Of a DNA stretch of 64,000 bases, positions 1 through 64,000 are shown in pieces. Both the position numbers and the translations under genes were made by a program. The stretch is taken from NCBI GenBank assembly GCA_024279865.1, contig JAJRRC010000022.1:1-64000 (forward strand). The letters are read 5' to 3'. Position 1 is the stretch's first letter. Every line of letters begins with the position of its first letter. The stretch comes from Planctomycetota bacterium. GTDB lineage: Bacteria > Planctomycetota > Phycisphaerae > Phycisphaerales > Phycisphaeraceae. The notes under the pieces are model-generated. The model was not told the origin of the DNA, ran no database searches, and saw nothing but the letters and a program-made list of their open reading frames with translations.

Positions 1-562
1 AGCCGGGGGAAAGTTTTTTTAGACAGGATTGACAGGGTCAATCCGATGGAACAGATCACTCAATCACCTTGGACTTCGATCCCTCTTACTGACAACTGAT
101 AGCTGATCGCTGATCGCTATTCAAGAATTTGCCCGCAAATATTGTCACACCCGTAAAAACCTAGACGCTCTGAACAGCATCTAAAAATAAATCCCAGGCC
201 GAGCCAACTTCCCCTTTTTACAAGCAAGGGAAGTGTCAAATCACACCGAAAACGGAACATTGGCAATACCACAAAAAACCGTTTTCTAGTTGTCTTGACC
301 AAAACCACCTGTTTTTTTTATTGATTTTCATTCTGACAACCGTACTATATATATAGGTTGTGAAGGTTAAGCTGAATATTTTCATGAACAACTTACCCCA
401 TGCCTGCAAAGGCGACCCAGAAAAACCGGCTTTAAAGTCCAAAAACGACGCTTTTAGATAGAAGACAACTAGACTATGGTTTTTATTGTTGTTTAACTGA
501 CTGGATTTATGCTATTTTTAGTGGACAATTGACACGATAAAGCATTGTCAAAGGAGTGTGCC
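1..562. other. Non-coding leader region upstream of the secretion ATPase
   Basis: No convincing gene is seen in this stretch; the short open frames have no recognisable domain and no good ribosome site. It begins with a remnant of the G-rich repeat (CCGGGGGAAAG then a T run) and contains a heptameric CTGAYAR array at 84-120. The last 100 bases are AT-rich and presumably hold the promoter of the secretion cluster. A weak -35/-10 candidate is TTGTTT at 489-494 with TATTTT at 513-518. A short dyad TTGACA (529-534) / TGTCAA (546-551) ends at the ribosome site of the next gene. Confidence 0.5.
84..120 (+). repeat. Heptameric CTGAYAR repeat array, copy 1
   Basis: Reads TCTTACTGACAACTGATAGC and continues with GCTGATCG units. 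It is one of eight copies in the window of an array built from 7-base units CTGATAG, CTGACAA or CTGATAA. It resembles the heptanucleotide short tandem repeats known from cyanobacteria, but here lies in a planctomycete-like background. Confidence 0.7.
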
Positions 563-2527
563 GTGGCCAAAAAGTCACGAAAAGAGAAAAACGGTGACCC
601 TCAAGCAGCTCAAGCAGATGCGGCGCCCGCTGTCGATCTAGAAACAGACGACGGGGACAATCTTGAAGTGGACACCGAGGACTTGGATCTCGGCGACATC
701 GAATTGACAGGTCAAGCCACCGACGAGGATATGGACGCTGAAGAAGAAGCTGAAGACCAGGCCTCTGCTGCTCAAGGCGATTCGGACGAGCCCAAGACCA
801 TTGACATCAAGCAACTGCAAGGCCGTCGCATTGGACGCATTCTCGTCAAGCTAGGCAAAGTCACCCGTGAACAGGTCCAAGAAGGTCTCCAAACCCAAAG
901 TCAGCGACGTTTGCCCTTGGGGCAACTGCTCGTCGAATTGGGCTATATCACCGATGAAGACATCAACCAAGCACTCGCAGCCCAAGCGGGCATGGAAACG
1001 CTGGACCTTGAGCAGCGAGAGATCGACGAAGAGACCATTCGTGTTTTGCCCGCGGAAACAGCCATTGCGTATCAGGTTTTTCCCATCAATTATGTCGAGG
1101 AAACCAATACCCTCACCATTGCACTTAAGAGCGCCGACAACTTCCGGGCCATCGATGACCTTCGGATGCTCATGGGCTACACCGTCAAGCCCGTCATTGC
1201 CGATGCCGCCCAGGTCGAACGGCTCATCAATCGCCACTACGGCGAAGAAGAAGAATCGCTCAGCGATCTCATCGGCGAGTTGGCTGCCGATTCCAAACTC
1301 GAAGAGCTTGGCGATGATGATGAAAGTATTGACCTTGCAGTCCTGCTTGAAGCGGCTGAAGACAATAAAGTCAAGCGTCTTTTGAACTTGGTTCTCATGC
1401 AGGCGATTAAAGACAAAGCCTCAGACGTGCACTTTGAACCGTTTGAAACAGAATTCAAAATGCGTTATCGCATTGACGGCGTGCTCTATGAAATGGTCCC
1501 CCCGCCCAAGCATTTGGCGTTGCCCATTGTCAGTCGTATCAAAGTCATGGCAGAGCTGGACATTGCTGAACGCCGCATGCCTCAAGACGGCCGCATCGAA
1601 TTAGCCGTCAACGGCAAACCTGTCGACTTGCGTATCGCAGTCCTTCCCACCCTCTTTGGCGAATCGGTCGTGATGCGTATTCTTGACCGTTCTGCGGTGA
1701 GCCTAGACCTTGACCGCATCGGCATGAGGTCTGACGACCTAGACTCCTTCCGCCAACTCATCCACAAGCCCAACGGCGTGGTTATTGTGACAGGACCAAC
1801 CGGCTCAGGTAAAACCACCACACTCTACTCGGCACTGAACGAGTTAAATTCAATCACCGAAAAAATCTGCACCGCAGAAGACCCTGTGGAATTTGATATT
1901 GACGGCCTCATCCAAGTCGGCATCAATGCAGACGTGGGACTAACCTTTGCCGCCGCCCTGCGTAGCTTCCTGCGACAAGACCCGGATATCATTTTCGTCG
2001 GTGAAACACGTGACCTCGAAACCGCCCGGATTTCCGTGCAGGCTGCCCTCACAGGCCATCTGGTTCTCACCACCTTGCATACCAACGACGCGCCCAGTTC
2101 CGTCGCACGACTTCTGGACCTTGGGCTTGAAACCTTCCTCATTACAGCGACCTTTGAAGGCGTGATCGCCCAACGCCTCGTCCGCACCATTTGTCCGCGA
2201 TGTATCCAAGCATATGACCCTTCAGATGAAGAACTTTTTGAACTGCAACTCACTCAAGAAGACCTCCAAGGCCGAGAAATTCGCCGCGGGAAGGGCTGTG
2301 ATTATTGCAATAAAAGTGGCTACAAAGGACGAATCGGACTGTTTGAAATTATGATCCTTGATGATGAAATGCGTGAAATGATCATGCAAAACGCATCCAC
2401 ACAAATTTTAAGAAATGAATCGCGCAAACGAGGCATGCGGACGCTGCGTGAGTCAGGCATGCTCGCCATCTTTGATGGCAAAACAACCATCAGTGAAGTG
2501 GTCTCCGAGACCATTGTCGAAGAATAA
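563..2527 (+). CDS. Type II secretion / type IV pilus assembly ATPase (GspE/PilB family)
   Basis: Hexameric cytoplasmic ATPase that powers pseudopilus or pilus assembly. The start chosen is GTG at 563, because AAGGAG lies at 551-556 with 6-base spacing; an upstream TTG at 545 would add six residues. This gives 654 aa. Seen in order: an acidic low-complexity N-terminus (to about residue 75); an MshEN-like N-terminal domain containing RRIGRILVKLGKV and LGQLLVELGYI; the T2SSE core with Walker A GPTGSGKTT at 411-419 and a GETRD Walker B region; and a tetracysteine zinc motif with C544, C547, C579 and C582, typical of GspE/PilB. The gene leads a same-strand series with a GspF-like protein and pseudopilins, so it should drive that machine. 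Family assignment is firm. Whether the machine is a secretion system or a pilus cannot be decided here, because secretin and prepilin peptidase genes are absent. Confidence 0.95.
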   Translation: MAKKSRKEKNGDPQAAQADAAPAVDLETDDGDNLEVDTEDLDLGDIELTGQATDEDMDAEEEAEDQASAAQGDSDEPKTIDIKQLQGRRIGRILVKLGKVTREQVQEGLQTQSQRRLPLGQLLVELGYITDEDINQALAAQAGMETLDLEQREIDEETIRVLPAETAIAYQVFPINYVEETNTLTIALKSADNFRAIDDLRMLMGYTVKPVIADAAQVERLINRHYGEEEESLSDLIGELAADSKLEELGDDDESIDLAVLLEAAEDNKVKRLLNLVLMQAIKDKASDVHFEPFETEFKMRYRIDGVLYEMVPPPKHLALPIVSRIKVMAELDIAERRMPQDGRIELAVNGKPVDLRIAVLPTLFGESVVMRILDRSAVSLDLDRIGMRSDDLDSFRQLIHKPNGVVIVTGPTGSGKTTTLYSALNELNSITEKICTAEDPVEFDIDGLIQVGINADVGLTFAAALRSFLRQDPDIIFVGETRDLETARISVQAALTGHLVLTTLHTNDAPSSVARLLDLGLETFLITATFEGVIAQRLVRTICPRCIQAYDPSDEELFELQLTQEDLQGREIRRGKGCDYCNKSGYKGRIGLFEIMILDDEMREMIMQNASTQILRNESRKRGMRTLRESGMLAIFDGKTTISEVVSETIVEE

Positions 2528-2576
2528 CCCCCCGGAGCCGGGACCCCGGACCCGAACCGCCGCCCCCGGTGTTCGA
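2528..2576. repeat. C-rich CCCCCGGA repeat cluster
   Basis: Directly after the ATPase stop codon, several imperfect copies of CCCCCGGA or CCCCGGACC follow one another. This is one of about a dozen loci of the same repeat family in the window. A potential fold with adjacent GCCGGG/CCCCGG could act at the 3' end of the transcript, but there is no T-tract. Confidence 0.6.
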
Positions 2577-2690
2577 CCCGAAAGAAGTACCCCAGCCGCT
2601 GGCTGGACTCAGTGCCACGCTCTGAAGTCTGCCTGAAAACTGGGTTGAAAAAAAGTAAGTACGCAACAGACCCCCCAAGGGAGATATGAC

Positions 2691-3971
2691 ATGCCAACCT
2701 ATGTCTATGAAGCACTCAATGATGCTGGTACACCTGAAAAAGGAACCATCGTCGCCGCCACCAACGAAGATGCCATCGCACGCATTCGGTCCAAGGGATA
2801 CTTTCCCACCTCCGTGCGTGAGCAGAAAGTTAAAAAACGCTCGGGCGGCGGAAAATCTGGTAGCAAATCGGGCGAAAAAAAGAAAATAAGCGAAATCACC
2901 ATCACCATTGGTGGTGTCTCCCAAAAGCATCTAACTGCTTTCACCCGACAACTCTCGACGCTTCAGGATGCAGGCTTGCCTATTTTGCGGTCGTTGCAGA
3001 TTCTTGAACAACAGCAAAAACCAGGCCTCCTCAAAAGCTCGCTCAAAGGAGTCTATGACGATGTATCAGGTGGTGCGACATTATCCGATGCCATGGCTCG
3101 ATACCCCAAAGCGTTTGACACGCTCTACACCAAAATGATCGCAGCCGGCGAAGTCGGCGGTGTGTTGGACTTGATCCTCCAACGACTTGCCGAGTTTATG
3201 GAAAAAGCAGCCAAGCTGAAAAAGAAAATCATCGGTGCGATGATTTACCCAGCCGTCGTCGTCGGCGTCGCGGGACTGATCGTGACTGGTATTATGGTTT
3301 TTATTGTTCCGAAATTTGAAAAGATTTTTGAAGATTTTGATACCGACCTCCCTGCCGTCACCACCATGCTCATGAATACCAGTCGTTGGATGGGCGGTTC
3401 ATTACCCGGCCAAATGATACCTGGCCTGATTTGGATTCTCTTTGGGCCTCCCTTGGTAGTCATTACGATTAAATTTTTACGCAAAACAAAAACGGGAAAA
3501 GTGGCCGTCGACAGAGTTGCCTTGCTTCTGCCCGTGGCAGGCAAGCTTATTTCAAAAAGCTCCATCGCCCGATTCACCCGAACCCTTGGCACCCTCATCA
3601 ATGCAGGTGTTCCCATTCTCGATGCCATCACCATTACCAGTGAAACCTCCGCAAACCAAATTTACCGAAATGCGCTCAATAGCGTCTATGAATCGGTTCG
3701 ACAAGGTGATAGCTTTGCTGAACCCCTGCGTAAAAGTCGCGTCTGCGATGGCATCGTCGTCAACATGATCGACGTCGGCGAAGAAACCGGTGACCTTGAC
3801 AAAATGCTCCTCAAAATCGCAGATAACTATGACGAAGAAGTCGACGTGATGGTGGAGAGCCTCGTCTCCTTGATCGAACCGATCATGGTGGTTGCCCTCG
3901 GCGGCATCGTCGGCTTCATCGTCATCGCGCTGTTCCTCCCGTTGGTCAAACTCATTACCACGCTCACCTAA
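2691..3971 (+). CDS. Type II secretion / type IV pilus inner-membrane platform protein (GspF/PilC family)
   Basis: Polytopic inner-membrane protein that couples the assembly ATPase to pseudopilin polymerisation. It has 426 aa, close to the family norm of about 400. The N-terminal 20 residues (PTYVYEALNDAGTPEKG) are the usual GspF/PilC beta-strand start. Two T2SSF domains follow: one at about 85-205, with FTRQLSTLQDAGLPILRSL and the TM segment IIGAMIYPAVVVGVAGLIV near 180; and one at about 290-415, with FTRTLGTLINAGVPILDAI, GEETGDLDKML and a final TM helix after IEPIMVV. Residues 45-75 are a lysine/glycine-rich insert. AAGGGAG at 2678-2684 supports the ATG. It follows the ATPase after 163 bases of C-rich repeat and spacer. 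Confidence 0.95.
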   Translation: MPTYVYEALNDAGTPEKGTIVAATNEDAIARIRSKGYFPTSVREQKVKKRSGGGKSGSKSGEKKKISEITITIGGVSQKHLTAFTRQLSTLQDAGLPILRSLQILEQQQKPGLLKSSLKGVYDDVSGGATLSDAMARYPKAFDTLYTKMIAAGEVGGVLDLILQRLAEFMEKAAKLKKKIIGAMIYPAVVVGVAGLIVTGIMVFIVPKFEKIFEDFDTDLPAVTTMLMNTSRWMGGSLPGQMIPGLIWILFGPPLVVITIKFLRKTKTGKVAVDRVALLLPVAGKLISKSSIARFTRTLGTLINAGVPILDAITITSETSANQIYRNALNSVYESVRQGDSFAEPLRKSRVCDGIVVNMIDVGEETGDLDKMLLKIADNYDEEVDVMVESLVSLIEPIMVVALGGIVGFIVIALFLPLVKLITTLT

Positions 3972-4062
3972 CCCCCCCGGAATCCCCCCTGAATCCCCCC
4001 GGAAGTTCCGGGGGGATTCAGGGGGGATTCCCAGAAACGTTCGCTTGGGAATAGCCCAAGTG
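3971..4062. repeat. Perfect 53-bp palindrome of the C/G-rich repeat plus a CTTGGGAATA palindrome
   Basis: Positions 3979-4004 and 4006-4031 are perfect 26-base inverted arms around a single G at 4005. The arms consist of GGAATCCCCCC and TGAATCCCCCCGGAA. Downstream, 4044-4060 is a second palindrome, CTTGGGAATAGCCCAAG. It sits between the GspF-like gene and the first pseudopilin gene and would form an extremely stable hairpin in mRNA. There is no T-tract, so it is not a canonical intrinsic terminator. Confidence 0.85.
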
Positions 4063-4139
4063 TTGAAAATGTTGGCCTTGAAAACATTGGCAAAACCATG
4101 ACAACCACAAAGTCACATCGAGACAAAAAGGAGACGCCA

Positions 4140-4667
4140 TTGAACATCACCGGATCAATTCAATCTGCGCTCTTGCGGTCTGGATCGAGACCACAAGTTG
4201 GCATGGGACTCATTGAAATGCTGTTCAGCATGGTGGCGATCATGGTGGTGCTAGGCATCATTGTCTTGGTGAGTAACACGCTTCGCGCTCAGACGGCCGA
4301 CGCGGACACCCGCCAAACGTTGCGTTTGCTGCGAGCCTCTTTACTGCAATACCACGAAACGCACAACACATGGCCCTCGGGGCCGACCTCTAACGCTTTA
4401 CTTGTGTTGTTATGTGACACGGCCGCCAAGTGTGCTGTTCAGAGTGTCCCGATCATCATGGCCCAACCGCGTGTACCTATAGTTTATGATGGTTTTGGTC
4501 ATGCGGTGGTTTACTTGCCTTCGCGTCGGGACTCGCCTCATCCGCCGGACTTTGCATCTGCAGGTCCAGATGGATACATGGGTGACTCGGCATCCCAGAA
4601 CGACAATCAACGCCTCGCTGCCACGGACAACATCTACGGCATCGATACGGAGGAACACCTGCAATGA
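4140..4667 (+). CDS. Pseudopilin with type IV prepilin signal
   Basis: Small membrane-anchored pseudopilin expected to enter the pseudopilus. The TTG at 4140 is preferred because AAGGAG lies 6 bases upstream (4128-4133); an in-frame ATG at 4098 has no comparable site and would add 14 residues. The 175-aa product has a 21-residue leader ending in G, cleavage G|MGLIEML, Glu at mature position 5, and a hydrophobic helix rich in M/V/I. The soluble part is about 130 residues, with four cysteines not in an obvious motif. The end overlaps the next pseudopilin start (ATGA), indicating translational coupling. The exact pseudopilin subtype is not assignable by eye. Confidence 0.85.
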   Translation: MNITGSIQSALLRSGSRPQVGMGLIEMLFSMVAIMVVLGIIVLVSNTLRAQTADADTRQTLRLLRASLLQYHETHNTWPSGPTSNALLVLLCDTAAKCAVQSVPIIMAQPRVPIVYDGFGHAVVYLPSRRDSPHPPDFASAGPDGYMGDSASQNDNQRLAATDNIYGIDTEEHLQ

Positions 4668-5377
4668 CCCCCCCCCCGGAAACCAAATTCTCGAAAGTAC
4701 AGATCAAAAGTTCGACCTCCAGAGCCTATACGCTCATTGAGATTCTGATGGTCATCGCACTCATCAGCCTTTTAGCGGGCTTGGTGATTGGCGCAGCCCG
4801 AAGCATGAAACGCAGCGCTCGCACCAGCGAAACCAAGATGATCCTAAGCATCTGTAAAAGCGTGGCCACTGAATATGAAACCTCCTTCAAAGGTCTCAAA
4901 ATCCCCCACTACGGACAAGGACAACTTTACGTCGAAGTCAATGTCGATTGGTCAACCGCCAAGACCAAAAACGCCCCCGGTGCCACCGGCACTGCGGTGA
5001 TTGACGATCCCATTGAACGATTTGTATGGCTTGTCCGACAGCATCCCACCGCAGCGAAGATGCTCAGAGTTCTCAGTAAAAACAGCTATCTTGATGCCGA
5101 TGGGAATGGGTTTCTGGAGATCAGGGATAGCTTTGATCAAAAAATCTCCTATGCCGTTTCGGTGGTCCATGACGATGATGGCGATGGCAACAAGTTGGAC
5201 GCTGAAGGTGCTGGTGATGACGACGATTTTCTGCCTGAATACCCACGCCCATTTTTTGCATCGAGGGGCGAGGATGAACTATGGGGCAACGCAAAAATTT
5301 TACCCACTGTGACCGATGCCAATAGCGATGGCGACGACGATGGCGATGACAACCTCTACTCCTATGAGACGGACTGA
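4664..5377 (+). CDS. Pseudopilin (GspG-like) with N-terminal methylation motif
   Basis: Type II secretion-like pseudopilin of 237 aa. The prepilin motif is A21|YTLIEILMVIALISLLAG with Glu at mature position 5. The -1 residue is Ala instead of the usual Gly. After the helix comes RTSETKMILSICKSVATEYE, the kind of region seen in GspG-like major pseudopilins. The C-terminal half is rich in D/G (DADGNG, DDDGDGNK, DANSDGDDDGDDN) and could bind calcium, as the C-terminal loop of GspG does; this is inference. Codons 2-5 (TPPP) are encoded by the C-run of the CCCCCGGAA repeat at 4668-4682. The start overlaps the previous stop, and the next gene begins three bases downstream. Confidence 0.88.
   Translation: MTPPPETKFSKVQIKSSTSRAYTLIEILMVIALISLLAGLVIGAARSMKRSARTSETKMILSICKSVATEYETSFKGLKIPHYGQGQLYVEVNVDWSTAKTKNAPGATGTAVIDDPIERFVWLVRQHPTAAKMLRVLSKNSYLDADGNGFLEIRDSFDQKISYAVSVVHDDDGDGNKLDAEGAGDDDDFLPEYPRPFFASRGEDELWGNAKILPTVTDANSDGDDDGDDNLYSYETD
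4668..4682 (+). repeat. C-rich repeat inside the start of a pseudopilin gene
   Basis: Ten C bases followed by GGAAA make up codons 2-6 of the pseudopilin at 4664. This matches the core of the CCCCCGGAA family. It lies in the part of the leader that is removed by the prepilin peptidase. Confidence 0.5.
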
Positions 5378-5380
5378 TCG

Positions 5381-6406
5381 ATGAACACTCCCAACAGAAC
5401 AATTTCATCGCGGATATTTCAAAGCAGTTGTCGCAAAGGGCATGCGTTCACACTCATCGAGCTATTGGTCGTGATTGCGATCATGGTCGCAGGCATGGCA
5501 CTGATCACCCCTTCGATTAACAAGTTCATCGAGCTGACCACCAGTGGGACCTCCAAAAACAGTATCAACGTCGCTATCTCCGCAGCAAGGTCCTATGCGG
5601 GAAGAAATAAATCACCTCTTATTGTTGACGGGACCACTGTTCCCTACGCCGGGTCAGCAATCATTTTTACGCCGTCGGGGAAACTACGTCTGGTGGAACA
5701 CAATCAGGCTGCCACATCTGATACTTCTCCTGTTAAGGTACTGAGTCACCCTACCACTGACCTTACCGGTTACAGGAACATTTCTGATCGTGATGATATT
5801 GTGCTTCCCAAAGATACCGCCATCTTTGGCATTGCGCGTAATGGTAGCGGCCTGCTTCTGCTCACACCACCCTTTGCCATTCGTTTCAATGAAGACGGGC
5901 AGTTGATTGCGGTAATCAGTCCCACTTCTGATAACTTTGTCTATTACGATGCCAACTATGATGGCCAATACAACATTACTGCTTCCACCGGCTCTTTTTC
6001 TGATGGTTCTGATCGCCAAAATCCCTATGGGCCCCAAGCCTACAACGACACCAGTTCAACTGGCGGGCCCTACAATCCCAACAAATGGGACTTTCGGCGG
6101 GAAGAACAGGCCAGTGTATCAGACTCTGAAGGCTATGACCCTGCTTATTTCAATGAAACCGAGCAACGCGTTGAGCTTCCTTTCGAAGGCATGGAAACGG
6201 TCATCGGCATTATCGTCGCATCACGGAAAGACATGAATGAAGCGAATCTGAATCTGATCGCCAAACTAAATGAAACCAGCGGCGACTTGAATACCGCTGC
6301 CAAAGACTGGCTGTTGGCAGACAGTGACAGCGACGGCGAACCGGACCATGCCACTGTCATGTTTTTCAGCCGCTACAGCGGAACTTTTTTGAACCATAAT
6401 CGTTAA
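5381..6406 (+). CDS. Pseudopilin (GspH-like) with prepilin motif
   Basis: Pseudopilin of 341 aa. The leader ends at A22 and the mature N-terminus is FTLIELLVVIAIMVAGMALI with Glu at position 5. As in the preceding gene, Ala replaces the usual Gly at -1. The region after the helix (INKFIELTTSGTSKNSINVAISAARSYAGRN) resembles GspH/FimT-type minor pseudopilins, and the soluble domain is unusually long. Acidic stretches such as DSDSDGEPDH occur near the C-terminus. The gene lies three bases after the upstream pseudopilin and three bases before the next, so the five pseudopilin genes are tightly packed and probably co-transcribed. Confidence 0.87.
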   Translation: MNTPNRTISSRIFQSSCRKGHAFTLIELLVVIAIMVAGMALITPSINKFIELTTSGTSKNSINVAISAARSYAGRNKSPLIVDGTTVPYAGSAIIFTPSGKLRLVEHNQAATSDTSPVKVLSHPTTDLTGYRNISDRDDIVLPKDTAIFGIARNGSGLLLLTPPFAIRFNEDGQLIAVISPTSDNFVYYDANYDGQYNITASTGSFSDGSDRQNPYGPQAYNDTSSTGGPYNPNKWDFRREEQASVSDSEGYDPAYFNETEQRVELPFEGMETVIGIIVASRKDMNEANLNLIAKLNETSGDLNTAAKDWLLADSDSDGEPDHATVMFFSRYSGTFLNHNR

Positions 6407-6409
6407 AAC

Positions 6410-7438
6410 ATGAAAAACTTCACCCACATCATTTGCGTTTCACACAAGCCCTGCCAACGAAGCTTCCGGGGGCGGGGGCGGGGGTTTACGTTGTTGGAAG
6501 TCCTACTGGCGTTGGGCATCTTCGCGATTGGTTTTTCCTTTATTGCAGCTATTTTCCCGGTCGCAGCATTGTTACAAAAACGAGCGTTTGACGATGTAAA
6601 GGCTCAACAAGTCACCCGCAATACCGAAGCGTTGTTGCGTGGCCGAGGAATCAATGAAACAGATTTAGAAAATACAGGCTATGGCTTACCACGAACTGGC
6701 ACGCATTCTTTCGATTACGACACAGATCAAAAAGTCCATCCTATGCCACGTCGAATGCTTTCCGCCATTGCACCATTATCTCCGACAATCTGGACGCTCA
6801 GCGACCGCAGTTCCCCTTCGCTCATCAGCGACCCAACCGCTCGCAAGTTCTACTGGGTTCCACTTGTGGTGGATACCGATCCGGGTTTTCCCTCCGTCTA
6901 CAAATGGCGAATCTATGTTTTTGTTTTGCAAAAACGAAACAATGCCTCGTACGACCTTATCCCTTCGTACGCACCTTTCACAGGCACTGGCGTTAACGCT
7001 GATGTCTGGGCCAATCCTGATGACGACTCGGCCGATGGTAATAGCACTACGATTGATGGCCTTGTGCCTCGTGTCCGCAGCGTCAAGGTTTCCAAAGACA
7101 ATTCCTTCGCTAATCAGTTGAATTTCAACACCACAGACTTTAACAGAGACAATGACGGCAATGGTTTGCCGGACCAGATTGCTGTCGGCGATGAAATTCT
7201 GGATAACAACGGCACAATTTATACCGTTTTTGAAACGGGCGCAGACTACATCCGCGTCGATGGTAGATATGGCATGATCAATCCAATTCCCAACCCGGTT
7301 ACGGAAATCTGGTACGCCCCGCCGGGACATCAGCCTTCTGCCGCCACACCCAATGCTGATATACCTTCTGGCAAACCCAGTCCGACCGTACGCATCTTGA
7401 TCCTTCCGAACGGAACTGACAACCCCATTATCAAATAA
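6410..7438 (+). CDS. Pseudopilin (GspI/PulI-like) with prepilin motif
   Basis: Pseudopilin of 342 aa. The mature start is G25|FTLLEVLLALGIFAIGFS with Glu at position 5, as in GspI/GspV-type minor pseudopilins. The leader just before the cleavage site reads FRGRGRG and is encoded by a G-rich repeat (6464-6487). The downstream domain is long and has no recognised catalytic motif; it is rich in N/D/G/P and looks like an extracytoplasmic beta-rich domain. It is tightly linked to its neighbours (three-base gaps). Family is clear from the N-terminus; the subtype is an inference from order and the LLEVLLAL signature. Confidence 0.86.
   Translation: MKNFTHIICVSHKPCQRSFRGRGRGFTLLEVLLALGIFAIGFSFIAAIFPVAALLQKRAFDDVKAQQVTRNTEALLRGRGINETDLENTGYGLPRTGTHSFDYDTDQKVHPMPRRMLSAIAPLSPTIWTLSDRSSPSLISDPTARKFYWVPLVVDTDPGFPSVYKWRIYVFVLQKRNNASYDLIPSYAPFTGTGVNADVWANPDDDSADGNSTTIDGLVPRVRSVKVSKDNSFANQLNFNTTDFNRDNDGNGLPDQIAVGDEILDNNGTIYTVFETGADYIRVDGRYGMINPIPNPVTEIWYAPPGHQPSAATPNADIPSGKPSPTVRILILPNGTDNPIIK
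6464..6487 (+). repeat. G-rich repeat inside a pseudopilin leader
   Basis: TTCCGGGGGCGGGGGCGGGG encodes FRGRGRG, ending exactly at the prepilin peptidase cleavage site of the 6410 gene. It shares the TTCCGGGGG core with the family that elsewhere lies between genes or in C-terminal tails. Confidence 0.6.
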
Positions 7439-7440
7439 TC

Positions 7441-8892
7441 ATGAAACAGACGACCAAACAATTTGCGGGCTTCACTTTGATTGAACTAATCGTTTCAATC
7501 ACCATCGTGAGTATGATGCTGTTTCTAATCAACCGTATCTTTTTTGATACGACCAAAGCGGTCAGTCGAGGTATCGCCACCAGTAAGATCATTGCCAACG
7601 CCAGAGCCATCGGCGATCAATTCCAACGTGATTTTGTGGATAGTGATTCCGCCAAGTACCATCAGGTTGGCCCCACAGATGATGGCATCCTTGTTATTCT
7701 CAATAAAAGTTTTTCTGGCATAACCTTCCATGACCCTCGGGCAAATGGTGGCCTCGTGACACGATCCGTTCGAAGCGACCAGTTGATGTTTATCTATAAC
7801 AATGGTACCGCAAGTGAACCGCTTGAACCCTTGGCTCCAGGAAGCACAGGATCATTTTCCAATTCCACCGATGCGCCCTATGCACGCATCTGGTATGGCC
7901 ACGTGCTTTATACCGAGCCAGATGGTACTGACCCAACCAATACAAGCTTGGGAAATATGAACAGCCTAAACCCATTTGGCCAACGATGGGCCTTGGGGCG
8001 ACAGGCACTCTTCCTTCATGAAACACTAACAGGAGTAGGCCTTTCAACCGTCCATGCCAACGGCATGGTTTATTACTCCCCCGTTGTCGGGTACACCTCC
8101 GGCACTACACTCAATGCAGGTGTTGTAGATCAACTCTATTCAGGCTTAACAGATATCGCCTATTTCAGTTTCAATGATGGTTCAAGTGCAGGAGGTGTTG
8201 CAAACGGATTTCTTGTCGGTAACGCGTTAAGTACCGCACTTCTGAAAGCAGGTTCTGGCATGACCGCAGCAGCATACAAAACTCAATGCTACGACTTGAC
8301 CTACGGAATAACACGCTTGCGAGTGAATCCGCGACCCGGCGGGACGACATTTATGAGTTCTGAAATTGCACAAATGCACTCACTGTTCATGACCGAAGTC
8401 AGCGACTTTATCGTAGAGTTTGCTGGGGATTACATAGACAATACAACCGGGGCGACCGGGGCGGACTCTCAAATAGACGTGGACCGTTCCAATCCCTCGT
8501 TTCCAGCTATCGACAATGATATGAATGGTGTTCCCTACACCTATTCGGGAGGCAATATTATCTGGTATAGCCATTGGGTAAATAACCCACGCACTCCGGC
8601 CAGTTACGACTCAACACTGCCCGCCCTCCATCAGGTTCCAACGGGTGTTGGAGGCTTTAATGATGCAACACCAGGCCCTTCCTATGACACCACTAGCAAC
8701 CCCGCATTGTCTGATGCGGCCTTTGTCTTTCGCCATGACGATGATGGGGCCGGTACCCGTTGGCCTTATCTACTCCGCATCCGTTATCGCTTGCATGACC
8801 CCAAGGGTGAATTGCTCGGCTACAGCGATGCCAGCGGGCAAGCTGAACCGGGCAAGTGGTTTGAAATTATTATTAATGTTAATCGGGATTAA
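7441..8892 (+). CDS. Pseudopilin (GspJ-like) with prepilin motif
   Basis: Pseudopilin of 483 aa, much longer than classical GspJ (about 200 aa). It has a short 10-residue leader ending in G, then FTLIELIVSITIVSMMLFLI with Glu at mature position 5. Immediately after the helix are RIFFDTTKAVSRGIATSKII and ANARAIGDQFQRDF, which match the coiled alpha region of GspJ. The remaining 400 residues are a long extracytoplasmic domain rich in G/S/N/Y, with no recognised enzyme motif. It ends before a 113-base gap with a heptameric repeat, then the first giant GspK-like gene. GspI, GspJ and GspK form the tip complex in characterised systems, which fits the gene order here. Confidence 0.87.
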   Translation: MKQTTKQFAGFTLIELIVSITIVSMMLFLINRIFFDTTKAVSRGIATSKIIANARAIGDQFQRDFVDSDSAKYHQVGPTDDGILVILNKSFSGITFHDPRANGGLVTRSVRSDQLMFIYNNGTASEPLEPLAPGSTGSFSNSTDAPYARIWYGHVLYTEPDGTDPTNTSLGNMNSLNPFGQRWALGRQALFLHETLTGVGLSTVHANGMVYYSPVVGYTSGTTLNAGVVDQLYSGLTDIAYFSFNDGSSAGGVANGFLVGNALSTALLKAGSGMTAAAYKTQCYDLTYGITRLRVNPRPGGTTFMSSEIAQMHSLFMTEVSDFIVEFAGDYIDNTTGATGADSQIDVDRSNPSFPAIDNDMNGVPYTYSGGNIIWYSHWVNNPRTPASYDSTLPALHQVPTGVGGFNDATPGPSYDTTSNPALSDAAFVFRHDDDGAGTRWPYLLRIRYRLHDPKGELLGYSDASGQAEPGKWFEIIINVNRD

Positions 8893-8919
8893 CAAAAGTT
8901 ATGTAAGAAGCTATGAAAA

Positions 8920-8957
8920 GAAGCTATCAGCCATCAGCTATCAGTCATCAGTAAGAG
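8920..8957 (-). repeat. Heptameric CTGAYAR repeat array, copy 2
   Basis: On the + strand it reads GCTATCAGCCATCAGCTATC and then AGTCATCAGTAAGAG, which is the reverse orientation relative to copy 1. It occupies most of the gap between the GspJ-like and GspK-like genes. Confidence 0.7.
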
Positions 8958-9005
8958 GGGATATTCGGAGTGAATACTTGCGACTCTCTGATTAGGAGAA
9001 CTGCT

Positions 9006-12000
9006 ATGAAAACCAACACTTTTCAAAATCCACGTGGCTCGGTCATGCTTATGGTCGTTGTTGTTCTGGTCCTCTTGGCCATGATCGGTACTGCTTACCT
9101 GCAAGTGGCTCGACTGGACCGCGTGGCGACTGCTCAACTGACGACCAATAACATTGATATCGTTGCCGCGGCGGTCACGTCCTATATCAGTGATGTTTTA
9201 AAAAATGATCTTCTGGATGATACGCAGCAATTTCTATTTACCGCCGGTGAAGATGAGCCTTATGACTATCCGTGGACGAACACAAGTGCCCCAGGCTATG
9301 ACGTTCAGGACAGTAGTGGCGGCCTACTGGGCACGGCACAGGGGGGCAAAAACGATGATACATGGCTCGCTTCGACGGAGCCGGACTTTGGTGCTACAGC
9401 AGCGAATACGGATGATGTCTGGCCTCATCTAACCAACCTGACAGGGGTGTTGTTGCGAATACGTAAGGATCGGGCCCAGCCAGAGGAATATGTTACGGAC
9501 AATTCCACGATCTATCTAGGTAGAGATACCAACGTTAAGATTGCCAGTGCCACCAATTCACTTTCCTATGTGGTAGGTTCGCCGACCAATACTTGGACTC
9601 TTGGTGCCGATGCTGATGGCGATGGGGTGCTTGACAGTCGTTGGACGTGGGCGCCCATTCGCCAGATATCAGGCATCAGCTATGTCATGGCGGTGCGGAT
9701 TGTAGACAACAGTGCGATGCTTAATGCCAATGTGGCATTGAGCCAGGTCAGTGCAGCCAATGCCTATGATGCCGACACCATTGGCATGGACGCGCCGCGA
9801 TGGGCGTTCCCCACCACGTTGGACTTCGGCAATTTCTACTTCAGCACTGATGCTGCGCCTACCGACGCCAAGCTGCAAGACTTTCTGGAGTATCGCCTGG
9901 GTATGGCCACCATTTCCACACGCATACCCTGGGACATTGGCCCAAACACAACGGACTTCAACAAAACGCGTTTTGGTTTCTGGCTTGATGCTGCTCGACG
10001 CTGGGGGAATTTTGATGCCGCGTTTGTATCACTGAACAACAACGATGAATTGGAATTGAGACACCGAAACGGGCTGAACAATCTGAACATTGATACGAAT
10101 ATCGAATTGAACGCTCAGGGGATGGATGCGTTTCTACGTCAAGGTGATACGGAATTGGCCTACACCGATATAACGGGACTCAAGGGCGTGGTGGGTACGC
10201 CCACGGTGCAGGAGTTTTTTGAACTAGAACCCCGCCATCAATTGACAACCACCAGCGGAGCAGCGACCTATGCGATGGCGTTGCCTGACGAACCGGGAAC
10301 CACCCCCATTACGCACAATGGCATTGTCTATAGTAACGCCAATGGGAACATGACCGTCTTTAACGATCTTGGAATTCTGTTTAAGGAGGACATCAACACG
10401 CTGGCATTGCAAACGACCGCGACCAATTTATCTCTGGAAATTCGCAAGGTGATTGAGCGTGGCACGTTCACCATTCCGCCTCATGTCAATTCGGTCGGGG
10501 GACTGACGGCAGAGCAGAAGCTCGAATACTTTGCCAACCAGGCTGCCGTCTCGATTCAGGACGCGGTGGACCCGGACAATCATCTGCGGGTTTATCAGGG
10601 ACGTTATGGCCTCGAAGCATTGCCCGTGATTACAGAAGTCTATATTCAGCGAGCGTACAAGGTTTCGGCTGCCATACCTGCCGGGGCAGGAGCGCCCACG
10701 TTGCCGACCAATGGGGAATGGGCTGCAACAGTCACGACCTCGACCAGTGAAAAAACCGGCTGGGCCATTGAAATTCGCAACCCCTATCAGCGCCCGATCC
10801 GTTTGAAGGATGTCTTTCTCTATATCGATGGGACAAGAATTGGAACTTCCGATTTAGATAGTATTTTTGGACTCAGGTTGGCAAGCGACACATGGGATCG
10901 ACAACTTTATCCTGGCCAGACGTTGATTGTGTACAAAGACTCAACAACCCCCCATGCTGACGGGCGTAATAGCATCATTTCTTTGCTCCCAACCTTTGCA
11001 GTATGGACCACTTCTACCAGCTATTCCGTCGGCGACAAAGTTTGGCAATCAGGCAAAGGCTATCAATGTATCAGTGCTCACACTTCCTCGGGAACAAACC
11101 AGCCAGGCAGTGTTGCGGGGCCACTGACATGGCAGCTTATCCGGGTAGAAGAAAACTACTCCACCTTCGATTGGCCAGAGGACCTCAATGGCACGGTAAG
11201 CGTGGAACTGCGTGCGAAAAACCAGCAAAGTGGTTTGGAACTACCTTGGCCTTATGACAAGTACACAGCAGTGAAGTGGGCCTCGGCAGATTCAAGACCG
11301 TTCAGTAGCGTTTTGTTGCCGATGCCCAACGGCTATTGGACCATCGGCACAACCTATACCGCCGGACAGATCGTGCGGTCGCCGAATGCCTCGTATCGGG
11401 CTTATAAACGATTGAGTATCAACCCCGGGCCTGAGACCGCTGCGGAGGAACCCGAAGTGGGAGGATTTTGGGCGAACCACTGGGAACTGGCACCAGAAGC
11501 AGACACGGTCTATCTACAATCCAGTCGTATCGGCAGTAGCCGTGGTATCAATCGGCTGGCAAGCCTACCTAACTCGGCAGATACCGATACCGCTGTTTTT
11601 CGGTCACTGCGAGCAGAGACATTTCGCGATTACCTTCCTCGCTTGGGAAAAGTAGATAAACGCAACGTAGATTGGGTCACTGCCATCTCCTATTCCCCAG
11701 GCAATATCGTCTTCAATAGCAGTGTCAGTGGAGGCGATAATAAAACCTATCTTTGCCAAATTGCACACACATCGTCCGTCAGTAACCGACCGGACGTGGG
11801 GACTGCCGATTGGCGAGAAATCCCGCCCGGCGGAGCGCAGGATAAATTTGATCCCACCAATTCCCAGATCGTCTTGACCGATACGGTGACCGCCGAGCAA
11901 TGGAACGTGAATAAACCTTATGCCATCGGCGATGCGGTGAGTAATAGCAATGGTGTTGTTTTCACCTGCATTGCAGCCAATACGGGGGGAACCGAACCCA

Positions 12001-12839
12001 CGGCACCGACCGCGTCTTGGGTTTTACACTGGCGGGACGAGCAACCTGTCTCACACATCATAGAACTGTCGGAGATGATTCTCGCAGGCCCTGACAGCAC
12101 ACGCACCATCAGAGATATCGTCAATCAGGCAGCAAGCCTCGACGCTCTGCGGCTGGATATGGTAAGCAGCAGTACCACCTATGTCGGGGGGGGCCAACTG
12201 GCGATCCCTCATGCCATCGCACTGATGCACCGATTCACCACGACCTACCCAAGCACGGACGGGGAGGATAATGACGGCGATACGGACATTGATGAACCGG
12301 GTGAATCCCTGGTGCCTGGCCTGATTAACTTCAATACCGCGCCAACGCATCTACTTGAAAAAATCCTGCCCATTGCCAACGCCACATTGCGGTCCGATGT
12401 GGTCGCAGCCATTAAAGCCTATCGAGAGGGTGCAGGTCGCCTGACCAACTGGCGAACAGCCCAAGGATTTGCCTATACGGAAGAAATTCATCGGGCGTTG
12501 ACAGCAGCATCAAGTGCAAATCTGACCAGTGGCCCCTTTGCCGGTGACACGGATATGATCGGGACCACGGTGGTTGATTTCAACAATCCCACCCAATTAG
12601 TGCCTGATGGCATTGCTGACGACCGCGAAGAAGAAATGATGCTCTCCAAGTGGCTCAGTCAGGTTGGCACCACGCGCAGTGATATCTTTACTGCTTACAT
12701 TCTCCTCAAGGGCTACCCGGCAGGGAATTTCTGGCTCGGAGCAGTGGAGTCCAAACGGCTGCTGGTCGTCTTTGATCGATCGGGCATTGTCACTGGCACT
12801 GAGCCTGTGAAAGTGCTAGGCATCTTCGAAGTCAACTAA
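9006..12839 (+). CDS. Giant GspK-like minor pseudopilin with four chitin-binding-like modules
   Basis: The ATG at 9006 follows AGGAG at 8994-8998 with 7-base spacing; an in-frame GTG at 8970 would add 12 residues. This gives 1277 aa. The N-terminus PRG|SVMLMVVVVLVLLAMIGTA is a prepilin-like helix lacking Glu5, as in GspK. About 200-450 resembles the GspK body, and near 1104 is GLINFNTAPTHLLEKILPI, the helix-hairpin-helix-like INxNTA motif of GspK. It is preceded by an acidic DGEDNDGDTDIDEPGE loop that may bind calcium. Between about 660 and 1015 are four copies of a W-x-Y-x2-GD-x-V-x-Y-x-C-x2-AHTS pattern (about 663-710, 776-832, 888-942 and 964-1013) resembling CBM5/12 chitin-binding modules. 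The paralogue at 13591 lacks these modules. GspK caps the pseudopilus tip, so carbohydrate-binding modules there would face the exterior; that role is inference. Confidence 0.82.
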   Translation: MKTNTFQNPRGSVMLMVVVVLVLLAMIGTAYLQVARLDRVATAQLTTNNIDIVAAAVTSYISDVLKNDLLDDTQQFLFTAGEDEPYDYPWTNTSAPGYDVQDSSGGLLGTAQGGKNDDTWLASTEPDFGATAANTDDVWPHLTNLTGVLLRIRKDRAQPEEYVTDNSTIYLGRDTNVKIASATNSLSYVVGSPTNTWTLGADADGDGVLDSRWTWAPIRQISGISYVMAVRIVDNSAMLNANVALSQVSAANAYDADTIGMDAPRWAFPTTLDFGNFYFSTDAAPTDAKLQDFLEYRLGMATISTRIPWDIGPNTTDFNKTRFGFWLDAARRWGNFDAAFVSLNNNDELELRHRNGLNNLNIDTNIELNAQGMDAFLRQGDTELAYTDITGLKGVVGTPTVQEFFELEPRHQLTTTSGAATYAMALPDEPGTTPITHNGIVYSNANGNMTVFNDLGILFKEDINTLALQTTATNLSLEIRKVIERGTFTIPPHVNSVGGLTAEQKLEYFANQAAVSIQDAVDPDNHLRVYQGRYGLEALPVITEVYIQRAYKVSAAIPAGAGAPTLPTNGEWAATVTTSTSEKTGWAIEIRNPYQRPIRLKDVFLYIDGTRIGTSDLDSIFGLRLASDTWDRQLYPGQTLIVYKDSTTPHADGRNSIISLLPTFAVWTTSTSYSVGDKVWQSGKGYQCISAHTSSGTNQPGSVAGPLTWQLIRVEENYSTFDWPEDLNGTVSVELRAKNQQSGLELPWPYDKYTAVKWASADSRPFSSVLLPMPNGYWTIGTTYTAGQIVRSPNASYRAYKRLSINPGPETAAEEPEVGGFWANHWELAPEADTVYLQSSRIGSSRGINRLASLPNSADTDTAVFRSLRAETFRDYLPRLGKVDKRNVDWVTAISYSPGNIVFNSSVSGGDNKTYLCQIAHTSSVSNRPDVGTADWREIPPGGAQDKFDPTNSQIVLTDTVTAEQWNVNKPYAIGDAVSNSNGVVFTCIAANTGGTEPTAPTASWVLHWRDEQPVSHIIELSEMILAGPDSTRTIRDIVNQAASLDALRLDMVSSSTTYVGGGQLAIPHAIALMHRFTTTYPSTDGEDNDGDTDIDEPGESLVPGLINFNTAPTHLLEKILPIANATLRSDVVAAIKAYREGAGRLTNWRTAQGFAYTEEIHRALTAASSANLTSGPFAGDTDMIGTTVVDFNNPTQLVPDGIADDREEEMMLSKWLSQVGTTRSDIFTAYILLKGYPAGNFWLGAVESKRLLVVFDRSGIVTGTEPVKVLGIFEVN

Positions 12840-13008
12840 AATAGGGTTCGTCTATTTGTCACGCTTAGGACAACCTCAAAGGGGAATCCGACCCTTCAGC
12901 AGACTTCAGGGTGCGGCGTTGTGATGATCACAGGTGAACTGTGAGCTATCACCATGCGGAACCTTGAAGGCTCCCCTCTTCAGGACGTTATACCAATCGC
13001 AACTGAAT

Positions 13009-13056
13009 TCTTCCGCCCCCGCCCCCGGAATCGCCCCGGAAGCGCCCCGGTTTCTT
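13009..13056. repeat. C-rich CCCCCGGAA repeat cluster
   Basis: Tandem variants CCGCCCCCGCCCCCGGAATC, then GCCCCGGAAG and CGCCCCGG, with roughly 12-base periodicity in the second half. They belong to the same family as the copies at 3971, 29302 and 35514. Confidence 0.65.
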
Positions 13057-13118
13057 GTGTACGTGGCTTTTTTAAGTGGTCAGTAAGAAACAGAGCAGAA
13101 AAGGATGGAAACTTCAGA

Positions 13119-13243
13119 TAGAGCCGTTTGCGTAAATAAACGATGATCATGCTTAAGCTGATCGTTTGAAAACAGCCGCACGCTTACAGCGTGCGCGTCG
13201 GATCCCCCAATACAAGTGGAGATCATTTACGCAAGTTGCTCTA
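13119..13243. mobile_element. MITE-like 125-bp palindromic element
   Basis: Terminal inverted repeats TAGAGCCGTTTGCGTAAAT (13119-13137) and the complement of TAGAGCAACTTGCGTAAAT (13225-13243) match at 16 of 19 bases. Inside lie a second inverted pair AAACGAT/ATCGTTT and a central hairpin at 13177-13195. It has no coding capacity. A non-autonomous transposon-like origin is inference; no second full copy is seen in the window. Confidence 0.4.
13164..13200 (+). repeat. Interspersed hairpin repeat (CGCACGCT/AGCGTGCG), copy 1
   Basis: CGTTTGAAAACAGC leads into an 8-bp perfect stem, CGCACGCT (13177-13184) and AGCGTGCG (13188-13195), with loop TAC. Similar units occur at 18555 and 31626. Confidence 0.75.
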
Positions 13244-13271
13244 AAGCTGGCAAACCGTGTCCGATTATCTT

Positions 13272-13302
13272 CTCTTACTGACAACTGATAACTGAGAGCT
13301 TT
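13272..13302 (+). repeat. Heptameric CTGAYAR repeat array, copy 3
   Basis: Reads CTCTTACTGACAACTGATAA, then CTGAGAGCTTTAA. Same orientation as copy 1. Confidence 0.65.
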
Positions 13303-13590
13303 AAAAACTTTCATCAAGAAAATTCCCATACCCAATGGGTCTATCAACCCTGTAAACAACCCTTGTATTTTGTGCGGTTTGTAGGGACTCGTTCTATTTT
13401 TTTGTCTGTTGCGATTGAAACATCTCTTTGGAATGCCTCTCTATTTGCAAGACCAACGCGTCGTTCTTTAGGTTCTGTACCGACTGTTCGGTTTTGAATC
13501 TCGTTGTTCAAAATTCATTCTTGCCTTTGGGTAAATATGACATGCGTGACCAGTCGATCTGATCGTTGAAACCCCATGGGAGCAACGGGC

Positions 13591-14814
13591 ATGACTTGTA
13601 CATTCAATGCGTCAATTGGTAAACAACCTTGCGTCAAACAGCGAGGGTCCGTCATGCTATTGACGGTCGTCTCACTACTGATGCTCTCCATGATCGGCAT
13701 GGCTTACTTGCAGGTCAGCCGCCTCGACCGCGTCACCGCAGCACAAATTTCAACCAATAACATTGATATCGTCGCGGCAGCAGTGTCAGCCTATATCGGC
13801 GAAACGCTGGTGAATGACCTAGTCGACCCACAAGGGAACTTCTTTAACGAAGCCAATGGCATCGAGTCCTACGATTATCCGTGGACAAACCCCGAGGTGA
13901 ACTTTAGTGTCCTCAAAGCAGATGGCTCGACCGCCATCGCCCAAGGTGGCCTGCTAGACGACTCTTGGCTGGCCTCAACCGAACCTGACTTTTCAGGGAG
14001 TGAACCAAAGTGGCCTCACCTGACCAACCTCAACGGCATCTTTCTGGAATTGCCTCGATCAGACAAAAATAAAAAACAGCCCAAAGAACGGGTTCTCAAA
14101 GGTAGTAACCCACAAAAAACCGATACCAATGTACCCATCACAGGCAATAAATCTCTGACCGAGTCAAGCAGCAAATATGAAGCACCGGGTGTGGATGCTG
14201 ATGGCGATGGTATTGTCGATAGCCGTTGGACATGGGCAACCATCCGCCAGATTTCAGGCATCAGCTACATCATGGCGGTTCGGATTGTGGACAACAGTGC
14301 GATGCTCAACGCGAACGTGGCCTTGAGTCAGGTCAGTGCAGCGGACACGTTTGATACGTCCACCCAAGGCACCGATGCCCCGCGATGGAGCTATCCGACA
14401 GAACTAGACTTGGGCAATTTTGTCTTCAAGTCCGGCGGCACCGCCACGGAACTCCAACAGTTTCTCAAATATCGTCTGGGAACCACGACCACGCCACCCT
14501 TGCCTTTGCCTTGGACGGGCGCGGTTGATTCACGGGCTTTTTTCTGGCTGGCGGGACCGAGTTTGTTTGGCAATTTTAATAGTGCCAATCTGGGCTTCAC
14601 CACCAACTATCGTAAATTAAGCATTGTGGATGAACTGGAACTGCGTTACAAAAATGGCTTGAACAATGACCGCGCGACGACCACGATTGAATCAACGTCC
14701 AATGGATTGTTTGGTTTGTTACGGGAATCTGCCACGGGTGAAGCGAGTTATACCGATGTGTCTGGCGTGACGTCGATGCAGACTTTTTTGAAAATGAACC
14801 GCGTCATCAAATGA
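13591..14814 (+). CDS. GspK-like minor pseudopilin, N-terminal part of a frameshifted gene
   Basis: Paralogue of the first third of the protein at 9006: both share AYLQVxRLDRV, TNNIDIVAAAV, YDYPWTN, RQISGISY, MAVRIVDNSAMLNANVALSQ and DELELRxxNGLNN. ATG at 13591 has GGGAG 8 bases upstream; an in-frame ATG at 13576 would add five residues. The N-terminus has the KQRGSVMLLTVVSLLMLSMIG helix. The frame ends at a TGA after TFLKMNRVIK, where the paralogue continues QEFFELEPRHQL. Adding one T to the six-T run at about 14785-14790 restores TFFENEPRHQM and joins this frame to the 14811 frame. The gene is therefore one coding unit split by a single-base frameshift. Whether this is a real mutation, slippage or an assembly error is not decidable here. 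Confidence 0.75.
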   Translation: MTCTFNASIGKQPCVKQRGSVMLLTVVSLLMLSMIGMAYLQVSRLDRVTAAQISTNNIDIVAAAVSAYIGETLVNDLVDPQGNFFNEANGIESYDYPWTNPEVNFSVLKADGSTAIAQGGLLDDSWLASTEPDFSGSEPKWPHLTNLNGIFLELPRSDKNKKQPKERVLKGSNPQKTDTNVPITGNKSLTESSSKYEAPGVDADGDGIVDSRWTWATIRQISGISYIMAVRIVDNSAMLNANVALSQVSAADTFDTSTQGTDAPRWSYPTELDLGNFVFKSGGTATELQQFLKYRLGTTTTPPLPLPWTGAVDSRAFFWLAGPSLFGNFNSANLGFTTNYRKLSIVDELELRYKNGLNNDRATTTIESTSNGLFGLLRESATGEASYTDVSGVTSMQTFLKMNRVIK

Positions 14815-16865
14815 CTTTATTTAGTGGGGCATCGATTGCCACATTGCCGTTGCCTGGCGAAACGGGGCTGGTGGTGAAGCGTGACTTGAACATGATGGTT
14901 CAAAACGCACCCGCTGAATTAGCGACTCAAATCCAGGCTGTTTTTAATGTGGGCGAGACTCCTCACTTGCCTGAGGGCATTGCCAATGAGCAAGCCTTGG
15001 CGGATCAGCTCACCGCCAATTTGGTGGATTACGCCGACGCGGACAATCAATTGACCGAGCAGGATGGGCGGTTTGGTTTTGAAGCGTTGCCAACATTAAC
15101 TGAAGTCTATGTTCAACGGCCTTACACGGTAGCGTTTGCTTTTCAGTGGCCTTATTCACCACAACGGTGGTACATGGTCATGCTCTCGGCAGACGCGCAG
15201 CACCAACCTGGCTATGCGGTGGAAATCCGCAACCCCTTCTCCCATCCGATTAGCCTCACGAACGTTCATCTGTATGCAGACTCAACGAAACTTGTCAACG
15301 GCCTCACGGGCGTGACGGACCTTGATGCCATTGCAGGGGCCTCGCTTGCGTCAGCCAATGGTGGGGATCGCAGGCTACTACCTGGGCAAGCTCTTGTGCT
15401 GTATCGCAATTCGGACATTTCAGGGAACAGCAATGGAGACCATGATATCACCTCGCTGATTGAAGATGACTCGCCTGCGGGCATCACGTCGCCGATTCGG
15501 GTGAGCATAGATGACCAGCCGTTGTTGGTTGCCGACAGCATGTGGTCCGGCGGCAGCAATCTTCAAGCACGCGATATCAGTTTTGAATTGCGAGCAGAAG
15601 ATGCTCAGGGCAATGAACTCACGTGGCCTTACAGCCAAATCAATGGTAAATCGTTCCGCACCAACACCAGCTCCCTCATCGACTTTGGCATTGTGCGAAC
15701 CAATGCAATCAACCTTGTCGGCCAAACGGTTTACACGCAATACAGTCGTTTTGCCAACCCCAAAGGACTCAATGCACTGGCCTATGCCTCGCCCCAGATG
15801 CAGGCGAATCAAACGCCTGTCACCTTTAATTTCTGGGATCTATTTTTCGGGGGCACGCCTCAGTTTATCGAGGTACATGACCGACTTGGGCTAGAAGACA
15901 AATCCAATGTCCAGTCACAAACCAATCTGCCTGGCAATATCAACAAGACCTATTACGCGTTGGGATTTTCTGGCGAAAAGTTTGATACAACCGCCAATCA
16001 ATGGATCATCAGCAATGAAGCTTTTGACTCTGTTGGAGAAATCGCTCATGTGCCTGTGGTCGGTCCGGACCCGACCCGCACGCTAGCCACAGCGCTCGAC
16101 CCAACCCATGCAGCCTCTACATTGGACTTGCATGACTTTATGCTCAACATTCATAGCGACCGACTCGTCAGCACCGACGACACCAGTGCCTTGGCGTTGC
16201 CCCATGCGTTGGTGTTAATGGAACGACTCGTCACACTTAGCCCTGATGAAGATGGGCTGGACAATGATGGCGATGGTGCAGCAGACGAGGCGGACCTTGA
16301 ACAGGATGAAATTTTCATTGCTGGCACGATTAATATCAACACCGCCACCGCAGGCTTGCTTAACAAAATCTTGCCGATTACGGATACCACGCTACGTGCA
16401 AATGTCGTGACCCATCTGCTGGCCTACCGTGACCAACAGGCTCCTTATGACAACACCAATCGTCATGTCGGAGGCAACTACCGCAACAGTCCGGGCATGG
16501 CCTTGGTCAGTGAACTGTACAACATCGACTCAAACGGCGGGACCAATATCCTCGCCACCAACAACAGTGATGACGATGCCATCAACAACACGGTGATTGA
16601 CTTTTTGGATAACCCTGATGCGGTCACCTCCGATGGCGTCAAAGATGATCGCGAAGAAGAAACCCTTCTCTCCCGCCAACTGGGGAACGTTTTATCAACC
16701 CGAAGCGATATCTTCACAGCCTACATCTATCTCCGAGGCTACCCCGCTGGAGACTTCCGCTTAGGAGCCATCGAAACCAAACGCTTCTTCGTGGTCTACG
16801 ACCGATCCCGTGTCGTCAATGCCCAGTCCCCCGCAAAAATCCTAGGCTTCTACGAAATGAGATAG
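14811..16865 (+). CDS. GspK-like minor pseudopilin, C-terminal part of a frameshifted gene
   Basis: C-terminal two thirds of the paralogue of the 9006 protein. The nominal ATG at 14811 overlaps the upstream stop but has no convincing ribosome site, and the first residues (MTLFSGASIATLPLPGE) align to the interior of the paralogue (LTTTSGAATYAMALPDE). Homologous landmarks are DGRFGFEALPTLTEVYVQRPY, GYAVEIRNPF, LLPGQALVLY, a calcium-like DEDGLDNDGDGAADEAD loop, the INxNTA motif in TININTATAGLLNKILPI, DDREEETLLSRQL, STRSDIFTAYIYLRGYPAGDF and an end at GFYEMR. The four chitin-binding-like modules of the paralogue are missing: the sequence passes directly from ELTWPYSQINGKSF to the conserved QYSRF segment. 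It converges with mreD, 11 bases away. Confidence 0.75.
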   Translation: MTLFSGASIATLPLPGETGLVVKRDLNMMVQNAPAELATQIQAVFNVGETPHLPEGIANEQALADQLTANLVDYADADNQLTEQDGRFGFEALPTLTEVYVQRPYTVAFAFQWPYSPQRWYMVMLSADAQHQPGYAVEIRNPFSHPISLTNVHLYADSTKLVNGLTGVTDLDAIAGASLASANGGDRRLLPGQALVLYRNSDISGNSNGDHDITSLIEDDSPAGITSPIRVSIDDQPLLVADSMWSGGSNLQARDISFELRAEDAQGNELTWPYSQINGKSFRTNTSSLIDFGIVRTNAINLVGQTVYTQYSRFANPKGLNALAYASPQMQANQTPVTFNFWDLFFGGTPQFIEVHDRLGLEDKSNVQSQTNLPGNINKTYYALGFSGEKFDTTANQWIISNEAFDSVGEIAHVPVVGPDPTRTLATALDPTHAASTLDLHDFMLNIHSDRLVSTDDTSALALPHALVLMERLVTLSPDEDGLDNDGDGAADEADLEQDEIFIAGTININTATAGLLNKILPITDTTLRANVVTHLLAYRDQQAPYDNTNRHVGGNYRNSPGMALVSELYNIDSNGGTNILATNNSDDDAINNTVIDFLDNPDAVTSDGVKDDREEETLLSRQLGNVLSTRSDIFTAYIYLRGYPAGDFRLGAIETKRFFVVYDRSRVVNAQSPAKILGFYEMR

Positions 16866-16885
16866 GCTTAAAGAACCTATCTCAT
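16857..16885. terminator. Hairpin bridging two convergent stop codons
   Basis: ATGAGATAGG (16857-16866) pairs with CCTATCTCAT (16876-16885) over a 9-base loop. It arises because both convergent genes end in Met-Arg-stop (ATGAGATAG). It may serve as a bidirectional 3' stem, but there is no T-tract on either strand. Confidence 0.35.
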
Positions 16886-17458
16886 CACGTAGCCGACTTG
16901 GCTTGGGCCGCGTGGGACGACAAAGCCAAACGCATGTTGCAATCGTCCCAGTAAGTAAATCAACAGCAATGAGGTGCATGTGGTATAGAGCAGGCTGCCA
17001 AAACGTCTCACCAGCTCATCGGCAGCAGACCAATTGGCAATCGGCTCACCCAACGGCCAAGGCATTGCACGCATGGTCAACACCGCCACCGCCACGAGAT
17101 GAATAAAAATACCCACGAGAAAAACCAAAGTAGCAGCACCTAGAACGGATCGTCTCACCACGCCTCGCAACTGCAACGCGACCCAAGACCCGACCACAAA
17201 CGCCAAGGTGGAAGGCCCAAGCAAAACAAGGTCTGCCCCTGCGCTGCCCGCTCGCACGGAAGTTGTCAGGTCTGTCAAAATGCCCAAAAACAAAAAGGCC
17301 CAAGCCACCGTCATTCGCGGGGCAAACATGGCCACGAATACCGCCAAAATTAAAATTAAATCAGGCCAAATACCATCACCAAACGAAAACAACGCACGCA
17401 ATCCCGTCTGCAAACCCAATAAAATATAAGCCACAATGAGAAACAACGGCCAACGCAT
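16877..17458 (-). CDS. mreD: Rod shape-determining protein MreD
   Basis: Integral membrane component of the elongasome that, with MreC and MreB, directs lateral peptidoglycan synthesis. It has 193 aa with about five hydrophobic segments: PLFLIVAYILLGLQTGL; WPDLILILAVFVAMF; WAFLFLGILTDL with the conserved GxLxDL turn; a middle pair of helices (LAFVVGSWVALQL and ATLVFLVGIFIHLVAVAVL); and the C-terminal LLYTTCTSLLLIYLLGRL. Length and topology fit MreD (about 160-190 aa). Its ATG overlaps or abuts the mreC stop at 17458, so the two are translationally coupled. It is the last gene of the mre run and converges on the broken GspK-like gene. Confidence 0.88.
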   Translation of the reverse strand: MRWPLFLIVAYILLGLQTGLRALFSFGDGIWPDLILILAVFVAMFAPRMTVAWAFLFLGILTDLTTSVRAGSAGADLVLLGPSTLAFVVGSWVALQLRGVVRRSVLGAATLVFLVGIFIHLVAVAVLTMRAMPWPLGEPIANWSAADELVRRFGSLLYTTCTSLLLIYLLGRLQHAFGFVVPRGPSQVGYVMR

Positions 17459-18333
17459 TACCGCCCCCCTTCTGCAGACGTCTCACTGCGAACCGTCTGA
17501 ATCACCGTCACCTGTCCAAGTTGCCCCAAGGCATACAACGGCGTCACCGTAACCTGCTGTCGCAACAGCGGCGTCTTTGCATCGGGGGCAATGCTCGTGA
17601 CGCGACCGACGATCAAACCCTGGGCTGTCGGCGGCCAGCGGTCATCAACCAGATAAGCCAAATCACCCACGCGAACGGGGGCATCTTGATTGCCACGAGC
17701 CACAAAATCATCACCCTCATCGGTGACTTGCAATTGCGCGTCCCACTGACGTGGAGAAGCTTCACGCAACGGCGGAATCACACGCACAGACAAATACGTC
17801 CGAGGCGAAGTTGAAGTAATCAATCGCACCGTCGAAGTCCAAGGCCCCACACTACTCACACGGCCCACAAGATTCGCGCCCGCAGCGACGACCATTCCTT
17901 GATCCACGCCATGATGGCTACCGCGACCAAGCGTCAATGTCTTAATATCCAATCCCACCGAAGCAAGAGTCACCCGTGCAGGAAGCAATTGCTCATGGGT
18001 CTGAAGTAAATTGCGAATCTGCGACAGTTGCTCAATTGCCTGCTGGGCTTGATAAAGTTGTTGTTCTAGCTTGGCGTTAAGCGACAACAGTTCGAGATAG
18101 TTCCGTTCAAGCTGAACCCCGGTGCCTAGCCCCAGTCCCTGGTCTGCTGGCCTTGTTAAGCCATCACTAAAACGCTTGAGCGGATAATGCAACGGCAACA
18201 GTGCGGTGATCAAGAGATGACGCGGACGGTCAGCCAGCGAATGGGTCACCGACGCAGGAAGCAAACAACCCACGACCGTCAACACGACGGCAAAGGCAAA
18301 AACCCGTGACTGTGTAAAAAAACGACGTCTCAT
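17458..18333 (-). CDS. mreC: Rod shape-determining protein MreC
   Basis: Bitopic periplasmic scaffold of the elongasome, 291 aa. It has an N-terminal membrane helix (FAFAVVLTVVGCLLPASV, about residues 12-30), a coiled coil at about 70-105 (LNAKLEQQLYQAQQAIEQL) and the MreC beta-barrel domains, seen as LTLGRGSHHGVDQGMVV, LVGRVSSVGPWTSTVRLITS, VLGDLAYLVDD-like text and GLIVGRVTSI. The GxxxGxxxGM-type sequence is diagnostic. The ATG lies directly next to a heptameric repeat (18337-18366), and no Shine-Dalgarno is visible, unlike most genes here. A 457-base repeat-filled gap separates it from mreB, so mreC/mreD expression may be partly independent of mreB. Confidence 0.9.
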   Translation of the reverse strand: MRRRFFTQSRVFAFAVVLTVVGCLLPASVTHSLADRPRHLLITALLPLHYPLKRFSDGLTRPADQGLGLGTGVQLERNYLELLSLNAKLEQQLYQAQQAIEQLSQIRNLLQTHEQLLPARVTLASVGLDIKTLTLGRGSHHGVDQGMVVAAGANLVGRVSSVGPWTSTVRLITSTSPRTYLSVRVIPPLREASPRQWDAQLQVTDEGDDFVARGNQDAPVRVGDLAYLVDDRWPPTAQGLIVGRVTSIAPDAKTPLLRQQVTVTPLYALGQLGQVTVIQTVRSETSAEGGR

Positions 18334-18336
18334 TTA

Positions 18337-18366
18337 AGAAGTTATCAGTTGTCAGCTATCAGTCAA
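18337..18366 (-). repeat. Heptameric CTGAYAR repeat array, copy 4
   Basis: On the - strand it reads TGACTGATAGCTGACAACTG, then ATAACTTCTTAA, and leads straight into the mreC ATG. It occupies the place where a ribosome site would be expected. Confidence 0.7.
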
Positions 18367-18554
18367 AAAAAAACACTCAGAACAAGCAGCCTATACCAAT
18401 TGAAGTTCCACGCTGGCCTTATTGTGATTCATGGGTACGCAACTGGCAAGCCATGATGCCATTTTGAATCTCCCAATCCAAAAACAGTGGGGCAAAAAAA
18501 ACACGCCCACTATCGCGTTTTACATTATTTCTGGCTGTCGTTCACTGGGTTGAT

Positions 18555-18592
18555 CGCTTGAAAAACAGTCGCACGCCAACAGCGTGCGCAAG
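18555..18592 (+). repeat. Interspersed hairpin repeat, copy 2
   Basis: CGCTTGAAAAACAGT followed by CGCACGCC (18570-18577), AAC and AGCGTGCG (18581-18588). It has one mismatch in the stem relative to copies 1 and 3, and the flanking leader is conserved. Confidence 0.7.
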
Positions 18593-18750
18593 GGAGGCAT
18601 CTAAAAATTGTATCTGTTTTGTCGATGCGGCTCGCTTGTTTATGCCAAGTCAGACGCGCAAGCAAGTTTGCTTGCAGCGATTGATTGAGATTCAACACAA
18701 ACAGCAAGACAGTGAGAAATTGGCGAAAGGCCTTAGAAATGGAGATTCTC

Positions 18751-18793
18751 TTCTCTTACTGAAAACTGATAGCTGACAACTGACAGCTTCTTA
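18751..18793 (+). repeat. Heptameric CTGAYAR repeat array, copy 5
   Basis: Reads TCTTACTGAAAACTGATAGC, then TGACAACTGACAGCTTCTTAA. The last TTA is the complement of the mreB stop codon, so the array abuts or forms the end of mreB. It is inverted with respect to copy 4. Confidence 0.7.
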
Positions 18794-19843
18794 AAGCTCG
18801 TCCATGTCGCTTTCCATGGTACTCTTCCATTCCTCGAGGTGTTCGAGGTAAATGGCGGTACCCAATGCCACGCAATGCAGTGCGTTGTCTGCGACGCGAC
18901 AGTCTAGGCCCGTGGCATCGGAGATGACGTTATCAATCCCACGCAGCAGCGCACCGCCGCCGGCGAGCACGATCCCGTTTTCCACAAGGTCAGCCGCCAG
19001 TTCAGGCTCTGCACGTTCGAGGGTTCGCGTGACGGTTTCGATAATGGCATTGACGGGTTCTTGGAGAGCTTGAGAAACTTCGGCTGCGGTAATCATGGTT
19101 TTTCGGGGTAAGCCTGAGATCATGTCTCGGCCGCGAACTTCCATGGAGCCGTCTTCTTGTCCGCCGTCGGCAGAACCGATTTCGATTTTGACACGTTCAG
19201 CCGTCTGCTCACCAATCATCAGGTTGTAGGCTTTTTTCATGTGATTGATGATGGCTTCATCCATATCATCACCTGCCACGCGGACGGATTCACACTGGGC
19301 AATATCAGCAAGAGACATGATGGCGACTTCGGTCGTTCCGCCGCCGATGTCAACGATCATGCTTGCAGTGGCTTCGACGATGGGCAGGTTGGCCCCGATA
19401 CCCGCAGCCATGGGTTCTTCGACGAGGTAGACCCGTCGGGCTCCTGCTCGCTCAGCAGAGTCTAGCACGGCCCGTTTTTCAACTGCGGTGATCCCACTGG
19501 GGACCGCAATCACCACCCGAGGTTTGAACACGCTGTACTTACCTTGCACTTTGCGGATGAAGTAGGAGAGCATGGCTTCGGTGATTTCAAAGTCACTGAT
19601 CACACCATCTTTTAAGGGGCGAATCGCGCTGATGGAACCCGGTGTGCGGCCGAGCATTTCTTTGGCGACCCAGCCCACGGCCATGCCGTTTTGTAAAACC
19701 TGGTTGGTGCCTTTTTTAACCGCCACCACACTGGGCTCATCAAGCACGATGCCTTCGCCACGCACACACACCAAGGTGTTGCAGGTGCCAAGGTCAATGC
19801 CCATGTCCACGCTGAACCAGCTTTGAAGTTTATCGAAGAACAA
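18791..19843 (-). CDS. mreB: Rod shape-determining actin homologue MreB
   Basis: Cytoplasmic actin-like ATPase that polymerises under the inner membrane and positions cell-wall synthesis. The preferred start is TTG at 19843, giving MFFDKLQSWFSVDMGIDLGT and 350 aa, the normal MreB length. AGAAGGG lies 8 bases upstream. Reading from the ATG at 19963 would add 40 residues unlike MreB. Actin-fold signatures seen are phosphate-1 DMGIDLGTCNTLV, VAVPSGITAVEKRAV, phosphate-2 MIVDIGGGTTEVAIM, adenosine-binding GIVLAGGGALLRGID and VSQALQEPVNAIIETV. The product is soluble. Upstream on the same strand are two membrane proteins that may belong to the same module; mreC and mreD follow after a repeat-filled gap. 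Confidence 0.96.
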   Translation of the reverse strand: MFFDKLQSWFSVDMGIDLGTCNTLVCVRGEGIVLDEPSVVAVKKGTNQVLQNGMAVGWVAKEMLGRTPGSISAIRPLKDGVISDFEITEAMLSYFIRKVQGKYSVFKPRVVIAVPSGITAVEKRAVLDSAERAGARRVYLVEEPMAAGIGANLPIVEATASMIVDIGGGTTEVAIMSLADIAQCESVRVAGDDMDEAIINHMKKAYNLMIGEQTAERVKIEIGSADGGQEDGSMEVRGRDMISGLPRKTMITAAEVSQALQEPVNAIIETVTRTLERAEPELAADLVENGIVLAGGGALLRGIDNVISDATGLDCRVADNALHCVALGTAIYLEHLEEWKSTMESDMDEL

Positions 19844-19907
19844 GTAAAAGGCCCTTCTACGGTTAAAACACGTGGCCGTCGCACACAAAAAAAGTACCGG
19901 TTCTAGC

Positions 19908-19943
19908 CCACCCGAAAGTTTTTCCTTGGGAATATCCCCAAGC
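19908..19943. repeat. Degenerate repeat with CTTGGGAATATCCCCAAG palindrome
   Basis: CCACCCGAAAGTTTTTC precedes a palindrome CTTGGGAATATCCCCAAG at 19925-19942, then CCCCCC. The same order (C-rich core, AAGTTTYTC, CTTGGGAATA) occurs at 24481-24515, and in part at 4031-4060. It lies in the leader of mreB. Confidence 0.5.
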
Positions 19944-20001
19944 CCCCCATGAAGTTTCTCCAACGCTCAAGTGACTGGTTCGCCGCAACAGCGATCCAGA
20001 T

Positions 20002-20271
20002 TTACTCTTCGTCGCCACCCTCATCAAACGGATCTGCTTGAACGGGCGATTCAGAAGGCGTGACAGGCTGTGTAAGGCGAGGCGGTGCCTTGGTCCCATG
20101 CAAATCGAACAACGCACCCATGCTGCCAAACAACACACTGCTTCGGTACAAGACAAATCCCATGGCGGAAGCAAGCATTAAAATTGCCAGGAAAGATAAT
20201 ACGGTATAGACATTGGGCTGGCCCTTGGTGGGGGCTGGCCTGCCGACAGGACTGTTTGGAAGTTGAGTCAA
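20002..20271 (-). CDS. Small single-pass membrane protein, function unknown
   Basis: 89-aa protein with one clear membrane helix at about 22-43 (YTVLSFLAILMLASAMGFVL). It has a short N-terminal proline-containing tail and a C-terminal proline-rich acidic tail (PPRLTQPVTPSESPVQ, ending DEGGDEE). No known domain was recognised. It lies between the coiled-coil membrane protein (33 bases upstream) and mreB (158 bases downstream) on the same strand. Its size, topology and position suggest an envelope or cytoskeleton accessory protein, but this is only context. The open frame is free of competing genes and ends well, so it is likely real. Confidence 0.65.
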   Translation of the reverse strand: MTQLPNSPVGRPAPTKGQPNVYTVLSFLAILMLASAMGFVLYRSSVLFGSMGALFDLHGTKAPPRLTQPVTPSESPVQADPFDEGGDEE

Positions 20272-20304
20272 GCTAACGCTCCAGAAGCCGAATCATTTCG
20301 GATG

Positions 20305-21195
20305 CTACATACCACCAGTGGTTACTGCGTCACCGGCAACAACCTGCTGATTTTCTTCAAGTAAAATCATGCGGCCAGACGCAGCGTCCGCGTCCACCAC
20401 CGTAATCACCATGTTCCCCACAAAGGTATCGCCACGGTGAACCCAAAATTTCATATTTTTCTCAATGCCATCATTCGCGCCCACGTTGACCTGCAAGAAC
20501 GTTTCATCGTCCATGGCCTGAACTTGGGTAATCGCACCACTAATTTGAAAGTCAGGCATAAAAGGTGTCACGCTGTCTCTGCCACCTTGGTCGCCTTGCA
20601 CTTGTTGGCGAATGGCGGGGTCCAGACGACTGAACATTTTTTCAAGGCCAGCATTGCGGTCTTCCAATGCCACCGTCTGCTCTTGATACTGACGAACCTG
20701 ACGGGTCAGCGATTCAAGCTCGGCTTGGACCCGGTCATTTTCATCGGCTAGCTCAATGGATTTTTTCTGTTGCGTAAGAGCCTGCCCTCGTCGCTGATTC
20801 AGCTCCGCACGCATACTATCCACAATCGCGGAAAACTGGCGATGCGATGCACTGAGCCTTGCAAGGCTGGCATCGTTGTTGGCGTTTTCAGCTTTGGACG
20901 AAGCGAACTGGGCTCGACTGGTCTGTAATTCTTCAGACAGTCGGGCGATCTCAGCGGTCAGGCTGGAGATTTCGCCGTTCAACTTTGTATTGCGATTACT
21001 TTCATGATCTCCAAGGGCTGCCAACTCCGCATCACGCAGCCGGGTGGTCACCTCAGCGCGAACGCGAGCGTCCTCAGCAGATTGAAGCTGAACGCGATAA
21101 TCCTCTGTCTTGGCCACGAAGGGGACAATCAATGCCACCAACAAAACCGACAACAGCGATACCAACACCACAAATATTTTGGTCAATATGCTCAA
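20305..21195 (-). CDS. Membrane-anchored coiled-coil protein with C-terminal beta domain, function unknown
   Basis: 296 aa. An N-terminal membrane helix (IFVVLVSLLSVLLVALIVPFV, residues about 6-27) is followed by a long heptad-rich coiled coil (about 30-185: DAELAALGDHE, LTAEIARLSEELQ, VQAELESLTRQVRQYQEQ) and an 80-residue C-terminal domain. That domain contains ISGAITQVQAMDDETFLQVN, VGANDGIEKNMKFWVHRG, TFVGNMVITVVD and VVAGDAVTT. The GxNDGIxKxMxFxV pattern recalls MreC and FlgT-type beta domains (GSxDGVxxGMxF). Overall the plan helix-coil-beta mirrors MreC, and the gene sits just upstream of mreB, so a second MreC-like elongasome scaffold is a reasonable hypothesis. No experimentally known family was recognised with confidence. 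Confidence 0.75.
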   Translation of the reverse strand: MSILTKIFVVLVSLLSVLLVALIVPFVAKTEDYRVQLQSAEDARVRAEVTTRLRDAELAALGDHESNRNTKLNGEISSLTAEIARLSEELQTSRAQFASSKAENANNDASLARLSASHRQFSAIVDSMRAELNQRRGQALTQQKKSIELADENDRVQAELESLTRQVRQYQEQTVALEDRNAGLEKMFSRLDPAIRQQVQGDQGGRDSVTPFMPDFQISGAITQVQAMDDETFLQVNVGANDGIEKNMKFWVHRGDTFVGNMVITVVDADAASGRMILLEENQQVVAGDAVTTGGM

Positions 21196-21237
21196 AGTGA
21201 CCTCCTACCAAATCGTCAACAAATTAGCTCCGCGAGA

Positions 21238-21270
21238 CTTCCCCCCGGACTTCCCCCCAGAATCCGAAAA
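21238..21270. repeat. C-rich CCCCCGGA repeat, two units
   Basis: ACTTCCCCCCGGACTTCCCC followed by CCAGAATCCGAA: two units of 12 bases. It lies between the HEAT-repeat gene and the coiled-coil gene, in the leader of the latter. Confidence 0.6.
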
Positions 21271-21381
21271 TAAACCGTCTGAGTCACGACAAAACCGTAC
21301 TTTGCAATACCATATATCTATCGTCCCTGACTGGATTTGTCAATTGTAAAATTATACAACACACCAGTCTATGGGCCTTTT

Positions 21382-22422
21382 TTACAACCCGTCACGCCCC
21401 CCGCCAAGCAGCCCCGCGGCCGCAGAGAGCCGTACCGACTCGGATTGATCCGTTAACAAACCCATCAACATCTGCGTGGCTTGGGGCTCATTTCGAAACA
21501 TCCCAAGCGTAATCGCTGCTTGAGAACGCAACAAAACACTCCCACTCTGAGCGGCATCAAGCATGAGATTCAATCCCTTGCGATTGCCAAACCGAGCCAA
21601 GGTTCCTGCTGCTGCTAATTGCAATTCAATAGGCGGTCGCTTTAGAGCGTTCTCCACAGCAGCTTCCCATTGCCGATCAAAAAGTCTTCCTAAAATCTGA
21701 ACCGATAAAATGCGAACTTCATCAAATTGAGAAAACATCCCCGCGCGAATCGAGTCCAACATTTCGCCATCCCCCAGCTTGTGAATGGCCTCGGCGACCT
21801 GCAATCGCACGAGAAGCATTCGAGCGGGCGTGGCGGTATGAAGCTTTTGCCTGGCGGCGGCCTTGAGAAGTGCAATCGCGCTGGAATCACCCATGTAACC
21901 CATCAGATAAGCGACATTCGCCCGGGTGCCCGGATTGGAACTAAAGGCCAACCCGCCCAGTGCTGAAACATCCACTGCCATGGAGCTGGTCTGCGGATTG
22001 GTGCCGAAGTTCCGAGCCAAAGCGAAGATCGCCGCAGCCCGCACGGATTCATTGGTATCTTGTAAAAACGAACGAGCACTGGGAGCCACGCCTGCAATTT
22101 TCAGTTTGCCGATGGTCACCAACGCAGCGTATCGAACCACCGGATGGGGATCGTTCAACGCTTGCTGAACCAAAGGACCAATTCGCCGAGGAAGTGCTTC
22201 GGCCGCTTCAATGGCATTGGCCCGAAGGATGGGATCAGCACTGCGAGCAGAAACTAAAATCTGCTGGACCGCGCGTGTCTGAGCAGCCTGTTTCACATTG
22301 ACAGGAATCGAATTTTGAGCATTGGCAAGAGAACCAAACCCTGCCAACAAGAGCAGAGCCAAAAAGCCCACGGATAGAAACTGGCATGATTTATTTTTCA
22401 GGGTGAATTCGCTTTCAAGCAA
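21382..22422 (-). CDS. Exported HEAT-repeat protein
   Basis: 346-aa protein with a signal peptide (FLSVGFLALLLLAGFGSLANA, cleavage near residue 35). Almost the entire remainder is helical repeats of about 30-37 residues with the HEAT pattern D-x-(V/I)-R-x2-A: DPILRANAIEAAEALPR, DPHPVVRYAALVTIGKL, TNESVRAAAIFALARN, NPGTRANVAYLMGYMGD, SVLLRSQAAITLGMFRN and QSESVRLSAAAGLLGGG. Such proteins are protein-interaction scaffolds in the periplasm; the partner is unknown. It begins 18 bases after lnt on the same strand, so the two are probably co-transcribed. Fold assignment is good. No catalytic residues are evident. Confidence 0.85.
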   Translation of the reverse strand: MLESEFTLKNKSCQFLSVGFLALLLLAGFGSLANAQNSIPVNVKQAAQTRAVQQILVSARSADPILRANAIEAAEALPRRIGPLVQQALNDPHPVVRYAALVTIGKLKIAGVAPSARSFLQDTNESVRAAAIFALARNFGTNPQTSSMAVDVSALGGLAFSSNPGTRANVAYLMGYMGDSSAIALLKAAARQKLHTATPARMLLVRLQVAEAIHKLGDGEMLDSIRAGMFSQFDEVRILSVQILGRLFDRQWEAAVENALKRPPIELQLAAAGTLARFGNRKGLNLMLDAAQSGSVLLRSQAAITLGMFRNEPQATQMLMGLLTDQSESVRLSAAAGLLGGGRDGL

Positions 22423-22440
22423 GGCCGGACGATTCAGTCC

Positions 22441-24171
22441 CTACAGTTTACCGTGTTGGCGCATCCCCACACGCAGCAAGGCCCCCGTCACCCCTGTCCA
22501 ACACATCATCGGGATCTGTCCCCAACGACCAAACAACGTTTTTCGCCCATCAAGTTGCATGGGATACACCGCCCAGCCGTCGACTTGCTGGGTCTTGCCA
22601 GCCACTTGGACCCACGAAGTAATGCGACCCGTCGAGTCAATAAAACCACTCACCCCGGTATTCACACTGCGAGCCATCGGCACACGATTTTCAATGCAAC
22701 GCAACGTTGCATTCTGAAGATGTGCCACCCCCGCCACCGTCCCAGCGTACCAACCATCGTTGGTCACATTCACCAACAAGTCCGCCCGCTTACGTCCATC
22801 TTTGTGATACACCATCGGCAAAACCACCCGAGACACGGTATCTTCAAAGCAAATCGGCGCAGCCACCCGATACGTCTGGCCTTGGTGTTGAATCTCAAAA
22901 ACCGTTCGATCAAGACCTGCCGACACCGTGTAGTCCACCGAGTAAGGACTCAAATACACCATGAACTGATGCTTGAGCCAGGGCCACGCCCCCACCCACG
23001 GAATGTACTCACCAAACGGGACGAGGTGCATCTTGTCATAGCGGGGCAAATCGCCCGCATTGCCGTCAGGGGCAATGTGATAAACCGAATTAAACCGACG
23101 CTCTGGCAGCATGTACCGAGCGCCATCACGACCTTCCACCGTCCGCCAACCAAACTTGGCGTGAGCGCCCACCAGAAAATGTGTCTTGAGTTGCGAAGCC
23201 CACTGTTGAATTTGTTGGTTGAAAACCTCGTAACCACGCTCGCCGGTGGGAGCTTGGCGGTAATACGCCAAGGCATCGGCATTGAGTGCAGCAGGCACCA
23301 TCGTCTCAGGCCAAACCATCACGGCTGGGGAGGCCTCCTGAGCAGCTTGCATCGTCAGCTCGATCAACCGTTGCCAATCCTTGGCCATCGACTCGGCGGT
23401 CGGCTGATTCTTATTGTCCTGAGGCACATTGCTCTGAATCACTGCCACGGACAAACTTGGCCCGGTGAGAACCGTTGTTCGCACGCGATACAGGCCATAG
23501 AACACAGCACCGGTCGTCAGCATCATCCAGATCATGTAACTGTTCATGGCAGGGCTCAAACGCCAGCGAGACCACCCTGTTTTACGCCATGACCGTGTAA
23601 GCAAATCCACGCACATCCCACTGGTCATGGCCACGAGAACACTCACACCAAATTCGCCAAACAGGTCCGCACACTGAGCCATCAACGGAGGCTTGGCCAT
23701 CGGCGTAAACGGAGCCATCGCATGACCCAACGAAAACCAGCCAAAACCCCCTGCCAATAAATTCGCCCGAATAAATTCCAAGCTGACCCAGACCAACGGA
23801 ACCGCAAGCCAACTACGCCCCCCGACGCTGCGATGGACCCGCCTCAAAGCCAATGCAAACATTGGCCAATACAAACCCAGATACAAACATAAACAAAAAT
23901 AGCCCCCCACCGTCACCGCAGACAGCCAGGACACCATCATCAACCACCACAAAACCCCAACCACATACGTGGTCCAGATCAAATGACGTCGACGTGTACT
24001 TCGAAGTGAAAGTAATGAAAGGGGAACCAAGGCCACATGCGCAAACCACCACCAGCCCGGCCGAGCAAACCCGACCGCCAACAAGGCAGCTGAACACAGC
24101 GATAACAATAAATGAGTTCGGGGTGTAGAAATGCCTACACGCGAATAAGCCTTGGACATGCGTAACAGCAT
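22441..24171 (-). CDS. lnt: Apolipoprotein N-acyltransferase
   Basis: Inner-membrane enzyme that adds the third acyl chain to the N-terminal cysteine of lipoproteins. 576 aa, with about seven N-terminal membrane segments (to about residue 245) followed by a nitrilase-type domain. The catalytic triad is visible: E289 in WPETMVP, K380 in YDKMHLVPFGEYIP and C441 in PICFEDTVSR. GWYAG and RCIENRVPMARSVNTGVSGFID are further family signatures. A final hydrophobic segment precedes the C-terminus. Length is slightly above the usual 510-550. It follows the zinc-ribbon gene by 50 bases and is followed by the HEAT gene. Its presence implies an outer-membrane, triacylated lipoprotein system. Confidence 0.95.
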   Translation of the reverse strand: MLLRMSKAYSRVGISTPRTHLLLSLCSAALLAVGFARPGWWWFAHVALVPLSLLSLRSTRRRHLIWTTYVVGVLWWLMMVSWLSAVTVGGYFCLCLYLGLYWPMFALALRRVHRSVGGRSWLAVPLVWVSLEFIRANLLAGGFGWFSLGHAMAPFTPMAKPPLMAQCADLFGEFGVSVLVAMTSGMCVDLLTRSWRKTGWSRWRLSPAMNSYMIWMMLTTGAVFYGLYRVRTTVLTGPSLSVAVIQSNVPQDNKNQPTAESMAKDWQRLIELTMQAAQEASPAVMVWPETMVPAALNADALAYYRQAPTGERGYEVFNQQIQQWASQLKTHFLVGAHAKFGWRTVEGRDGARYMLPERRFNSVYHIAPDGNAGDLPRYDKMHLVPFGEYIPWVGAWPWLKHQFMVYLSPYSVDYTVSAGLDRTVFEIQHQGQTYRVAAPICFEDTVSRVVLPMVYHKDGRKRADLLVNVTNDGWYAGTVAGVAHLQNATLRCIENRVPMARSVNTGVSGFIDSTGRITSWVQVAGKTQQVDGWAVYPMQLDGRKTLFGRWGQIPMMCWTGVTGALLRVGMRQHGKL

Positions 24172-24221
24172 AGCCCGATCAGCTCGCAGATGCGATCAAA
24201 AAAAGAAGCCCGCCAAAAATC

Positions 24222-24407
24222 TTATGCCTCGGCACTATCCTCTACCACCACCGAAACAGGCGCAGCTTTGGGTTTGGGGCCAGGGATGCGGACTTTCATC
24301 CCACACATACGACAACGCACGTACTTTCCTCGTGCACTGTTCGGTGCGGATAAAATCGCACGGCATTTTAAATTCGGGCATATCACACGGACATTTGCAC
24401 CAGCCAT
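24222..24407 (-). CDS. Small zinc-ribbon protein
   Basis: 61 aa. Two knuckles, CPNLKC (residues 10-15) and CRMCG (32-36), form a four-cysteine zinc ribbon (C10, C15, C32, C35) with LSAPNSARGKYVRC between them. The tail is proline/valine/acidic. Small proteins and N-terminal domains of this type (CPxxxC, ARGKxVRC, CG, F/V-R-V/I-P) are common in planctomycetes, where they often precede larger proteins; here it is stand-alone. Function is unknown: nucleic-acid binding and protein binding are both possible. It sits 50 bases upstream of lnt on the same strand. Confidence 0.75.
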   Translation of the reverse strand: MAGANVRVICPNLKCRAILSAPNSARGKYVRCRMCGMKVRIPGPKPKAAPVSVVVEDSAEA

Positions 24408-24480
24408 AGATCATTCCCATTCTATAAAATAGGTCCACTTGTCTTATCGTCGATCCAATCACCCCACTTAATCTCACCGC

Positions 24481-24515
24481 ACCCCCCGGAAGGTTTCTCT
24501 TGGGATATTTGAGGG
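24481..24515. repeat. C-rich repeat with CTTGGGATATTTGAG tail
   Basis: CCCCCCGGAAGGTTTCT and then CTTGGGATATTTGAG (24499-24513). It parallels the composite at 19908 and, in part, the one at 4031. Confidence 0.5.
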
Positions 24516-24567
24516 AGCATGGTCATTCACTGAAATAAACATTGGTTTCTCCCCAACGCCGAGCCCT

Positions 24568-24597
24568 GCGGCCCCCGGGGGAAACTTCCGGGGGGGG
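24568..24597. repeat. Palindromic C/G-rich repeat upstream of ispD
   Basis: GCGGCCCCCGGGGGAAAC followed by TTCCGGGGGGGG. It contains the CCCCCGGGGG and GGAAACTTCC palindromes of the family. It ends at the first in-frame ATG of ispD, so it could fold over the translation start. Confidence 0.6.
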
Positions 24598-24633
24598 ATG
24601 AAAAATGGGGGCATCATCGGTAAAATGGGGGGC

Positions 24634-25467
24634 ATGATGAAAATTGCTGTTATTTTTCCTGCTGCTGGTCAAAGTCAACGCTTTGGGGCCGGCAGCAAAA
24701 TTGAACAAAACCTTGCGGGCAAACCTGTTTTTTTGCAGGCCATTGAACCGTTTCTCAAACATCCGGCCGTGACGCAGTGCATCGTGGCAGTCAACCCGGA
24801 TCATTTGGACGCTTTTAAGTTCAAATGGAACGACAAGCTGGGCTTTCGGGGTGTCCAAATCGTGGCAGGCGGCAAAATAGAACGTTGGGAAACGGTTGCC
24901 AAGGCAATGGAAGCTGTGCCGCAGGACTGTACCCATGTGGCGGTTCATGATGCCGCTCGGCCGTTGGTGGATCAAGCGTTGTTGGATCGGGTGTTTGAAG
25001 CAGCGAAACATTACCCTGCCGTCGTCCCGGCCGTCCCGGTCACCGCCACGCTCAAACACACCGAGGCTTTGACACCCCAAGAAGAACACCGCTCGGATGA
25101 TCCGCTTGATGCGATCATGGGACAAGCAGGCAAAACGGCGGTCAACGTTCGCAAAATTAATCGCACCATTGACCGAACCGATGTGGTGGCAGTCCAAACG
25201 CCACAGGTTTTTGAAATTGCTCTTTTACGCAAAGCTTACGCAGCCATCAATGCAGGTGACGTGCAAACCAATCAGATCACCGACGACGCGGGCCTTGTTG
25301 AAGCGATGGGTCAAAATGTTTTTGTGGTGGAGGGAGACCCTGCCAATTTAAAGATCACCCATCCACAGGATTTGGCACTAGCCCAAGCGATTGCTGAACA
25401 CCGCAAGCGAGCAAGTTCTGCTTCGCTTGGGAAAAAACGATTGTTTATGCTTGACGATGACGATTGA
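24634..25467 (+). CDS. ispD: 2-C-methyl-D-erythritol 4-phosphate cytidylyltransferase
   Basis: Cytosolic MEP-pathway enzyme that makes CDP-methylerythritol from MEP and CTP. The start at 24634 (or 24637) gives MMKIAVIFPAAGQSQRFG, the usual IspD N-terminus. A frame-open ATG at 24598 would add 12 unsupported residues. Seen: the FPAAGxSxRFG nucleotide loop, KIEQNLAGKPVF, the conserved VAVHDAARPLV, the TLKH and VQTPQVFE substrate signatures, and ITDDAGLVE with FVVEGDPANLKIT and a DLALA end. At about 278 aa it is longer than typical (about 230). An insert at about 155-175 (EEHRSDDPLDAIMG) and a C-terminal extension account for this. It is the only + gene in this part, and its last 23 bases overlap the convergent mnmG end. 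Confidence 0.92.
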   Translation: MMKIAVIFPAAGQSQRFGAGSKIEQNLAGKPVFLQAIEPFLKHPAVTQCIVAVNPDHLDAFKFKWNDKLGFRGVQIVAGGKIERWETVAKAMEAVPQDCTHVAVHDAARPLVDQALLDRVFEAAKHYPAVVPAVPVTATLKHTEALTPQEEHRSDDPLDAIMGQAGKTAVNVRKINRTIDRTDVVAVQTPQVFEIALLRKAYAAINAGDVQTNQITDDAGLVEAMGQNVFVVEGDPANLKITHPQDLALAQAIAEHRKRASSASLGKKRLFMLDDDD

Positions 25468-27241
25468 TCGCAATGCTTAAAACCATCAGGTCCGCCGGGG
25501 TGATGCCTGAGATGCGAGAAGCTTGACCGAGCGTGCGAGGCTTGAATTTGTCCAGCACCAGCTTGGATTCATTGCGTAAGCCTGTCATTTCACCAAACTG
25601 AAAATCCTCAGGCAACAAAATCGATTCCTGTTCCCGAAGCTTCTGCACATCGCGAGCTTGGCGGTCGAGATACCCTGCGTATTTTAACTCTGCGAGAAGA
25701 TGCTCGGCGAGCCGCTTGTCTTCACATCCCAAGTCCGCAGCGACGGCTTGAGGACGACGACACCAATCCAAAAGCTTCACGCCTTCATGGGTACGCCCAG
25801 GCAAGCTCTGCTTCAATTGCTCCAACGCGCGATCCCGCTGTTCAAACACCTGCCAGCGAACATCATCGACAAGACCCCACTGTCGTCCTTTGGGCGTCAA
25901 ACGCCACGGTGCGTTATCGGATCGCAAGAGCAATCGAAACTCCGCGCGACTGGTGAACATGCGGTATGGCTCTAGCGGTGGCGTGGTGGTTAAGTCATCC
26001 ATCATCACGCCCAGATACGCTTCATCACGGCCCAAACGGACCAGCTCTTCCCCACGCGCCCAGCGGACTGCGTTAAGCCCCGCGAGTAACCCTTGGCCAG
26101 CAGCTTCTTCATAGCCGCTTGTGCCGTTGATTTGGCCAGCGAGGAATAGGCCCCGGAGGACTTTGGTCATGGTGGTGGCATCGATTTGATGGGGTCTTAC
26201 CATGTCATATTCCACGGCATAGCCGTAGCGGAGAATTTTTGCTTTTTCGCAGCCTGGCATTTGATGCACCACAAAGTCCTGCACATCCTGAGGCAAAGAC
26301 GTGCTGATCCCGTTGCAATAAACTTCGTTGGTGTCCAACGATTCGGGTTCTAGAAAAACATGGTGGGACTGACGATCTTTAAAGCGGACGACCTTGTCTT
26401 CGATGCTGGGACAGTACCGTGGGCCTGCGGTCTTAATTTGGCCGTTGTAAATCGGGGAACGGTCGAGGTTGGCTCGAATGTGTTCGTGACTCGCTTCACA
26501 GGTATGGGTGATCCAGCAGTCCCGTTGAGGTAGTGGCGGGAAACTGGCGGCCTGGGTCAATTCTGAAAATGGGACCGGATGTACATCGCCCGGCTGCACC
26601 TGTAAACCGGCAGTGTCCAAGGTATTCACGTCCAGTCGCGGGGGCGTGCCTGTTTTGAGTCGTCCTAGTTCAAAGCCCAAGTTTTTAAGTGTTTGGCTAA
26701 TTCCCACCGCAGGCTTTTCATCCACACGCCCGCCGGGGGTTTGGGTCTGTCCCGTGTGCATCAGCCCTCGCATAAATGTTCCCGTGGTCAAAACCACCGC
26801 ACCGCCACGCAACGGCTCACCCTGAAATATCACCCCGACACAACGCCCCTCCTCGACGAGCATCTCAGCGACGGCTCCCTCAAGAATGTCGATTTCACTG
26901 CGTGTTTGAAGTAACCGCTGCACTTCACTGGCGTAACGGTATTTATCTGACTGACAACGAGGACCATGCACAGCAGGCCCTTTGGATTGATTGAGAATAC
27001 GAAATTGAATGCCCGTGGCATCGGCAGCCAATCCCATCAACCCACCCAGCGCGTCGATTTCGCGGACGATTTGTCCCTTGGCCAGCCCCCCGATGGCTGG
27101 GTTACAGCTCATGGCTCCAATTTTCGACGCATCCATGGTAATCAAGGCAACCCGCGCACCAAGATTCGCCCCGGCCCATGCTGCTTCAGAGCCCGCATGG
27201 CCACCGCCAATGACGATGATGTCGTAGTCCATAGATTTCAT
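25445..27241 (-). CDS. mnmG: tRNA uridine-5-carboxymethylaminomethyl modification enzyme MnmG (GidA)
   Basis: FAD-dependent enzyme that, with MnmE, modifies U34 of certain tRNAs. The start at 27241 gives MKSMDYDIIVIGGGHAGSEA; an open ATG at 27319 would add 26 residues not typical of the family. The product is about 598 aa, against the usual 620-630. Signatures: the dinucleotide loop GGGHAGSEAAWAGANLG, MSCNPAIGGLAKGQIVREIDALGG, GPAVHGPRCQSDKYRY, the conserved PRYCPSIEDKVVRF, GYAVEYD and FLAGQINGTSGYEEAAGQGLLAG, with LLLRSDNAPWRLTPKG in the helical C-terminal part. A TATAAT lies 8 bases before the ATG on the coding strand, but no matching -35 was found. Tail-to-tail overlap with ispD is 23 bases. 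Confidence 0.95.
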   Translation of the reverse strand: MKSMDYDIIVIGGGHAGSEAAWAGANLGARVALITMDASKIGAMSCNPAIGGLAKGQIVREIDALGGLMGLAADATGIQFRILNQSKGPAVHGPRCQSDKYRYASEVQRLLQTRSEIDILEGAVAEMLVEEGRCVGVIFQGEPLRGGAVVLTTGTFMRGLMHTGQTQTPGGRVDEKPAVGISQTLKNLGFELGRLKTGTPPRLDVNTLDTAGLQVQPGDVHPVPFSELTQAASFPPLPQRDCWITHTCEASHEHIRANLDRSPIYNGQIKTAGPRYCPSIEDKVVRFKDRQSHHVFLEPESLDTNEVYCNGISTSLPQDVQDFVVHQMPGCEKAKILRYGYAVEYDMVRPHQIDATTMTKVLRGLFLAGQINGTSGYEEAAGQGLLAGLNAVRWARGEELVRLGRDEAYLGVMMDDLTTTPPLEPYRMFTSRAEFRLLLRSDNAPWRLTPKGRQWGLVDDVRWQVFEQRDRALEQLKQSLPGRTHEGVKLLDWCRRPQAVAADLGCEDKRLAEHLLAELKYAGYLDRQARDVQKLREQESILLPEDFQFGEMTGLRNESKLVLDKFKPRTLGQASRISGITPADLMVLSIAINRHRQA

Positions 27242-27328
27242 GGTGCGGGAATTATAGCCAGTATTCCCGTATAAGCGAGAGACCAACCTCTTTGACGCAT
27301 TCTTCATCCATCCTTGCATCGTGAGCGA

Positions 27329-28102
27329 TTATTCACTGGCAATGCGAAGGTTTTCTTGGAGGTGATCTGGGTTTAAGCTGCCGACGACAAGGCTGGTGAC
27401 CCCTGAATTGGCCAAGACAAATCGGACGGATTCTGCTGGGTCAAGATGACCAGACGCAAGGCCTTTTTTACAGATCACGCCGACCTCAGCCCCGGCTGCT
27501 TGAGCAATCACTGGCTCAAGCTGGCGATCTGTCAGGTTGTATTCAAGCATCAAGACATCCGCCCACACAAGAGCATGGCTAAAGCCTTCTGCCGTTTTAC
27601 CTGAAAGGCCAATGGCTTTGATCAATCCTTGAGCTTTGAGCTTTTGCAGTGTGGCCACGCAATCAGTCTGGGTCTGAATCCAGACATCGCGGTCGTCGCA
27701 GTGAATAAAAACAATGTCCAGCACATCTGTTTTAAGCAATCGAAGACTGTTTTGGATACTGGCCTGAACATGGTCTGCGTCGAAGTGGTAGGCGGATTGG
27801 CCGTCTTGGAAAACTTCGCCGACTTTGGTTGAAAGAATAAATTCATCACGACGATGGGCGATGGCTTGGCCGATGCGTTCTTCGCTGATGCCATAGGCAG
27901 GGGCGGTGTCGATGTGGTTGATGCCCATGTCCAGCACACCGTTAAGCAAGGTTTCCACCCTAGGCAGGTCAGGCAGCGCATAGTCTGTGGGATATTTGGT
28001 TTTTTGGTTGCGTCCGATTTTGAACGCACCAAAACCAATCGGCGAAATATTCAGGCCAGTCTGACCTAAGGAACGGTGATCCACGATGTTGCAGTCTCCC
28101 AT
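27329..28102 (-). CDS. Aldo/keto reductase
   Basis: NAD(P)H-dependent oxidoreductase of the aldo/keto reductase superfamily; its physiological substrate is unknown. 257 aa. The catalytic tetrad is intact: D65 (HIDTAPAYG), Y70, K93 (STKVGEVF) and H134 (VFIHCDD). Other family landmarks are the RSLGQTGLNISPIGFGAF start, GISEERIGQAI and LGLSGK-like text (AIGLSGKTAEG), and the C-terminal SLVVGSLNPDHLQENL, which corresponds to the cofactor phosphate loop. It is somewhat short (typical 280-320). Its first 37 bases overlap the end of the upstream oxidoreductase gene; an internal GTG at 28084 with GGGAGA nine bases upstream is an alternative start. The two redox genes and the LysM gene form a compact run. 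Confidence 0.9.
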   Translation of the reverse strand: MGDCNIVDHRSLGQTGLNISPIGFGAFKIGRNQKTKYPTDYALPDLPRVETLLNGVLDMGINHIDTAPAYGISEERIGQAIAHRRDEFILSTKVGEVFQDGQSAYHFDADHVQASIQNSLRLLKTDVLDIVFIHCDDRDVWIQTQTDCVATLQKLKAQGLIKAIGLSGKTAEGFSHALVWADVLMLEYNLTDRQLEPVIAQAAGAEVGVICKKGLASGHLDPAESVRFVLANSGVTSLVVGSLNPDHLQENLRIASE

Positions 28103-29277
28103 GGAGGTAACGCCACCTGCGGACGAGGCCAGTTCCGAGCAATGGTCCCCATACCATCTCCCCCCCCCTCAGCAGGTTCAATATCCAAACGATGTAGCAG
28201 GTCTGCCGCCAACTGTGGGACCAACGCCAGTTTGGTTGGCCATGCGGTGATCACATTGCCATCTTCAAACAACGTCACGCCTTCAGGTCGTCTGCCTGCA
28301 CGGGTGTGTGCTTCGGCACGATTGACCCTGAAGGTGGCCCACTGGGTATCACTTAAATCGACATTGGGAATGACCGCTTGAATTTCTGCTTTGGCGTGAT
28401 GGATCAGTTCGGTGGGTTCCATGTTGATGCCGTCTTCAGAAATTTGTCCACCGACTTGCCACACGACGCGCCCTTGGCTGTCGTGATCGGTGGTGATGGT
28501 AACGCGGGTCTGGGAGAAATCGGTGCAGTGGCCATTGAGGATTGCTTCTTTGGGCAGGCCTCGAACCATGACCATGTGCAGCGGGCGGGTTTGCATCAGG
28601 GCGGGGTCTAGGCCGACACTTTGACGCAAGGCTGCATTTCCCTGGCCGGCGGCAAAGACAATTTTCCGCGGCCGCAGGGTAAGTGTTTGATCTTCATGGG
28701 CCAGAGTGACCTGTTCAACATGGCCCAGCTTGGACGTTTGAAAGGCCAAGCCCTCTTTGGGATTGATTTTCAAGAGACGGTCTTGATGCGCATCAGCCAA
28801 TGCTTGAAGAAAGCTATCGGTTTGAATGACCTGTTCATCCAGACGATACACACTGCCATCAAGGCCTTGAAGCACGCTGGGCCACTGAGCTAGAGCAATG
28901 TCTTGAGGCTTAACGCGTAAGACCATTCTCGCGCCGGTCATGCCGAAGCGTGACTTGGCTGAGCCGGTTCGCCAGAGGTGGCAAGACTCAGTCCGCAATT
29001 GCGTTTGGCTTAAATTTGGTTGCGATTTCCCTGCCAAACATTCCCGCCACAACAGCGGCATATTGGCAATGGCCTTGGCACCGGGATCGATCAAATTTGA
29101 AAGTGTGTACTTCAGGCCCCCGTGGATAATACCTTGAGAGGCGATGGTTTGACCTGTCCCCAAGGCATGGGATTCAAGCAAGCAGGTTGAGTAGCCCTGT
29201 CGATGTAATTCATCGAGGAGCCATAGCCCTGCTCCACCGCCGCCAAAAATCAACACGTCTATTTGCATCGGCATCAC
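28066..29277 (-). CDS. FAD-dependent oxidoreductase (DAO family)
   Basis: 403-aa flavoprotein with N-terminal Rossmann loop VLIFGGGGAGLWLLDEL (residues 9-25), a SQGIIHGGLKY motif typical of glycerol-3-phosphate dehydrogenase-like and D-amino-acid-oxidase-like enzymes, and KIVFAAGQGNAALR marking the return of the FAD fold. The substrate is not identifiable; GlpD-like or hydroxyglutarate-oxidase-like enzymes are alternatives. No signal peptide or membrane helix is apparent. Its ATG overlaps the LysM gene stop (TGATG at 29274-29277), and its end overlaps the aldo/keto reductase start by 37 bases, indicating tight translational coupling of the three genes. Confidence 0.85.
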   Translation of the reverse strand: MMPMQIDVLIFGGGGAGLWLLDELHRQGYSTCLLESHALGTGQTIASQGIIHGGLKYTLSNLIDPGAKAIANMPLLWRECLAGKSQPNLSQTQLRTESCHLWRTGSAKSRFGMTGARMVLRVKPQDIALAQWPSVLQGLDGSVYRLDEQVIQTDSFLQALADAHQDRLLKINPKEGLAFQTSKLGHVEQVTLAHEDQTLTLRPRKIVFAAGQGNAALRQSVGLDPALMQTRPLHMVMVRGLPKEAILNGHCTDFSQTRVTITTDHDSQGRVVWQVGGQISEDGINMEPTELIHHAKAEIQAVIPNVDLSDTQWATFRVNRAEAHTRAGRRPEGVTLFEDGNVITAWPTKLALVPQLAADLLHRLDIEPAEGGGDGMGTIARNWPRPQVALPPWETATSWITVP

Positions 29278-30185
29278 GGGCTGGTAGAAGAACGAGTTGC
29301 ACGTCCGGGGGAAGTTCCGGGGGAAGTTCCGGGGGAGGTTCCGGGGGTACTTCCGGGGGTGGGGTCTGGGGGAATGGTTAATGTTACGCCTGCTTGGAGG
29401 TTGTCAGGGTTCGCACCAATTTGACTTCGGTTGGCATTGTAAATTCGTCGCCACTGATCGGCGTTGTTGTAAAACTCATGGGCAATGGTCGAAAGATTAT
29501 CGCCTGCTCGCACAATGTATTTGGCGGTTTGACCGGGAGGTGAAAGTGAAATCCTTCGGTCGTTTCGCAAGGTGTTGACAGCGGGCAACTTAATTTCTTG
29601 GCCTAGCTTTAGTTTCAAGGGGTCAATCAGTGGATTGGCCTGAGCGATGTCGACCCACTGGCGTTCTGAGCCGTAAAGCGTCAACGCAATCGAGCTCAGC
29701 GTATCACCGGGTTGAATCTGATAACGACTGGGCATCGTTCCTCGGGTAGCCAAGGGTTTTGCGATTGCCACTGCGGGGGTTGGCTTTGGCGTCACCACCA
29801 CAGGCTTCACTGGCGGAGCAGGTGTCTCGCTGGGCTTACGATCAAATGTAAGCGTTGGGACAGGATCACTGACGGGGGGTTTCTTAATCGCCGGATCAGT
29901 CGTGGGAGTAGATGTATTGGCCCCCTTGCGGCTGGCCTCGAGACGAGCTCGAACCTGCTGGGTCAAGCTCATGAGTCCTTGATCGGACTTGGCATTGCTT
30001 GTGGGTGTCAATGTTTTCTTACTTGGGACGGGATTATCTATGCCCTGAGCAGGCAAGGTGACCAACGGTTCATCCGTCACGCCATCACCGGAAGTAGGTG
30101 GTGGAGACTGTAGCAGGAGGTAGCCACCCACCACAGCAAACAACACGACCGCCGAGACCAGCGCGATCTTGTACGAAGCCTTCAT
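29274..30185 (-). CDS. Membrane-anchored protein with two LysM domains
   Basis: 303 aa. An N-terminal signal anchor (IALVSAVVLFAVVGGYLLL, residues 7-25) is followed by a low-complexity Pro/Thr linker to about 150 and two LysM peptidoglycan-binding domains: 155-201 (YQIQPGDTLSSIALTLYG) and 223-272 (YIVRAGDNLSTIAHEFY, with NPDNLQAGVTLTIP). The tail 275-294 is PGTSPGTSPGT repeats encoded by a 12-bp C/G-rich tandem repeat, one PGTS per unit. Role: probably an envelope protein tethering to peptidoglycan; no hydrolase domain is present. The first gene of the run with the two oxidoreductases, it is transcribed divergently from the STAS gene across a 340-base gap. Confidence 0.88.
   Translation of the reverse strand: MKASYKIALVSAVVLFAVVGGYLLLQSPPPTSGDGVTDEPLVTLPAQGIDNPVPSKKTLTPTSNAKSDQGLMSLTQQVRARLEASRKGANTSTPTTDPAIKKPPVSDPVPTLTFDRKPSETPAPPVKPVVVTPKPTPAVAIAKPLATRGTMPSRYQIQPGDTLSSIALTLYGSERQWVDIAQANPLIDPLKLKLGQEIKLPAVNTLRNDRRISLSPPGQTAKYIVRAGDNLSTIAHEFYNNADQWRRIYNANRSQIGANPDNLQAGVTLTIPPDPTPGSTPGTSPGTSPGTSPGRATRSSTSP
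29302..29370 (-). repeat. 12-bp tandem repeat inside the LysM gene
   Basis: On the + strand the unit is TTCCGGGGGAAG, repeated about five times with drift (AAG, AGG, TAC, TGG endings). Each unit encodes P-G-T-S on the coding strand. Five or more G-runs separated by 7 bases make it compatible with G-quadruplex formation on the + strand. Confidence 0.85.
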
Positions 30186-30527
30186 GGGCGATCTCCAAAT
30201 TCCAAAGGGACAAACATCTGTATTCGAAGCTCTAATTTTAACGACTTGTACGAGGATGTTCCATTCGAGACCCCTATAAAAAATAATTTTTGCCCAAAAA
30301 TCTTATCAATGCGGCGAAAATAAGATCGTTAAGACCGTGACAAACACCTTAATTTGGGCTTATCACCGATCCTGTCGCATCAATTGTCCCTCCACACACT
30401 TGAGCTAAAAAGGTTTTTTTTCGTTTCGGAGCCGCCTTTAGGAATTGACATATCTCTTATAGACCTTGACACTTAATGGTTGCAACCATACATTCACCAC
30501 TCGATACCTTTTAGGAGGAGCTTTGTG
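30186..30527. other. Divergent intergenic region between LysM and STAS genes
   Basis: 342 bases, AT-rich, no gene or RNA seen. It should contain divergent promoters. TTGACA at 30445-30450 is a perfect -35 hexamer toward the STAS gene, and a second TTGACA-like sequence (CTTGACAC) lies at 30465-30472. No well-spaced TATAAT follows either, so the promoter is not assigned. Confidence 0.4.
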
Positions 30528-30887
30528 ATGGCGGAAAATGACTCGCGCCTCACCATTGAGACCAGCGACGATATCACACTTGTTGGATTCTTGGATCGCA
30601 ATATTCTTGAAGAAGCGACCATCCAACATATTGGCGATCAAATCAGTGATATCATCGATGCCACACCCAACCCACGGATCTTGATTAACTTTGACAACGT
30701 TGATCATCTCTCATCCGCGGCCCTGGGCATGCTCATCACCATTAACAACAAAGTCCGCCACAAAAGCGGACAACTGCGGCTTGCCAATATCAATACGCAA
30801 ATTTATGAAGTGTTTGCGATTACCAAACTCAATAAACTTTTTCAGATTCATTCTGACGCAGAAAAGGCCATGCAGAGCTTTAAATAG
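30528..30887 (+). CDS. STAS-domain anti-sigma factor antagonist (RsbV/SpoIIAA-like)
   Basis: 119-aa STAS protein that would bind and neutralise an anti-sigma kinase when unphosphorylated. ATG at 30528 with AGGAGGAG at 30513-30520 gives 7-base spacing; GTG at 30525 is possible but too close. Seen: the VGFLDRNILEEATIQHIGDQI helix after the first strands, RILINFDNVDHLSSAALGML with S63 as the expected phosphorylation site (S-A-A-L-G in place of the usual S-x-G-L-G), and the C-terminal VFAITKLNKLFQIHSDAEKAM. It lies 61 bases upstream of a kinase of the RsbW type, its likely partner. No sigma factor or PP2C phosphatase gene is in the window. Confidence 0.9.
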   Translation: MAENDSRLTIETSDDITLVGFLDRNILEEATIQHIGDQISDIIDATPNPRILINFDNVDHLSSAALGMLITINNKVRHKSGQLRLANINTQIYEVFAITKLNKLFQIHSDAEKAMQSFK

Positions 30888-30948
30888 CCTCACCTCTAAC
30901 CGCTTGAGGCTTTGGTCCAACTAGGAGATAATCTCACCTAACCAAGCT

Positions 30949-31392
30949 ATGGAACAGTCCCACACCCGCAAACCCTGGATCATCCCCAACCTTTTGGCGC
31001 AAGGTGTCAAAGTAGTTAAAACCGTGATCGAACAGATGGAACCTCTGGGCTATTCCCAGACCGCCCAGTTTGCCGTGAGACTTGCCCTAGACGAAGCCAT
31101 GGCCAATGCCATTCGACATGGCAACAACAATGACCCAACCAAACATGTGACCATTGAATACCACATCACAGAAGAACAACTTCAAATCTCAATCTGTGAT
31201 GAAGGGGATGGATTTAAGCCTGAGCAAGTGCCAGACCCCACGCTCGATGAAAACCTCGAACGCCCGTGCGGCCGAGGCGTGATGCTGATGAATGCCTACA
31301 TGACCAAAGTCACCTTCAACGATAAAGGCAATTGCGTGACCATGATCAAACGCAAAGATTGCCCCCTCCCCTACGTCTCAGAAGAAGACTAA
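30949..31392 (+). CDS. Anti-sigma regulatory factor / serine-protein kinase (RsbW-like, HATPase_c)
   Basis: 147-aa GHKL-fold kinase of the RsbW/SpoIIAB type. ATP-binding boxes: N-box RLALDEAMANAIRHGNNND, G1 ICDEGDGFKPEQVPDP and G2 RGVMLMNAYMTKV. Family members phosphorylate the STAS partner and sequester a sigma factor or control another output. The upstream STAS gene makes a partner-switching pair. The ATG at 30949 has no close Shine-Dalgarno; AGGAG at 30923-30927 is 21 bases away, so translation may depend on coupling or a different start. Downstream is a C-rich repeat block. Other planctomycete HATPase proteins of this size act in phosphorelays, so the exact target is unknown. Confidence 0.9.
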   Translation: MEQSHTRKPWIIPNLLAQGVKVVKTVIEQMEPLGYSQTAQFAVRLALDEAMANAIRHGNNNDPTKHVTIEYHITEEQLQISICDEGDGFKPEQVPDPTLDENLERPCGRGVMLMNAYMTKVTFNDKGNCVTMIKRKDCPLPYVSEED

Positions 31393-31438
31393 CCCCCCCG
31401 GACCCCCGAGCCCCCGAACCCAGCCTCCGAACTCCCCC
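31393..31438. repeat. C-rich CCCCCGGA repeat cluster
   Basis: Directly after the kinase stop: CCCCCCCGGACCCCCGAGCC, then CCCGAACC and CTCCGAACTCCCCCC. Several drifting units. A GCACGCA/TGCGTGC hairpin follows at about 31443-31460. Confidence 0.6.
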
Positions 31439-31625
31439 CGACGTGCACGCAGGTATGCGTGCGCGTCTTACAAACCAACAGCCAACTCATTCACGTTAAC
31501 CTTTGAAGAATCATTTCTTTTCTGAAACAAAAATATTGATGTCGCAGCACGCACTTGGTCTCAGAAGAAAACTAGACTTTATAAAATTCTCAACGCGTAA
31601 CAAAAAAATGCGACGCGTATGACAA

Positions 31626-31664
31626 AGCGTTTGAAAATAGCCGCACGCTTACAGCGTGCGCGTC
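31626..31664 (-). repeat. Interspersed hairpin repeat, copy 3
   Basis: GCGTTTGAAAATAGC then CGCACGCT (31642-31649), TAC and AGCGTGCG (31653-31660), identical in the stem to copy 1. It lies just after the trpF stop. On the trpF strand the stem is followed by GCTATTTTC, so it could also act as a weak terminator. Confidence 0.75.
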
Positions 31665-31673
31665 TTCCCACGA

Positions 31674-32321
31674 TCAAATCGCAACATCATGCACTGCTTG
31701 GCAGAACGCTTGAATCAACAAGGAATCTTTGATGCCTCGCTGCTTTTCCACCCCACTGGCCACGTCTACGCCATAGGGCTTCACCACCTCAATCGCCTGG
31801 GCCACATTCAAAGGTGTCAATCCACCGGCCAAAATCAATGGCGGCCAATCATCACGCTTCATCTGAGCGAGCTTGACCCAATCAATCGTCTGCCCCGTCC
31901 CCCCGGTCAATCCGGCCGCCGGCGGCGCATCCACCAAAATAGCCGCCAAATTCGCGCACCCCGACTGCCATTGAGCCACTTGGTCGGCAAACTGGTCATC
32001 AAACGCAAGAGCTTTGATCACCCGCAACGGTGAAAGATAGTTGCCATAACTCACCGGCTCGTTGCCATGCAATTGAATCGTGCGTAATGACATCTGCTTG
32101 GCCACGGTCATGACCTGTTCAGTCGACGCATCGGCAAACAAAGCCACCGGCTCGACCCAAGGCGACAGTGTTTGGAGAATCTGTTGGGCCTCATCCGAAG
32201 TCACCGACCGGAGCGACCGTGTGACAAAATTCAACCCAATGGCGTCCGCACCACAATCGACCACCACTTGAGCAAGCTCAGGTGTTTTGATGCCACAGAT
32301 TTTAATCCGCATGCGTGTCAT
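31674..32321 (-). CDS. trpF: Phosphoribosylanthranilate isomerase
   Basis: Cytosolic (beta/alpha)8-barrel enzyme of tryptophan synthesis that converts PRA to CdRP. 215 aa, normal length. Signatures in order: IKICGIKTPE with the catalytic Cys, ADAIGLNFV, LFADAS, IQLHGNE, ILVDAPPAAGLTGGTGQTIDW with the catalytic Asp, LAGGLTPLNV and the phosphate-binding GVDVASGVE. The ATG overlaps the gcvT stop (ATGA), so the two are translationally coupled, although they belong to unrelated pathways. No other trp gene is in the window. Confidence 0.95.
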   Translation of the reverse strand: MTRMRIKICGIKTPELAQVVVDCGADAIGLNFVTRSLRSVTSDEAQQILQTLSPWVEPVALFADASTEQVMTVAKQMSLRTIQLHGNEPVSYGNYLSPLRVIKALAFDDQFADQVAQWQSGCANLAAILVDAPPAAGLTGGTGQTIDWVKLAQMKRDDWPPLILAGGLTPLNVAQAIEVVKPYGVDVASGVEKQRGIKDSLLIQAFCQAVHDVAI

Positions 32322-33442
32322 TTTCCGCCACTTTTATAAAACGGCAAGGGAACGACTTGGCCTTCGATTCGTTTGCCGTTGCTCAAATCAACACTCAGAG
32401 CAGTCCCCGTTTCAGCCTGCTCCACCGCCACATAAGCCATCGCAATCGGATAACCCAATGTCGGAGACAAACAACCACTCGTCACATAACCAACTTCTGT
32501 ATCGCCCTGACGAACAAGGCCTCCTTGTCGCGGGGTACGCTTGCCTTCAAATTGTAAACCCACGCGTTTTTGTTTGAGACCTGCCGCTGCAATTTGCTTG
32601 AGCGCGTCTTGGCCGACAAACGGTTCACCGCGATCTTCTTGATCTTTGTCCAAGTTCACCGCAAAGCTCAAACCTGCGGTCAATGGGTCAATTTCTTCGG
32701 TTAATTCGTGGCCATACAGAGGCATGGCCGCCTCGAGGCGGAGGGTATCGCGTGCTGCGAGGCCGCAACTTCCCATCACGTCGACTTGGCCTTCAACAGG
32801 CTCACGCACGAGCAATTTAAGCGCTTTGTCTGCCATGGCAGCACCCATGATAATTTCCACGCCATCTTCGCCGGTGTAGCCGGTGCGGCTAATGGTCATT
32901 TTCAAAATCAACAGGTTTTTTTCACAAAAGGAGTAGCGCTTGAGTGTGGGGACTTCACGCGAAAACTGGCCTATCTTTTCCATAATGCCCGGGCCTTGCA
33001 ACGCAACCATCGCAGTGGACTGGGTCTGATCGCTGAGCTTCACGACCATCTTGTTCTGTTCGATGACAGCTTGGAGGTGGGTGTAAATTTTGGATCGATT
33101 CGAGGCATTGACCACCAACATCCAGTAGCCTGAAAAACGATAGACCAGCACATCGTCCATGATGCCGCCCTGCTCGTTGCACACCAATGCGTAACGACAA
33201 GTCTTTTCTTCCATGTCCGTCACCCGGCGAGTCAAAACCCGTTCGAGTAAACGCCGACTATGACGACCCGCAATTTTGAATCGACCCATGTGCGACACAT
33301 CGAACATCCCGCCATGCTGACGAATCTGTTGATGCTCCGCAATCACAGAACCAAAAGACAAAGGCATCTCCCAGCCAGCGAAATCTGTAAACTTTGCACC
33401 ACGGCTCACATGAAACTTATAAAACGGCGTCTGAAGCAACAT
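32318..33442 (-). CDS. gcvT: Aminomethyltransferase, glycine cleavage system T protein
   Basis: Transfers the aminomethyl carbon of the H protein to tetrahydrofolate. The start at 33442 (second of two adjacent ATGs) lies 5 bases after AAAGGG. The product is about 374 aa, the normal length. An upstream GTG or ATG in frame (to 33472) would add 10 residues. Seen: the N-terminal TPFYKFHVSRGAKFTDFAGWEMP, MFDVSHMGRFKI, DVLVYRF, MVALQGPGIM, SRTGYTGEDGVEI and the conserved AARDTLRLEAAMPLYGHEL with EIDPLTAGLSF. The C-terminal barrel has GYVTSGCLSPTLG. The P, L and H proteins are not in the window. It is followed by trpF with a four-base overlap. Confidence 0.95.
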   Translation of the reverse strand: MLLQTPFYKFHVSRGAKFTDFAGWEMPLSFGSVIAEHQQIRQHGGMFDVSHMGRFKIAGRHSRRLLERVLTRRVTDMEEKTCRYALVCNEQGGIMDDVLVYRFSGYWMLVVNASNRSKIYTHLQAVIEQNKMVVKLSDQTQSTAMVALQGPGIMEKIGQFSREVPTLKRYSFCEKNLLILKMTISRTGYTGEDGVEIIMGAAMADKALKLLVREPVEGQVDVMGSCGLAARDTLRLEAAMPLYGHELTEEIDPLTAGLSFAVNLDKDQEDRGEPFVGQDALKQIAAAGLKQKRVGLQFEGKRTPRQGGLVRQGDTEVGYVTSGCLSPTLGYPIAMAYVAVEQAETGTALSVDLSNGKRIEGQVVPLPFYKSGGK

Positions 33443-33713
33443 CATTTCCCTTTCGTCAAAAACAAAACCCATAAGCTACAATTGTAATCCCATGGCTCAA
33501 CATCTGTAATCTACGCCCAGTCCTTATTGAGACTCACCACAAATGACGGATCGCTAATCACTGAAGACGTGCATCATACCGACCAGAAGCTTTCTATGGC
33601 CAAGTGGCTGAATATTTAAACGACTTTTTTAATTTCAGATTCAGTCCCCTTCACCATCGACCGATTCATATCACAGAGACCGAACTATTCATCGGTCCAT
33701 AGGAAAATAGAAA

Positions 33714-34367
33714 ATGGACGCTAAAAAACAAACGCGAACACCCGACTCAACAGCCAATATCTGGGACAACGAAGAACTACTCTCTGAACTAGTCCAACGT
33801 GCGAGTGCCAATGGCGATCAACTAGTCAAAGTGCTCTTAAAAGCGTCCTTGCAAACCCTCACCACAGACCAGGAAGATCAAAACTATCGACAACGGGTTG
33901 TCAACGCACTTGAAGAAACAGAAGATCAGCCCGCTAAAAAACTTGCAGAAGAAAAAGACGATGAAAAAATAAGCTCTAAAACCACGGATGATGACAACAC
34001 CACACAACTCCCCACAGTCAGCCCAATTAAAATCCCAACGCTTGAAGCTCCCAAACCGGTGAGCCTCTACGATGATCCCACGACCGAACAAACCCCAAGC
34101 GAACCCAACCCGATGGGCATTTCACGAGAAACCGCGATTTTACATGAAGAAGCTCGGCGGGAATTACTCCGGCCGATCTTGGCTTTTGCAGCCTGTGCTA
34201 TTTTACTGTTGGTCTTGGGATTGGGCTGGTTCAGCCGCTCCGGCGCATTGGGCTTGCCTCAGGCTGCCTATGCCAAACCCACCAAGCCAATCCCAGCACA
34301 AACAACAACAGAAAACCCATCGTTGAAGCCAACGGAAGTGGAACAGCCAACAAAGCAAGACGACTAG
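33714..34367 (+). CDS. Predicted single-pass membrane protein, function unknown
   Basis: 217 aa. The N-terminal 145 residues are hydrophilic, acidic and low-complexity (EELLSELVQRASANGDQLVKVL, then E/D/K/T/P-rich). One membrane helix at about 160-180 (ILAFAACAILLLVLGLGWF) is followed by a proline/threonine-rich tail. No domain was recognised. AGGA at 33701-33704 gives a plausible ribosome site. Expected topology is N-in with a short external tail. Its last 137 bases overlap a candidate gene on the opposite strand. Gene reality is moderately supported by the helix and ribosome site. Confidence 0.6.
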   Translation: MDAKKQTRTPDSTANIWDNEELLSELVQRASANGDQLVKVLLKASLQTLTTDQEDQNYRQRVVNALEETEDQPAKKLAEEKDDEKISSKTTDDDNTTQLPTVSPIKIPTLEAPKPVSLYDDPTTEQTPSEPNPMGISRETAILHEEARRELLRPILAFAACAILLLVLGLGWFSRSGALGLPQAAYAKPTKPIPAQTTTENPSLKPTEVEQPTKQDD

Positions 34368-34638
34368 CGTTTGCATCGCCCGGATCACGCTCCATCTCAC
34401 CCCCAGAGTCTGCCTCGATACGCGCGACCAACCCAGACAAACCCAGCGTGCCAACGGTGGATGCAGATTGTAAGCAATAACCCTGCTCGCCAAGCACGCG
34501 ATCCACCTCGCCTAAGTCAGCAGCTTGAAACAACGGATCAGCGAAAACGAAACTTCCCCCGCCACCCACAAAGCTATACGCCAAACAAGCCACCACCAGC
34601 CACCACGGCCACGATCTGATTCGATTCCCACTATCCAT
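34231..34638 (-). CDS. Candidate exported protein with VPLP-type C-terminal sorting-like signal
   Basis: The ATG at 34638 gives 135 aa; AAAGG lies about 10 bases upstream. The frame is also open to 34689. N-terminal signal-like segment WPWWLVVACLAYSFV with possible cleavage after FVFA (residue 33). A short body is followed by VPLPLAS (99-105), a hydrophobic helix MGFLLLFVLGLAWWVW and WHRQPEASPMRR. This matches the layout of VPLPA-CTERM/PEP-CTERM sorting signals recognised by exosortases, although the end is longer than usual. Caution: the C-terminal part is antisense to the Q/T/K-rich tail of the + gene at 33714, which tends to create hydrophobic frames by chance. The signal peptide region, however, lies outside that overlap. 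Confidence 0.45.
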   Translation of the reverse strand: MDSGNRIRSWPWWLVVACLAYSFVGGGGSFVFADPLFQAADLGEVDRVLGEQGYCLQSASTVGTLGLSGLVARIEADSGGEMERDPGDANASRLALLAVPLPLASTMGFLLLFVLGLAWWVWHRQPEASPMRRSG

Positions 34639-34966
34639 CCAAATCAAGCCTTTCCCAAGGACCGCCAACGGCTTGCTGGCTTGGCCCATACTCCCATCTT
34701 TTTCTAATCCGTTTCTTACTGACAGCTGACAGCTGATAGCTGATAACTTCCTACAATTATCTCTTTAAAATACCAATCCACAACGAAAAAAACACAAACG
34801 CCACCATTGCACCCCGACCCCACTCCGTACAATTCCTATAAGCGTTTTGTTCCATTTAATCCCTGCAATCCGTACCGGCCTTGAAAACAGAAGGTATACC
34901 TACTCTAGTTGGGTTTTAAGGCATTTTGACGTTGTTCATCTCCTCAGAGCCGTTACACTTGAGAAT
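34639..34966. other. Divergent intergenic region before the PEP-CTERM gene
   Basis: 328 bases between the candidate VPLP gene (-) and the PEP-CTERM gene (+). It holds a heptameric array (34711-34750) and an ATACCAAT motif (34770-34777). Otherwise AT-rich, with no RNA gene recognised. Confidence 0.45.
34711..34750 (+). repeat. Heptameric CTGAYAR repeat array, copy 6
   Basis: Reads CTTACTGACAGCTGACAGCT and then GATAGCTGATAACTTC: four to five heptamers in the same orientation as copy 1. Confidence 0.7.
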
Positions 34967-35584
34967 ATGAAAGGCCATGTCAATCAGTGGGCCTATGCTT
35001 TGTCATTCTCTTGGATTGTGACTTGGCTATCCATGGGTCAAGCAAGTGCCTCCCCGGTGCAAAGCCTCCAGTTCAAATCGCCCTTCCAAGCGATTGCGCG
35101 ACCGGGCCAGACACCCCACTGGACAGACCCTCGCTTGCCAGTCTCAGCCAAAACAGCCCTCACGGTCAAGAACTTGCCTTCGAACGATTTATTGGCAGAA
35201 ATCATGACTTCACATGAAGTCAATGCCAACGGATTTGGCCAAATCAACATGGGTGAACAGTGGTTTCGCTGCTGTGGCGAAAGCTCCATCCTCGCGATAC
35301 TTGATAACAACATTCGGCTTGCCGAGCCCATGCGGGATTCGCATACACGCAGCGGGTCACTGGTCGCCATTGCCAAAAGAAGTACCACCGTCCCACTCTC
35401 CTTTGAAGTCAGTCGACGCGTCCACATTCAAACCGCACCCGAACCCAGCTCGTTCCTCCTACTCGCGGGACTCGGAACGGCCATGCTATTCAAACGCAAA
35501 CGCCGCGCACGCCGGAAGTTCCCCCGGAACGCCCCCCGGAACGCCCCCCGGAACGCCCCCCGGCAGTCCCCCCGCAATCTCTAA
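34967..35584 (+). CDS. PEP-CTERM sorting-domain protein with repeat-derived tail
   Basis: ATG at 34967 is chosen because it is followed directly by a signal peptide (WAYALSFSWIVTWLSMGQASA, cleavage near residue 28); the frame is open upstream to 34847. 205 aa. The C-terminus has the complete PEP-CTERM tripartite signal: APEPSS (PEP at 158-160), helix FLLLAGLGTAMLF and the basic cluster KRKRRARRK (176-184). Exosortases cleave at the PEP motif to anchor or release such proteins. Unusually, 21 further residues (FPRNAPRNAPRNAPRQSP...) follow the basic cluster; they are encoded by four to five units of the 12-bp CCCCCGGAACGC repeat. The body (about 30-155) shows no known domain and includes a CC pair. 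The exosortase gene in the window (42834) is the likely processing enzyme. Confidence 0.82.
   Translation: MKGHVNQWAYALSFSWIVTWLSMGQASASPVQSLQFKSPFQAIARPGQTPHWTDPRLPVSAKTALTVKNLPSNDLLAEIMTSHEVNANGFGQINMGEQWFRCCGESSILAILDNNIRLAEPMRDSHTRSGSLVAIAKRSTTVPLSFEVSRRVHIQTAPEPSSFLLLAGLGTAMLFKRKRRARRKFPRNAPRNAPRNAPRQSPRNL
35514..35578 (+). repeat. 12-bp tandem repeat at the 3' end of the PEP-CTERM gene
   Basis: CCCCCGGAACGC repeated about 3.5 times with drifted ends (preceded by GAAGTT, followed by CAGTC and CCCCCGC). In frame it encodes P-R-N-A. The period of 12 preserves the reading frame. Confidence 0.9.
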
Positions 35585-35597
35585 TCTCTCTCCGACG

Positions 35598-35614
35598 CGC
35601 AAGCTGTTAGCTTG
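35598..35614. repeat. GCAAGCT/AGCTTGC hairpin after the PEP-CTERM gene
   Basis: GCAAGCT, GTT, AGCTTGC form a 7-bp perfect stem 13 bases after the stop codon. A similar stem GCAAGC/GCTTGC occurs near 18657. It may be a transcript 3' end, but lacks a T-tract. Confidence 0.4.
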
Positions 35615-35799
35615 CGGCTTTGACAAAGCCGAATTCTAATACGCATCGCATAGATCATGTATGCGTTGATATTTTTATAAAGCCTCATTCAATCAATCTC
35701 CGCGAATAACCATTGGCACGAGTTTTTTATGGGATTGGTATTAAGGTCTTCCCAAGAGTCGAATTCTTTTAAACGTGACAGATGAATTCATAACGCTCT

Positions 35800-35830
35800 A
35801 AAAAAAAAGCCCAGCAATTCAGCTGGGCTT
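35800..35830 (-). terminator. Intrinsic terminator of the exopolysaccharide cluster
   Basis: On the - strand a perfect 9-bp stem AAGCCCAGC (35822-35830, read as complement) / GCTGGGCTT with a 6-base loop is followed by a run of T (35800-35808 as A on the + strand). It lies 40 bases after the TPR gene stop, at the end of the long - strand cluster. Confidence 0.9.
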
Positions 35831-35870
35831 AAGTCCTCTTTGAAATATTTCATGCTGGCCTTGTCGATGG

Positions 35871-38093
35871 TCAAGAACCTTGGCTGGCGTTTAATCTTTG
35901 CAAATAATGTTTCGCTTCACGATGCCCTGGGTATGTTTCCAAGACGGCCTGCAACTGTTCACAGATGCCTTCACGACTGGCAACATACTCCAAACAACGC
36001 ACCAGCAACATCCGAGGGGCCGCTGCTCGAGGTGTTAATGCAATGGCTTCATGTAACAATCCCGCAGCCTGAGCCAAGCGGCGGTTGTCCACTGTTTGAG
36101 ATAACAACAAACGGGCTTGATGCAAACGCCACGTCATACCTCGAGGCCCTGTCTGTTGCTGAAGATGCAACACGGCTTGCTTTTTCAAAGCCTGCGGAAT
36201 CTGGCTGTCTTCACATGCCAAGACGGCTCGTTGAATGGCAATGTCCTTGGGAAACCGATTGATTAAACGTTTCCATGTAGCCAACGCTTGACGGTCACCT
36301 GCCAAGCTTAAAAACTGGGCACGAGCCAAAAGCCAATCCCGATTAGCCCCCACCTCAAACAACTGATGTGCTTGAGACACACGGCCCTGCTGAACAAGAA
36401 TCCGAGCCTTCAAACTGGCCCAACGGGGTGTCACGCCAAATTGTTTTTCATATTGTGACAAACAGCTTTGGTGCCAATTGCCATGCCGCTCCCAACTGAT
36501 TTGCGCCAACGCCAAAAGGTCTTCTGGCATCAAGTCTGAAGGTGTTTGAAGAATCGAATCGACTTGCTGTTTCACCTGATCCACATCCAGCAGGCGAGCT
36601 TGCAATTTCAATTCAGCCACAGGCGAAAGTTTCCCCGCCAAGCTTTGCAAAAGATTCCTCGCCACGGTTTTTGCAGCAAGATCAGGCAATTGTGTCAAGC
36701 TTTCAATCAACACACCAGCCGCATCCAAATCCCCAGGCGAAGTTTCAATGGCCATGCGAGCCACCTTCACTGCCGCGGCAACACGTCCACCACGCAGCAG
36801 CGATCGCGCCAACTGAACACGCGGTTCCACCCAAGCCGGTGCCGCACGAATCGCCCGATGCCAAGAAGCTCTAGCCAGCTCTTCTTCACCGAGCATGAGC
36901 CATTGCGTTGCCACCAGATCCTGGAGCATGGCATTTTGAGGCCTCTCTTTTAAAACTTCATTCCCAATGGCAATCAATGCCAAGGGCGTTGTCTTTTGCA
37001 CCAAGGCATGCGCCAATTTAGACCACCCCTGATGGGAAGTTGACTCACCGTAACTGCTACGATGAGGCGGGAAATGGTTCAAAGCATCCAAGGCTTCATC
37101 CTGTCGCCCCAAGTGAATCAAGGCCACCATACGCAACACAACCAATGACGCTTCGGGTGGCATTTTCATCTGCGCAAGTGTCTGATATTGCTTTGCTTGT
37201 AAAAGACGTTCACACTTGAGGCGAATCAAATCCATGTCCTCAAACTGACCCACGTGCTGATTCAAAACAGCTAGTGCCGCATCATATTTCCCCATCGAAT
37301 CAAGCTGACGAACCAGAATATGAACCAGACTGGCTTGCTTGAACGGCCGCTGCATCGCTCCTTTGAATCGCTCGTAAGCTTCTGTGTTGTGATCGTACAG
37401 ACGCCAAGCAACACCCTCGAAAATTTCAAAGGCCTGATCCCCAGGCCACTGTTCTTGCCATTGGCGGGTTAATTCAACCACGTTTTGCACAGCATCGCCT
37501 CGCTGGTGCATCAAAAACAAACGCAAAATGCGTGCATCCCAATCACGAGGTTGATGCTTGATGTACAAATCCGTATCGCCAATGGCTTCACCAAACCGTC
37601 CGAGCCTTGCCAAGGCCACTGCCCGCAAACGGCACAACGCAATGTTCTCCCCATCACCCAACAACGTGGCGGTGGCCAGGCGAACCGCTTCTTCGTCTTC
37701 CCCTTGGTCTAGATAAAGGCCCACCAATTGCTCTGCCAATTCCACACGACCGGGCGCTAATGCGACCGCTCGACTCAAGGATGCAATGGCACTTTCAGCA
37801 TGATGATTCGAAGCATCCACCACCTGCATCTTCACCTGAGCGTAGGCCACCAGCGCATCCACATCATTGCCATGGCGTTGAAGATAGGACTCTAACAGGC
37901 CCATGGCATCTTGAAAATTTTCTTCTGCAATGGCCTCGGTTGCCTGGGTGTGTAGAAGACGATCTCGACCTTCTAATTGCCATTGGTGCACACCCAAAGC
38001 CACCCCACCCAGCGTGGTCACCAAGAGCGACAACACGCCCAGCAGTAACAGGCGACGGCGAGATTTGGAGACCACGGTGTGATTCATACCCAT
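35871..38093 (-). CDS. Membrane-anchored TPR protein of the exopolysaccharide/exosortase cluster
   Basis: 740 aa. An N-terminal membrane helix (RRLLLLGVLSLLVTTLGGVAL, about 13-33) is followed by almost continuous tetratricopeptide repeats. Typical units are ENFQDAMGLLESYLQRHGNDVDALVAYAQV, LARLGRFGEAIGDTDLYIKHQPRD and LLHEAIALTPRAAAPRMLLV. TPR proteins are a regular component of PEP-CTERM/EPS loci (PrsT-type), where they are thought to scaffold assembly or export; the equivalence is inferred from position and architecture. No lipobox was found, so it is probably anchored by the helix. It is the last gene before the terminator and 67 bases after the sugar transferase. Confidence 0.85.
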   Translation of the reverse strand: MGMNHTVVSKSRRRLLLLGVLSLLVTTLGGVALGVHQWQLEGRDRLLHTQATEAIAEENFQDAMGLLESYLQRHGNDVDALVAYAQVKMQVVDASNHHAESAIASLSRAVALAPGRVELAEQLVGLYLDQGEDEEAVRLATATLLGDGENIALCRLRAVALARLGRFGEAIGDTDLYIKHQPRDWDARILRLFLMHQRGDAVQNVVELTRQWQEQWPGDQAFEIFEGVAWRLYDHNTEAYERFKGAMQRPFKQASLVHILVRQLDSMGKYDAALAVLNQHVGQFEDMDLIRLKCERLLQAKQYQTLAQMKMPPEASLVVLRMVALIHLGRQDEALDALNHFPPHRSSYGESTSHQGWSKLAHALVQKTTPLALIAIGNEVLKERPQNAMLQDLVATQWLMLGEEELARASWHRAIRAAPAWVEPRVQLARSLLRGGRVAAAVKVARMAIETSPGDLDAAGVLIESLTQLPDLAAKTVARNLLQSLAGKLSPVAELKLQARLLDVDQVKQQVDSILQTPSDLMPEDLLALAQISWERHGNWHQSCLSQYEKQFGVTPRWASLKARILVQQGRVSQAHQLFEVGANRDWLLARAQFLSLAGDRQALATWKRLINRFPKDIAIQRAVLACEDSQIPQALKKQAVLHLQQQTGPRGMTWRLHQARLLLSQTVDNRRLAQAAGLLHEAIALTPRAAAPRMLLVRCLEYVASREGICEQLQAVLETYPGHREAKHYLQRLNASQGS

Positions 38094-38160
38094 TTCATTT
38101 CATTGAACTTCCCACGGCTGACCCGACATTTGCCAAGCTTACAAAAGCCCACTTGTTTTA

Positions 38161-39603
38161 TCAGTTTGATTTGAAAACCGAGCGAATTAATACTTTGGCT
38201 GTTTGAAGAATAATCCACAGGTCCAAGCTCCAACTTCGATGCCTGACATATTCCACGTCGTAGCGAATCCATTCCTGAAAGTCCAAGCCTTGAAGGCGGC
38301 TGCGGCGCACTTGCCACAAGCCGGTGATGCCGGGCTTGACGCTCAATCGAGCTTCACGCCAAGCAGGGCAAAATTGATTCTCTTTAAACGGGCTCGGCCG
38401 TGGACCGACCACGGACATTTGGCCCATGAGTACATTGAAGAACTGAGGCAGTTCATCGATATTGAGTTTACGGATGAGCCGACCGACACAGGTTAACCGT
38501 GGGTCATTTTCCATAAAGAACTGTGGGCCGTCGGCCGCATTTTTTCGCATCAGTTCTTCTTTGATTTTTTCAGCATCTTTTCGCATGGACCTGAATTTCC
38601 AACAAGGAAATTCCTTACCACCTAAGGTTTCTCGCTGATGGCCAAAGAAAAACGGCCGTCCATCTTCAATGTAAATCGCGAGCATCACCAAGGGGAAAAG
38701 CGGCAACGCCAAGATCAAAACCCCCAAAGCAAACAGCAAGTCAAACGTTCGCTTTAGGACTGTTTCAATCGAAGTCAGTTCACGGACCGCCACATTTTCC
38801 ATGCGGGCAAAAGTGCGTGTTCGTTCAATTTCCAACCAGCGAATATCCTCCACCGGGGGACGGGCATCGGGCTCATCCCACAATGCGATGGGGCCGATGA
38901 TCGGCGTCTGGGCGTTTAAGGTGCGGCCGGCCCCAATCCAAGCGGGACCAATAAAACGGGTTTGTTTGTCCGCTTTGGCTTTGGGATCGCCCCAGGCTTG
39001 ATCTCCCATCCGCTGCACGCGTCCAATGGTGGCATCGGGTTGTTTCCAGACATCGATCAGATCACGCACAAAGGTGAGTCGCTGAGATTGAAGGGAACGG
39101 TCATAAATGCGGCCGTCCACGGAGCGAGTCGCGCGCCATTGCCGATGAATGGTATGACGTAACATACGCCAACCCTCACGCGGGCTTTCTGCAGCTTGCC
39201 ACATGCGAGCCAAATCCAGATTGCTCGTCAAGGCCACGCGTGCTAGCCGTGAATCCCCTGCGTCATACACCCGGTCAAAACGGACAAATTGGCCGTCTTC
39301 ATCGGCGACCACCTGTTCACGGTAGCCGTGTTCATTGAGGTCATGCAAACGTAAAAAGAGCACCTCGGGTTTGAGCCAATTGAGGACATCTAGCACGGGT
39401 CTAATTTTAAAAATGGTTAAGGTTCGCGGGTCTGCCAGTAAATAGAGTTCTGCATCTGCGACGATTTGTGAGGCTTCGCCTTGCCTGACGACTTGGACAC
39501 CTCGGGCAGCCCAGAATCGGTCATGCAATTGCGTCGGGGTCAGGCCGAACAAAGTCGGGTCTTGTAACAGCGGGTCTGAGGTTGGAGCTTGCGGTCGAAT
39601 CAT
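38161..39603 (-). CDS. Initiating sugar-1-phosphate transferase with unusual N-terminal domain
   Basis: 480 aa. Residues from about 284 form a complete polyprenyl-phosphate hexose-1-phosphate transferase domain: KRTFDLLFALGVLILALPL membrane hairpin, KFRSMRKDAE, KLNIDELPQFFNVLMGQMSVVGPRP and KPGITGLWQV. It should load the first sugar onto undecaprenyl phosphate. The first 280 residues replace the usual multi-helix or CoA-binding-like region with a soluble part. That part includes text resembling a degenerate nucleotidyltransferase fold (LYLLADPRTLTIFKIRPVLD) and a short left-handed beta-helix signature (RFIGPAWIGAGRTLNAQTP, IIGPIALWDEP). The ATG follows a heptameric repeat with no visible Shine-Dalgarno. 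It comes after the Wzz/BY-kinase gene and a hairpin. Confidence 0.88.
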   Translation of the reverse strand: MIRPQAPTSDPLLQDPTLFGLTPTQLHDRFWAARGVQVVRQGEASQIVADAELYLLADPRTLTIFKIRPVLDVLNWLKPEVLFLRLHDLNEHGYREQVVADEDGQFVRFDRVYDAGDSRLARVALTSNLDLARMWQAAESPREGWRMLRHTIHRQWRATRSVDGRIYDRSLQSQRLTFVRDLIDVWKQPDATIGRVQRMGDQAWGDPKAKADKQTRFIGPAWIGAGRTLNAQTPIIGPIALWDEPDARPPVEDIRWLEIERTRTFARMENVAVRELTSIETVLKRTFDLLFALGVLILALPLFPLVMLAIYIEDGRPFFFGHQRETLGGKEFPCWKFRSMRKDAEKIKEELMRKNAADGPQFFMENDPRLTCVGRLIRKLNIDELPQFFNVLMGQMSVVGPRPSPFKENQFCPAWREARLSVKPGITGLWQVRRSRLQGLDFQEWIRYDVEYVRHRSWSLDLWIILQTAKVLIRSVFKSN

Positions 39604-39606
39604 TTA

Positions 39607-39640
39607 CGAGCTTTCAGCGATCAGCTACCAGCAAGAGAGA
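39607..39640 (-). repeat. Heptameric CTGAYAR repeat array, copy 7 (degenerate)
   Basis: On the - strand: TCTCTCTTGCTGGTAGCTGA then TCGCTGAAAGCTCG, running to the sugar transferase ATG. More diverged than the other copies, but with the same flanking TCTCTT and heptamer spacing. Confidence 0.55.
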
Positions 39641-39655
39641 GTCTCTGAATATCGA

Positions 39656-39689
39656 AAACCCCAAAATTCAATTGTTTCAAATTTTGGGG
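39656..39689 (-). terminator. Possible terminator/attenuator within the EPS cluster
   Basis: A perfect 10-bp stem CCCCAAAATT (39659-39668) / AATTTTGGGG (39680-39689) with an 11-base loop. On the - strand the stem is followed by TTTTC. It lies between the BY-kinase stop and the sugar transferase start and could reduce read-through into the last two genes. Confidence 0.5.
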
Positions 39690-39769
39690 CTTCGATGTTC
39701 AAATTTTATGAGCGTTTAAAGATTCACTTTTTTGCCATGATGTCTCTGGTAAAAAGCAGAGAGGCTTGA

Positions 39770-42106
39770 TCAGGACTTGGTCAAATCTTGTCTGGAGTCG
39801 ATTGCCACGGATATGCCCAGTCCACCGATTTTTGAATTGCTCAGTGCAGCAGAATCAACCATCAAAGAGGCGGGTGCTTCGGGGCGGATTGAGCGGCGAC
39901 TCACTGAAGTTGCACCGGACAATTCCATATCCATATCATCTGCTCGGTTGTACACGATGCCTAGGACAGGCACACGGTTGCGGCGCAGTTCATCTGAAGC
40001 ACGTTTGATTTCCATACGATCTTCGCCACGGGTCACGACCAAGACGGTTCCGTCGGCAACGGCGGTGACCAGTGAGGCCTCGGCACTGCCTGGGATTGGA
40101 CCTGTATCGACGATGATGGTGTCGTATTGTTCACGAGCTGCTTCAAACACACGTTGCAGACCGCTGAGTGACAGACGACTGATATCGTGTTCCGTCGCTG
40201 AGCCCACTGCCAACACATGCAGGCTTGGAATTTTAGTTTCAAGGACACAGTCAGCCAAAGGTGAACCATCAAGCACGTCTAGGAGTCCCTTGTTGCTGTC
40301 ATCAAGCAGGCTACTGGCTCGTTGAGCGTCGCGTGAAAGCAGATCGCCTGTTTCGACGAGGACTTCAACGAGGAAGCGGTTTTCTTCTTGAGCTTTGACG
40401 CGGGCACGGTTGAGTTGTGCTTCGGTGACCAGTTCAGCACGGACAAGCGGATGTTTAGACTGTGCAGAGACGATGTCGTCTACACGTCGGCTTAGGCCGC
40501 TGCCGATGAGATCACAATCGACCAAGAGGGTTTTACCGCCGGTGCCTGCAAAGGAGAGTCCCAATGCCATGGCGAGGCTGGATTTTCCGGTTGCCGGACC
40601 TGCACTGGTGATGGCAAAGACGTGGTTGTTATCCCGACTGGTACTGATTTGCATTTTAGTACGAATGTTATGCACACAGTGAGCCGCGGTGGTGATCGCT
40701 TCCACATCGGTGAGATCATCAGGCAACTGAGGCAGCACACCGAGTCGGCCGATATCGCTCACGGTCAGTTCAAGGTCATCAAGGTTACGGATGCTTGGAT
40801 CAAGCCAAGCGATGAACAGCACGATACCGAAGCCGAACATGCCGCCTAGGGCCACGCCCATCACGCTGCCGAGGTTACGACGGTCTGAGTAAGGTGATGC
40901 AGGCACGGTGCCGTCGGAAAGAATTTTAATTCGTCCCGAAGCTGCGGCCGTGATGGTGAGATCGTCTAGACGTTCTCGAATGAGTTTAATTTTGTCTTCC
41001 ATGCGTGTTTCTTGGTCACGCAATTGGGAGAGACGAAGTTCTTTGCGGCCGATGATGGCAGCTTCTTTGTTGACGCGTTTGATTATGGCTTCGAGGCCAT
41101 ATTCTTGGGCGCGAAGTCGTAAAGCTTCCGCTCCGCCACCGGCGACAGGTCCCTCACCGCGTGCTTCGTCGACATAGAGTTCGACCATTTCATTGAGATT
41201 GGCCAGCACGGTTTTCTGCTGACGAATCAGGCCATGCTCTGAACCATAGTCTGCACTGAGGCGAGAAATTTCTCGCTGAACCAGATAACGGTCACGTAAA
41301 AGCGTGCGTAATTGTGTGTCACTTGAAGCAATCAATTGAAGTGTCGAACTACGACTGGCACTGCCCACCAGTTCGTGCATGGCAATGAGGGTCATCTTGA
41401 CTTGGTCAAGCTCTTCTTCGAGTTTCACCAAACGGACGAGTTTGTTGGAATACATTTTTTCAAGGGAGTCCGCACCGACTTCGTTGGTGGCATCGGTGAT
41501 TTCCTGGCGAGCTTGTTCGAGTTCTCTTTCAACGCGATCACGTTCAGCGACCACGATGTCATAGACTTGCGCTTTGTCTTCTTCTTCCTTGGCCTGAGCG
41601 AGTTTCATGTATGCGTTGGTGATGACTTTCACACCCACTAAAGCTGCTGCGGGATTTGAATCGCTAAAGTAGACGTTGATGACCTGACTGCGGACTTCGC
41701 GTTCAGCATCGGCACTTCTTTCAAAGTGGATAAAGTTCCCGTCACCGGTCCCTGGCGCAATGGCCTGCCAGTCTGGATCGAGCATGGCAGTTTTGAGAAC
41801 TTCCTTGGAATTGAGCAGGGTCAGTTGCTGACGCACATAGCCTTCGAACTGGGCACGAAGGTCTTTGGTGTCATCTGAAATCAGAATTTTAGGAACCACA
41901 GGCTTAATTTCGATCAGCCCTTCACTGCGGTAAACCGGGGTTGGGACTTTATAGCCCACAAATCCGCCGCCGATCATGCCGATCAGGGCGAGAATGGCAA
42001 CCAATCCCCATCGACCCCGCAGCATCTGCATGGTCTGGTCAAAACGGGTCATGCCATCCACTTGATATGGGTCGGCTGTGTGTAACGCATCGGGTGTCTT
42101 GTTCAT
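39770..42106 (-). CDS. Polysaccharide co-polymerase / tyrosine-kinase-like chain-length regulator (Wzz-BY-kinase)
   Basis: Inner-membrane protein controlling polymer length and export. ATG at 42106 with AGGA 7 bases upstream is preferred; ATGs at 42109 and 42124 are in frame. About 778 aa. Order: a Wzz domain with N-terminal TM helix (GLVAILALIGMIGGGFVGY) and PVYRSEGLIEIKP; a long periplasmic coiled coil; a second TM helix (VMGVALGGMFGFGIVLFIAW); and a cytoplasmic ATPase with Walker A GPATGKSS (about 503), Walker A' TLLVDCDLIGSGLS and Walker B DTIIVDTGPIPGS (about 666). No C-terminal tyrosine cluster is visible, so autophosphorylation as in classical BY-kinases is doubtful. An insert lies between A' and B. 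It overlaps or abuts EpsI upstream. Confidence 0.9.
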   Translation of the reverse strand: MNKTPDALHTADPYQVDGMTRFDQTMQMLRGRWGLVAILALIGMIGGGFVGYKVPTPVYRSEGLIEIKPVVPKILISDDTKDLRAQFEGYVRQQLTLLNSKEVLKTAMLDPDWQAIAPGTGDGNFIHFERSADAEREVRSQVINVYFSDSNPAAALVGVKVITNAYMKLAQAKEEEDKAQVYDIVVAERDRVERELEQARQEITDATNEVGADSLEKMYSNKLVRLVKLEEELDQVKMTLIAMHELVGSASRSSTLQLIASSDTQLRTLLRDRYLVQREISRLSADYGSEHGLIRQQKTVLANLNEMVELYVDEARGEGPVAGGGAEALRLRAQEYGLEAIIKRVNKEAAIIGRKELRLSQLRDQETRMEDKIKLIRERLDDLTITAAASGRIKILSDGTVPASPYSDRRNLGSVMGVALGGMFGFGIVLFIAWLDPSIRNLDDLELTVSDIGRLGVLPQLPDDLTDVEAITTAAHCVHNIRTKMQISTSRDNNHVFAITSAGPATGKSSLAMALGLSFAGTGGKTLLVDCDLIGSGLSRRVDDIVSAQSKHPLVRAELVTEAQLNRARVKAQEENRFLVEVLVETGDLLSRDAQRASSLLDDSNKGLLDVLDGSPLADCVLETKIPSLHVLAVGSATEHDISRLSLSGLQRVFEAAREQYDTIIVDTGPIPGSAEASLVTAVADGTVLVVTRGEDRMEIKRASDELRRNRVPVLGIVYNRADDMDMELSGATSVSRRSIRPEAPASLMVDSAALSNSKIGGLGISVAIDSRQDLTKS

Positions 42107-42124
42107 CATGTTTTCCTGTCTCAT

Positions 42125-42820
42125 TTAATATCCCCCTCTGAGGATGGTTTGAATCAGAGGCATATGTTCTTGGACCAATTCACGAAACACCTCATGGCGA
42201 CTACTTGCCGCGAGGCTACCGGGAATTACCACCTGCATTTGGGCGGCGCCAAACGGACGGCGTGATTTTGTTGCTAAATGTTCGTATAGTCCCGTCATAT
42301 CGCGCACAAGTCTCCCATCCGGCACAATCATGAAATTGCCCACTATCATTCGGTCGGCATGACTGGGGCCGCTCTTAACCAATTTGTAGAGCTTGGCGGG
42401 AATTAGCATCTTATTAACATGGTAATTGCGATTTTTCTCGGAACTTACCGTCCAGCCCTGCCCCGGATAACACACTGGCGGGTAGTGACCGACCATGTCC
42501 CGCGTGTCCCGGCATTGAACCAATAACACGTTCGCCACCCAGCCCGTACGAATATTCACAAACCGACGACTAATCAAGACATTGGGCTTGAGAAGCGATA
42601 CCGCTGCCGCGGGTACGGGAATGTCCGTCCCCACCCAATCCCCCATCTGCATGGGTGTCTGCTCCGCCACGCTGCGAACCAGCGTGTGATACGGCGAAGC
42701 GTCCTCCACTGGCAACTGAACAAGGAATTTTTCAAGCCCCATCCCCACCAACAAGAACAACCCCAGAACTGGGACCGTCCAAATGCGGTAGCCTCGAGAT
42801 GGTGTTTCATTGCTCATCAA
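42125..42820 (-). CDS. Exosortase-associated protein EpsI family (DUF3485)
   Basis: 231 aa. N-terminal membrane helix (WTVPVLGLFLLVGMGLEKFL, about 14-33) and an extracytoplasmic domain with the signature HYPPVCYPGQGW (H112 and C117). It also contains LLVQCRDTRDMVGHYPP and LYEHLATKSRRPFGAAQ. EpsI-family domains occur beside or fused to exosortases in EPS loci; the biochemical role is not established. Thirteen bases separate it from the exosortase, so both are co-transcribed. It likely functions with exosortase in linking PEP-CTERM processing to the polysaccharide. Confidence 0.9.
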   Translation of the reverse strand: MMSNETPSRGYRIWTVPVLGLFLLVGMGLEKFLVQLPVEDASPYHTLVRSVAEQTPMQMGDWVGTDIPVPAAAVSLLKPNVLISRRFVNIRTGWVANVLLVQCRDTRDMVGHYPPVCYPGQGWTVSSEKNRNYHVNKMLIPAKLYKLVKSGPSHADRMIVGNFMIVPDGRLVRDMTGLYEHLATKSRRPFGAAQMQVVIPGSLAASSRHEVFRELVQEHMPLIQTILRGGY

Positions 42821-42833
42821 TACCTCATCTCAC

Positions 42834-43715
42834 CTATTCGTACGCCAGCGTAAAACGGGTTATCGGAACCAAGGACCATTTGAGCATCTTGATTAGAATC
42901 AAAAGCAGCCCAAAGGCTGCCAAAAGCATGACCCAGCCGCTCACCGCGTGAAAGCCATCGGCGATATTCGGATAATGCCCATAAGCCCAAACCGTGGGGA
43001 TCGTGCGGATCACATTGCACAGCAAAGCGGAGATCGGGCTGGCGACTAAAATTAAAACCCGCACATACAGCCGCAACGGCAAGCTAAATGCAAAACAATA
43101 AGAAACCAACGCCAAAGCAAAGACCATTCGCATCCCGTTGCACGCCTCGGCAATCGCAACGTGTATGCCGTTGATCGAAAGCAAGCTTCCGGCCCGTTGT
43201 ATTTCAATCCCAATCAACTCGAAAAAGAACTGCGTCGTCCGCGCCACAAGCCCTTGCAACGGAATCGCAATCGTCTGGCGAATCACCCCAGGCACAGGCA
43301 CCAAAAACAACAGCACCACAAAACAAGGTAAAAAGCAGGCCAACGCATCACTCCCCACCACACAAACCAAACACCCCACCACTACCAAAAGTGAGCCGCC
43401 ATGCCAAAGTGATTCCACCGAGTTGTAATAACCAAAAGAACAAAGAAGCCAACCCACACTGATCAATAACAAGCCCACCGTCTGACCCGTTGGCTGACAC
43501 AAACGCAATCGCCCCCGACGAATCCAAGCAAGCCACAACGCCACAGGGATCACCAAAAACAGATGACTGAATTCTTCATGGCTCACCATCAAACGCCAAA
43601 TGTCCAGCCACGCATCGAGCGTCACCCCAATGCCAGCCATCAACATCACGACCATGGCCACCCCGTGACGAGGTGTCCAGCCGTTGCGAGAAAGTGTTTT
43701 GGGAAATTGAATCAT
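42834..43715 (-). CDS. Exosortase (transpeptidase-like sorting enzyme)
   Basis: Polytopic membrane protein of 293 aa with about eight hydrophobic segments, the expected size of the exosortase core. Catalytic residues of the exosortase/archaeosortase family are present: C192 in AEACNGMRM, R237 in NVIRTIPTVW and H256 in DGFHAVSGW. Early landmarks are SHEEFSHLFLVIPVALWLAW and PGVIRQTIAIPLQ. It should cleave PEP-CTERM proteins at the outer face of the inner membrane. Candidate substrates are the proteins at 34967 and possibly 34231. The ATG has no Shine-Dalgarno: a heptameric repeat lies just upstream (43721-43759). The gene is followed by EpsI and preceded by the degenerate nucleotidyltransferase. 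Confidence 0.95.
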   Translation of the reverse strand: MIQFPKTLSRNGWTPRHGVAMVVMLMAGIGVTLDAWLDIWRLMVSHEEFSHLFLVIPVALWLAWIRRGRLRLCQPTGQTVGLLLISVGWLLCSFGYYNSVESLWHGGSLLVVVGCLVCVVGSDALACFLPCFVVLLFLVPVPGVIRQTIAIPLQGLVARTTQFFFELIGIEIQRAGSLLSINGIHVAIAEACNGMRMVFALALVSYCFAFSLPLRLYVRVLILVASPISALLCNVIRTIPTVWAYGHYPNIADGFHAVSGWVMLLAAFGLLLILIKMLKWSLVPITRFTLAYE

Positions 43716-43720
43716 TTTTT

Positions 43721-43759
43721 TAAGTTATCAGTTGTCAGCTATCAGTAAGAGAAAAAAAG
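43721..43759 (-). repeat. Heptameric CTGAYAR repeat array, copy 8
   Basis: On the - strand: TCTCTTACTGATAGCTGACA then ACTGATAACTTAAAAAA, leading directly into the exosortase ATG. It fills almost all of the 59-base gap after the preceding gene. Confidence 0.75.
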
Positions 43760-43774
43760 CTCGCCAATCACGCT

Positions 43775-44716
43775 CTAGACCACCTGATAACCGCTGCCCA
43801 CAGCCACCAATTGATCCACCACCACCTGGCGGGGTTTGATTTGAGCACCATCGCCCACCAAAGACCGAGCCACCACCGCGTCACGGCCGACATGACTGCC
43901 ACGCAAGACCACTGCGTCGTGCAAGGAGGCAGTGGGGTCCACATGAGCGCCGACTTCCACAATATTGAAAGTAGGCTCGCCATTTTTCACGGCCTTGCCG
44001 TGTAACCGACGCAGCCCACGCAGATAATCTACTCGATCACGCATCGGCTGAGCCAAAGACGTTTCCCGATGCAACACATGCGTTTTGTAATGCTTGGCAA
44101 TCAACGGCAAAGCCTGTTCTTTCATGTCCACAAAACCAATGGGAGCAATCTTACGCAAAGCACCACAACGACAAAGCATCACCCCCGAAGGCGTCCCATC
44201 GTCATACGCCACCAAACTGACATCCCCGCCAAGCTGCGACATCTCCAACGTCAAGCCCGCCAACGGTTCATACATCAATTGCTTGGCACTAATCACCAAC
44301 AACACCTCATCGTCATCGAGTTCTTTGGCCAGGTCATGCAACACCCCGCCTGTGCCTCTTAGTTCTAAGGGGTCCCGTTCAATTTCGATCTGAGATCGTG
44401 AATCATCCCATGCAGAAATAGGAGCGGTGGCCGTCCAGTCAACCATCACACGCGTTTCTAAATGGTCACGACCCAACTGCTGGGCCAAGGTGCTGACATG
44501 ATCTTGCCAATGGTTCAAAATCGAACGGCGTTCATCAATCGGTAAGTCCAACATCGACCGCCCCAGATCCGTCTGCAACGGTGTCGGATGAACCGCCCCC
44601 GCCAACAGAACCACCATGCGCAAGCGTTCAAGTGATCGAACGGCATCGGCCTTCTGAGCCTCAGGACTTCCCTGCACTTGGGATGCAGCGGTTGCGTAAT
44701 TGTTTGTCTGCGTCAT
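43775..44716 (-). CDS. Degenerate nucleotidyltransferase with left-handed beta-helix domain
   Basis: 313 aa. The first 250 residues follow the plan of sugar-1-phosphate nucleotidyltransferases, but key residues are changed. The usual G-x-G-T-R loop reads VVLLAGAVHPTPLQ, the signature lysine segment reads RSMLDLP, and the Mg-binding Asp site reads VLLVISAKQLM instead of a VxxGD motif. RGTGGVLHDLA matches the conserved GTxGAL. From about 255 come hexapeptide-type repeats (VEVGAHVDPTASLHDAVVL, SHVGRDAVVARSLVGDGAQI) of a beta-helix. It is probably catalytically dead, regulatory or scaffolding; this is inference. It lies between WecG and the exosortase in the EPS cluster. Confidence 0.75.
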   Translation of the reverse strand: MTQTNNYATAASQVQGSPEAQKADAVRSLERLRMVVLLAGAVHPTPLQTDLGRSMLDLPIDERRSILNHWQDHVSTLAQQLGRDHLETRVMVDWTATAPISAWDDSRSQIEIERDPLELRGTGGVLHDLAKELDDDEVLLVISAKQLMYEPLAGLTLEMSQLGGDVSLVAYDDGTPSGVMLCRCGALRKIAPIGFVDMKEQALPLIAKHYKTHVLHRETSLAQPMRDRVDYLRGLRRLHGKAVKNGEPTFNIVEVGAHVDPTASLHDAVVLRGSHVGRDAVVARSLVGDGAQIKPRQVVVDQLVAVGSGYQVV

Positions 44717-44779
44717 CTTTTCCCTTATTCAATACAGGTGGCAATTTCCCGCTGCCACTTCCAACACCAACCGTTGCGT

Positions 44780-45577
44780 CTATTGCGGTTGGTGAACCCA
44801 TCGTGATCGAATCGCCCGGATCATCAAGGCCAAAGCGAACGGCAAACCATCAAGCAAATATCGCCTCGCCAAACGACGCGGCTCCTGTGCCAAACGGTGT
44901 AGCCATTCAAGGCCAAGCTTCTGAACCCAACGCGGAGCGCGATGCACCTCGCCACATACAAAACTAAAACTAATACCAATGCCCAACCACCAGGTGCCAG
45001 GCAATTGATCGCGTAACTGTTTAATTATTTTTTCCTGCTTGGGAGACCCCAACGCCACCAGCACCACATCGGGCTTGGCCTCGATGAGCTTACGCGTCAG
45101 GGCAGCCATCAACACAGGATCTTTCTCAAAACCCACAGGTGGCACATCAATCCCCACAACCTGTAAATTCGGATGGCGTTTGGTCAAAACATCTGCTGCC
45201 CGGTGAGCGACATCGCCCTCTCCACCAAGCAAAAACAACGTGCGCCCATGCTCGGCTGCCGCGGCAGGTAAATGAACCGTCAGGTCCGAACCTGCCACCC
45301 GCTGAGGCAACGGCGTTCCCTGCAATCGACTCGCCCAGATCAACGGCATCCCATCGGCGACCATCAACTGAGCACCCGAATAAAGCTCACGCGTTTTCTC
45401 ATCTCGCACCAGCCGACGCAAATGATCCAAATTCGGCGTAATCACCCAACCCCCACGGCCAGCACCAAGCTCCGTGAAAATATGATCCACGCATTGATCT
45501 CGCGTCACCGCGTGAAGCGTCACGCCCATCAAATTCACGGTGGGTAAGGGGGCTGGGGTTGTCATATCGTTTGCCAT
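44780..45577 (-). CDS. WecG/TagA/CpsF family glycosyltransferase
   Basis: 265 aa. Transfers a sugar (ManNAc-type in characterised members) onto a polyprenyl-linked acceptor on the cytoplasmic face. Signatures: TPNLDHLRRLVRDE, GAQLMVADGMPLIWASRL (the catalytic Asp region), VAGSDLTVHLPAAAAEHG, LFLLGGEGDVAHRAADVL and VLVALGSPKQEKII. Downstream APRWVQKLGLEWLHRLAQEPRRL is the C-terminal membrane-associating appendage. The start at 45577 lies within the upstream glycosyltransferase; a coupled ATG at 45565 (ATGA overlap) is an equal alternative. It likely adds the second sugar after the initiating transferase at 38161. Confidence 0.93.
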   Translation of the reverse strand: MANDMTTPAPLPTVNLMGVTLHAVTRDQCVDHIFTELGAGRGGWVITPNLDHLRRLVRDEKTRELYSGAQLMVADGMPLIWASRLQGTPLPQRVAGSDLTVHLPAAAAEHGRTLFLLGGEGDVAHRAADVLTKRHPNLQVVGIDVPPVGFEKDPVLMAALTRKLIEAKPDVVLVALGSPKQEKIIKQLRDQLPGTWWLGIGISFSFVCGEVHRAPRWVQKLGLEWLHRLAQEPRRLARRYLLDGLPFALALMIRAIRSRWVHQPQ

Positions 45578-46482
45578 GCTGTTGCCTGCTGTTGGTTAAT
45601 TTCTCGAACGGCTTTTGCTTTGCCTCGCATCAAAAACGACCACTGACACTTGCGAACAAACCGACGAAAAGCGACATCCTCATAACGAGGTTTGCCCGTC
45701 AAATGACTCCACACATAGCCACACCAAATCGCCACCCCCCCAAAAAACAACGGCGGACGGGTCATGCGATACAACGCGCTGGCGGTGATATACGCCAAGC
45801 TCGTTCCCATAAAATATTGGCCATAGCCCCAGCGGAATCGACCGGCCAGAATGCCCTTTTGACTTGAACCCATCGGACGCAAATGAATAAATCGAATATC
45901 GTCATCATCCCAGCTACACGGGACCCAGCCCAACATGCGGCAACGGTGACAGTCAATCCCATCCCACATGACCTGACGTACAAACCCACCAATCTGCTCA
46001 AAACAAGTTCGCCGATAGAACTTACTCGCACCCACCGAAACATCATCACCAATGCCTTCACTGATGGACTTGCCTTGATCGTTGATGAAGTAAGCTTTGC
46101 CGCTACAAGTTCCAATGCGCGGGTTGTCTTCCATGCGTTCGATGAGCCCCTGAAAATAACCTTCAGGCAAATTCAAATCCAAATCCAGCTTGCACAAATA
46201 ATCAAAATCTTTGAGATCCGAAACCGTTTCAAGCCCTGCGTAAAACGCATCAATCACGCCCGGCCCCACACTGCGACTGCCTCGATCTTCACGACGAACC
46301 ACTTTGATCCAATCATGCTTCTGAGCGTATTCCGCAAGAATCGCAGGCGTTTGATCCGTCGATCCATCATCGACAATGACCCACAACTTCGGACGAATCG
46401 TCTGCGCAACAATGGTATCGAGCGTTTGGCGCGCGTAGTCCGCTTCATTGCGACAAGGGGTGATGATCAGATAGTCGCGCAT
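45562..46482 (-). CDS. Family 2 glycosyltransferase
   Basis: ATG at 46482 follows GGAGG (strong site) and gives MRDYLIITPCRNEADYARQT and 306 aa; the open frame further upstream lies inside galE. GT-A signatures: LIITPCRNEADYARQTLDTIV, WVIVDDGSTDQTPAIL, DYLCKLDLDLNLP (metal-binding DxD) and QVMWDGIDCHRCRMLGW. The C-terminus has hydrophobic segments (ALYRMTRPPLFFGGVAIWCGY), suggesting membrane association. It resembles WcaA/ExoO-type enzymes; the sugar is not predictable. It overlaps galE by 16 bases upstream and WecG downstream. Confidence 0.9.
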   Translation of the reverse strand: MRDYLIITPCRNEADYARQTLDTIVAQTIRPKLWVIVDDGSTDQTPAILAEYAQKHDWIKVVRREDRGSRSVGPGVIDAFYAGLETVSDLKDFDYLCKLDLDLNLPEGYFQGLIERMEDNPRIGTCSGKAYFINDQGKSISEGIGDDVSVGASKFYRRTCFEQIGGFVRQVMWDGIDCHRCRMLGWVPCSWDDDDIRFIHLRPMGSSQKGILAGRFRWGYGQYFMGTSLAYITASALYRMTRPPLFFGGVAIWCGYVWSHLTGKPRYEDVAFRRFVRKCQWSFLMRGKAKAVREINQQQATAWQTI

Positions 46483-47474
46483 GAAGCCTCCTTCGAAACA
46501 TAGCCGGCAGGGTTCGCCTGATGCCATTGCCAAGCGGTCGCGACCACGTCTTTGATGTCGGTGTAGCGAGGCTGCCAACCCAGTTGTTTTTTGAGCTTGA
46601 CCGGGTCAGCGACCAAGGCTGGTGGATCGCCAGGTCGTCGGTCTGCCAGTTCACGCGGAATGGTTTGACCGGTGACTTGTTCGCAAGCTTCGATGATTTG
46701 CATGACCGATTGACCGTTGCCTGTGCCGACATTGAAAATTTCCCGCGTGTCCGGGGTGGTTGCCCCAATTGCCAACCAATGGGCTGAAGCAAGGTCATCC
46801 ACATGCACATAGTCACGGATGCACGTTCCATCGGGGGTCGGATAGTCCGTTCCAAAGATCGTAATTTTATCCCGTTGTCCCAACGGCACGCCCAGGACCA
46901 ATGGAATCAAATGGTTTTCAGGATCATGGTCTTCGCCAAACTGGCCATCTGAAGACGCACCGGACGCATTGAAATAACGCAGCAGGGTAAAGCCCAATCC
47001 ATAAGCCTCGGCAAAGTCGCGGATCATCCATTCCACCGTCAGCTTCGTGCGTGCGTAAGGGCTAAATGGCTCCTGAGGGGTGCTTTCACTCATCGGAATT
47101 TTAGGTGTCATCCCATACGTCGCACAGGTGCTGCTAAACAACATGCGTTTCACACCTGCGGCCCGCATGGCATTGAGCAAGCTCAGTGTGCCGCCGATAT
47201 TGTTGCTGTAGTGATAGGAGGGATTTTCGACAGATTCGCCCACACAAGTTGCCGCGGCAAAGTGCATCACAGCATCGGCTTTCACTTTTTTCAATGCAGC
47301 GGTCAGTGCTTCGGTATCGGCAAGTTCACCTTCAATGAGTCGACCTTGGGGAACTGCCTGGGCATGCCCCTGCACCAGATTATCATAGGCCACTGCGTCA
47401 CAACCTTGAGACAATAAATAACGCAAGCAAGCGCTACCCACATAGCCAGCACCACCTGTCACGAGAATTTTCAT
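46467..47474 (-). CDS. galE: UDP-glucose 4-epimerase (GalE)
   Basis: 335-aa extended SDR enzyme interconverting UDP-glucose and UDP-galactose (or the GlcNAc/GalNAc pair). NAD loop TGGAGYVGSACLRYLL; the conserved FAAATCVGESVENPSYHYSNN; catalytic SSTCATYG and SPYARTKLTVEW (Y-x3-K); LRYFNASGA; DYPTPDGTCIRDYVHVDDLA; and C-terminal RELADRRPGDPPALVAD and LGWQPRYTDI. Near-typical length. It supplies UDP-galactose for the polysaccharide. It overlaps the next glycosyltransferase by 16 bases and gmhB by four. Confidence 0.95.
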   Translation of the reverse strand: MKILVTGGAGYVGSACLRYLLSQGCDAVAYDNLVQGHAQAVPQGRLIEGELADTEALTAALKKVKADAVMHFAAATCVGESVENPSYHYSNNIGGTLSLLNAMRAAGVKRMLFSSTCATYGMTPKIPMSESTPQEPFSPYARTKLTVEWMIRDFAEAYGLGFTLLRYFNASGASSDGQFGEDHDPENHLIPLVLGVPLGQRDKITIFGTDYPTPDGTCIRDYVHVDDLASAHWLAIGATTPDTREIFNVGTGNGQSVMQIIEACEQVTGQTIPRELADRRPGDPPALVADPVKLKKQLGWQPRYTDIKDVVATAWQWHQANPAGYVSKEASCATI

Positions 47475-48034
47475 AGTAAAACCTCCTGGGTTTTTTGTAT
47501 TCGTTTGACAGCAGCCGTCAGGTCTGCCTCGACATAATCTGCGTGTGATTCATCTTCGACCGAAGCATTGCCCGTGCGGACCAAAATCGATCCACAACAA
47601 CCCGCGTGACGGCCAGCAAGAATATCACTGAGCATGTCCCCCACCATCCAAGACTTTGACAAATCCAAATCCAAATCATTGGCCGCCTTGAGCAACATGC
47701 CCGGCGAAGGCTTGCGGTCTGGATGTTCACAACGGGTTCGGTCTCCTTTGACCGGAGCGACTGGGCAGAAATAAACGCCATCCACCTTTGCACCACAAGC
47801 AGCTAGCTGCGCGTGCATCTGAGCGTGAATTGCTTGGAGTCCTTGCTCGGTCAACATGCCTCGCCCGATGACCGATTGATTGGTCACCACCACACAGACA
47901 TAGCCCGCCGCAGTTAGCTCAGCAATTGCTTGACCTGCTCCGGGGAGCAGGCGTACTTTGGCAGGGTCGATCAGGTGGTGTACCTGTTCGATGATGGTTC
48001 CATCACGGTCTAGAAAAACAGCAGCGTGTTTCAT
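47471..48034 (-). CDS. gmhB: D-glycero-D-manno-heptose 1,7-bisphosphate 7-phosphatase (GmhB family)
   Basis: 187-aa HAD-superfamily phosphatase. Motif I AVFLDRDGTII with D9 and D11, the VVTNQSVIGRGML motif II, the zinc-binding loop (CPVAPVKGDRTRCEHPDRKP), K in RKPSPGM, and motif IV SWMVGDMLSDILAGRHAGC. Close relatives include the histidinol phosphatase domain of HisB, but neighbours GmhA, HddA and the nucleotidyltransferase make the heptose role more likely. It removes the 7-phosphate from heptose bisphosphate before nucleotide activation. It starts within four bases of the fusion gene upstream. Confidence 0.88.
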   Translation of the reverse strand: MKHAAVFLDRDGTIIEQVHHLIDPAKVRLLPGAGQAIAELTAAGYVCVVVTNQSVIGRGMLTEQGLQAIHAQMHAQLAACGAKVDGVYFCPVAPVKGDRTRCEHPDRKPSPGMLLKAANDLDLDLSKSWMVGDMLSDILAGRHAGCCGSILVRTGNASVEDESHADYVEADLTAAVKRIQKTQEVLL

Positions 48035-49965
48035 GAGACAAACACCTCCGCCACATCTTTGCGAGCTTGGGTCAGTGATTCGAGTGTGCCGATGTCACGG
48101 TGATAGCCCTGCCATACCCAGCCCCGCATGCGGCCGACAAACTTGGGCAACACATCAAATCCCAGATCAAACACGCCCATGTCCGCAATCTCACGATAGG
48201 CTTTGCCATCAAGGACATAAATCCCCCCATTGGCTAAATCACTGGTGGGATGTTTTGGTTTTTCGACAAACTCGACCACGCGATTTTCATCGTCCAGCGT
48301 CGCAATGCCACACTGCGTCGCAGCCGTGGTATGGAACAGCATCATGGTAAAAGGGTCGTCATGAGACCGATGGTATTCGAGGAGGCCTGTTAAATCGACA
48401 TCGCTGAGATTGTCTGCATAAACCAGCACACACAAATCTTCATCATTGATAAAATCACGATTGGCGGTCACCGTCCCAGCAGACCCCCGCAACGTGGGCT
48501 CGTAGGCTTCGGTAATCTGAAACTTGCCTGCTGCATTTTTCTGATCCATGTACGCACGAACTTGGTTCGGCAAATGATGGTTGTTGATGCGGACCTCAGA
48601 CAAATCAGCAGCCTCAAAACGATCAAACCAATAGTCCAACATGGGGCGACCGGCAATGGGAATCAGACACTTGGGCATCTTGTCTGTCAACGGCTTCAAA
48701 CGCGTGCCAAGACCACCGGCCAACAATAATACGCGTGTCGTCGGCTCTGATTTATTTTGCGATGAAACACCCTCACCCATCTTGGCAATCTCCAGCAAAT
48801 GGTTGATCCGCCGCTCAAAGGTTTCATTAAAACTATGCTTCTGAGCAAAACGAAGTGCATTAAACGCACTGGTTTGAATTTGGCTTGGGTCTTGGTGCAA
48901 TTTTTGAATTTGAAGAGCCACGGCCTTGGGCTGGTCCATCGGGCAAAGCCACCCACCATCAGATTCATCGACCACCCCACCAAACGCAGCATTGTCATAA
49001 CCCACCATCGGCACGCCACAACTCATCGTTTCCAAATAAGTACAAGATGGATCGCCCTGACGATGCGGACAAACAAACACATCCACCTGTTCAGTGACAA
49101 ACGGCACAAGCTCAGTCTGAAAATCCAACACGCCCGCCATCTTGACCTGATCTTCCAAACCCCAATCGGCAATCTGCTTTTCCATGGCGGGAACCAAATC
49201 GCCCTCGCCACAAATCGTCATCTCAAACGGCACTTCCAAAACTTTTAACTCGCGGGCAATGGCAGGCAAATGATCAGCTCCTTTGATCGCAATCAATCGA
49301 CCGGAAAAAGCCAATCGCAGCGGACGACCTGTCTCCAAAGTTTCATAGCGCGTTTGAATTTGCGACATCGTGGCCTGATTTTCTGCTGACACCCGACTGT
49401 CAAAATAGAGCAACGAATTTTTCGTCAAAGATCGATAATCTTCAAACGTCGGGGTGCCGTTGCATTGAATCCCATCAGCCAAGGCAATCGCTTTGCGATG
49501 CTTACGTTCATGCTGATAATGCCACAACACCCGCCGAGCATAGACCAACTTGTTCACCACACGCGCTCGCTCCATTTGGCATCGCGTTTGGTATGAATAT
49601 TCCGAAACATAAACGCAAGGCACACCGGCTTCTAGACACAAACGACTGATATGATTCTGACGCCAACACACACTGCCCAACACCACATCAGCCTCACGTA
49701 AACGCTCCACCATTTGCGCCTCGTCGTAATCGACTCGTTCCACTTCATAAGGCAAATCAGCAGGGTCCACTGCCTGATGATCCAAGTTTGAATCAGCCGC
49801 GGCCGCTTCTTCAATGCAAAGCGTAATGCGACCAGGCCACAACTGCGCGTAAACCTCCATCCCTGTCAGGAACTTGCCAGTCAAGACAATCAGACGATCA
49901 TTGTCCGGGCTACGCCAGGCTTTAATCGTCGGCAGAATCATCAAATGAGGTAATTGTTGCGTCAT
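48031..49965 (-). CDS. Fusion of a GT4 glycosyltransferase and a sugar-1-phosphate nucleotidyltransferase
   Basis: 644 aa. Residues 1 to about 395 are a GT-B glycosyltransferase of group 1 type (LRLAFSGRLIAIKGADHLPAI, EMTICGEGDLVPAMEKQI, VDVFVCPHRQGDPSCTYLETMSCGVPM). From about 410 comes a complete nucleotidyltransferase: VLLLAGGLGTRLKPLTDKMP, KCLIPIAGRPMLDYW, GSAGTV, VLVYADNLSDVDL, FVEKPKHP, LANGGIYVLD and YHRDIGTLESL. The second half resembles HddC/RfbF/mannose-1-phosphate guanylyltransferase-like enzymes. With GmhA, HddA and GmhB next to it, it could make GDP- or ADP-heptose that its own first half then transfers. That channeling is inference. Fusion of the two is unusual, and no frameshift is seen between the domains. 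Confidence 0.88.
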   Translation of the reverse strand: MTQQLPHLMILPTIKAWRSPDNDRLIVLTGKFLTGMEVYAQLWPGRITLCIEEAAAADSNLDHQAVDPADLPYEVERVDYDEAQMVERLREADVVLGSVCWRQNHISRLCLEAGVPCVYVSEYSYQTRCQMERARVVNKLVYARRVLWHYQHERKHRKAIALADGIQCNGTPTFEDYRSLTKNSLLYFDSRVSAENQATMSQIQTRYETLETGRPLRLAFSGRLIAIKGADHLPAIARELKVLEVPFEMTICGEGDLVPAMEKQIADWGLEDQVKMAGVLDFQTELVPFVTEQVDVFVCPHRQGDPSCTYLETMSCGVPMVGYDNAAFGGVVDESDGGWLCPMDQPKAVALQIQKLHQDPSQIQTSAFNALRFAQKHSFNETFERRINHLLEIAKMGEGVSSQNKSEPTTRVLLLAGGLGTRLKPLTDKMPKCLIPIAGRPMLDYWFDRFEAADLSEVRINNHHLPNQVRAYMDQKNAAGKFQITEAYEPTLRGSAGTVTANRDFINDEDLCVLVYADNLSDVDLTGLLEYHRSHDDPFTMMLFHTTAATQCGIATLDDENRVVEFVEKPKHPTSDLANGGIYVLDGKAYREIADMGVFDLGFDVLPKFVGRMRGWVWQGYHRDIGTLESLTQARKDVAEVFVS

Positions 49966-49974
49966 ACTCTTACT

Positions 49975-51126
49975 TCAATACTTCGAACTAGCGGTCACCG
50001 CGGTATCAGACTGCACGTCCCGCACGACATTCATTTTTGCCATCTGTTTTTTGCAGTACGCCAAAATGTCGCCGAGGTTTTCAGCTTGATCGAGCCATAC
50101 TTTGTAATCTTGCACACTTTTATAAACGTCACGGGTCGGCTCCCAGCCCAGTGCTTTGAGTTTGGAAACATCTGAGCAAATATGTCGGGTGTCTCCAAAA
50201 CGGTATTGGCCACACGGGACGGGTTGATAATCCTTCACGCCGAACACGTCCGCGACCACACAGGCAAATTCCATGACGGTCATGGGCTTGTCTCCACCGA
50301 CGTGGAACATTTCGTAGTCTGCCCGGTCATCAGCGAGGACCAACAGGTTCGCATCCACCACATCAAAGATATTGACAAAATCACGAATCTGCTGGCCATC
50401 TTCATAAATACTCGGTTCAAAGCCCTGATGAAACGCCAAGCAAAATACACGGCAAGCACCGCTATAAGCGTTATAAAAACTTTGGCGAGGCCCTTGCACA
50501 ATGGAGTACCGCATCGCCACCGAGGGGATGCCGTAGCGTTTGCCGAGGTGTAATGCAATTTTTTCTTCAGCGATTTTGCTGATGCCGTATTGGTTTTGCG
50601 GGTTGGCCACGGTTTCATCCGTGGGAAGCCACGTCAGCGGGCCGTTCAATTCTGCTGGCGGTTGACACTCCCAGCGTCCTTGGGCCAACTGTTCATTGGA
50701 TCGGATATCAGGCAAATAGGTTTGGCCTGTCGCGTCTGCGTACAAACCTTCGCCGAGGGTTGCTTGACTGGAAGCGACGATGACTTTTTTGACAGGTAAA
50801 TTTTCACGAACGATTAATTCGTAAAGCAATGCGGTGCTTGTCACATTCACATCAAAGTAACGGCTAAACACCGGGAGATAATCTTGAAACGCGGCAAGAT
50901 GGTACACCGCATCGACTCCTTGCAGTGCAGCTAGAAGGGCCGCTTCATCGCGCACATCGCCATGAATAAAATCAATCCGTGGATCGAGATAATCCGGCTT
51001 GATGGGTTTGGGATGCACGGGCGCTTCAAGGCTGTCAAGCACGCGGACGGTGTGTCCTTGGGCTAGTAGCGCGTCTGCGGTGTGTGAACCAATAAAGCCA
51101 GCGCCGCCGGTGATTAGGATGTCCAT
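49975..51126 (-). CDS. NAD-dependent nucleotide-sugar epimerase/dehydratase
   Basis: 383-aa extended SDR enzyme. NAD loop MDILITGGAGFIGSHTADAL, HGDVRDEAAL, YHLAAFQDYLPVFSRY, catalytic IVASSQATLGEG and PQNQYGISKIAEEKIAL (Y-x3-K), AMRYSIVQGPRQSFYNAYSG, and C-terminal DVSKLKALGWEPTRDVYKSV. Substrate unknown; it may act on the heptose or another NDP-sugar of the polymer. A 30-residue insertion between the ASSQ and Y-x3-K motifs (YLPDIRSNEQLAQGRWECQP) is longer than in GalE. It overlaps the gmhA-like gene upstream by 13 bases and ends nine bases before the fusion gene. Confidence 0.9.
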   Translation of the reverse strand: MDILITGGAGFIGSHTADALLAQGHTVRVLDSLEAPVHPKPIKPDYLDPRIDFIHGDVRDEAALLAALQGVDAVYHLAAFQDYLPVFSRYFDVNVTSTALLYELIVRENLPVKKVIVASSQATLGEGLYADATGQTYLPDIRSNEQLAQGRWECQPPAELNGPLTWLPTDETVANPQNQYGISKIAEEKIALHLGKRYGIPSVAMRYSIVQGPRQSFYNAYSGACRVFCLAFHQGFEPSIYEDGQQIRDFVNIFDVVDANLLVLADDRADYEMFHVGGDKPMTVMEFACVVADVFGVKDYQPVPCGQYRFGDTRHICSDVSKLKALGWEPTRDVYKSVQDYKVWLDQAENLGDILAYCKKQMAKMNVVRDVQSDTAVTASSKY

Positions 51127-51716
51127 GTTGCTACTTCCTCTTGAGCTAGAATGCGGGCGCGTAATCCCTGGGCAGCCATGTGTCCCATCGCCATGTGCAT
51201 GTCTTCGATGATCCCGTAGTTATCACTGGGTACGTGAACACGAATATCGCCCAGCTCTCGCAACTTCCCGCCGGTGAATCCGGTCAAGGCAATCACGGTG
51301 AGCCCATGGGTTGCGGCCCATTCACAGGCACTGATGACATTGGGGCTGTTACCTGAACAACTGATGGCAATCAAAATATCACCCTGCTCAGCGTAAGCAT
51401 CGAGTGGATAGCGAAACACATCATCAAAGCTCACGTCATTGCCCACCGCGGTAATCACGCCGACGTTGTCTGTCAGGCTAATGGCTTTGAGTCTGGGTTG
51501 GCCGTCGACTTCGGCGGTTTTCATCAGGTCCAGCGCCCAGTGACTGGATGTCAAAGCGCTGCCACCATTGCCACAGATAAAAACCCTGCGATCACCTTTC
51601 CATGCTGTAAAAATAGCTTCGGAAACTTTGTCGACCGCCAGGTCGTTCACCAGGTGAAGCAGCCTTTTCATCTCATCCATGTATTGTCGTGCCGTGGCAC
51701 AAGTACTTCCTGCCAT
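51114..51716 (-). CDS. gmhA: Phosphoheptose isomerase (GmhA-like SIS protein)
   Basis: ATG at 51716 with AGAAGGGAAAGAGG upstream gives 200 aa, the usual GmhA size; a TTG at 51758 is open but less likely. SIS-domain signatures: VFICGNGGSALTSSHWALDLM, ISLTDNVGVITAVGNDVSF, ILIAISCSGNSPNVISACEWA, VIALTGFTGGKL and the C-terminal YGIIEDMHMAMGHM. GmhA converts sedoheptulose 7-phosphate to D-glycero-D-manno-heptose 7-phosphate, and the adjacent GHMP kinase acts next. SIS family alternatives such as DiaA exist, but context favours heptose. Confidence 0.9.
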   Translation of the reverse strand: MAGSTCATARQYMDEMKRLLHLVNDLAVDKVSEAIFTAWKGDRRVFICGNGGSALTSSHWALDLMKTAEVDGQPRLKAISLTDNVGVITAVGNDVSFDDVFRYPLDAYAEQGDILIAISCSGNSPNVISACEWAATHGLTVIALTGFTGGKLRELGDIRVHVPSDNYGIIEDMHMAMGHMAAQGLRARILAQEEVATWTS

Positions 51717-51778
51717 ATCCTCTTTCCCTTCTAAAACTTCTATCCCTTGGTGATCCAAGGGGCTCTCTTTTTGCGTCT

Positions 51779-52762
51779 TTAACCGTGGCGTTCGCTGACA
51801 AAAATGAGGCGACTGCCACGTTGATCAATTTCAAATTTCAATTCCTGCGGATGGCCCACCGCTTCACGAATCGCTGCATGTTTTTCAGGCGGTGCGACGA
51901 GCATTACAAATCCACCACCGCCAGCTCCGAGCAATTTCCCGCCTTGGGCTCCAGCTTTGCGGGCTGCGTCATACCACTGGTCCACTTGAGAATTGGTAAT
52001 GCCAAAGCCCAGGGATCGTTTGAGTTCCCAGCCTTGATGTAACAACGCTGCAAAGGCATCGAGATCACCTTCGCCACACATGACATGTCGCATTTCGTCC
52101 GCTAAATCACGCATTTGGCGCAACACGCCCATGCGGTCGGCGGTTCCATCACTTTGTTTTTGTAAAATGGTGTCTGCGTCGCGTTGCTGATTGGTGTACA
52201 AAAGCAACACCCGTTTTTCGAGTTCGACGAGCGTCTGTTTTTTACAAGGGACCGGCTCCACGTCCACGGTATCATCGGGGTTAAACCGAATGTAATTCAA
52301 TCCACCAAAGGCGGCTGCGTACTGATCCTGACGGCCGATGGGTTTACCCAGACAATCAATTTCAATTTCACAGGCTTCGCGTCCAAGGGTTTCGCGGCTC
52401 ACAATTTTGCCGGTGTAGGCATACAACGCTTGAAGCAATCCGACGGTCAAGGTGCTGCTGGACCCCATCCCGGTCCCCGCGGGTACATCGCCCACGGTGG
52501 TAATTTCCAGGTGCTTAGACAAGCCTGTTTTTTTAAGGGCTTCCCGAACAATGGTGTGTTCCACGTCATCGGGAGTCGCTGCGATTTCGGTCCGGGAATA
52601 GGCCACACGAATCGTGGAATCAAAACGGGGACTGACCGTTGTGTACATGTGCTGATTGAGGGTCACACTCAACACCGCCCCGAATTCTTTTCGGTAAAAC
52701 GCAGGCAAATCGGTCCCGCCACCTGCAAAACTAACGCGGTATGGGCTTTGGGTAATAATCAT
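51779..52762 (-). CDS. hddA: GHMP-family sugar kinase, probable D-glycero-D-manno-heptose 7-phosphate kinase (HddA)
   Basis: 327-aa GHMP kinase. N-terminal ITQSPYRVSFAGGGTDLPAFY is the typical HddA-like start, the ATP loop is VPAGTGMGSSSTLTVGLL (93-110), and the C-terminal motif is KLLGAGGGGFVMLVAPP. IGRQDQYAAAFGGLNYI matches the heptose/fucose kinase branch. It would phosphorylate C1 of heptose 7-phosphate in the GDP-D,D-heptose route. Its ATG overlaps the upstream GT4 stop (ATGA), and gmhA follows after 62 bases. Fucokinase-like activity is the main alternative. Confidence 0.9.
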   Translation of the reverse strand: MIITQSPYRVSFAGGGTDLPAFYRKEFGAVLSVTLNQHMYTTVSPRFDSTIRVAYSRTEIAATPDDVEHTIVREALKKTGLSKHLEITTVGDVPAGTGMGSSSTLTVGLLQALYAYTGKIVSRETLGREACEIEIDCLGKPIGRQDQYAAAFGGLNYIRFNPDDTVDVEPVPCKKQTLVELEKRVLLLYTNQQRDADTILQKQSDGTADRMGVLRQMRDLADEMRHVMCGEGDLDAFAALLHQGWELKRSLGFGITNSQVDQWYDAARKAGAQGGKLLGAGGGGFVMLVAPPEKHAAIREAVGHPQELKFEIDQRGSRLIFVSERHG

Positions 52763-54024
52763 GATTTCACCGTTGTTTTGATTGTTGGGGTAGAAGAAGC
52801 AGTCTGCTGTTGTTCAGAGCGTTCAAGGTACGGGCCATACATCTTGATCAACGGGTCAAGGCACGTTCCCAAATCAAACTTGGATAACACATGAGCTCGT
52901 CCCTGTTTGGCTATTTTCTCCGCCAAAGGCGAATCATCCATCAGTGTGATCAAAGCATCGGCAAGCTGTTTGGCGTTGTTGGGTTCGACGAGCAAACCGG
53001 TTTCGCCTTGGATCAATAAGTCAGGAATGCCGACCAATCGCGTGGAAACCGCGGGCAATCCACAGGCCATCGCTTCCATTAACATCTGAGGAAGACCGTC
53101 CACATCATTGTCCTTGGCCCAAACGCATGGCAAGCAGTAGACATCGCCGCTGTGCATAAACGTGGGGACCTGCTCTTGCTTAAGAGCTTCACCGGTGAGG
53201 GTGATTTTGTGTTCTAAATTTAATTTTTGAATCCGCTCACGCAAAGAAGCTTCGAGCGGACCACTGCCCCCAATGGTGCAGCAAAATTCTCGCCCCTGTT
53301 GATCTAATAGATGACAGGCATCAATCAGATATTCAAAACCTTTTTTCTCAACAAGACGACCCGATGAAAGAATATGAGGAACCGGAGTCTTCCGCTGCGG
53401 AGTAGGATGGAACAAAGACGTGTCAATGCCACAATACACCACTTGAAGTTTTTCGTTGGGAACACCCATTTTCAGGTAAAATTCCCGGTGAAATTCAGAA
53501 ATACAGACAATCCGAGCAGCCCGTTTGACTTTGTCTTCCAACGCCGCCCGCTCACGAAACAAGTCTGCTGCGTGGCCTGTAAAACTAAAAGGTTTATCCA
53601 AGAGCCACCCGCCATACATCGCAATCGTCCCCCCTGAATGAATCCACTGAGAGTGAATCAAACTGACTTCCTGATGACGCAACTGGCGAGCCCAATGACA
53701 CGCCACCATCAAATGGGCGATCCCTGCCAAACGCACACGCAAACTTTCACGCTTGCCGAACACTGCGTTGGCGGCCGCACTGAAAAATCGCTTGCCAAAC
53801 AAAAACGGGGCTGCCAAAACAGAGGCTGCCACTTTGAATTTTGAAACGGGATACAGCACATGGGTCTGGCGGTCGAGTTGATCCGCCCACTGCGACGCAT
53901 GAAAGGTCACGCCCGGCGAACGCATGGTGTGCAATCGAAAGGGAATGCCTGCCTTGCCTAGCTGATGAAGCTCGTTGGCAACCCAGGCATTGCCGATGCC
54001 GTTGGTGGTCATGTAGTGAATCAA
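52759..54024 (-). CDS. Group 1 (GT4) glycosyltransferase
   Basis: 421 aa. TTG start at 54024 with GGAGGG nine bases upstream; an ATG four codons later is also possible. GT-B features: N-terminal Rossmann with IGNAWVANELHQLGKAGI, ISEFHREFYLKMGV, VVYCGIDTSLFHP, LSSGRLVEKKGFEYLIDACHLL, FCCTIGGSGPLEASLRERI and the donor-site PCVWAKDNDVDGLPQMLMEAMACGLPAVSTRLVGIPDLL. It is related to colanic-acid WcaL/AmsK-type enzymes. The tail is low-complexity Q/T/S. It overlaps the GT2 gene upstream by four bases and hddA downstream by four. Confidence 0.92.
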   Translation of the reverse strand: MIHYMTTNGIGNAWVANELHQLGKAGIPFRLHTMRSPGVTFHASQWADQLDRQTHVLYPVSKFKVAASVLAAPFLFGKRFFSAAANAVFGKRESLRVRLAGIAHLMVACHWARQLRHQEVSLIHSQWIHSGGTIAMYGGWLLDKPFSFTGHAADLFRERAALEDKVKRAARIVCISEFHREFYLKMGVPNEKLQVVYCGIDTSLFHPTPQRKTPVPHILSSGRLVEKKGFEYLIDACHLLDQQGREFCCTIGGSGPLEASLRERIQKLNLEHKITLTGEALKQEQVPTFMHSGDVYCLPCVWAKDNDVDGLPQMLMEAMACGLPAVSTRLVGIPDLLIQGETGLLVEPNNAKQLADALITLMDDSPLAEKIAKQGRAHVLSKFDLGTCLDPLIKMYGPYLERSEQQQTASSTPTIKTTVKS

Positions 54025-55076
54025 GAAACAATTCCCTCCTGCGTCAGATCAGCCGATGCCGTCTTGTACTCAATGAGTCCGGACCGTCTGCCACGCAGCC
54101 GATTCTGAAAGAACCATGCCACGCCCCACGCCTGAGGCAACTTGGCGAGCATACAAAAGGCACAAAACAAGGCTGAGTCACCCCAAAACCCCGTCACAAA
54201 CCGACGACGAAGCACCATCCGCAAAAACGATACAGCCGTCACCAACGGCACAACCGCAATGCCCCATACAAACGCAGGCCAAACACCCGCGATCACCAAA
54301 CTCATCAGCCATAACACAGGCATCACCACCCCCCACGCCAACGCGCTCAACACCGGACGCACGTTGTAACGCTCAGCAGATCGGCCATGCATCAACGCTC
54401 CCTCGGCATACGCGTGACCGGCCCGCATCGTCCTTTTAAACCATTGACCCAAACGCGTCATCGCAGCGTCATGCAACGTCATCGCAGCATCAATCCGCAA
54501 AACCTTCCAACCCTCAGCACGAAGACGCACGCAAAGTTCCCCCTCTTCCCCGGCAATCATCGCTTCATTAAAACCACCAGCCTTGCTCAACGGCCCCATC
54601 CGCATCATCACATCACCCCCCACCGATGAAACCTCCCCCACCGGACCCGCCCATTCCATGTCACATAATTTGTTGTAAATCGAATGCTCCGGAAAACGCT
54701 CACTGCGAAATCCCGCCACCGCCACCACGTCCGAACGCTCCACCAAGGTTTGACTCGCCCGCTCAATCCACCCATCGACCACTTCACAATCGCCATCAAT
54801 GAACTGAACAAAATCCGTCGCAGGCGCCATTTCACGCAAACGCTCAAAACCTTCATTGCGTCCCCGCGCCATCGTGAACGGCCGCGACAAATCCAAATCC
54901 ACCACCGTCACGCCCATCCCCTTGGCCAACGCCACACTGCCATCGGTTGAACCCGAATCGACATAGACCATGTGGTCCACACGTCCGATCACCGAACGCA
55001 GACAACGCTCCAGCCGTTCGCCTTCATTGCGACCAATCACCACCACACCAATCTGAGGAGTTTTATGCGTATTCAT
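54021..55076 (-). CDS. Family 2 glycosyltransferase with C-terminal membrane region
   Basis: 351 aa. GT-A motifs: IGVVVIGRNEGERLERCLRSV, MVYVDSGSTDGSVALAKGMGV, TDFVQFIDGDCEVVDGWIE (DxD) and GVGGDVMMRM-like text with GEEGELCVRLRAEGWKVL. The C-terminal part has three hydrophobic helices (LAWGVVMPVLWLMSLVIAGVW, AFVWGIAVVPLVTAVSF, LFCAFCMLAKLPQAWG). It would add a sugar at the inner membrane, donor unknown. It starts six bases after the SGNH gene and is coupled to the next GT4 by a four-base overlap. Confidence 0.92.
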   Translation of the reverse strand: MNTHKTPQIGVVVIGRNEGERLERCLRSVIGRVDHMVYVDSGSTDGSVALAKGMGVTVVDLDLSRPFTMARGRNEGFERLREMAPATDFVQFIDGDCEVVDGWIERASQTLVERSDVVAVAGFRSERFPEHSIYNKLCDMEWAGPVGEVSSVGGDVMMRMGPLSKAGGFNEAMIAGEEGELCVRLRAEGWKVLRIDAAMTLHDAAMTRLGQWFKRTMRAGHAYAEGALMHGRSAERYNVRPVLSALAWGVVMPVLWLMSLVIAGVWPAFVWGIAVVPLVTAVSFLRMVLRRRFVTGFWGDSALFCAFCMLAKLPQAWGVAWFFQNRLRGRRSGLIEYKTASADLTQEGIVS

Positions 55077-55082
55077 AACTTT

Positions 55083-56183
55083 TTACCGAGGAAAACAAGC
55101 CTTCACCGCCGAGGCCACCGCACCATGTCCCCCAGGGGCAAGGTGGTTGTAATCAAACGTAATAAATAAATCCGGAGAGTCTGCCGCGTCATGACGCGCG
55201 GTTTGCAATGCCTCCACCAAGTCCACGGAAGTCCAATCATTTTTTTGACACAGATTTTGAAATTGCTCATGGGCATCAATGAGAAGACGCTGGCGTGGGA
55301 CTTGTTTTTCGTTATCACGGGTCGTCTGCCAGGTTGCAAAACGAGGCGTTGCAAAACAGATGATCAAACGCACCTTGTCTTGCTTCAAAATCGCGGCCAT
55401 GCGATTGACCGCCTCGTCGAACTGGGTCCAAGCTTTGGATGAAGACTCGCGTGAAAAGTGTGGCTGCACCATGCCATAGGCCAGCATCGGGCCAAAAGGG
55501 AGATCCGCATTCATTTTGTGCTGCAGCAAGCCAATGCGATACATCAACCGCTGGGTATTGATCGACAAGAACGAAGGCAAGCAAAATTGACTTGAAATTC
55601 GCTTGGCACGCACCCGTATCTTTTTTACAACAGACCATTGAGAGGTATCAATGTTCCACGTTTGAGCGGGTAAGGGAGAATCTCCACTGAGCCATTGGCG
55701 AGAAACCATATTCGCGGTCGCCACAAAAACCACCGCATCCACATCGTACTTTTTCCAATTGTTTTGATAAGCCTCGGTCAGAGCATCGACACTCGCGCCG
55801 GGCATAGCCGCATTGATCACACGCACGGATTGGCCTAGTTGTTTTTGCAATTGTGCAGGCCACGCATCTGAAGCCCGCACGCCTGTCCCCCATGTCACCG
55901 AGTCGCCCAATGCCAAAATACGAAATTCACCTTCGGGTTTAACCAAAGCAATGGTGGGACCGCGATGGCCTTGCTCGTTCATGGCAATGGGATGCGAGCC
56001 TGAGTATTCATGGTCAAACAACTGGTGACTGTACTTAGGCAACCACATCTGCAATGCCAGTTCCGCGAGGATGACCAGCGACAACACAATCATCCCATCA
56101 CACAACATCACTCGCATGATGGAGGTTTTACCTACTTTGGTTTGCGTGGTGGGAGAAACAGATTGTACCTGGGCCGTGGTCAT
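55083..56183 (-). CDS. Membrane-anchored SGNH/GDSL-like acyl-transfer or esterase protein
   Basis: 366 aa. N-terminal membrane helix (DGMIVLSLVILAELALQMWL, about 29-48) and an extracytoplasmic SGNH hydrolase fold: block I ILALGDSVTWGTG with S95, VINAAMPGASVD, VVFVATANMVSR and block V DYNHLAPGGHG with D344 and H347. It lies 15 bases after an MBOAT gene, the classic pair for O-acetylation of exported polysaccharide, as with alginate AlgI/AlgJ/AlgX. Substrate and acyl group are inferred. The gene itself is intact, although its MBOAT partner carries a stop codon. Confidence 0.88.
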   Translation of the reverse strand: MTTAQVQSVSPTTQTKVGKTSIMRVMLCDGMIVLSLVILAELALQMWLPKYSHQLFDHEYSGSHPIAMNEQGHRGPTIALVKPEGEFRILALGDSVTWGTGVRASDAWPAQLQKQLGQSVRVINAAMPGASVDALTEAYQNNWKKYDVDAVVFVATANMVSRQWLSGDSPLPAQTWNIDTSQWSVVKKIRVRAKRISSQFCLPSFLSINTQRLMYRIGLLQHKMNADLPFGPMLAYGMVQPHFSRESSSKAWTQFDEAVNRMAAILKQDKVRLIICFATPRFATWQTTRDNEKQVPRQRLLIDAHEQFQNLCQKNDWTSVDLVEALQTARHDAADSPDLFITFDYNHLAPGGHGAVASAVKACFPR

Positions 56184-56198
56184 TTCAAAAAATGCTTT

Positions 56199-57581
56199 CT
56201 AAAACTGAAAGTAGATAAATTCAGGATTGCTACTTCGCATGAACGTCAAGGAAAACAACACCAACGCCACATACGTCATCCAACGCACCAAGACGGGGCG
56301 ACTTTCACACATCGCGAGCCAACGGTGACGCAATTGCATTTGCTGAACCAACAGCAGAAATCCCAACACCACCACCGGCATCGCACCAATTGAAAACGGG
56401 CCATCCGCCAAAGTGAAAATGCGTTTAAAGATCAGCATCGCATGGGACAAATCTGCTGCCCGGAATAGCACCCATGAAATACAGACCACATGAAACGTCA
56501 CAAACCACCGCACCAAACACAGAAACATTGAATTGGGCCGTTGTGTTCCGAACCCCAAAAAACGTTCAAACGACATCGCCAATCCCTGCAACGCTCCCCA
56601 AACCACCCAATGCCAACCCGCGCCATGCCACAGGCCGCCCAGAATCATCGTAATCATTAAATTCACAAATGTACGAAACCCACTGCACCGACTACCCCCA
56701 AGCGGAATATAGAGATAGTCCCGAAGCCAAGTAGACAACGTTATATGCCAGCGTCGCCAAAACTCTCGAATACTCAAAGACAAATACGGCGAATCAAAGT
56801 TCTCAGGTAACCGAATCCCAAGCAACCGGGCAGACCCAATGGCAATGTCACAATAACCCGAAAAATCACAATAAATTTGAATCGCAAACGCATACGTCGC
56901 CAGCAAAAGACTCAAGCCCGTATAGTCTGACGCATCGCCATACACCACGCTCACCACGCGGGCCATGGCATCTGCAAAATAAACTTTTTTGATCACCCCC
57001 CAGACAATGCGACCAATACCCAAGCGAATATTTTCCCAATCAAATGCCTGCTCACCTCGCAGTTGAGGTAGCAAGTCTGCGGCCCGCACAATCGGACCCG
57101 CCACCAGTTGTGGGAAAAAGCTCACATAAATAGCCACATCCAACAGCGAACGATGGGCTTTGAGCTGACCACGATACACGTCAATGGTGTAGCTCATGGT
57201 CTGAAACGTATAAAAAGAAATACCCAACGGCAAAATCAAATCCAAATGAGGCCAAGGACGCATCCCAAACCAGGCATATGAACTGTCACTGAAAAAGTCC
57301 GCATACTTAAACAAACCCAACACGCCGAGGTTCGCAAACAGAGAAACGAACAAACCCATGCGTCGCCCTGCTTTGGTTTGCGACCGTTGGATCTAACGGG
57401 ACACGGACCAATCCACCACGGTGGACAAAACGAGCAAGCCTGAGAACGGCACACTCCAAAAGCCATAAAAGAAATAGCTTGCCCCGAGGATCAACCATCG
57501 CCGACCTGTGGGTCGAAGCTGGTAATACAGCCCCACCACCAGCAACAGATACACAAAATAAATAACAGAATTAAATTGCAA
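56199..57581 (-). pseudogene. MBOAT O-acyltransferase interrupted by an in-frame amber codon
   Basis: Polytopic membrane acyltransferase of the AlgI/PatA type that passes acyl groups to the SGNH partner. The TTG start at 57581 opens MQFNSVIYFVYLLLVVGLYY, then LILGASYFFYGFWS and STVVDWSVSR, followed by TAG at 57393-57395. The same frame continues IQRSQTKAGRR and MGLFVSLFANLGVLGLFKYADFF, the expected next stretch of an MBOAT protein, and stays open to 56199 with ILPLGISFYTFQTMSYTIDVYRG, SFFPQLVAGPI, REFWRRWHITLSTWLRDYLYIPLGG and the catalytic-His region MILGGLWHGAGWHWVVWG. The gene is complete except for one stop codon. The 386-aa distal part alone (from 57359) lacks two helices. Alternatives are sequencing error, suppression, or a recent null mutation. 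Confidence 0.8.
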
Positions 57582-57590
57582 CGATTCGTC

Positions 57591-58097
57591 TCACTTGATT
57601 TGAGCGGGAATACCCACGGCCGTCGCCCCTGCGGGTACATCACATAACACCACCGCATTGGCGCCGATCACTGCATCATCACCCACATGAATATTGCCTA
57701 GCAATTTCGCCCCAGCCCCGACACTGACCCGATCACCCAGCGTGGGCGCTTCATTGGAACGGTCGGGATAACGGTTGCCAAGGGTGACTCCTTGACGGAT
57801 CACGCAATCGTCGCCAAGAGTTGCGTTGCCGTGAATGACGATAGCGCCTTGGTGTTCGATGATGACCCGTTGGCCTAGCCTTGTTGAGTAGGGAAGTTCA
57901 ATCCCCCAGTTGTTGCGGGCTCGACGGTAGAGCATGCGATAGAGCAGGCTAAATGGAGCACGCAGGCATTTGGACTTGATCGTCATACGCCAGTTGCCAA
58001 ACCGGTGGTAAGCCACTGCACGGAAGCCGGGTTTGGTTCTATCTTTGCCGTGGGCGATCCAATCTTCACGAATTTGTTGGCAGAGTGTTTGGGTCAC
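57591..58097 (-). CDS. Serine acetyltransferase-like hexapeptide acyltransferase
   Basis: GTG at 58097 overlaps the upstream stop (GTGA), with GGGGGAAA just before it, and gives 168 aa; an ATG at 58115 is also open. An N-terminal helical part (FGNWRMTIKSKCLRAPFSLLYRMLYRRARNNWGI) is followed by a left-handed beta-helix with hexapeptide repeats: IVIHGNATLGDDCVIRQGVTLGNRY, PTLGDRVSVGAGAKLLGNIHVGDDAVIGANAVVL and DVPAGATAVGIPAQI. It resembles CysE and the colanic-acid WcaB/WcaF acetyltransferases. Within this cluster it most likely O-acetylates a sugar, rather than acting in cysteine synthesis. Confidence 0.88.
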   Translation of the reverse strand: MTQTLCQQIREDWIAHGKDRTKPGFRAVAYHRFGNWRMTIKSKCLRAPFSLLYRMLYRRARNNWGIELPYSTRLGQRVIIEHQGAIVIHGNATLGDDCVIRQGVTLGNRYPDRSNEAPTLGDRVSVGAGAKLLGNIHVGDDAVIGANAVVLCDVPAGATAVGIPAQIK

Positions 58098-59074
58098 AAC
58101 TTTCCCCCTTTGCACAGCACGCTATGGCGAAAAAAGTCTGCCATAAAATGCGGCGGGTCCAGATCAGGCTTGCGTTGAACCCATCGACGCACACGCCAAA
58201 TTCCAAAGCCCACGAGCCAAAGCAGGTCTGCAGCAGCGGCAGAGAGTTTGCCGAAATTTTTAATAAAATAGCGTCGACGTGATTCAAACCAATACGCTGG
58301 CCGTCGTGGTGATTGTTTGCGTGAATCGGAAATCCCACTGGCAGCCCCGACCAGATGGATCACTCTACTTTGCGGTTGATACCAACATTGCCAACCGGCT
58401 TTCTGAGCACGAAAGCAAAAGTCTACTTCTTCGTAATAGAGAAAATAATTTTCATCCAGTAAGCCAATTTCTTCAAACACTTCCCGTCGAATCAAAACCG
58501 AGGCACCAGCGACCCAGTCCGTGGGGTGTGGAACATCTGCAATGGGACCTGCCACGACCCAACGTTTAAGGCATTTGGAAACAAGCCCAAGTCTCATGGT
58601 AGAAACCCATTCACTCAGCGCTGAAGGAAAACGGAAGGCAGATGCTTGGGGCGTACCATCAGGGTCTTGCAGTCGGCTGCCGACAAGGCCAGCCTGTGGT
58701 TTTTCATCTAGCAGTTGCATTAAATATTGAAGGGCCCCGGTTTTCACCACCGTATCAGGGTTTAATAGCCAGACCCGGTTCGGCGGATTTTTTGATGACA
58801 AAGCTGGCCTCACCGCAGCATTGTTTCCAAAGGCAAAACCGCCGTTGTGATCTAAATTTTCAAACGTGACCCAATCCCCCCAGTTGTTTTGAGCAATGGC
58901 ATCTTGAATCTGTTGAGCAGAGTCATCCTCTGCGGGCGCATTGACCACAGCCACACGCAACTGAGGAAAATCCTCTCGTTGTTTTTGCAACGAACATAGA
59001 CAATCAATGGTCAACGTGGGCGTGGCGTAGTTGACAATGACGGCTAGGAGCGAGATGGATGAAGATTCAGACAT
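58094..59074 (-). CDS. Family 2 glycosyltransferase, rhamnosyltransferase-like
   Basis: 326 aa. GT-A signatures: LLAVIVNYATPTLTIDCLCSL, FENLDHNGGFAFGNN, RVWLLNPDTVVKTGAL (DxD-equivalent NPDTV), LVGSRLQDPDGTPQASAFRFPS, WVAGASVLIRREVFEEIGLLDENYFLYYEEVDFCFRAQKAGW and a C-terminal YFIKNFG. This pattern is typical of WbbL/RfbF-type rhamnosyltransferases; the donor is a guess. It is followed by the acetyltransferase with a four-base overlap and preceded by the Wzy-like gene. Confidence 0.92.
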   Translation of the reverse strand: MSESSSISLLAVIVNYATPTLTIDCLCSLQKQREDFPQLRVAVVNAPAEDDSAQQIQDAIAQNNWGDWVTFENLDHNGGFAFGNNAAVRPALSSKNPPNRVWLLNPDTVVKTGALQYLMQLLDEKPQAGLVGSRLQDPDGTPQASAFRFPSALSEWVSTMRLGLVSKCLKRWVVAGPIADVPHPTDWVAGASVLIRREVFEEIGLLDENYFLYYEEVDFCFRAQKAGWQCWYQPQSRVIHLVGAASGISDSRKQSPRRPAYWFESRRRYFIKNFGKLSAAAADLLWLVGFGIWRVRRWVQRKPDLDPPHFMADFFRHSVLCKGGKL

Positions 59075-59094
59075 AACATTGACAACGGTGAAAC

Positions 59095-60501
59095 TTAGAT
59101 ACGAGAAGAAGATTGATAGCCTGTATGGTTGCCGCGTCGCCGTCGCATACGCCAGAGTAAAATTTGAAGCCAGGATTTACTTTGGTTGCCTTTCCAATAG
59201 AGACTTCCCACGCTGGCAAGACCGCCACTGACAAGGCCAAAGATCAAGTTTGGATGAGCATTCATAATGCAGTCATAGGAATAGAGAATGCAGATCGTCG
59301 CCAACATCACTGCAGGCGCGATGGCTGGAGTTGCAAGGAGTTTGCGTGGCAAGCCCAGCAGCATCACCGCAGGCGCCACCAGGAGCGTTCCCATAAAGCT
59401 GACCAGCCCGATGATGCCGAATTTACCCAAGCTCGTCACCCAAAGGCCGTCGGGGATTGTCTCTTCATCGACAAAGAACTCGCCCCATGTTCCCCATCCA
59501 AGCCAAGGCTTGGAATTCAGGACATGGGCTGCAATTCGGTCTTCATTTCCCAGACGAACCATTAAGGAACCCGCCCGGTTTTCATCGAACAGCGTTAGCG
59601 CCAATTGGACGAGGTTTTCACCACTCCACGCTCCGGTCAGTCGTAAAACTTCATAGACAAGTGGAAAAATCAGAAGAATCAACAATGGCAACGGGTGCTT
59701 GATGATTTTAATGCTGTAGTACCCCACAATCCCCGCGACCAAAAGCAATATCGCCAAGGCAGACTTAATAAACACAGCGGTCACGATCAAAAAGATAGCT
59801 ACAGCCCAAAGCGGAACCGAGGCCACCTTTTTAATCGTGCGTGCACGCCACAACCAACCAGCCGCCACGGCGGTGGCCGTCATGAGCATGCCCAACGCCA
59901 GGCCATGCTGTTGAAAGACCACCGGCCTCCACCCACCCATACGTCGGCCTTGTAGAAATTGGTGTGAATGAAAGCCGTAAACCATATTGTGAAGCTGCGG
60001 ACTCATCCGTATTTCAAACCAACACAACGGAGCATAGACCAACCCAGCAAGAATCAAGGCAATGGACATTTCTTTGAGTGCTTCATGGTCGGTTAGATAG
60101 ACTCGGCCGAGGAAATAAGGGAAGCCCCAGATACACATTTGATACAACGATGCGGACACACCATCGTATAGGCCGTAAGGATCATACATCCCGGCATCAT
60201 TGGCCATGGAGGAGAAGAACGGCACCACACACCAGACCAGTACCGGGATATCAACCCAGCGAAAACGGAAATTGGTAATCGTTTTCCAATCAAACAGCGT
60301 GGCGGCAAACATCAGTCCCAAAGATGCTGCGGTAAACTTGGTGTAGTCTACCAGCCGAGGAATGTCATACGTATGGTTGGGCAAAAACAATACCGCGAGG
60401 ATAAAGCCCGCCATCACCGCTCGGCGAGGCCTTAGAATTAAGAACAATCCAATGGACAAAGGAATCCATCCGACCATCGCAAGGTGTGTGAGAAACATCA
60501 T
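59095..60501 (-). CDS. O-antigen polymerase/ligase-like membrane protein (Wzy candidate)
   Basis: 468 aa with at least ten hydrophobic segments and a large middle loop. Landmarks: WIPLSIGLFLILRPRRAVMAGFILAVLFLPN, MYGLYDGVSA-like text (DPYGLYDGVSASLYQMCIWGFPYFLGRVYL), an external loop around LHNMVYGFHSHQFLQGRRMGGWRPVVF, and the polymerase/ligase-type segment HVLNSKPWLGWGTWGEFFVDEET. The family (Wzy/WaaL-like) has low sequence conservation, so assignment rests on topology, the H-x-G loop and context beside Wzx. It would polymerise undecaprenyl-linked repeat units in the periplasm. Confidence 0.82.
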   Translation of the reverse strand: MMFLTHLAMVGWIPLSIGLFLILRPRRAVMAGFILAVLFLPNHTYDIPRLVDYTKFTAASLGLMFAATLFDWKTITNFRFRWVDIPVLVWCVVPFFSSMANDAGMYDPYGLYDGVSASLYQMCIWGFPYFLGRVYLTDHEALKEMSIALILAGLVYAPLCWFEIRMSPQLHNMVYGFHSHQFLQGRRMGGWRPVVFQQHGLALGMLMTATAVAAGWLWRARTIKKVASVPLWAVAIFLIVTAVFIKSALAILLLVAGIVGYYSIKIIKHPLPLLILLIFPLVYEVLRLTGAWSGENLVQLALTLFDENRAGSLMVRLGNEDRIAAHVLNSKPWLGWGTWGEFFVDEETIPDGLWVTSLGKFGIIGLVSFMGTLLVAPAVMLLGLPRKLLATPAIAPAVMLATICILYSYDCIMNAHPNLIFGLVSGGLASVGSLYWKGNQSKSWLQILLWRMRRRRGNHTGYQSSSRI

Positions 60502-60595
60502 AACAAGGTTCTTCCTTATCTCTTTTTACAAATCAAGGCATTCTAAAAACAAATGTTTTTTTGAGAAACAGCATCCAAACCGCCTCTCACGCAAA

Positions 60596-62074
60596 TCAAA
60601 GCTCCGTCTGCAAAGCTCTTTTCTTTCGATTTTGAACCATCTCCCATAACACAGGCCAAAAAGGAATCCATATCCCGATCCCAATTAGGAGATGAATCAT
60701 CCCAGTCATAAAAGGATTCATAGGCCACATCCATGTGATCCCCAATGACAGAGCCATGGCCAGACCGATGAGCAAGGTGTATTTCATGTCTTCACACATT
60801 TGTGACAGGCCATGACGATGCAAGGAAATTCCAAGGACGGAATATTTGGCCAATTCAGCGGCGGCAAGTCCCCACAAAACACCGGAAATACCACCGTAAT
60901 GAAAGCCCAGAGGAACGCCGACCAACAAACTCAAAAATTTTGCGGCATGTCCCAACGCCATTCGCCGTGTCTCACCCAACGCCAACAAGGCTGGGGTGTA
61001 ACTGTTGCCTTGCATCTGAAACCAGACCCCCACAGCCATGAGCTGCAACATCAAGCCCGCCTGTTCATATCGCGGATCGTAGAGGAGATTGATCAAATCC
61101 TGCCCCGACACGAGGAGGAACGTCACAATCATCCCACCAAGAATAGAAAGTGGCCGTCGCACCCGCGCAGCCTGAGGACCGAGCAAGCCTCCGTCAGAAG
61201 TTTTTAGTTTGCTAAAGACAGGAAAAGCCACCTGCTGGGCAACCCGCTGGAGTAATTCTGAAGGAACCAAAGCCCAAATCAAGGCAATCCCATAAACACC
61301 AAGCATTTCACGCGAAATAAGCTTGCTGAGAATGATTTTGTCTGCCTGCCTGGCACAAAATGTCAAAATGGTGCTGATAAAGATCCACTTACCAAACCGA
61401 TACATCGCCACCGCAGCAGCGGAATCCCAGCCAAATTTGTCACGGGGACCTTTGAGAACCAAATGGCTCAAGACGGTGCGGGTTACGCTCAATGCCACCC
61501 CACCCGCAACCAAAGCCCAGACACTCGGATGAATCAACGCCCAGACCACCGTCACAACCAAACTGGCAAGCTGAGAGCCCAGATGAATCAAGCTAAACGC
61601 ACCCAACACCAAGTGACGGTTTCGCGTGGCCAATCGGATTGATTGGAGACCATTGATCACTGCACAAAAACTAATCACCGGCAACAACGTCATCAGTTGC
61701 GGCTCACCATACCACTGAGCGTAAGGCCACGTCAGCAAACAGGAAAGCAGCCACAATACCCCACCGCGAAGAACCGCCAATGTCCAAGCGGTCCTTAAAA
61801 AAACAGGATCATCTCCACGCTCTGAATGAATCACATTCTGGCTAATCCCAAAATCCGAAAACATCTGAAGGCCCGCGGTAAACACCCCCACCAAAACCAT
61901 CAACCCAAACGCCTCGGGAAACAGCATCCGCGTCAGGATCAAGTTGCCCACCAAACGCATCGCATTGCCACCAACCTGCGTGGCCACGGTCCAGATCGAG
62001 CCCTGAATGGCCAACCGCTTAAGTGACTGAACCGGCGGAGGGTTTGAGGATGTCACAGCATTCATCGTACTCAT
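60596..62074 (-). CDS. Lipid-linked oligosaccharide flippase (Wzx-like, MOP superfamily)
   Basis: 492 aa with 12-14 hydrophobic segments. N-terminal LKRLAIQGSIWTVATQVGGNAMRLVGNLILTRMLFPEAFGLMVLV is characteristic of the polysaccharide transporter group (GxxW, NLxLxRxLxPExFGL). It then has LQMFSDFGISQNVIHSERGDD, and RFGKWIFISTILTFCARQADKIILSKLISREMLGVYGIAL in the second half. It translocates undecaprenyl-linked repeat units across the inner membrane and works with Wzy (59095). Its ATG overlaps the preceding GT4 stop (ATGA). Confidence 0.93.
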   Translation of the reverse strand: MSTMNAVTSSNPPPVQSLKRLAIQGSIWTVATQVGGNAMRLVGNLILTRMLFPEAFGLMVLVGVFTAGLQMFSDFGISQNVIHSERGDDPVFLRTAWTLAVLRGGVLWLLSCLLTWPYAQWYGEPQLMTLLPVISFCAVINGLQSIRLATRNRHLVLGAFSLIHLGSQLASLVVTVVWALIHPSVWALVAGGVALSVTRTVLSHLVLKGPRDKFGWDSAAAVAMYRFGKWIFISTILTFCARQADKIILSKLISREMLGVYGIALIWALVPSELLQRVAQQVAFPVFSKLKTSDGGLLGPQAARVRRPLSILGGMIVTFLLVSGQDLINLLYDPRYEQAGLMLQLMAVGVWFQMQGNSYTPALLALGETRRMALGHAAKFLSLLVGVPLGFHYGGISGVLWGLAAAELAKYSVLGISLHRHGLSQMCEDMKYTLLIGLAMALSLGITWMWPMNPFMTGMIHLLIGIGIWIPFWPVLWEMVQNRKKRALQTEL

Positions 62075-63432
62075 CGACAGACTCCCACAAGCTCACGCAC
62101 AGATTCCGATTCTTGCGGCAAATCCAACAACGGCATTCCAAAATCAGGCTTGGCCATACGCTGACCCAACACCCACCGGTAAACTTCCAAAACCTGTTTG
62201 GCTTTGGCGTCCCAAGTAAAATATTTAAACACCCGTTGACGAGCGTGATGACGCATCGTCTCAAGACGCTCAGGAGAAGCCACCAACTGTTCAATAGCCT
62301 TACGGAACCGAGCAATAATCTGGTCACGCGATCCTATCGGAATCGCAAAACCCGTTTGAGCAGATACCAACTCGCCCGGCCCACCATAGTCAATCACAAC
62401 AGGAACCAAGCCCACCGCCATGGCTTCAAGAACCACCGCCCCGCCAAATTCGCGAATACTCGGAAACGCAAACACATCTGACTGCATCAACCGATCTTGC
62501 AATTGATCATGAGCCACCCAGCCATCCATCTTCACGCCCGCGACAATGTCCAATTGACACGCCAACTCACGCAAAGATTGCTCCATCGGCCCTTCGCCAA
62601 TGAGGTCCACCGTCACCTGACCCTGACGAATCAAAGGAGCCGCAGCCTCGAGCAACATGTCCGCACCCTTGTAAGGCACAAAACGACCCACGAACGCCAA
62701 CTTCAACGGCAAAGAAATGGAACGATCCACAAAACGGGTAAACCGCTTGGGATCAACCGCGTTTTCAGGCACATACACACATTGAGCGCTGTAGCGATCA
62801 GACATCTGCTCAAACGTCGCCCGCGAACCAATCATCATCGCAGACGCGAACTTCCGGGTCGCGCGATAGCCGGGCATAAACTTGTAAATCGACCGAACAT
62901 AACTGAGCCATTCACGCTCTCGACGACGTGCCTGATCAAAACCCTTGGGCCAAGGCAACCCGCCATTGAGAGGCCCAAGCACAAACGGAACGCCAATGCG
63001 ATGCAATTTCTTGGCTAATAAGCTCGGTGTCGTTGGACTCAACGGTGTCAAACGATGCACCAGATCAAAACGCCCTGCCTTGAGGTCTGCTCCAAAACGT
63101 TTCCAGAGCTGACGCTCAAAGTAGTAATAACTCAAAGCATTGAACGCCATCAATGTCGTCCACCCCTTGCCATGCCCACCACGTATTTTATAGGCCAATT
63201 CACTGAGCGGGCCAGCCACTTTCTGGGAATCAATGGCTGTAAAATCTTGCCCCTCGATTAAACCTGCCTCGATAAAAGCGTCTCGATTGCGAATTTGGGT
63301 CACCACATGCGCCTCAGCAATCCCTGCAATGGCCCGGCTATGGGACCATCCCTCTAGAGGCACGCTGACCCATTGCGGGTTGGCGGCCTCGGCAATTAAC
63401 AAAACACGTGGCTTTGAACTCTCAGTTTCCAT
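62071..63432 (-). CDS. Group 1 (GT4) glycosyltransferase, first gene of the EPS cluster
   Basis: ATG at 63432 has AGGA 7 bases upstream and gives METESSKPRVLLIAEAANPQ and 453 aa; a GTG at 63468 is in frame and would add 12 residues. GT-B signatures: VHRLTPLSPTTPSLLAKKLHRIGVPFVLGPLNGG, YVPENAVDPKRFTRF, LKLAFVGRFVPYKGADMLLEAAAPLI, VTVDLIGEGPMEQSLRELA, VFAFPSIREFGGAVVLEAMAVGLVPVVIDYGGPGELV. The intergenic space to the divergent sulfotransferase (63433-63503) should contain the cluster promoter; no hexamers are clearly recognisable. Confidence 0.92.
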   Translation of the reverse strand: METESSKPRVLLIAEAANPQWVSVPLEGWSHSRAIAGIAEAHVVTQIRNRDAFIEAGLIEGQDFTAIDSQKVAGPLSELAYKIRGGHGKGWTTLMAFNALSYYYFERQLWKRFGADLKAGRFDLVHRLTPLSPTTPSLLAKKLHRIGVPFVLGPLNGGLPWPKGFDQARRREREWLSYVRSIYKFMPGYRATRKFASAMMIGSRATFEQMSDRYSAQCVYVPENAVDPKRFTRFVDRSISLPLKLAFVGRFVPYKGADMLLEAAAPLIRQGQVTVDLIGEGPMEQSLRELACQLDIVAGVKMDGWVAHDQLQDRLMQSDVFAFPSIREFGGAVVLEAMAVGLVPVVIDYGGPGELVSAQTGFAIPIGSRDQIIARFRKAIEQLVASPERLETMRHHARQRVFKYFTWDAKAKQVLEVYRWVLGQRMAKPDFGMPLLDLPQESESVRELVGVCR

Positions 63433-63503
63433 CCATTTTTCCTGAATTAGAGATTCATTCACGACCACTTTTGGCCGATAAAATCCCTTGGAGTCGTACG
63501 TCT

Positions 63504-64000
63504 ATGATTGAACAAATAAGCCAGACCCCTAAAACGGTGCCTGATTTTGTGATTGTGGGTGCCGCCAAGAGCGGAACATCCACGCTCTATCGTTATTTGG
63601 ACCTGCATCCACAAATCTGTTTTTCCCGTGAAAAAGAACCCTGTTTTTTTGACCGCCGAGCCACGTGGGACCGTGGATGGAACTGGTACGCTTCCTTGTT
63701 TGAACATGCTCAAAAAGGCCAACTTCTGGGTGAAGGTTCGACCAATTACACGTTCTGGCCTCATGTGCCTGATGCCCCGGCCCTCTTGGCTGAACATGCC
63801 CCCGATGCCAAACTCATCTACATGATGCGTCATCCGGTGGATCGAACTTACTCGCACTATTCCCATCGGTTTACCAAAGAACTGTTCCCTGGCAAACCGT
63901 TTGATCAAACCGTTGAAGAGTTTTCCCAGTCTGATCCGATGATTCTCGATTGCAGCCACTACATGCAACAAATCGAGCAATTCCTCTATCACTTCCAGCG
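63504..64000 (+). CDS. Sulfotransferase domain protein (partial, runs off the right edge)
   Basis: 165 codons are present; the C-terminus lies outside the window. A TTGGAG upstream (63488-63493) and the ATG at 63504 give MIEQISQTPKTVPDFVIVGA. PAPS-binding elements are visible: the 5'-phosphosulfate loop VGAAKSGTSTLYRYL (18-32) and the 3'-phosphate motif MMRHPVDRTYSHYSHR (from about 107). Also CFFDRRATWDRGWNWYASLFEHA and LGEGSTNYTFWP, typical of bacterial sulfotransferases. It is transcribed divergently from the polysaccharide cluster, suggesting sulfation of the polymer or of an attached lipid or protein; this is inference from position. Confidence 0.9.
   Translation, partial: MIEQISQTPKTVPDFVIVGAAKSGTSTLYRYLDLHPQICFSREKEPCFFDRRATWDRGWNWYASLFEHAQKGQLLGEGSTNYTFWPHVPDAPALLAEHAPDAKLIYMMRHPVDRTYSHYSHRFTKELFPGKPFDQTVEEFSQSDPMILDCSHYMQQIEQFLYHFQ

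Follow-up and report, generated by a model that had tools for sequence, protein, structure and literature searches.

GspK is a minor pseudopilin of the T2SS whose caps stay periplasmic in the classical system; to our knowledge, its bulky extra domain has no settled function. Modular pilins number more than 1200 in 264 architectures, and GspK is named as modular (PMC8179133), while PilC of Streptococcus sanguinis carries a glycan-binding lectin module at the tip (PMC9934059). CBM5/12 chitin-binding domains are attached to enzymes such as ChiA1 (PDB 1ED7), for which a title cited by PMC8449059 gives Gln679 and Trp687 as the residues that bind chitin. Here, we describe a tip-type pilin gene in a window of 64,000 nucleotides (the whole stretch of DNA that was analysed) from a planctomycete genome of 3.42 Mb that is 95.7% complete. 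Its product has a prepilin-type N terminus and domains that are not specific to pili, which makes it a modular pilin. As in S. sanguinis PilB and PilC (PMC8179133, PMC9934059), an extra non-pilin domain is grafted on a tip-type pilin; here, in contrast, the host is GspK-like, the additions are four modules of the CBM5/12 type in separate loops of an Ig-like domain, and their binding is putative.

The genes from 545 to 12839 form a type IV filament cassette, and a second GspK-like gene follows. The features are listed below, all on the forward strand.

545–2527, forward: GspE/PilB-type assembly ATPase with MshEN (T2SSE 2.4e-135, MshEN 2.5e-18)
2691–3971, forward: GspF-type platform protein (T2SSF 1e-65)
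4098–4667, 4664–5377, 5381–6406, 6410–7438 and 7441–8892, forward: five pilin-like genes, four of them with N_methyl matches
8970–12839, forward: gene for the GspK-like (tip) pseudopilin; a GTG start gives 1289 codons, with the stop ending at 12839
10740–12110, forward: lamin-tail-like beta domain, approximate extent (about residues 580–1035), the loops of which hold the four modules
10992–11141, forward: module 1, residues 663–712, CBM5/12 fold, Asn at the Trp687 position
11325–11495, forward: module 2, residues 774–830, the most divergent of the four, Glu at the Trp687 position
11661–11825, forward: module 3, residues 886–940, Asn at the Trp687 position
11889–12044, forward: module 4, residues 962–1013, an extra Trp (W1005/W1009 pair), gap at the Trp687 position
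13576–16865, forward: module-free GspK-like paralogue, split into open reading frames 13576–14814 and 14811–16865

Among the five pilin-like genes, three N_methyl matches are above the cut-off and one is just below; the first gene has a weak GspG-type match, and the fifth immediately precedes the GspK-like gene, in the position of GspJ. On inspection, none of the cassette genes was recognised as GspC, L or M, and the four secretin matches of the genome all lie on other contigs, so that a classical T2SS would be a putative assignment for the system. The ATPase passes the NCBIfam c-di-GMP-binding model (54.2 bits, cut-off 38), and the filament may thus be under c-di-GMP control.

An alternative start of the GspK-like gene, the ATG at 9006, gives a protein of 1277 aa, which is the form numbered here. 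The N terminus is prepilin-type, PRG/SVMLMVVVVLVLLAMIG, and lacks Glu at +5; it was identified by visual inspection and homology, and the Pfam N_methyl model does not match it. Like GspK, the protein also contains the INxNTA motif of the alpha domain, in which N1108 and N1110 are invariant across the family alignment, and its gene is placed after the pilin genes; unlike GspK, it is several times larger, carries a lamin-tail-like insertion and CBM modules, and has no T2SSK match of its own in the Pfam/NCBIfam profile search. Distant homologues reach 6.7e-5 and 23.6 bits with T2SSK, just under the cut-off of 24.2, and HHH_3 is matched at 6e-12 in more distant family members. We read the protein as GspK-like with a lamin-tail-like insertion. 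Homologues are present in 52 of 61 related genomes. A search of genome contigs with the single protein gave no matches; a search with the family alignment found relatives, the named ones being Phycisphaeraceae, Phycisphaerales or other Planctomycetota. The whole-family profile gave only chance matches to PDB sequences. Near-invariant across the family is a calcium-loop-like stretch, DADGDGxxDSRW, at about 9609–9645 of the window (residues 202–213).

The preliminary description had placed four CBM5/12-like repeats in this protein, and the four modules are recovered at positions that agree to within two residues. In hmmscan, CBM_5_12 (PF02839) matches the whole protein in three stretches (E=5.6e-13, 49.1 bits, cut-off 26.2). 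Module 1 alone exceeds the cut-off (1.3e-8, 35.2 bits), and modules 2, 3 and 4 alone fall below it (0.0016, 0.0057 and 7.1e-5; 17–23 bits). Each module was also scored with a model that left out its own position and used the other three, in the window and its two orthologues, and compared with 1000 shuffles: modules 1 to 4 of the window score 37.9, 16.3, 30.8 and 26.1 bits against shuffle maxima of 8.9, 11.1, 12.8 and 12.4, and in no case did any shuffle do as well. This test rules out a chance repeat, and a recent tandem duplication within the gene is ruled out by orthologues that share the modules at the same sites, including module 2 in L082. The modules are thus real, but the motif first proposed for all of them is exact only in module 1: GD is replaced by GQ in module 2 and by GN in module 3, and AHTS occurs in modules 1 and 3 only.

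The claim that the modules are inserted in a GspK-like host is borne out by the alignment, in which module-free homologues are gapped at exactly these four places and the intervening sequence aligns; the modules are therefore inserts at four separate places of one domain. The host domain is matched by Pfam LTD (PF00932) in relatives at 2e-5, below its cut-off, and with a weak full-length model the top-ranked Foldseek matches are lamin Ig-fold chains (E 0.03–1, none individually significant). That AF2 model (1200 aa, 23 rows) has a pLDDT of 56.6, with the modules mostly below 50–55, so it carries no claim on the arrangement or exposure of the modules.

Module 1, modelled by AF2 from a 12-row alignment, has a pLDDT of 95.1. 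The model superimposes on the CBM of the V. cholerae deacetylase (VcCOD, 4NYY) with Z 9.6 and an rmsd of 0.6 A over 46 residues, and on 1ED7 with Z 6.4, and core residues are shared with both; the prediction of a CBM5/12 fold for module 1 is sound, and the same fold is likely for modules 2–4. Nearest in fold are the CBMs of chitin deacetylases and chitinases. Further matches include phage tail fibres, baseplate, T4 portal vertex/head and contractile-injection cap proteins; in the tail fibre, tailspike and baseplate modules 9RKV, 7EEA, 8FQC and 8KEC the fold is likewise a non-enzymatic accessory, but those are phage host-recognition or structural proteins with an identity of about 19–29%. A phage search with module 1 returned one unannotated record (38.8% identity, E=7e-4), and a phage origin is not claimed.

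Modules of this kind are present in 4 of 51 genomes of the family, not in all homologues, and only two other genomes among those searched in the family have all four, at identical sites. CP087563.1 ('Planctomycetes bacterium syqfu', L082, genome G030) encodes a colinear GspK-like protein with 37% identity over its full length, and NORP295 (L080, genome G074) has the four modules on a contig that ends inside the gene. In a tree built with the modules cut out, the three module-bearing proteins form one clade (99/99), the module-free paralogue of the window groups with module-free second copies of G030 and G073 (100/99), and a third GspK-like type is held by G073 and G072. On this tree, the single clade indicates one old gain, in one gene lineage, with the modules kept in two genera. 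The suggestion that they were gained or lost as accessory modules is thus borne out in part: the modules are absent from the paralogue and nearly all homologues, but they were gained once, the gain does not appear recent, and each of the three proteins has the full set of four.

The combination of pilin and module has arisen more than once, since an independent fusion exists in G016, of the same family, where a 227-aa GspG-like pilin (L078:6779–7462; N_methyl 1.9e-6) in a similar cassette carries a C-terminal CBM_5_12 module at 1.3e-7, above the cut-off. In G332, of another planctomycete family, a long protein whose N terminus looks pilin-like by eye (L167:712–3114) has two CBM5/12-like modules. 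CBM_5_12 is matched at 3e-5 in 8 of 392 genomes drawn from the phylum; judged from these sequences, such modules are rare in the phylum, occur more than once on pilin-type proteins, and lack the chitin-binding Trp. The window genome has a further CBM5/12-like module on a GAF/HlyD-type protein (G000:C33, L040:7557–9575; Pfam 2.4e-4, below the cut-off).

The tip gene differs from its neighbours in how it varies between close relatives. G030, with modules, and G073, without, come from the same genus, and the gene order around their cassettes is the same. Upstream of the tip gene (K), their proteins are 97% (GspE), 99% (GspF), 80, 84 and 75% (pilins) and 55% (J) identical, and downstream 93% (LacI), 95% (pilin) and 96% (next gene); K itself is 42% identical, with 82% over the first 60 residues. 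At fourfold-degenerate sites, identity is 72% in GspE, 83% in GspF and 61–67% in the downstream genes, and in K it is 54/196 (28%), where chance is 29% (K versus the three downstream genes, 204/321: Fisher p=1.4e-15). Fast protein change alone is not expected to saturate the silent sites of one gene between unsaturated neighbours, and the tip gene therefore appears to have been replaced by recombination, or old tandem paralogues to have been sorted by loss. At the protein level, K of G030 is closer to K of G074 (55%) than to K of G073 (42%). That tip genes diverge fastest as a general rule is rejected: in another same-genus pair, G018/G066, the divergence of K does not exceed that of the pilins.

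Relevant to sorting by loss, the tandem GspK-like pair is still present in the window. The downstream paralogue is 54% identical to the 1277-aa protein over residues 9–394 and does lack all four modules, as had been claimed, but at a T6 run near 14785–14790 an apparent frameshift splits it into two overlapping open reading frames; the shift could be a real lesion, a programmed shift or an assembly error. The two genes are separated by 736 bases (12840–13575), in which inverted repeats are visible by eye (TTTGCGTAAAT / ATTTACGCAA and CGCACGC..GCGTGCG), possibly a mobile-element remnant. The genes beyond the paralogue lie on the opposite strand and include MreC and MreB.

The modules had been described as chitin-binding, with a conserved aromatic platform as the critical test, and on this point the proposal fails at the canonical position. 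Counting on 1ED7 places Trp687 at the W of GWEP and Gln679 at the Q of CLQP. The Trp687 equivalent, retained in 1ED7, 4ILV, 4TX8 and 8YH4, four solved relatives among the matches listed, is non-aromatic or gapped in 12 of 12 modules of the window and its two orthologues, and likewise in the G016 pilin module and the G332 module; the Gln679 equivalent is replaced too. Module 1 thus folds confidently as CBM5/12 but has no aromatic residue at the canonical position, and, unlike the ChiA1 and VcCOD domains, these modules are loop insertions in a protein of the pilin type. In module 4, all three orthologues do retain another Trp, located four positions ahead of the module's last Trp, which is possibly part of an unconventional binding platform. 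That the modules are working chitin- or cellulose-binding domains, through which the tip would attach the cell to chitin or bring secreted enzymes onto it, is suggested by the best PDB sequence match of module 1, the ChiA1 domain (E=1.6e-5), and by its closest folds; the replaced residues speak against it, as does the search for a GH18 chitinase, which found no match in the 95.7%-complete genome. With the Trp687 position lost and GH18 unmatched, classical chitin binding is unlikely, and we regard this explanation as very improbable.

The explanation we favour, to which we would give about an even chance, is a multivalent tip that binds a ligand other than chitin, as a variant of the modular pilin kind. 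The GspK-like pilin part and alpha domain would serve for entry into the filament, with the lamin-tail (Ig-like) domain inserted in this part and the modules set in its loops. The protein would be assembled first and so come to cap the filament that the neighbouring GspE/GspF machine builds, where the four modules, displayed together, would bind avidly to a ligand outside the outer membrane. Because the Trp that grips chitin is gone, crystalline chitin is an improbable ligand, and we consider a surface protein or a glycan of another kind more likely. The missing Trp also weighs against this explanation, since it leaves binding of any sugar by the modules putative. The tip gene would be exchanged or sorted between lineages with the machine kept, as expected for a receptor-binding part. 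An adhesive or docking function, as proposed at the outset, remains our inference.

The main rival holds that the modules are spacers or stabilisers, small rigid inserts of the CBM5/12 fold that enlarge and stiffen the tip domain and have no specific ligand. That none of the 12 modules retains the binding Trp fits this, as do the fold matches in phage tails, baseplates and heads and the injection cap, where the role may be structural, a point that also counts against a binding tip; but the joint retention of four inserts at identical sites across two genera, and the extra Trp of module 4 kept in 3/3 orthologues, are harder to reconcile with mere spacing, and module-free paralogues manage without inserts. 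We consider it rather unlikely. Adhesion is also not an obvious role for the genome's other module, and the HlyD-like protein that bears it fits better with an improbable alternative, in which the modules would serve as docking sites, within the periplasm, for secretion substrates or for envelope glycan (peptidoglycan), at the loading tip of a true T2SS instead of an adhesin outside. The periplasmic location of GspK caps in the classical T2SS agrees with this, whereas the cassette, with no GspC, L or M recognised, secretins elsewhere and an ATPase with MshEN, as in pilus systems, does not.

The multivalent binding tip may be taken a step further, to an exchangeable receptor-binding head on the filament cap in planctomycetes of this family, in which an Ig-like scaffold with four re-purposed CBM5/12 modules is swapped between strains like a phage receptor-binding protein and the machine stays fixed. 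We offer this extension as speculative and unlikely as it stands. The G018/G066 pair, without excess divergence of K over the pilins, counts against the favoured explanation.

A CBM_5_12 match in Planctomycetota need not imply chitin binding. The repertoire of modular pilins gains modules of the CBM5/12 fold, set in the loops of a lamin-tail-like domain, and a tip with recognisable modules that are present or absent among close relatives at one locus would allow a direct test of whether a pseudopilus tip binds something outside the cell.
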